Shown one piece after another: positions 1 through 11,206 of a stretch of 11,206 nt of DNA. The stretch spans positions 1 to 11,206 of the forward strand of contig JAIFNK010000254.1 of NCBI GenBank assembly GCA_020047775.1, read 5' to 3'. Made by a program: the position numbers and the translations under genes. Positions within the stretch are counted from its first letter, which is position 1. Each line of letters starts with the position of its first letter. The DNA comes from Akkermansia sp. Lineage in GTDB: Bacteria; Verrucomicrobiota; Verrucomicrobiia; Verrucomicrobiales; Akkermansiaceae. The notes under the pieces were generated by a model, which saw nothing but the letters and a program-made list of their open reading frames with translations, did not search any database and was not told where the DNA came from.

Positions 1-1081
1 CGAACTCTGGCAAGCCCGCGCGAACACGCCGGACCTCGCCCACCTCGCCGCCCGCCACGAGGCGACGCGCGGGCGTTTCATTTCCCCGGCGGATCTCGCG
101 CCGCTGCCGTTAAGAGTGCTTGTTTCGGTTTCCCGCGATCCGGCATCGCTGAAATTGCTGGATCTGTGGGGATTGAAAACGCTGGGCGATTTCATGAAGC
201 TGCCGCGCCAGGCATTGATCGAGCGGCTCGGGCCGGAGGTCGGGAAATGGCACGACCTGCTCCACGGGAAAACCTGCCGCCTGCTGCGGCTCCACCGGCC
301 GCCGGAATCGTTCGCGCAGTCGTTCGACTTCGAGGACGGCGTGATCGCGCTCGATCCCCTGGTTTTCGCGCTCAAGCGGCTGCTGCACACGCTCGCCGGA
401 CGGTTAGGCGCGCGCCATCTGGCGGCGGGTTCCCTGCACTTCCGGCTGATCCTGGAAACCGGCGGCGAGCTGGCGCGGCGCGTGCGCCTGCCCGAACCGC
501 AGACGGCGGTGGAGGGCATGTTGTCGCCGTTGCAAACCTTGCTGGAATCGCTCCGCCTCGACGCGGCAGTGGTCACCCTGCAGCTCGACGCGGAAACCAC
601 TTTCGCCACGGCGGCGCAGCGCGAGTGGTTCGGCCGCCACCTGCCGCAGCCGGAGCGCTGGGCGGAAACGCTGGCGAAACTGGAAGCTTTGTTAGGACAA
701 GGCCGGGTGGGGATTCCCCTGCCGCCCGAGTCTTTCCGCCCGGACTCCTTCACCCTCCACCCGGCGGCGGGACCGGCGTTGACCGGGCGGGCGTTTCTAC
801 CCGATTGCCCGGTGCCCCTACACCGCTTCCGGCCGCCGCGCGAAATCGCCGTGGCCTATGAATCGCACGACCGCCAACCGTGGCCGCTCGCGCTGCTCAA
901 CGGCCCACATCCCGGCGAAATCATCGACCGCCGCGGACCGTTTCCGGCGTCCGGCACGTGGTGGGATCCGGCCGGCACGTGGCAGCGGCTGGAGTGGGAC
1001 GTCCAACTCGCCAGCCGCCATCTGCTGCGGCTCGTTTTCCAAACCCCGGACCGCTGGCAGCTTGAGGGAGTCTATGGATGA
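1..1081 (+). CDS. imuB: ImuB, Y-family DNA polymerase-like subunit of the SOS mutasome (3' part)
   Basis: The frame is open from base 2 with no start, so the N-terminal palm/fingers part lies outside the window; about 359 residues remain. The visible part begins in the thumb region. It carries a helix-hairpin-helix-like stretch (L-W-G-L-K-T-L-G-D-F, then L-P-R-Q-A-L) around 166-215. It continues through the little-finger region to the family's usual C-terminal pattern: R-F-R-P-P near 827, G-P-F-P-A-S-G-T-W-W-D near 937-966, and W-Q-L-E-G-V-Y-G at the end. In known systems ImuB is catalytically inactive and bridges ImuA, DnaE2 and the beta clamp during damage-induced translesion synthesis. The catalytic region is not visible, so inactivity cannot be checked here. 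dnaE2, its normal partner, lies about 8.3 kb downstream on the same strand. Family assignment is firm; the gene symbol rests on the C-terminal pattern plus the nearby dnaE2. Confidence 0.9.
   Translation, partial: ELWQARANTPDLAHLAARHEATRGRFISPADLAPLPLRVLVSVSRDPASLKLLDLWGLKTLGDFMKLPRQALIERLGPEVGKWHDLLHGKTCRLLRLHRPPESFAQSFDFEDGVIALDPLVFALKRLLHTLAGRLGARHLAAGSLHFRLILETGGELARRVRLPEPQTAVEGMLSPLQTLLESLRLDAAVVTLQLDAETTFATAAQREWFGRHLPQPERWAETLAKLEALLGQGRVGIPLPPESFRPDSFTLHPAAGPALTGRAFLPDCPVPLHRFRPPREIAVAYESHDRQPWPLALLNGPHPGEIIDRRGPFPASGTWWDPAGTWQRLEWDVQLASRHLLRLVFQTPDRWQLEGVYG
1064..1080 (+). promoter_or_regulatory. Shine-Dalgarno-like GAGGGAG and ATGA overlap at the imuB end
   Basis: GAGGGAG at 1064-1070 lies 7 nt before the ATG at 1078, which overlaps the imuB TGA at 1079-1081. 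This is the usual layout for translational coupling and supports 1078 as an alternative start for the SNF2 gene (888 residues). The codon use of the added 24 codons argues against it. An ATG at 1074 in another frame gives only nine codons. Confidence 0.4.
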
Positions 1082-1149
1082 GACCAGCGAGGCGAAGAAG
1101 TGATTTGGGATTGCCGCCCGGTCAGACAACTCCGAGATTCCCCCCCGTC

Positions 1150-3744
1150 ATGCCCGCGAAAAAATCTCAGAAGAAGAAGAAACGCGCCGCGATCCCGCTT
1201 CCCCCGGCCTCCGATTGGCGCACCTCGGACCAGGATGAAATCCTCCGCCGCACCCAGCGCGCCATCGATGAGAAACACTCGGTCCGCAATCTGGATCCCG
1301 CACATCCCGTCTTCTCCAACTTCGGCGTGGTCTCGCCCAGCGGCATGGACTATCAGGTCGAAATCCGCGACCTCGCCACCCGCGATTTTTCCTGCACCTG
1401 CCCGGACTTCCGCATCAATGGCCTCGGCACCTGCAAACACGTGGAAGCCGTGCTCATCTGGCTCAAGCGCCGCTTCAAGGGCGAGGTGCGGCTGGCGGAG
1501 AAATCCGGCTCCACCCGCACCGACCTTGTCCCAAGCGGGGAGACCCTCGCCATTGCCCGCAACCTCGGAAACCTGCCTGCGTCCCTGCGCCCGCACTTCG
1601 ATTCCAACGGCGTTCTGATCGGAAATCCGGAGGAACACCTCGAAAAAATCCGCCGCAACCGCAGCCGGAGTTTCCGCATCTCCCAGGACGTCCACGGCTT
1701 TCTCGAATCCCGTCGCCACGCCGAGGAACGCCGCATCCTGCGCCGCGAATACGAAACCGGCGTCGTCGCGGGACGCCACCCGGAACACGTCACCCTCAGC
1801 CCGCTTTATCCCTATCAGCGCGAGGGCATGCTCCACCTCGCCTTCAACGGGCGCGCCCTGCTCGCCGATGAAATGGGCCTCGGAAAAACCATCCAGGCCA
1901 TCGCCGCCTGCGCCCTGCTCCACCACCTCGGGAAAGCGCGACGCGTGCTCGTCGTCACCCCCGCCTCGCTCAAGTCCGAGTGGGAGGAACAAATCCGCAA
2001 ATTCACCACTCTTTCCCAGCGACTCGTCTTCGGCCCCCGCACCACCCGTACGAGATGTTATGCCGACCCCGAGCCGCCCTTCTTCACCATCGTCAACTAC
2101 GAACAGGTCGTCACCGACTCGCTCGACATCAACGACAAGCTCAAGCCGGACATCGTCGTGCTCGACGAGGCCCAGCGCATCAAAAACTGGGCCACCAAGA
2201 CCGCCCAGGCCGTCAAACGCCTGCAAAGCCGCCACGCCTTCGTCCTCACCGGCACCCCCATCGAGAACCGCATCGACGAACTCTACTCCATCGTCGATTT
2301 CCTCGATCCCACGCTGCTCGGACCGTTGTTCCGCTTCAACCGCGACTTCTACCAGTTCGACGAAAAGGGCCGCCCGTCCGACTATCAGAATCTAGCGGCG
2401 CTCCGCGAGCGCGTCCGCCCCATCCTGCTCCGCCGCCGCAAGCACCACGTCGAGACCGAGCTTCCCGACCGCACCGACCGCAACCATTTCGTGAAACTCA
2501 CCGCCGCCATGCAGGCGGACTACGACGAGGTGAAGCGCCAGGTTTCCCAGCTCATCCAGGCGTCCATGCGCCGCCCGCTGAAGAAGAGCGAGCAGGACCT
2601 CGTCATGATCCTGCTAGGCATGATGCGCATGATCTGTGATTCCCCCTCCATCATCAAAAACCGCGATTGCCAGGACTGCCCCAAGCTCGACGAACTCGGC
2701 CCCATCCTCGACGAAGCGCTCTCCGATCCCGACGTCAAAATCATCGTCTTCTCCGAGTGGGAAGGCATGCTCAAAAAAGTCCGCGCCTGGGCGGATAGAA
2801 ACGGCGTCGGCTACGCATGGCACACCGGCAGCGTGCCCCAGCAGAAACGCCGGGGTGAAATCACCGCCTTCCGCGAGGATCCCGCTTGCCGCCTCTTCCT
2901 CAGCACCGATTCCGGCGGCGTCGGCCTCAACCTCCAGAACGCCAGCGTCGTCATCAACTGCGACCTGCCGTGGAACCCCGCCCGTCTCGAACAACGCATC
3001 GCCCGGGCCTGGCGAAAACACCAGACGCGCCCTGTCACCGTCATCAACCTCATCGCCGGGAACACCCTCGAACACATGATGCTCGAGACCCTCGCCACCA
3101 AGATGAACCTCGCCGAGGGCGTGCTCGACGGCTCCGAAAAATCCCTCAGCCAGGCCAAGCTCAAGCGCGGTCGCGAAGCCAACCTCGCCCGCCTCCAACA
3201 GATTCTATCCATCACTCCGGAGGGAAAACCCGCGACCAAGGCCCCGCCCGCCGATCCCGCCCTCGCCTTTGCGGAACGCGCCGCCACCACCCTCGGAAAC
3301 GCCCTGCTCCACTGCCAGGAAGCCATGCTCCCCGGCCAGGCCGAACCCGTCATCCTCACCGTCCTGCGCGATCCGCAACGCGCCGCCGCCGTCTCCGCGC
3401 TCTTCCACGAGACCGACTGGCACGGCAATCCCCCGCAACTCCACGTCCTCGACGAAAGCACCTGGGCTTCCCTGCAAGCCCTCGTTTCCGCCGGGCTCAT
3501 CACCCTCAACACCCGCGCCACCCGCTCGTTGACCGGCGATGCTCCACCCCCGCAAAAGCCGGCCCTCACCCCCGAACAACTCCAGCGCATCGCCGACCTC
3601 CGCGCCTTCGCCGCCAGGAAACATAAAGTCGCACGACTCCTCATCGAGAGCGACCTCGCCGAAGAAGCCGAACCGCACCAAAAAGCTGCGGACAAAGCGC
3701 TGGCGGAGGCGGAAGGGATTGAGAATGGAAATTGCCCAACCTAA
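1150..3744 (+). CDS. SWIM zinc-finger SNF2/RapA-family DEAD/DEAH-box ATPase (helicase-like)
   Basis: The product has 864 residues from the ATG at 1150. In order, it has a lysine-rich start (K-K-S-Q-K-K-K-K), then a SWIM zinc finger C82-x-C84-x10-C95-x-H97. The SNF2 ATPase core follows: Walker A L-A-D-E-M-G-L-G-K-T (238-247), Walker B D-E-A-Q (339-342), and motif III T-G-T-P (367-370). The helicase C lobe has I-V-F-S-E-W, S-T-D-S-G-G-V-G-L-N-L-Q and an arginine-finger region Q-R-I-A-R-A-W-R-K-H-Q ending near 625. A tail of about 190 residues has no recognised domain. SNF2 proteins use ATP to translocate on DNA and remodel nucleoprotein; the SWIM finger suggests DNA or protein binding. The frame extends upstream to an ATG at 1078 that overlaps the imuB stop (ATGA) behind a GGGAG. 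Those 24 extra codons use AGA, AGG, CGA and ACA, unlike the CGC/CTC/GCC-rich body, so 1150 is preferred although it has no clear Shine-Dalgarno. Its role (SOS operon member or defence gene) is unknown. Confidence 0.9.
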   Translation: MPAKKSQKKKKRAAIPLPPASDWRTSDQDEILRRTQRAIDEKHSVRNLDPAHPVFSNFGVVSPSGMDYQVEIRDLATRDFSCTCPDFRINGLGTCKHVEAVLIWLKRRFKGEVRLAEKSGSTRTDLVPSGETLAIARNLGNLPASLRPHFDSNGVLIGNPEEHLEKIRRNRSRSFRISQDVHGFLESRRHAEERRILRREYETGVVAGRHPEHVTLSPLYPYQREGMLHLAFNGRALLADEMGLGKTIQAIAACALLHHLGKARRVLVVTPASLKSEWEEQIRKFTTLSQRLVFGPRTTRTRCYADPEPPFFTIVNYEQVVTDSLDINDKLKPDIVVLDEAQRIKNWATKTAQAVKRLQSRHAFVLTGTPIENRIDELYSIVDFLDPTLLGPLFRFNRDFYQFDEKGRPSDYQNLAALRERVRPILLRRRKHHVETELPDRTDRNHFVKLTAAMQADYDEVKRQVSQLIQASMRRPLKKSEQDLVMILLGMMRMICDSPSIIKNRDCQDCPKLDELGPILDEALSDPDVKIIVFSEWEGMLKKVRAWADRNGVGYAWHTGSVPQQKRRGEITAFREDPACRLFLSTDSGGVGLNLQNASVVINCDLPWNPARLEQRIARAWRKHQTRPVTVINLIAGNTLEHMMLETLATKMNLAEGVLDGSEKSLSQAKLKRGREANLARLQQILSITPEGKPATKAPPADPALAFAERAATTLGNALLHCQEAMLPGQAEPVILTVLRDPQRAAAVSALFHETDWHGNPPQLHVLDESTWASLQALVSAGLITLNTRATRSLTGDAPPPQKPALTPEQLQRIADLRAFAARKHKVARLLIESDLAEEAEPHQKAADKALAEAEGIENGNCPT

Positions 3745-3752
3745 TTCCCGGC

Positions 3753-3781
3753 TTGCATGGCCAAACAAGATGGTGAACATT
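3753..3781 (+). promoter_or_regulatory. Possible promoter of the LexA-like regulator operon
   Basis: TTGCAT (3753-3758) and AACATT (3776-3781) are separated by 17 nt. The -35 is moderate and the -10 is weak (3 of 6). With this pair, transcription would begin about 3788, almost at the ATG at 3792, giving a leaderless or nearly leaderless mRNA. The -10 would lie inside the operator palindrome, so repressor binding would block polymerase. It is supported mainly by position. Confidence 0.3.
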
Positions 3782-3789
3782 TGTTCACC
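3772..3789 (+). promoter_or_regulatory. LexA-type operator, perfect palindrome GGTGAACA-TT-TGTTCACC
   Basis: Two 8-bp arms, exact inverted repeats, flank a TT centre and end 2 nt before the start codon of the LexA-like gene. The core GAAC-ATTT-GTTC fits the GAAC-N4-GTTC form of the Bacillus-type SOS box. The half-sites (GAACA/TGTTC) are the same as in the box before dnaE2 but in the opposite order. Its place right at the start of a LexA-family gene makes autoregulation the natural reading. Whether the bound protein is this gene's product or the chromosomal LexA cannot be told from sequence. Confidence 0.75.
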
Positions 3790-3791
3790 CA

Positions 3792-4400
3792 ATGCCTCGT
3801 TCCGAATCCAACCCGAAGGAAACACTTCTCTCCTTCCTTGAGAAGCTGGAGGCGGCGGGTTCGCCTCCGCCCTCGATTCGCGAAGTTTGCCAATGCCTCG
3901 GCTACCAAAGCACCAATGCCGCCATGAAACTGATCCGCCGGATGCAGGCGGGTGAACAGCTGATCTACGATGCCGGTTGCTCCAGAAGCCTACGCCTTGC
4001 GAAGAAAGCCAAGACCGGCGTTCCCCTTCTTGGCTCGATTGCGGCCGGTTTTCCCGACACACAAGATTTGGAGCAAGCCGAACAACTCCAACTCGATCCC
4101 ACCACCTTCGACATCAAAAACCCGGCGGATGCCTTCGCCCTACGAGTTCGCGGCGACTCCATGACCGGCAGAAAATTTTTCGACGGCGACCTCGTTCTTT
4201 TGGATCGCTCCGCCACGCCAAAAAACCAAGATGTCGTCGCCGCTTTGATCGATCAGGAATGCACCCTGAAAACCCTGGTCATCAAAAACGGCAAAGCCTT
4301 TCTGAAAGCGGAAAATCCCGCCTACCCCGACCTCATCCCCGCCCATGACCTGCAAATCCAAGGAGTCGCCAAAGCCGTGATCCGCATTCTCACCGCCTGA
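3792..4400 (+). CDS. LexA-like self-cleaving transcriptional repressor (S24 peptidase family)
   Basis: The product has 202 residues, the same length as E. coli LexA. Residues 1-70 form a LexA-type winged helix: P-P-S-I-R-E-V, then the recognition helix S40-T-N-A-A-M-K46. The C-terminal half is an S24 peptidase domain with the scissile pair A85-G86, the nucleophile S123 in G-D-S-M, and the general base K160 in C-T-L-K-T-L. All are at LexA-like positions, so RecA-stimulated self-cleavage is expected. At the E. coli DNA-contact sites N41, A42, E44 and E45 it has N, A, M and K, so its target should differ from the CTG-N10-CAG box. An in-frame TGA at 3774 forces the start to 3792 or later. No Shine-Dalgarno is possible because the operator fills that space. 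Its TGA overlaps the methyltransferase ATG (TGATG), making it the first gene of a coupled operon. It may be the host's own LexA or a dedicated module regulator; I favour the latter because of the operon, but only moderately. Confidence 0.9.
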   Translation: MPRSESNPKETLLSFLEKLEAAGSPPPSIREVCQCLGYQSTNAAMKLIRRMQAGEQLIYDAGCSRSLRLAKKAKTGVPLLGSIAAGFPDTQDLEQAEQLQLDPTTFDIKNPADAFALRVRGDSMTGRKFFDGDLVLLDRSATPKNQDVVAALIDQECTLKTLVIKNGKAFLKAENPAYPDLIPAHDLQIQGVAKAVIRILTA

Positions 4401-7400
4401 TGTCCTCAGCCAGTCCATCCCCTGTCCGCCCGCTGGAGCAGCGCCTCGCCGCGTTCGGGTGCACCGACTTCATTCGTTTGGATGGCAAACTATCGGATCC
4501 GGAGCAACTCGACTATCTCGATCTTCTTCCCAAACGCTCGACTCAGAAGCCGCTAGTAAGCGCGGTGGCCGAGAATCAGGGAACCGCCCTCCTCTACATC
4601 TTGGATGCTTGCGATGATCTGAAATGCGATCCCATTTCCCTCTCCGTCATCAGCCGCCAACTCGCGAATCGCAGCGACCCCGCCTGGCTCGGAGTGGTTC
4701 ATCCTGGGTCATTGGAAATTTTCCCCATCGGCTTTCACGAATCCGCGAGTACGGCCCCGGTAAAAACCATCAAGGCGGACAGCATCTCCGCGCCTCTGTT
4801 TTTCCAGAGTCTGGTCCACGGCACTTTCGAAGAAAACCATCGCCTCCACGGAACGGATTACGTCTTCCGGAAAATCTTCGATCTCCTTACTCAAACCACC
4901 AACGCCTTCGTGCCCAGCCGCATCGACGCGCTGGAAGTGCTCTCGATGACCGGACGAGCTTTGTTCTTCCGCTTTCTGATCGACCGCCGGATCGTTCTGG
5001 AAAACGAAACCACCGACATCTGTCCCGCGTCAGCTGACCTGAAAGACGCGTTTTCCACCGCCGAAGCCGCCGCGCAAACTTCTGCTTGGCTCGATGAAAC
5101 CTTCAACGGTGATTTCCTGCCGCTTATCGACGAGGAGATTCCCGCCGGAGACCGAAAAGCCCGTCAAGCCGCTTACCTCCGTTTCTATCAGCGGACCCGG
5201 CATCTCGTCGGCAAGAAAATCTTCGACCACCTTCAAGCCATTCTCAAAGGTTGGCGCGCAGTCGGCGGTGGCATTCAAACCGAGCTCGACTGGGGCGATC
5301 TCGATTTCGCCCACATCCCGGTTGGCGTGCTGAGTCAGGTGTATGAAAGCTTCAGCCATCGGGCGGACACCCGGACCGCCAAGGACACCAGCGTCCACTA
5401 CACTCCCCGCACCATCGCGGACCTGATGGTGAAAGAATCCTTCGCCGCTCTAAAGAATCCAGCGGCTGCACAGGTGCTGGACCCATCATGCGGAGCCGGG
5501 ATCTTCCTCGTGCTCGCCTTCCGAAGGTTGGTCCGCGAGCGCTGGCAGCACGACGAGGAACGGCCGAATACCAAGGTCATTCAGGAAATCCTCTATCAGC
5601 AATTGTGTGGCTTTGATGTTAGCGAACCCGCGCTCCGCCTGGCAGCCCTCGCGCTCTACATCACCGCCATCGAGGTCAATGGCAGCCCGAGGCCGCCGCG
5701 TTCCCTCAAGTTCCCGCGCAATCTCAGGGGCGAGGTGCTGCATCGCTTCGGCAACGATGAAGACGGACCTAACAGCGCCACCGCATTCTCGCTCGGCAGT
5801 CTCGGCCCGGATGTGTCACCTGAATTCAATGGCCGTTTTGATATCGTCATCGGCAACCCTCCATGGACACGTCTCCGCGAAAACCCCGCCCAAGACGACG
5901 AAGAGCCAAAGGGCAAATCCAAGACGGACGAACTGAACGAAGCTTTCACTCAAATCGGCAAGCGTGTGCTTACGGCTAGAGGCTTCCCCGAACTGGCGAA
6001 AGCCTATCAGAATCCGGACAAGAATCCCGATCTGCCCTTCCTCTGGCGGGCCACGGAATGGGCGAAGCCAAAGTCAAAAGGAAGCGACCCCGGAATCATC
6101 GCCTTGGCCATGCCGGCCCGCTTGTTCGGCCGCACCAGCGGCAAAGGCTTCGAGGCCTGGCGGGCGATCCTGCAGAGCGTCGAAACGACAGGCCTGTTGA
6201 ACTGTGCCGATCTTCGAAAAACCGCCGTCTGGGAAGGCGTGGATATGCCGGCCTGCGTTTGGTTTGCAAGAAATGCCGTGCCGACGGAAGACCACCGTTT
6301 CCAATACTCCACTCCGCTTTACGAGCAACGCCCGAATGAACGGGGTCTTTTCCGGATCGATTACGAAACATCGCAAGCCCTTAGCATTGCACTAGTGGAG
6401 AAACAGCCTTGGTTGCTTAAGACACTGTCATTGGGCACGTGGCTGGATGTCGTGATCTTGGAACAGTTGCTGAACTCGTCATTCGAAACCTTGGAAATTT
6501 CGTGGTCGCATTGGGACGAGAAGCTTATCAAGACGGGAAAAGGGTATGATCGCTCTCCTTCAAGAACCCAGAGCAAAAAGGACTTCTTAGCGGAGATGCT
6601 AGATTTTATTCCGTCTGAGCAGGGTTTCGCGATTCCATGGGAGGATCTCAAAACCTATGAGAAGAATCACAAGACAAAACATGCAGCTTGGCCCCGACGG
6701 GAAGAAATTTACCAGTCACCGCTGGTAATCATACCGCAATCACCTGGGGAGGAAGAGAAAACTCCACACGCCTACCTATCTCAAAGGGCTATAGCGTATT
6801 CACAGAGCTACTACGGATACTCCTGCGCCGGATATCCAGATGCCGACACGCTCGCCGCGCTCATTTATCTTCTGCCTCACTCAAAGTTCTTCGCCTACTT
6901 TTGCCTGATGACCAGCCGCCGCAGTGGTTTCGACAGGCAAACGTTCAACAAGGAGGAGTTTGATGCGCTTCCATTCCCTGATTTGAAGAAACTTCCCTCC
7001 GCCACCAAATCCAAAATCCGCAAGCTCGCCCATCGACTGGAACATGACCTCGTCAAACCGTGGGACGAAATCGATTCATTCATCTTCCATCTTTACGGCC
7101 TTGATGACGATGCCGTTCAGGTTGCTAAAGACACGCTCTTTTCCGCCGCGTCCTACCGCAGGGCGGGCAAGGCGGCCTTGGATCGCACGATGCCCGAGAC
7201 ACGTGTGGATTTCCTCCAGACGCTTCGCGAAGAACTGAATCCCTACTTCGATGTTTGTGGCGAGAGCGTCGAAGTTCTCGAACCGGAGAAACAGCCCGGC
7301 GAATGGCGCGAACCTTGGTTCTTCCTGACCGTATCCAGAAAGTCCATCGAAGTCCCCTTCAATCCAGGCCTGCTTCGTGAAGCGATGAAACTGGCCAACC

Positions 7401-7564
7401 AGCGGGGTTCCAGTCGGATCATCGTCCAAGCTCCGGGCAAGCGCGGTCTGCTGCTAGGGCTCTTGAACCAACGCCGCTGGTGGACCAAGACCAGAGCGCG
7501 TCTCTGTGCCCAGCACATCATCCGCCAACACCTCTGTGCATTCGGACTCCCGGAAACAGAATGA
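4400..7564 (+). CDS. Large N6-adenine DNA methyltransferase, Eco57I/type IIG-like
   Basis: The product has 1054 residues. An N-terminal accessory region (1-320) leads to S-V-H-Y-T-P-R-T-I-A-D-L-M (near 330-343). Next come the SAM-binding motif D361-P-S-C-G-A-G367 and the catalytic N486-P-P-W489 in D-I-V-I-G-N-P-P-W, the signature of class gamma N6-adenine methyltransferases. A likely target-recognition region (about 655-830) is followed by F-D-A-L-P-F-P-D, common in Eco57I-type enzymes. A further 125 residues (about 930-1054) are of unknown role. It should methylate adenine in a specific site, protecting host DNA. Residues near 50-110 loosely recall the N-terminal domain of type IIG enzymes, but I see no intact (D/E)XK there, so cleavage is probably left to the next gene. 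The start overlaps the regulator stop, and the stop overlaps the next start. Bases 6541-6780 are only 48% G+C, against 63% for 5461-5700, suggesting exchange of the specificity region. Confidence 0.88.
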   Translation: MSSASPSPVRPLEQRLAAFGCTDFIRLDGKLSDPEQLDYLDLLPKRSTQKPLVSAVAENQGTALLYILDACDDLKCDPISLSVISRQLANRSDPAWLGVVHPGSLEIFPIGFHESASTAPVKTIKADSISAPLFFQSLVHGTFEENHRLHGTDYVFRKIFDLLTQTTNAFVPSRIDALEVLSMTGRALFFRFLIDRRIVLENETTDICPASADLKDAFSTAEAAAQTSAWLDETFNGDFLPLIDEEIPAGDRKARQAAYLRFYQRTRHLVGKKIFDHLQAILKGWRAVGGGIQTELDWGDLDFAHIPVGVLSQVYESFSHRADTRTAKDTSVHYTPRTIADLMVKESFAALKNPAAAQVLDPSCGAGIFLVLAFRRLVRERWQHDEERPNTKVIQEILYQQLCGFDVSEPALRLAALALYITAIEVNGSPRPPRSLKFPRNLRGEVLHRFGNDEDGPNSATAFSLGSLGPDVSPEFNGRFDIVIGNPPWTRLRENPAQDDEEPKGKSKTDELNEAFTQIGKRVLTARGFPELAKAYQNPDKNPDLPFLWRATEWAKPKSKGSDPGIIALAMPARLFGRTSGKGFEAWRAILQSVETTGLLNCADLRKTAVWEGVDMPACVWFARNAVPTEDHRFQYSTPLYEQRPNERGLFRIDYETSQALSIALVEKQPWLLKTLSLGTWLDVVILEQLLNSSFETLEISWSHWDEKLIKTGKGYDRSPSRTQSKKDFLAEMLDFIPSEQGFAIPWEDLKTYEKNHKTKHAAWPRREEIYQSPLVIIPQSPGEEEKTPHAYLSQRAIAYSQSYYGYSCAGYPDADTLAALIYLLPHSKFFAYFCLMTSRRSGFDRQTFNKEEFDALPFPDLKKLPSATKSKIRKLAHRLEHDLVKPWDEIDSFIFHLYGLDDDAVQVAKDTLFSAASYRRAGKAALDRTMPETRVDFLQTLREELNPYFDVCGESVEVLEPEKQPGEWREPWFFLTVSRKSIEVPFNPGLLREAMKLANQRGSSRIIVQAPGKRGLLLGLLNQRRWWTKTRARLCAQHIIRQHLCAFGLPETE

Positions 7565-8307
7565 GCGACGCCCGCACAGCCGGATTCTTCACTCTAGGGG
7601 TTCCGCCGGAGCGCTATCATCTTCCGCATCCACGACTCGGGCTGCCAGTCATCCTCCTCATCCGCCGGGTGCTGATCCGGGCGTTGGAGTTGCTTCGTGA
7701 ACAACAATTCCGACTCGCCGATGCCAGCGAGGACGAAGTCACCGCCGCACTGCGCAGCATTATTGAAAATGACCTTCGGGAAGCGGGAAGCGTCGCCGGT
7801 TTTAACAAACGCAGCTACGAGCCCGTGGTCCGCCAGGGCCAGTGGGCGAACTACAACGGAGCCGTCCTCACCAAGACCCCGGACATGTGTTTCAAGCTGC
7901 GCCATGACGAAAGCGAATCCCGCCCTGTCATCCCCGAATTCGACGCCTTGTTCGTGGAATGCAAACCCGCGGATGCCACACATCCGGCGGGTTCAAAATA
8001 CTGCGACGACGGACTCATTCGTTTCGTCCGCGGCGACTACGCGTGGGCCATGCAGGAAGGAATGATGTTGGCGTTCGCCCGCGACGGGCGGACAATTGCC
8101 AAAAACCTCATCCCCACGATGTCTGAGTCCGCCCGCATGCAGTCACTGCACACCTTGGAGCTTCCCACTGCAACAACATGCAGCATGCCAACCGCTAGTG
8201 CTAAACCAGTCCACATCAGTCGTCACAAGAGAACTTTTTCATGGCTTCATGGCAAAGGGCCGGCCACCGACATCACGATCTATCACTTGTGGCATGACTG
8301 CGGATGA
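7561..8307 (+). CDS. PD-(D/E)XK nuclease-like protein, probable restriction partner of the methyltransferase
   Basis: The product has 248 residues from the ATG at 7561, which overlaps the methyltransferase TGA (ATGA) and follows a GGAA at 7552-7555. I do not recognise a named family, but a nuclease core can be read. An acidic helix I-E69-N-D-L is followed by P107-D108, and then E133-x-K135 in F-D-A-L-F-V-E-C-K-P, 24 residues after D108. This is the order and spacing of PD-(D/E)XK enzymes. Next comes G-S-K-Y-C-D-D-G-L-I-R-F-V and a helix A-W-A-M-Q-E-G-M-M-L-A, then a C-terminal I-S-R-H and T-D-I-T-I-Y-H-L-W-H. Tight coupling to an adenine methyltransferase suggests it is the restriction subunit. 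The longer frame from 7480 would lie inside the upstream gene and is unlikely. It could instead be a non-nucleolytic structural partner; the motif reading is by eye. It is the last gene of the operon. Confidence 0.8.
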   Translation: MSDARTAGFFTLGVPPERYHLPHPRLGLPVILLIRRVLIRALELLREQQFRLADASEDEVTAALRSIIENDLREAGSVAGFNKRSYEPVVRQGQWANYNGAVLTKTPDMCFKLRHDESESRPVIPEFDALFVECKPADATHPAGSKYCDDGLIRFVRGDYAWAMQEGMMLAFARDGRTIAKNLIPTMSESARMQSLHTLELPTATTCSMPTASAKPVHISRHKRTFSWLHGKGPATDITIYHLWHDCG

Positions 8308-8314
8308 ACGAGTG

Positions 8315-8340
8315 GCCTCGTATTCAGGAGGCTCGCTTTT
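8315..8340 (+). terminator. Weak possible terminator after the defence operon
   Basis: A 5-bp stem GCCTC/GAGGC with an 8-nt loop is followed after a few bases by TTTT (8337-8340). It lies 8 nt after the stop of the nuclease gene. The stem is short and the T-run is short and offset, so this is a weak candidate chosen mostly for position. Confidence 0.25.
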
Positions 8341-8398
8341 CGGAAAACCGCGCTGCACCGATTTTCGGGTTTTCGGTAGGCGCATGTCCTTGTCAGCA

Positions 8399-8429
8399 CG
8401 CAAACTCGCTATTGTGCGGGCGAGTTGCG
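8399..8429. repeat. Inverted repeat, 10-bp hairpin with one bulged base
   Basis: CGCAA(A)CTCGC at 8399-8409 pairs with GCGAGTTGCG at 8420-8429 around a 10-nt loop, with a single extra A (one of 8402-8404) in the left arm. There is no T-run on either side, so it is not a standard intrinsic terminator. It lies upstream of the antitoxin promoter and could be an RNA hairpin, a protein-binding site or a remnant of mobile DNA. Confidence 0.5.
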
Positions 8430-8452
8430 GACGCCATAGAAGGATCACCAGC

Positions 8453-8480
8453 TTGACGGAAAACCCTGTTCCGGTAGGGT
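8453..8480 (+). promoter_or_regulatory. Promoter with overlapping palindromes for the VapB-like gene
   Basis: TTGACG (8453-8458, 5 of 6 to the -35 consensus) and TAGGGT (8475-8480, 3 of 6 to the -10) are spaced by 16 nt, with the ATG at 8488. Two overlapping inverted repeats lie inside: CGGAA-N7-TTCCG (8457-8473) and ACCCT-N8-AGGGT (8463-8480). A ribbon-helix-helix antitoxin dimer binding these would give the usual antitoxin autoregulation. The leader would be very short. Confidence 0.45.
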
Positions 8481-8487
8481 ATGCCGC

Positions 8488-8724
8488 ATGAAAACCACCA
8501 TCGATATTCCGGAAGGGCTGTATCGCCGGGCCGAGATCCACGCGGTGGAAACAGGGCGCACTCTGAAGGACTTGGTGCTCACTTCATTGGAAAAGGAACT
8601 CGATCTCTCCTCCATGCCGCAAATCTCCCCCACCTGGGCGAACCGCAAATTACGACCTGATTTCGAAGCCGCCCTGAAAGCCGGGGCCTTCGCCGGAGGC
8701 ACGAATTCCGCCGTCATGATTTAA
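8488..8724 (+). CDS. VapB-like antitoxin, without an adjacent toxin gene
   Basis: The product has 78 residues. The N-terminus M-K-T-T-I-D-I-P-E-G-L-Y-R-R-A-E, followed by E-T-G-R-T-L-K-D-L-V-L, is the familiar VapB/ribbon-helix-helix-like pattern: a beta strand for DNA binding, then two helices. The C-terminal half (from about residue 38) would normally wrap the VapC PIN-domain RNase. Here the frame ends N-S-A-V-M-I-stop. The 25 bases after it lead straight into the 3' end of a minus-strand gene, so no toxin gene follows. It may be a solitary antitoxin, a remnant whose toxin was lost, or a regulator acting in trans. Its promoter (8453-8480) looks intact, which favours an expressed gene. The family call is good; its role is unclear. 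Confidence 0.75.
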   Translation: MKTTIDIPEGLYRRAEIHAVETGRTLKDLVLTSLEKELDLSSMPQISPTWANRKLRPDFEAALKAGAFAGGTNSAVMI

Positions 8725-8749
8725 GAAGACAGATTTTAGCACGAGCACC

Positions 8750-9169
8750 CTACTCCGCTTCCGTTTCAGGCGCGGCGAAGGGGTTCCGCTTGCCGACGAC
8801 CACAAAATGCCGGGACCATGCCTCCTCGATCAGGTGTTCCCCGCTGCGGGAAAAGCGCAGGTGATGCTTGCGGTGTTGATAGACGGTTTGTGATGGCTTG
8901 AGATTCAGGTCGTGGGCGTGAAAACGAAGCAGGCGCAGGATGCGGCCGCCACGGGTGAGGTTGCAGCGGATCACGCGTTCGAGACAGGGAAGCTGGCCCT
9001 GTTTCCAGCGTTCGAGATCGGCGGGCACCAGCAGGCCCATTTCGACGAAAAGTTCGACGGGGGCCACGAAACGCTTGCGGGCGAGGATACGTGAAACCGC
9101 CAACACGATCCGCGGGAAATCCTTGAACTCGCGGTAGTTGGCGACGGAGGGCTTTTGGGGGTCAGGCAT
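8750..9169 (-). CDS. Conserved protein of unknown function
   Basis: The product has 139 residues from the ATG at 9169 (complement); a TTG at 9205 would give 151. I do not know a function. The pattern resembles small uncharacterised bacterial proteins as I remember them. It has F-P-R-I-V-L-A-V-S-R-I-L-A near the start and a helical segment P-V-E-L-F-V-E-M-G-L-L. Then come L-P-C-L-E-R-V-I-R-C-N-L, L-K-P-S-Q-T-V-Y and L-R-F-S-R-S-G with I-E-E-A-W-S-R-H-F near the end. It is basic and probably cytoplasmic, with no signal peptide or membrane segment. It converges on the VapB-like gene (25 nt between the stops) and diverges from dnaE2 across a region holding a LexA box. The codons carry consistent conserved-protein texture, so it is probably real. 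The start and promoter are uncertain. Confidence 0.7.
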   Translation of the reverse strand: MPDPQKPSVANYREFKDFPRIVLAVSRILARKRFVAPVELFVEMGLLVPADLERWKQGQLPCLERVIRCNLTRGGRILRLLRFHAHDLNLKPSQTVYQHRKHHLRFSRSGEHLIEEAWSRHFVVVGKRNPFAAPETEAE

Positions 9170-9268
9170 CGGCACGAAATGAACATGATGTCGATTCCGG
9201 GCCAATAAAAATCATTGGGATCACCCGCTGCATTTTCCTCCACCAAGCCGAAGCGCATCCAAAAAAAC

Positions 9269-9282
9269 TGTTCGATTGAACA
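9269..9282 (+). promoter_or_regulatory. LexA box TGTTC-GATT-GAACA upstream of dnaE2
   Basis: This is an exact 14-bp TGTTC-N4-GAACA palindrome, the LexA-binding form I recall being reported for Verrucomicrobia. It overlaps the -35 element of a good promoter and lies 82 nt before the dnaE2 start. dnaE2 is a classical SOS gene, so LexA repression is the obvious reading. Confidence 0.85.
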
Positions 9283-9303
9283 TTTTCTCGGATGGCCTAA
9301 AAT
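9276..9303 (+). promoter_or_regulatory. dnaE2 promoter
   Basis: TTGAAC (9276-9281, 4 of 6 to the -35 consensus) and TAAAAT (9298-9303, 5 of 6 to TATAAT) are spaced by 16 nt. Transcription would start near 9310. The -35 lies within the LexA box, so bound LexA would block polymerase. dnaE2 can thus be induced independently of imuB. Confidence 0.65.
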
Positions 9304-9307
9304 CGGG

Positions 9308-9367
9308 ATGAGAACGATGGATGAGATGGAATTTCAACGAATGGGAAACACCCAAGGCGAACGATGA
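9308..9367 (+). CDS. Possible 19-residue leader ORF coupled to dnaE2
   Basis: The frame from the ATG at 9308 (alternative ATG at 9317, 16 residues) ends in a TGA at 9365-9367 that overlaps the dnaE2 ATG as ATGA. The peptide is Met- and Glu-rich and matches nothing I know. With a transcript starting near 9310, only the 9317 start would be used. It may let dnaE2 be translated by coupling, or it may be chance. There is no clear Shine-Dalgarno for it. Confidence 0.3.
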   Translation: MRTMDEMEFQRMGNTQGER

Positions 9368-11206
9368 ACGCGCCTTTTGTAGAGTTGCACGCGCATTCCG
9401 CGTTTTCATTTTTGGAGGGCGCGAGCCAGCCTGAAGCGATGATCCGCCGGGCGGCGGAGCTGGGTTACGACAGCATCGCCATCACCGACCGGATGGGATT
9501 TTACGGCTCCGCCCGCGCCCATCACGCCGCCAAGGAGTGCGGGATCCGCGCGATGGTCGGCTGTTTGCTGGATTTGCCGGATGGAACAAGGTTTCCCGTG
9601 CTCTGCGCCACGCGTGACGGCTACCGGATGTTGTCCCGCCATCTCACGGATCATCATTTGCAGCAAGGCGAGGCGCGTGAATTTCCGCGGACGGGAAATC
9701 ATTTGTTAGCTCTCACCGGTGACCGCGACGGTCCGCTGTGCCGGCCCTTGCTGGCGAATGACCGGCCCGCCGCGTTGCTCGCCGCCGAGCGCTTGGTCCG
9801 GCTTTTCGGCCAGGGAAATGTTTATGTGGAACTCACCCGCCACGGCCTGCGCGACGATGGGCGTCTGAACCGCCAGCTCGTCGATCTGGCAGCCCACCTC
9901 CGGTTGCCGTTGTTAGCCAGTAACGCACCGCTTCACGCCACCCGCGGCGAGCGGCGGCTGGCGGATGCCTTCGCCTGTCTGCGCCATCATCTGCCGCTCG
10001 ACCGTGCGGGGCGATTGCTGGCACCGAATGGCGAGCGGCATCTCAAGGCGCCGGCTGAAATGACCGCACTCTTCGCTGACCTGCCAGAGGCGGTTAAGAA
10101 CACGCGCCGCCTTGCCGAGCGGATTGGCTTCACGCTGGAAAACCTCGACTACCGCTTTCCCGATTTTCCCGATGGCCGGGGAAATCCCTTGTCGGTTAAC
10201 GAACAAACGATGTTGTTGCGGCGTCATGCTTACGCCGGGGCTTCGCGTCGCTACGGCGTCTGTAGTAAGAAGGTGAAAAACCAGTTGGAGCACGAGCTGG
10301 CGATGATCCATCGCCTGGGATTTCCCGGGTATTTCCTGATCGTCCACGACCTGGTGGAATTCGCACGCGGGCGGGGCATCCTTTGCCAAGGCCGGGGGTC
10401 CGCCGCGAACTCGGTGGTTTGTTATGCGCTCGGCATCACCGCCGTGGATCCGGTGGGCGGCGGGTTGTTGTTCGAGCGGTTTCTATCCGAGAATCGCAAA
10501 AGCTGGCCGGACATCGACATCGACTTCCCCTCGGGCGGGCGCCGCGAGGAGGTGATCCAGCACGTCTTCAAAAAATACGGCGCGCGCAACGCGGCGATGA
10601 CCGCCAACGTCATCACCTACCGGTCGAAATCCGCGTTCCGGGAGATGAGCAAGGTGCTCGGTTTCCCGCCGTCGGTGGCGGAACGGTTTTCCGGAGGTGC
10701 ATCGTCATTCCGCGACGAGGACTCGGCGGAAACCACCCGCGAGGCGCGGTTCGAGGAACGCATCGCGAGCATCCTGCCGCCGTCGCACCCGCGGCTGCCG
10801 GCTCTGGTCCATCTCTATCAGTCGGTGCTCGGCATGCCGCGCCACCTCGGCCAGCATTCCGGCGGAATGATCGTCTGCGACCACGGGCTCGATGCGGTCG
10901 TCCCGCTGCAACCGGCGACCATGCCCGGACGCACCGTGGTGCAGTGGGACAAGGACGATTGCGAGGACATGGGTATCGTGAAGATTGATCTGCTAGGACT
11001 CGGCATGCTCGCGGCGATGGAACACGCGCTGGAAATCCGCTCGCGCCGCGGCCAACCGGTGGACCTCGCGACGATCCCGAAGGACGACCCCGCGGTTTTC
11101 GAAATGCTCTGCCGCGCGGACACCATCGGCACCTTCCAGGTCGAGAGCCGGGCGCAGATGGCCACGCTGCCGATCATGCGGCCGCAGACGTTTTACGATC
11201 TCGCCA
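9364..11206 (+). CDS. dnaE2: Error-prone DNA polymerase III alpha subunit DnaE2/ImuC (5' part)
   Basis: The frame runs open from the ATG at 9364 to the right edge (614 codons; the family is usually about 1,000-1,100). AAGG at 9354-9357 gives a Shine-Dalgarno 6 nt before the start. The PHP domain comes first: V-E-L-H-A-H-S-A-F-S-F-L-E-G-A-S (H9, H11), I-T-D-R near 40, and S-N-A-P-L-H-A near 189. The polymerase core follows with G343-R-G-S-A-A-N-S350, the catalytic P-D-I-D385-I-D387-F, G-Q-H-S-G-G-M-I-V near 500, and M-G-I-V-K-I-D542-L-L-G-L. All three palm aspartates expected of an active C-family polymerase are present. DnaE2 carries out damage-induced translesion synthesis with ImuA and ImuB, and its gene is LexA-controlled in most bacteria. 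It normally follows imuB directly, but here 8.3 kb intervene and it has its own LexA-boxed promoter. Confidence 0.93.
   Translation, partial: MNAPFVELHAHSAFSFLEGASQPEAMIRRAAELGYDSIAITDRMGFYGSARAHHAAKECGIRAMVGCLLDLPDGTRFPVLCATRDGYRMLSRHLTDHHLQQGEAREFPRTGNHLLALTGDRDGPLCRPLLANDRPAALLAAERLVRLFGQGNVYVELTRHGLRDDGRLNRQLVDLAAHLRLPLLASNAPLHATRGERRLADAFACLRHHLPLDRAGRLLAPNGERHLKAPAEMTALFADLPEAVKNTRRLAERIGFTLENLDYRFPDFPDGRGNPLSVNEQTMLLRRHAYAGASRRYGVCSKKVKNQLEHELAMIHRLGFPGYFLIVHDLVEFARGRGILCQGRGSAANSVVCYALGITAVDPVGGGLLFERFLSENRKSWPDIDIDFPSGGRREEVIQHVFKKYGARNAAMTANVITYRSKSAFREMSKVLGFPPSVAERFSGGASSFRDEDSAETTREARFEERIASILPPSHPRLPALVHLYQSVLGMPRHLGQHSGGMIVCDHGLDAVVPLQPATMPGRTVVQWDKDDCEDMGIVKIDLLGLGMLAAMEHALEIRSRRGQPVDLATIPKDDPAVFEMLCRADTIGTFQVESRAQMATLPIMRPQTFYDLA

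Follow-up and report, generated by a model that had tools for sequence, protein, structure and literature searches.

The stretch of DNA analysed here (the window, 11,206 nucleotides from Akkermansia sp.) harbors, at positions 3772-8307, three overlapping genes that probably constitute a mobile, autoregulated, RecA-responsive restriction-modification-like operon, controlled by a LexA-type switch that belongs to the module and acts through its own operator. The features of the window are the following:

2..1081, + strand: imuB-like gene, 3' part, relative of Y-family polymerases, flanking the island on the left (Pol IV matches weak, 3.9e-7 at best)
1150..3744, + strand: SNF2/SWIM helicase gene, inside the island and outside the conserved triplet (SNF2-rel_dom 2.7e-43, Helicase_C 1.7e-21)
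3772..3789, no strand: operator-like palindrome GGTGAACA-TT-TGTTCACC, ending 2 nt ahead of the lexA-like ATG at 3792
3792..4400, + strand: LexA-like S24 autoprotease, putative repressor, 202 aa (A85-G86 cleavage site, S123/K160 dyad)
4400..7564, + strand: predicted N6-adenine DNA methyltransferase, 1054 aa, CamA/MmeI/BrxX-like, with a target-recognition part
7561..8307, + strand: predicted PD-(D/E)XK nuclease, 248 aa (conserved residues; model pLDDT 78.9)
9269..9282, no strand: TGTTCGATTGAACA, LexA box of the host type ahead of dnaE2, distinct from the module operator (1 of 5 such sites in the genome)
9364..11206, + strand: dnaE2, encoding an error-prone polymerase, flanking the island on the right and truncated where the window ends (NF004225 1.7e-202)

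Organization of the operon

A preliminary description of this DNA had reported a perfect operator followed by a LexA-like gene with an intact A-G cleavage site and a Ser/Lys dyad, joined by TGATG and ATGA overlaps to the two downstream genes, and all of these elements were recovered. The operator is an 18-bp perfect palindrome, whose two 8-bp arms flank the dinucleotide TT; the lexA-like and methyltransferase genes overlap at 4398-4402 (TGATG), and the methyltransferase and nuclease genes at 7561-7564 (ATGA). By itself, the palindrome is only moderately unusual: when the 200 bp upstream were dinucleotide-shuffled 1000 times, 66 of the shuffles reached its score. The exact pattern GTGAAC-N4-GTTCAC, however, occurs once in the 3.06 Mb of the Akkermansia genome searched, i.e., at 3772-3789.

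The first protein matches Peptidase_S24 (1.3e-26), and its A85-G86, S123, and K160 align with the corresponding E. coli LexA residues; hence, it possesses the S24 protease domain with A-G site and Ser/Lys dyad by which a LexA is recognized. Its scores lie below the cut-offs of both TIGR00498 lexA (109.7 bits against 110.95, a cut-off passed by the module LexAs of 27/27 other genomes) and LexA_DNA_bind (18.8 bits against 23.7), and PADLOC gave no family for it.

The same genome harbors a separate host LexA gene (C223), with its own box TGTTC-N4-GAACA, which we take to be the LexA box of Verrucomicrobia. This box is located before the host recA (C335), the host lexA, and dnaE2, with five sites in the genome versus two for a control pattern. 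No genome-wide set of SOS genes with recA and lexA among them was found under the window operator, which is unique in the 3.06 Mb searched. Since recA, host lexA, and dnaE2 carry the other box, the window protein is to be considered LexA-like rather than the host LexA, and the possibility that it might be the only LexA of the genome, which the preliminary description had named as a refutation, did not materialize.

Recurrence of the triplet

The proposal that the ordered triplet would recur in other genomes was confirmed: a LexA-like ORF lies directly upstream of the methyltransferase gene in 29 of the 56 relatives whose upstream DNA reaches 600 nt or more (L047, among these 29, is a fragment) and in five of eight further loci from sampled genomes. 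The 56 loci were obtained from 66 by leaving out two without a methyltransferase match, six whose methyltransferase starts less than 300 nt from a contig end, and two with 300-600 nt. LexA-bearing loci, as represented in the LexA tree, belong to Acidobacteriota, Pseudomonadota, Thermodesulfobacteriota, Myxococcota, Nitrospinota, Kiritimatiellota, and Verrucomicrobiota. Besides, a second, diverged methyltransferase-nuclease family shows the same LexA-methyltransferase-nuclease layout in three of the six loci seen. In one plasmid copy, a small HTH-like ORF takes the place of LexA.

The spacing of the genes is very tight. The distance from the LexA stop to the methyltransferase start ranges from -13 to +3 nt in 30/31 loci (starts being picked mechanically), and that between methyltransferase and nuclease genes from -38 to +10 nt in 68/69 loci. 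The A-G of the cleavage site and the catalytic Ser and Lys are retained by 34/34 module LexAs, 3/3 of the second family, and 55/55 further homologues. Omitted from the spacing and module-LexA counts were duplicates, loci of the second family, and those whose methyltransferase ORF is broken.

It might be argued that LexA stands beside an ordinary methyltransferase-nuclease pair by chance, or that it is the LexA of the host itself. The 27 of 56 relatives devoid of LexA would agree with this, as would the seven of 27 genomes in which no second LexA was found, and the fact that LexAs close to that of the window also lie on contigs where no partner is visible (taking equal-size contigs as a proxy for the same contig, 13 of the 21 best methyltransferase matches and 11 of the 39 best nuclease matches pair with the 56 best LexA matches). 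Against it, the genes overlap, and LexA is the only widely recurrent neighbour found, the LexA family being common to 32 loci in the clustering of flanks and every other flanking family to five loci at most. Moreover, the window LexA has its own operator and coexists with a host LexA that has a different box, and its close copies are nearly absent from the family, being found in 2 of 244 genomes (E 1e-45), that is, the window and a second-family locus. For the window, this explanation was rejected in view of the host LexA with its own box, the unique operator, and the recurrence; it can be regarded as already largely refuted there, and in general as very improbable.

Further LexAs were found in 20 of the 27 other module genomes, which derive from the 29 LexA-bearing loci after omission of L042 (sharing its genome with L034) and of the fragment L047. 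Some of these "other" LexAs are partial (starting from profile position 9-29) or head a second triplet or a second-family module, and at L041 two matches were credited to the module, the second through a chance agreement of coordinates. Even so, a further LexA, or more than one, is present in every one of the 20 genomes. RecA was found in 9/9 genomes tested.

Operators and LexA lineages

Three types of operator were disclosed according to LexA lineage: TACTG-N10-CAGTA, ACTATAC-N4-GTATAGT, and the GTGAAC-N4-GTTCAC of the window. The first, allowing up to two mismatches, was found in 32 of the 36 lexA promoters of modules, whereas 1.8 would be expected judging from random stretches of these loci; this box was spotted when the promoters were lined up on their start codons and was counted on the same promoters, so that the count is not independent of its discovery. 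The second lies, with 0-2 mismatches, just upstream of the start codon in the second family. A single universal operator was rejected, as GAAC-N4-GTTC was found at the window only, and a generic palindrome score of the module promoters was mostly not significant versus shuffles. The host lexA carries TGTTC-N4-GAACA in the Akkermansia genome and in three other module-bearing genomes; before the LexA-less members, the host box gave no clear signal (6/34 versus 2.5 expected).

The module LexAs fall in three separate places of the LexA tree, which was constructed leaving out L047, duplicates, and LexA matches shorter than 150 aa. A single clade of first-family module LexAs was rejected by the AU test (p-AU 2.2e-5), in which the group was set by gene context, two subtypes being already visible in an earlier alignment. 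The window-clade methyltransferases are nested within the set that is preceded by the other type of LexA.

These data allow a broader hypothesis, to which we assign a somewhat less than even chance: self-cleaving LexA-type repressors might be recurrent, module-owned immune switches, repeatedly captured from different LexA lineages together with their own operators and heading unrelated defence operons (two methyltransferase-nuclease families and, at one locus, CBASS). Part of this hypothesis is that, in Verrucomicrobia, the module operator is distinct from the host SOS box.

A different explanation is that LexA acts like a C protein, as a set-point and establishment timer, keeping a low steady level and permitting a burst of methyltransferase in a naive host, with RecA-dependent cleavage minor or accidental. 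The operator at the lexA start and the tight coupling fit such autoregulation, and a dedicated repressor is described at the head of other restriction operons, e.g., RptR (PMC12255303). However, the protease would then be free to decay, yet its cleavage and catalytic residues are kept in all the LexAs counted above, and LexAs of different lineages head the same pair; therefore, we consider this explanation unlikely.

Methyltransferase and nuclease

The assignment of the second gene to the N6-adenine methyltransferases, proposed in the preliminary description, holds on the basis of profile matches (N6_Mtase 1.6e-10, Eco57I 9.6e-9, MmeI_Mtase 6.7e-8), the GNPPW motif being at residues 485-489. 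Family and fold fit a predicted sequence-specific m6A methyltransferase. In its N-terminal domain, no E-x-K motif was seen in the alignment read by eye, and the nuclease is a separate gene, so that the active nuclease and methyltransferase in one chain that define Type IIG were not found. Nor was a BREX system recognized, the best score being 33.6 bits, far below the PglX cut-off of 900, and the clustering of flanks giving no conserved partner except LexA.

The PD-(D/E)XK motif attributed to the third gene is supported by invariant residues and model matches. Among aligned nucleases with a letter at the position, E57 is kept in 76/76, P107 and D108 in 77/77, and E133-x-K135 in 78/78. The alignment initially dropped nine loci, eight of them repeats and one (L130) not; without L130, the counts were 75, 76, and 77, and its addition gave the same result. 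The structural model (pLDDT 78.9) aligns best to PD-(D/E)XK enzymes, the best VIA matches being BglII, OkrAI, BamHI, McrBC, Card1, and Shedu. Residues, VIA fold matches, and the coupled gene fit a predicted cognate endonuclease. Other searches were negative: no family was found in Pfam, NCBIfam, PADLOC, or PHROG at the limits used; Foldseek with the model gave no match at E 0.001, its top list being meaningless; the nuclease profile gave no match to PDB sequences at E 1; and a Pfam scan of 33 members gave scattered weak matches (best 0.0089, at most three members each).

Alternatively, SOS might raise the methyltransferase mainly to protect the host, whose repair synthesis or damaged forks leave unmodified DNA that extra methylation would shield from self-cutting, the nuclease rising only via coupling. 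The gene order, with the methyltransferase ahead of the nuclease and coupled directly to lexA, is in favour of this, as is the known alleviation of Type I restriction after DNA damage (PMC12255303). Nevertheless, the nuclease gene is coupled equally tightly in the 68 of 69 loci reported above and would be raised too, which makes this explanation rather improbable, even more so than that of a timer.

The genomic island

The operon is embedded in an island that interrupts an imuB-dnaE2 operon. The gene at 2..1081 is presumably imuB, a name given for its position before dnaE2. In 10 stretches of the same genus, an imuB-like homologue is located just ahead of dnaE2, with aligned ends 2-14 nt apart in 8/10 and 123 and 179 nt apart in two. 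The SNF2/SWIM ORF opens at 1078, with a likely start at 1150; the idea that it might be a fourth core gene was rejected, as a match was found only in L028 among the 69 loci and in L226, where the homologue (1529 bits) lies upstream of a second-family methyltransferase gene.

The GC content of the triplet (56-59%) is lower than that of imuB, SNF2, and dnaE2 (64-68%), and the presence of the module is patchy (4/288 and 12/386 genomes), both of which fit mobility. A phage or plasmid origin was considered and set aside as weak: no phage record matched the module, the five plasmid records with matches are all below 40% identity, and one viral contig was found.

Proposed mechanism

The RecA-responsive operon might work as follows. 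In an undamaged cell, the LexA-like protein, probably as a dimer, would sit on the operator just ahead of its own gene, keeping the three-gene message low. Once RecA is activated on single-stranded DNA, coming from damage, phage replication, or the module's own cuts, the repressor would cleave itself between A85 and G86 and repression would be lifted, and translational coupling would make all three proteins rise together. The methyltransferase would mark a specific adenine site, and unmarked DNA would be cut by the separate PD-(D/E)XK nuclease, which probably docks onto the methyltransferase and substitutes for the degenerate nuclease domain at the N terminus of the latter. Repression, cleavage, induction, docking, restriction, and phage defence are what we infer. 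Since the window operator differs from the host LexA box, the module would share the RecA signal without joining the host regulon. Judging from sequences, the recurrence in distant bacteria with different LexA lineages suggests that this is likely an anti-phage operon turned up on DNA damage.

With regard to the way restriction operons rise during infection, a module-owned, RecA-reading repressor with its operator would tie restriction directly to the general signal of DNA damage. Both phage replication and the cuts made by the module may generate this signal, and the link would, in the present host, stand apart from the host SOS regulon. The finding of different LexA lineages heading the same methyltransferase-nuclease pair suggests selection for the link between damage and restriction. 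If the hypothesis of recurrent module-owned switches were true, each defence module in a cell would have an SOS circuit to itself, with one RecA signal common to all of these circuits. The set of relatives is large (932 nucleases and at least 2303 methyltransferases at E 1e-3), and the nuclease matched no Pfam, NCBIfam, PADLOC, or PHROG model at the limits used.

Comparison with known systems

The window methyltransferase shares its fold with the Type IIG enzymes BpuSI and DrdV, with MmeI, and with BREX PglX/BrxX; it differs from Type IIG enzymes, MmeI, and BrxX in that the nuclease is a separate, coupled gene and no N-terminal E-x-K was seen. Type II restriction systems have C proteins, which are small, of the HTH type, devoid of S24, encoded early in the operon, and autoregulatory. 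The first gene of the window is likewise early and would be autoregulatory, but no small HTH C protein is present at the operon head, this gene encoding a 202-aa protein with a LexA protease. The preliminary description proposed that the LexA-type switch stands in for a C protein, which it may do here, although 27 of the 56 relatives are devoid of LexA.

CapH/CapP and CapW/WYL possess a separate metallopeptidase or WYL sensor, and SymE lies in the hsd restriction region. In E. coli, LexA represses this toxin gene, as reported in PMC3874152; SymE is under the host LexA, whereas the window operon would be under a LexA carried in the module. According to PMC13373217, CapK/CapS, CapH/CapP, and CapW/WYL are DNA-damage-responsive regulators heading immune operons, some of them beside restriction-modification genes, and the same regulators serve different effectors. 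CapK/CapS, as outlined there, involves a kinase and a phosphorylated repressor, while the putative repressor of the window is a single S24 chain bearing a self-cleavage site; LexA, S24, and SOS are terms absent from the main text of that paper. RptR, as far as the excerpts of PMC12255303 go, is similar in being a dedicated promoter-proximal repressor with its own conserved palindrome, recurrent across genomes in Type I restriction islands, and differs in being a small HTH-like dimer for which those excerpts describe neither a protease domain nor DNA-damage induction. A literature search on titles and abstract openings found no LexA-headed restriction or defence operon. Within the literature so covered, DNA-damage control of immune operons is already known, and the new element would be the LexA-headed version.

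Recurrence of the LexA-headed triplet

The arrangement that the preliminary description had singled out, i.e., a LexA-like S24 gene followed by an N6-adenine methyltransferase gene and a PD-(D/E)XK nuclease gene, recurs in other genomes. Screening genome contigs with an alignment of the nuclease yielded 66 loci. In 56 of these, 600 nt or more precede the methyltransferase gene; 29 of the 56 carry a LexA-like ORF (one of them a fragment) directly upstream and in line with it, and 27 do not. Eight further loci were retrieved from sampled genomes, five with LexA (L127, L130, L134, L138, and L139) and three without (L135, L137, and L140). The LexA stop is separated from the methyltransferase start by -13 to +3 nt in 30/31 loci, and the methyltransferase stop from the nuclease start by -38 to +10 nt in 68/69; clustering of the flanks disclosed no family other than LexA common to more than five loci. 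Twenty of the 27 genomes with a module LexA harbor a further full-length or near-full-length LexA; the other seven include Malonomonas rubra DSM 5091.

A diverged second family shows a similar layout. In three genomes (G462, G187, and G654), a window-type LexA gene overlaps the gene for a methyltransferase of 1066 to 1104 aa, distant from that of the window (73-84 bits), which in turn overlaps at ATGA a third gene, whose 213- to 228-aa product exhibits a D..E-x-K pattern by eye. This predicted nuclease was found in 5/386 genomes of the order (G654 being outside that sample). Three more loci (L226-L228) possess the second-family methyltransferase and, as judged by search matches, the nuclease, and have no LexA, so that LexA is present at 3/6 second-family loci.

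In the clade of the window, 13 of the 21 best methyltransferase relatives are located on contigs equal in size to those of LexA relatives, equal size being a proxy for a shared contig. Fourteen close relatives of the window LexA, on contigs of at least 9 kb, have no partner in the lists of methyltransferase and nuclease relatives; LexAs of this type are thus not confined to the methyltransferase-nuclease pair.

Two LexA-headed triplets (L034 and L042) coexist in the genome of Geobacter sp. UBA6151. On the Pseudomonas plasmid NZ_CP017887.1 (L091:4412-8618), the pair is headed by a 151-aa ORF, HTH-like by eye and not LexA, with a 4-nt overlap with the next gene; it is perhaps another regulator in the place of LexA.

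The window protein and the host LexA

Most of the window protein can be aligned with LexA, and its A85-G86 cleavage site, S123, and K160 coincide with the corresponding residues of the E. coli protein; it is named LexA-like because its scores fall slightly under the curated LexA cut-offs (109.7 of 110.95 bits; 18.8 of 23.7). The preliminary description had considered that it might be the sole LexA of the host, which is not the case, as a second LexA (42% identity) is encoded on contig C223. The sequence TGTTC-N4-GAACA, the LexA box of Verrucomicrobia, lies 5' of this host lexA, of recA (contig C335), and of the dnaE2 gene of the window; these are three of its five sites in the sequenced part of the genome (a Verrucomicrobial draft of 3.06 Mb in 337 contigs, 57% complete), the control pattern having two. 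Close copies of the window LexA (E 1e-45) occur in 2/244 genomes of the family, the window's own and one with a second-family locus, and LexAs about 40% identical to it (E 1e-30) in 238/386 genomes of the order.

An island within a mutasome operon

Gene order around the triplet (window coordinates)
2-1081: imuB-like gene, 3' end; left flank of the island
1150-3744: SNF2/SWIM helicase; first gene within the island
3772-8307: operator, LexA-like gene, methyltransferase, and nuclease, after the helicase
about 1 kb: small-ORF region between the nuclease gene and dnaE2
from 9364 on: dnaE2; right flank of the island

In 10 same-genus stretches from nine genomes (L200-L202, L204-L210), dnaE2 comes next after an imuB homologue, the gap between the aligned ends being 2-14 nt in eight cases and 123 and 179 nt in the other two; helicase, LexA, methyltransferase, and nuclease are absent from all 10, two of which are only about 3 kb long. 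Since the two genes are contiguous or nearly so in these stretches, the island (1082-9363) interrupts the mutasome operon. The GC content of the triplet (56.5-58.6%) is lower than that of imuB, SNF2, and dnaE2 (63.9-68.3%).

The dnaE2 gene of the window has its own host-type LexA box (9269-9282), whereas in all eight longer same-genus stretches one such box is situated 1.6-2.2 kb ahead of the imuB end. In G488, of the same genus (L226:2186-8124), the SNF2 helicase has a close homologue (1529 bits) directly 5' of a LexA-less second-family methyltransferase; such modules may thus have the helicase as a partner or as an insertion anchor. In the small-ORF region, a 78-aa ORF (8488-8724), ribbon-helix-helix antitoxin-like by eye, has no adjoining toxin and no match in Pfam or NCBIfam; a 151-aa ORF (8750-9205) lies on the opposite strand to it.

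Operators

The window operator, GGTGAACA-TT-TGTTCACC, is a palindrome unlike the host box. The genome sequence, as far as it is covered (3.06 Mb), contains the exact core of this operator at one place only. As a palindrome alone it is unremarkable (66/1000 shuffles reach its score); what speaks for it is its position, the fact that it is unique, and the comparable situation at other loci. Apart from the window's, 32 of 36 module lexA promoters contain TACTG-N10-CAGTA (the E. coli LexA box) with at most two mismatches, where random stretches drawn from these loci would give 1.8; this count is not independent of discovery, the pattern having been spotted on the same promoters beforehand. Of the other four, one (L041) shows a symmetric variant, CCG/CGG, and three belong to the second family, with ACTATAC-N4-GTATAGT in their promoters at 1, 2, and 0 mismatches. 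The promoters of LexA-less members showed no clear box (6/34 vs. 2.5 expected).

As for the 25 non-module lexA promoters, the exact host box is present in four (L187, of the window genome, L181, L182, and L184), so that in these Verrucomicrobia a single cell contains different operators for module and host. Five others (L171, L174, L189, L191, and L196) contain TACTG-N10-CAGTA with at most two mismatches, so that in some other hosts both LexAs may share sites.

LexA lineages

The module LexAs occupy three positions in the tree built from 101 LexA proteins: 32 of them form a large clade, a second position is the clade of the window, shared with the second-family LexAs, and L056 stands next to another LexA. 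A single clade of all 34 first-family module LexAs was rejected (p-AU 2.2e-5). The large clade also embeds, on a long branch, two similar LexAs of one genome (L179 and L180, G669) with no adjoining methyltransferase. The tree of the methyltransferases nests the window clade, whose label rests for 13 database rows on the equal-contig-size proxy, among proteins headed by a large-clade LexA and places L056 among LexA-less sisters. The simplest reading of the two trees is that one old LexA-headed module would be ancestral, that in the window lineage its LexA would have given way to a Verrucomicrobial LexA with an operator new to the module, and that L056 would represent a fresh gain, with several losses besides.

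Proposed working and comparison with known systems

An autoregulated operon that would be derepressed through RecA agrees with the gene layout, the conservation of the protease residues, and the operators. As a whole, these sequence features are probably best explained by a mobile restriction-like operon under its own RecA-responsive LexA-type switch. The broader idea that LexA-type repressors are recurrent module-owned immune switches, captured from several LexA lineages, is more tentative, the chances being close to even. Confidence in both readings is slightly lowered by the box shared by 5/25 host promoters and by the partner-less LexAs. Such an operon would pose a puzzle, since the repressor would hold down the protective methyltransferase along with the nuclease; leaky basal expression would be one solution, a nuclease needing the methyltransferase as a partner another, and extra methylation protecting during repair a third.

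The contig of the LexA-headed triplet L017 (Limisphaerales bin) also carries, some 16 kb away from it (L172:2932-6331), a CBASS operon (SAVED-HNH effector, CD-NTase, and E2). This operon is preceded, at a distance of a few bp, by another S24/LexA-like gene, whose product by eye has Ser, Lys, and a C-G cleavage site.

The accessible text of the literature searched yielded no LexA-headed restriction operon. Immune operons under the control of DNA damage are well established in the case of CapK/CapS and of regulators related to them (PMC13373217), and RptR is an established repressor dedicated to restriction islands (PMC12255303).
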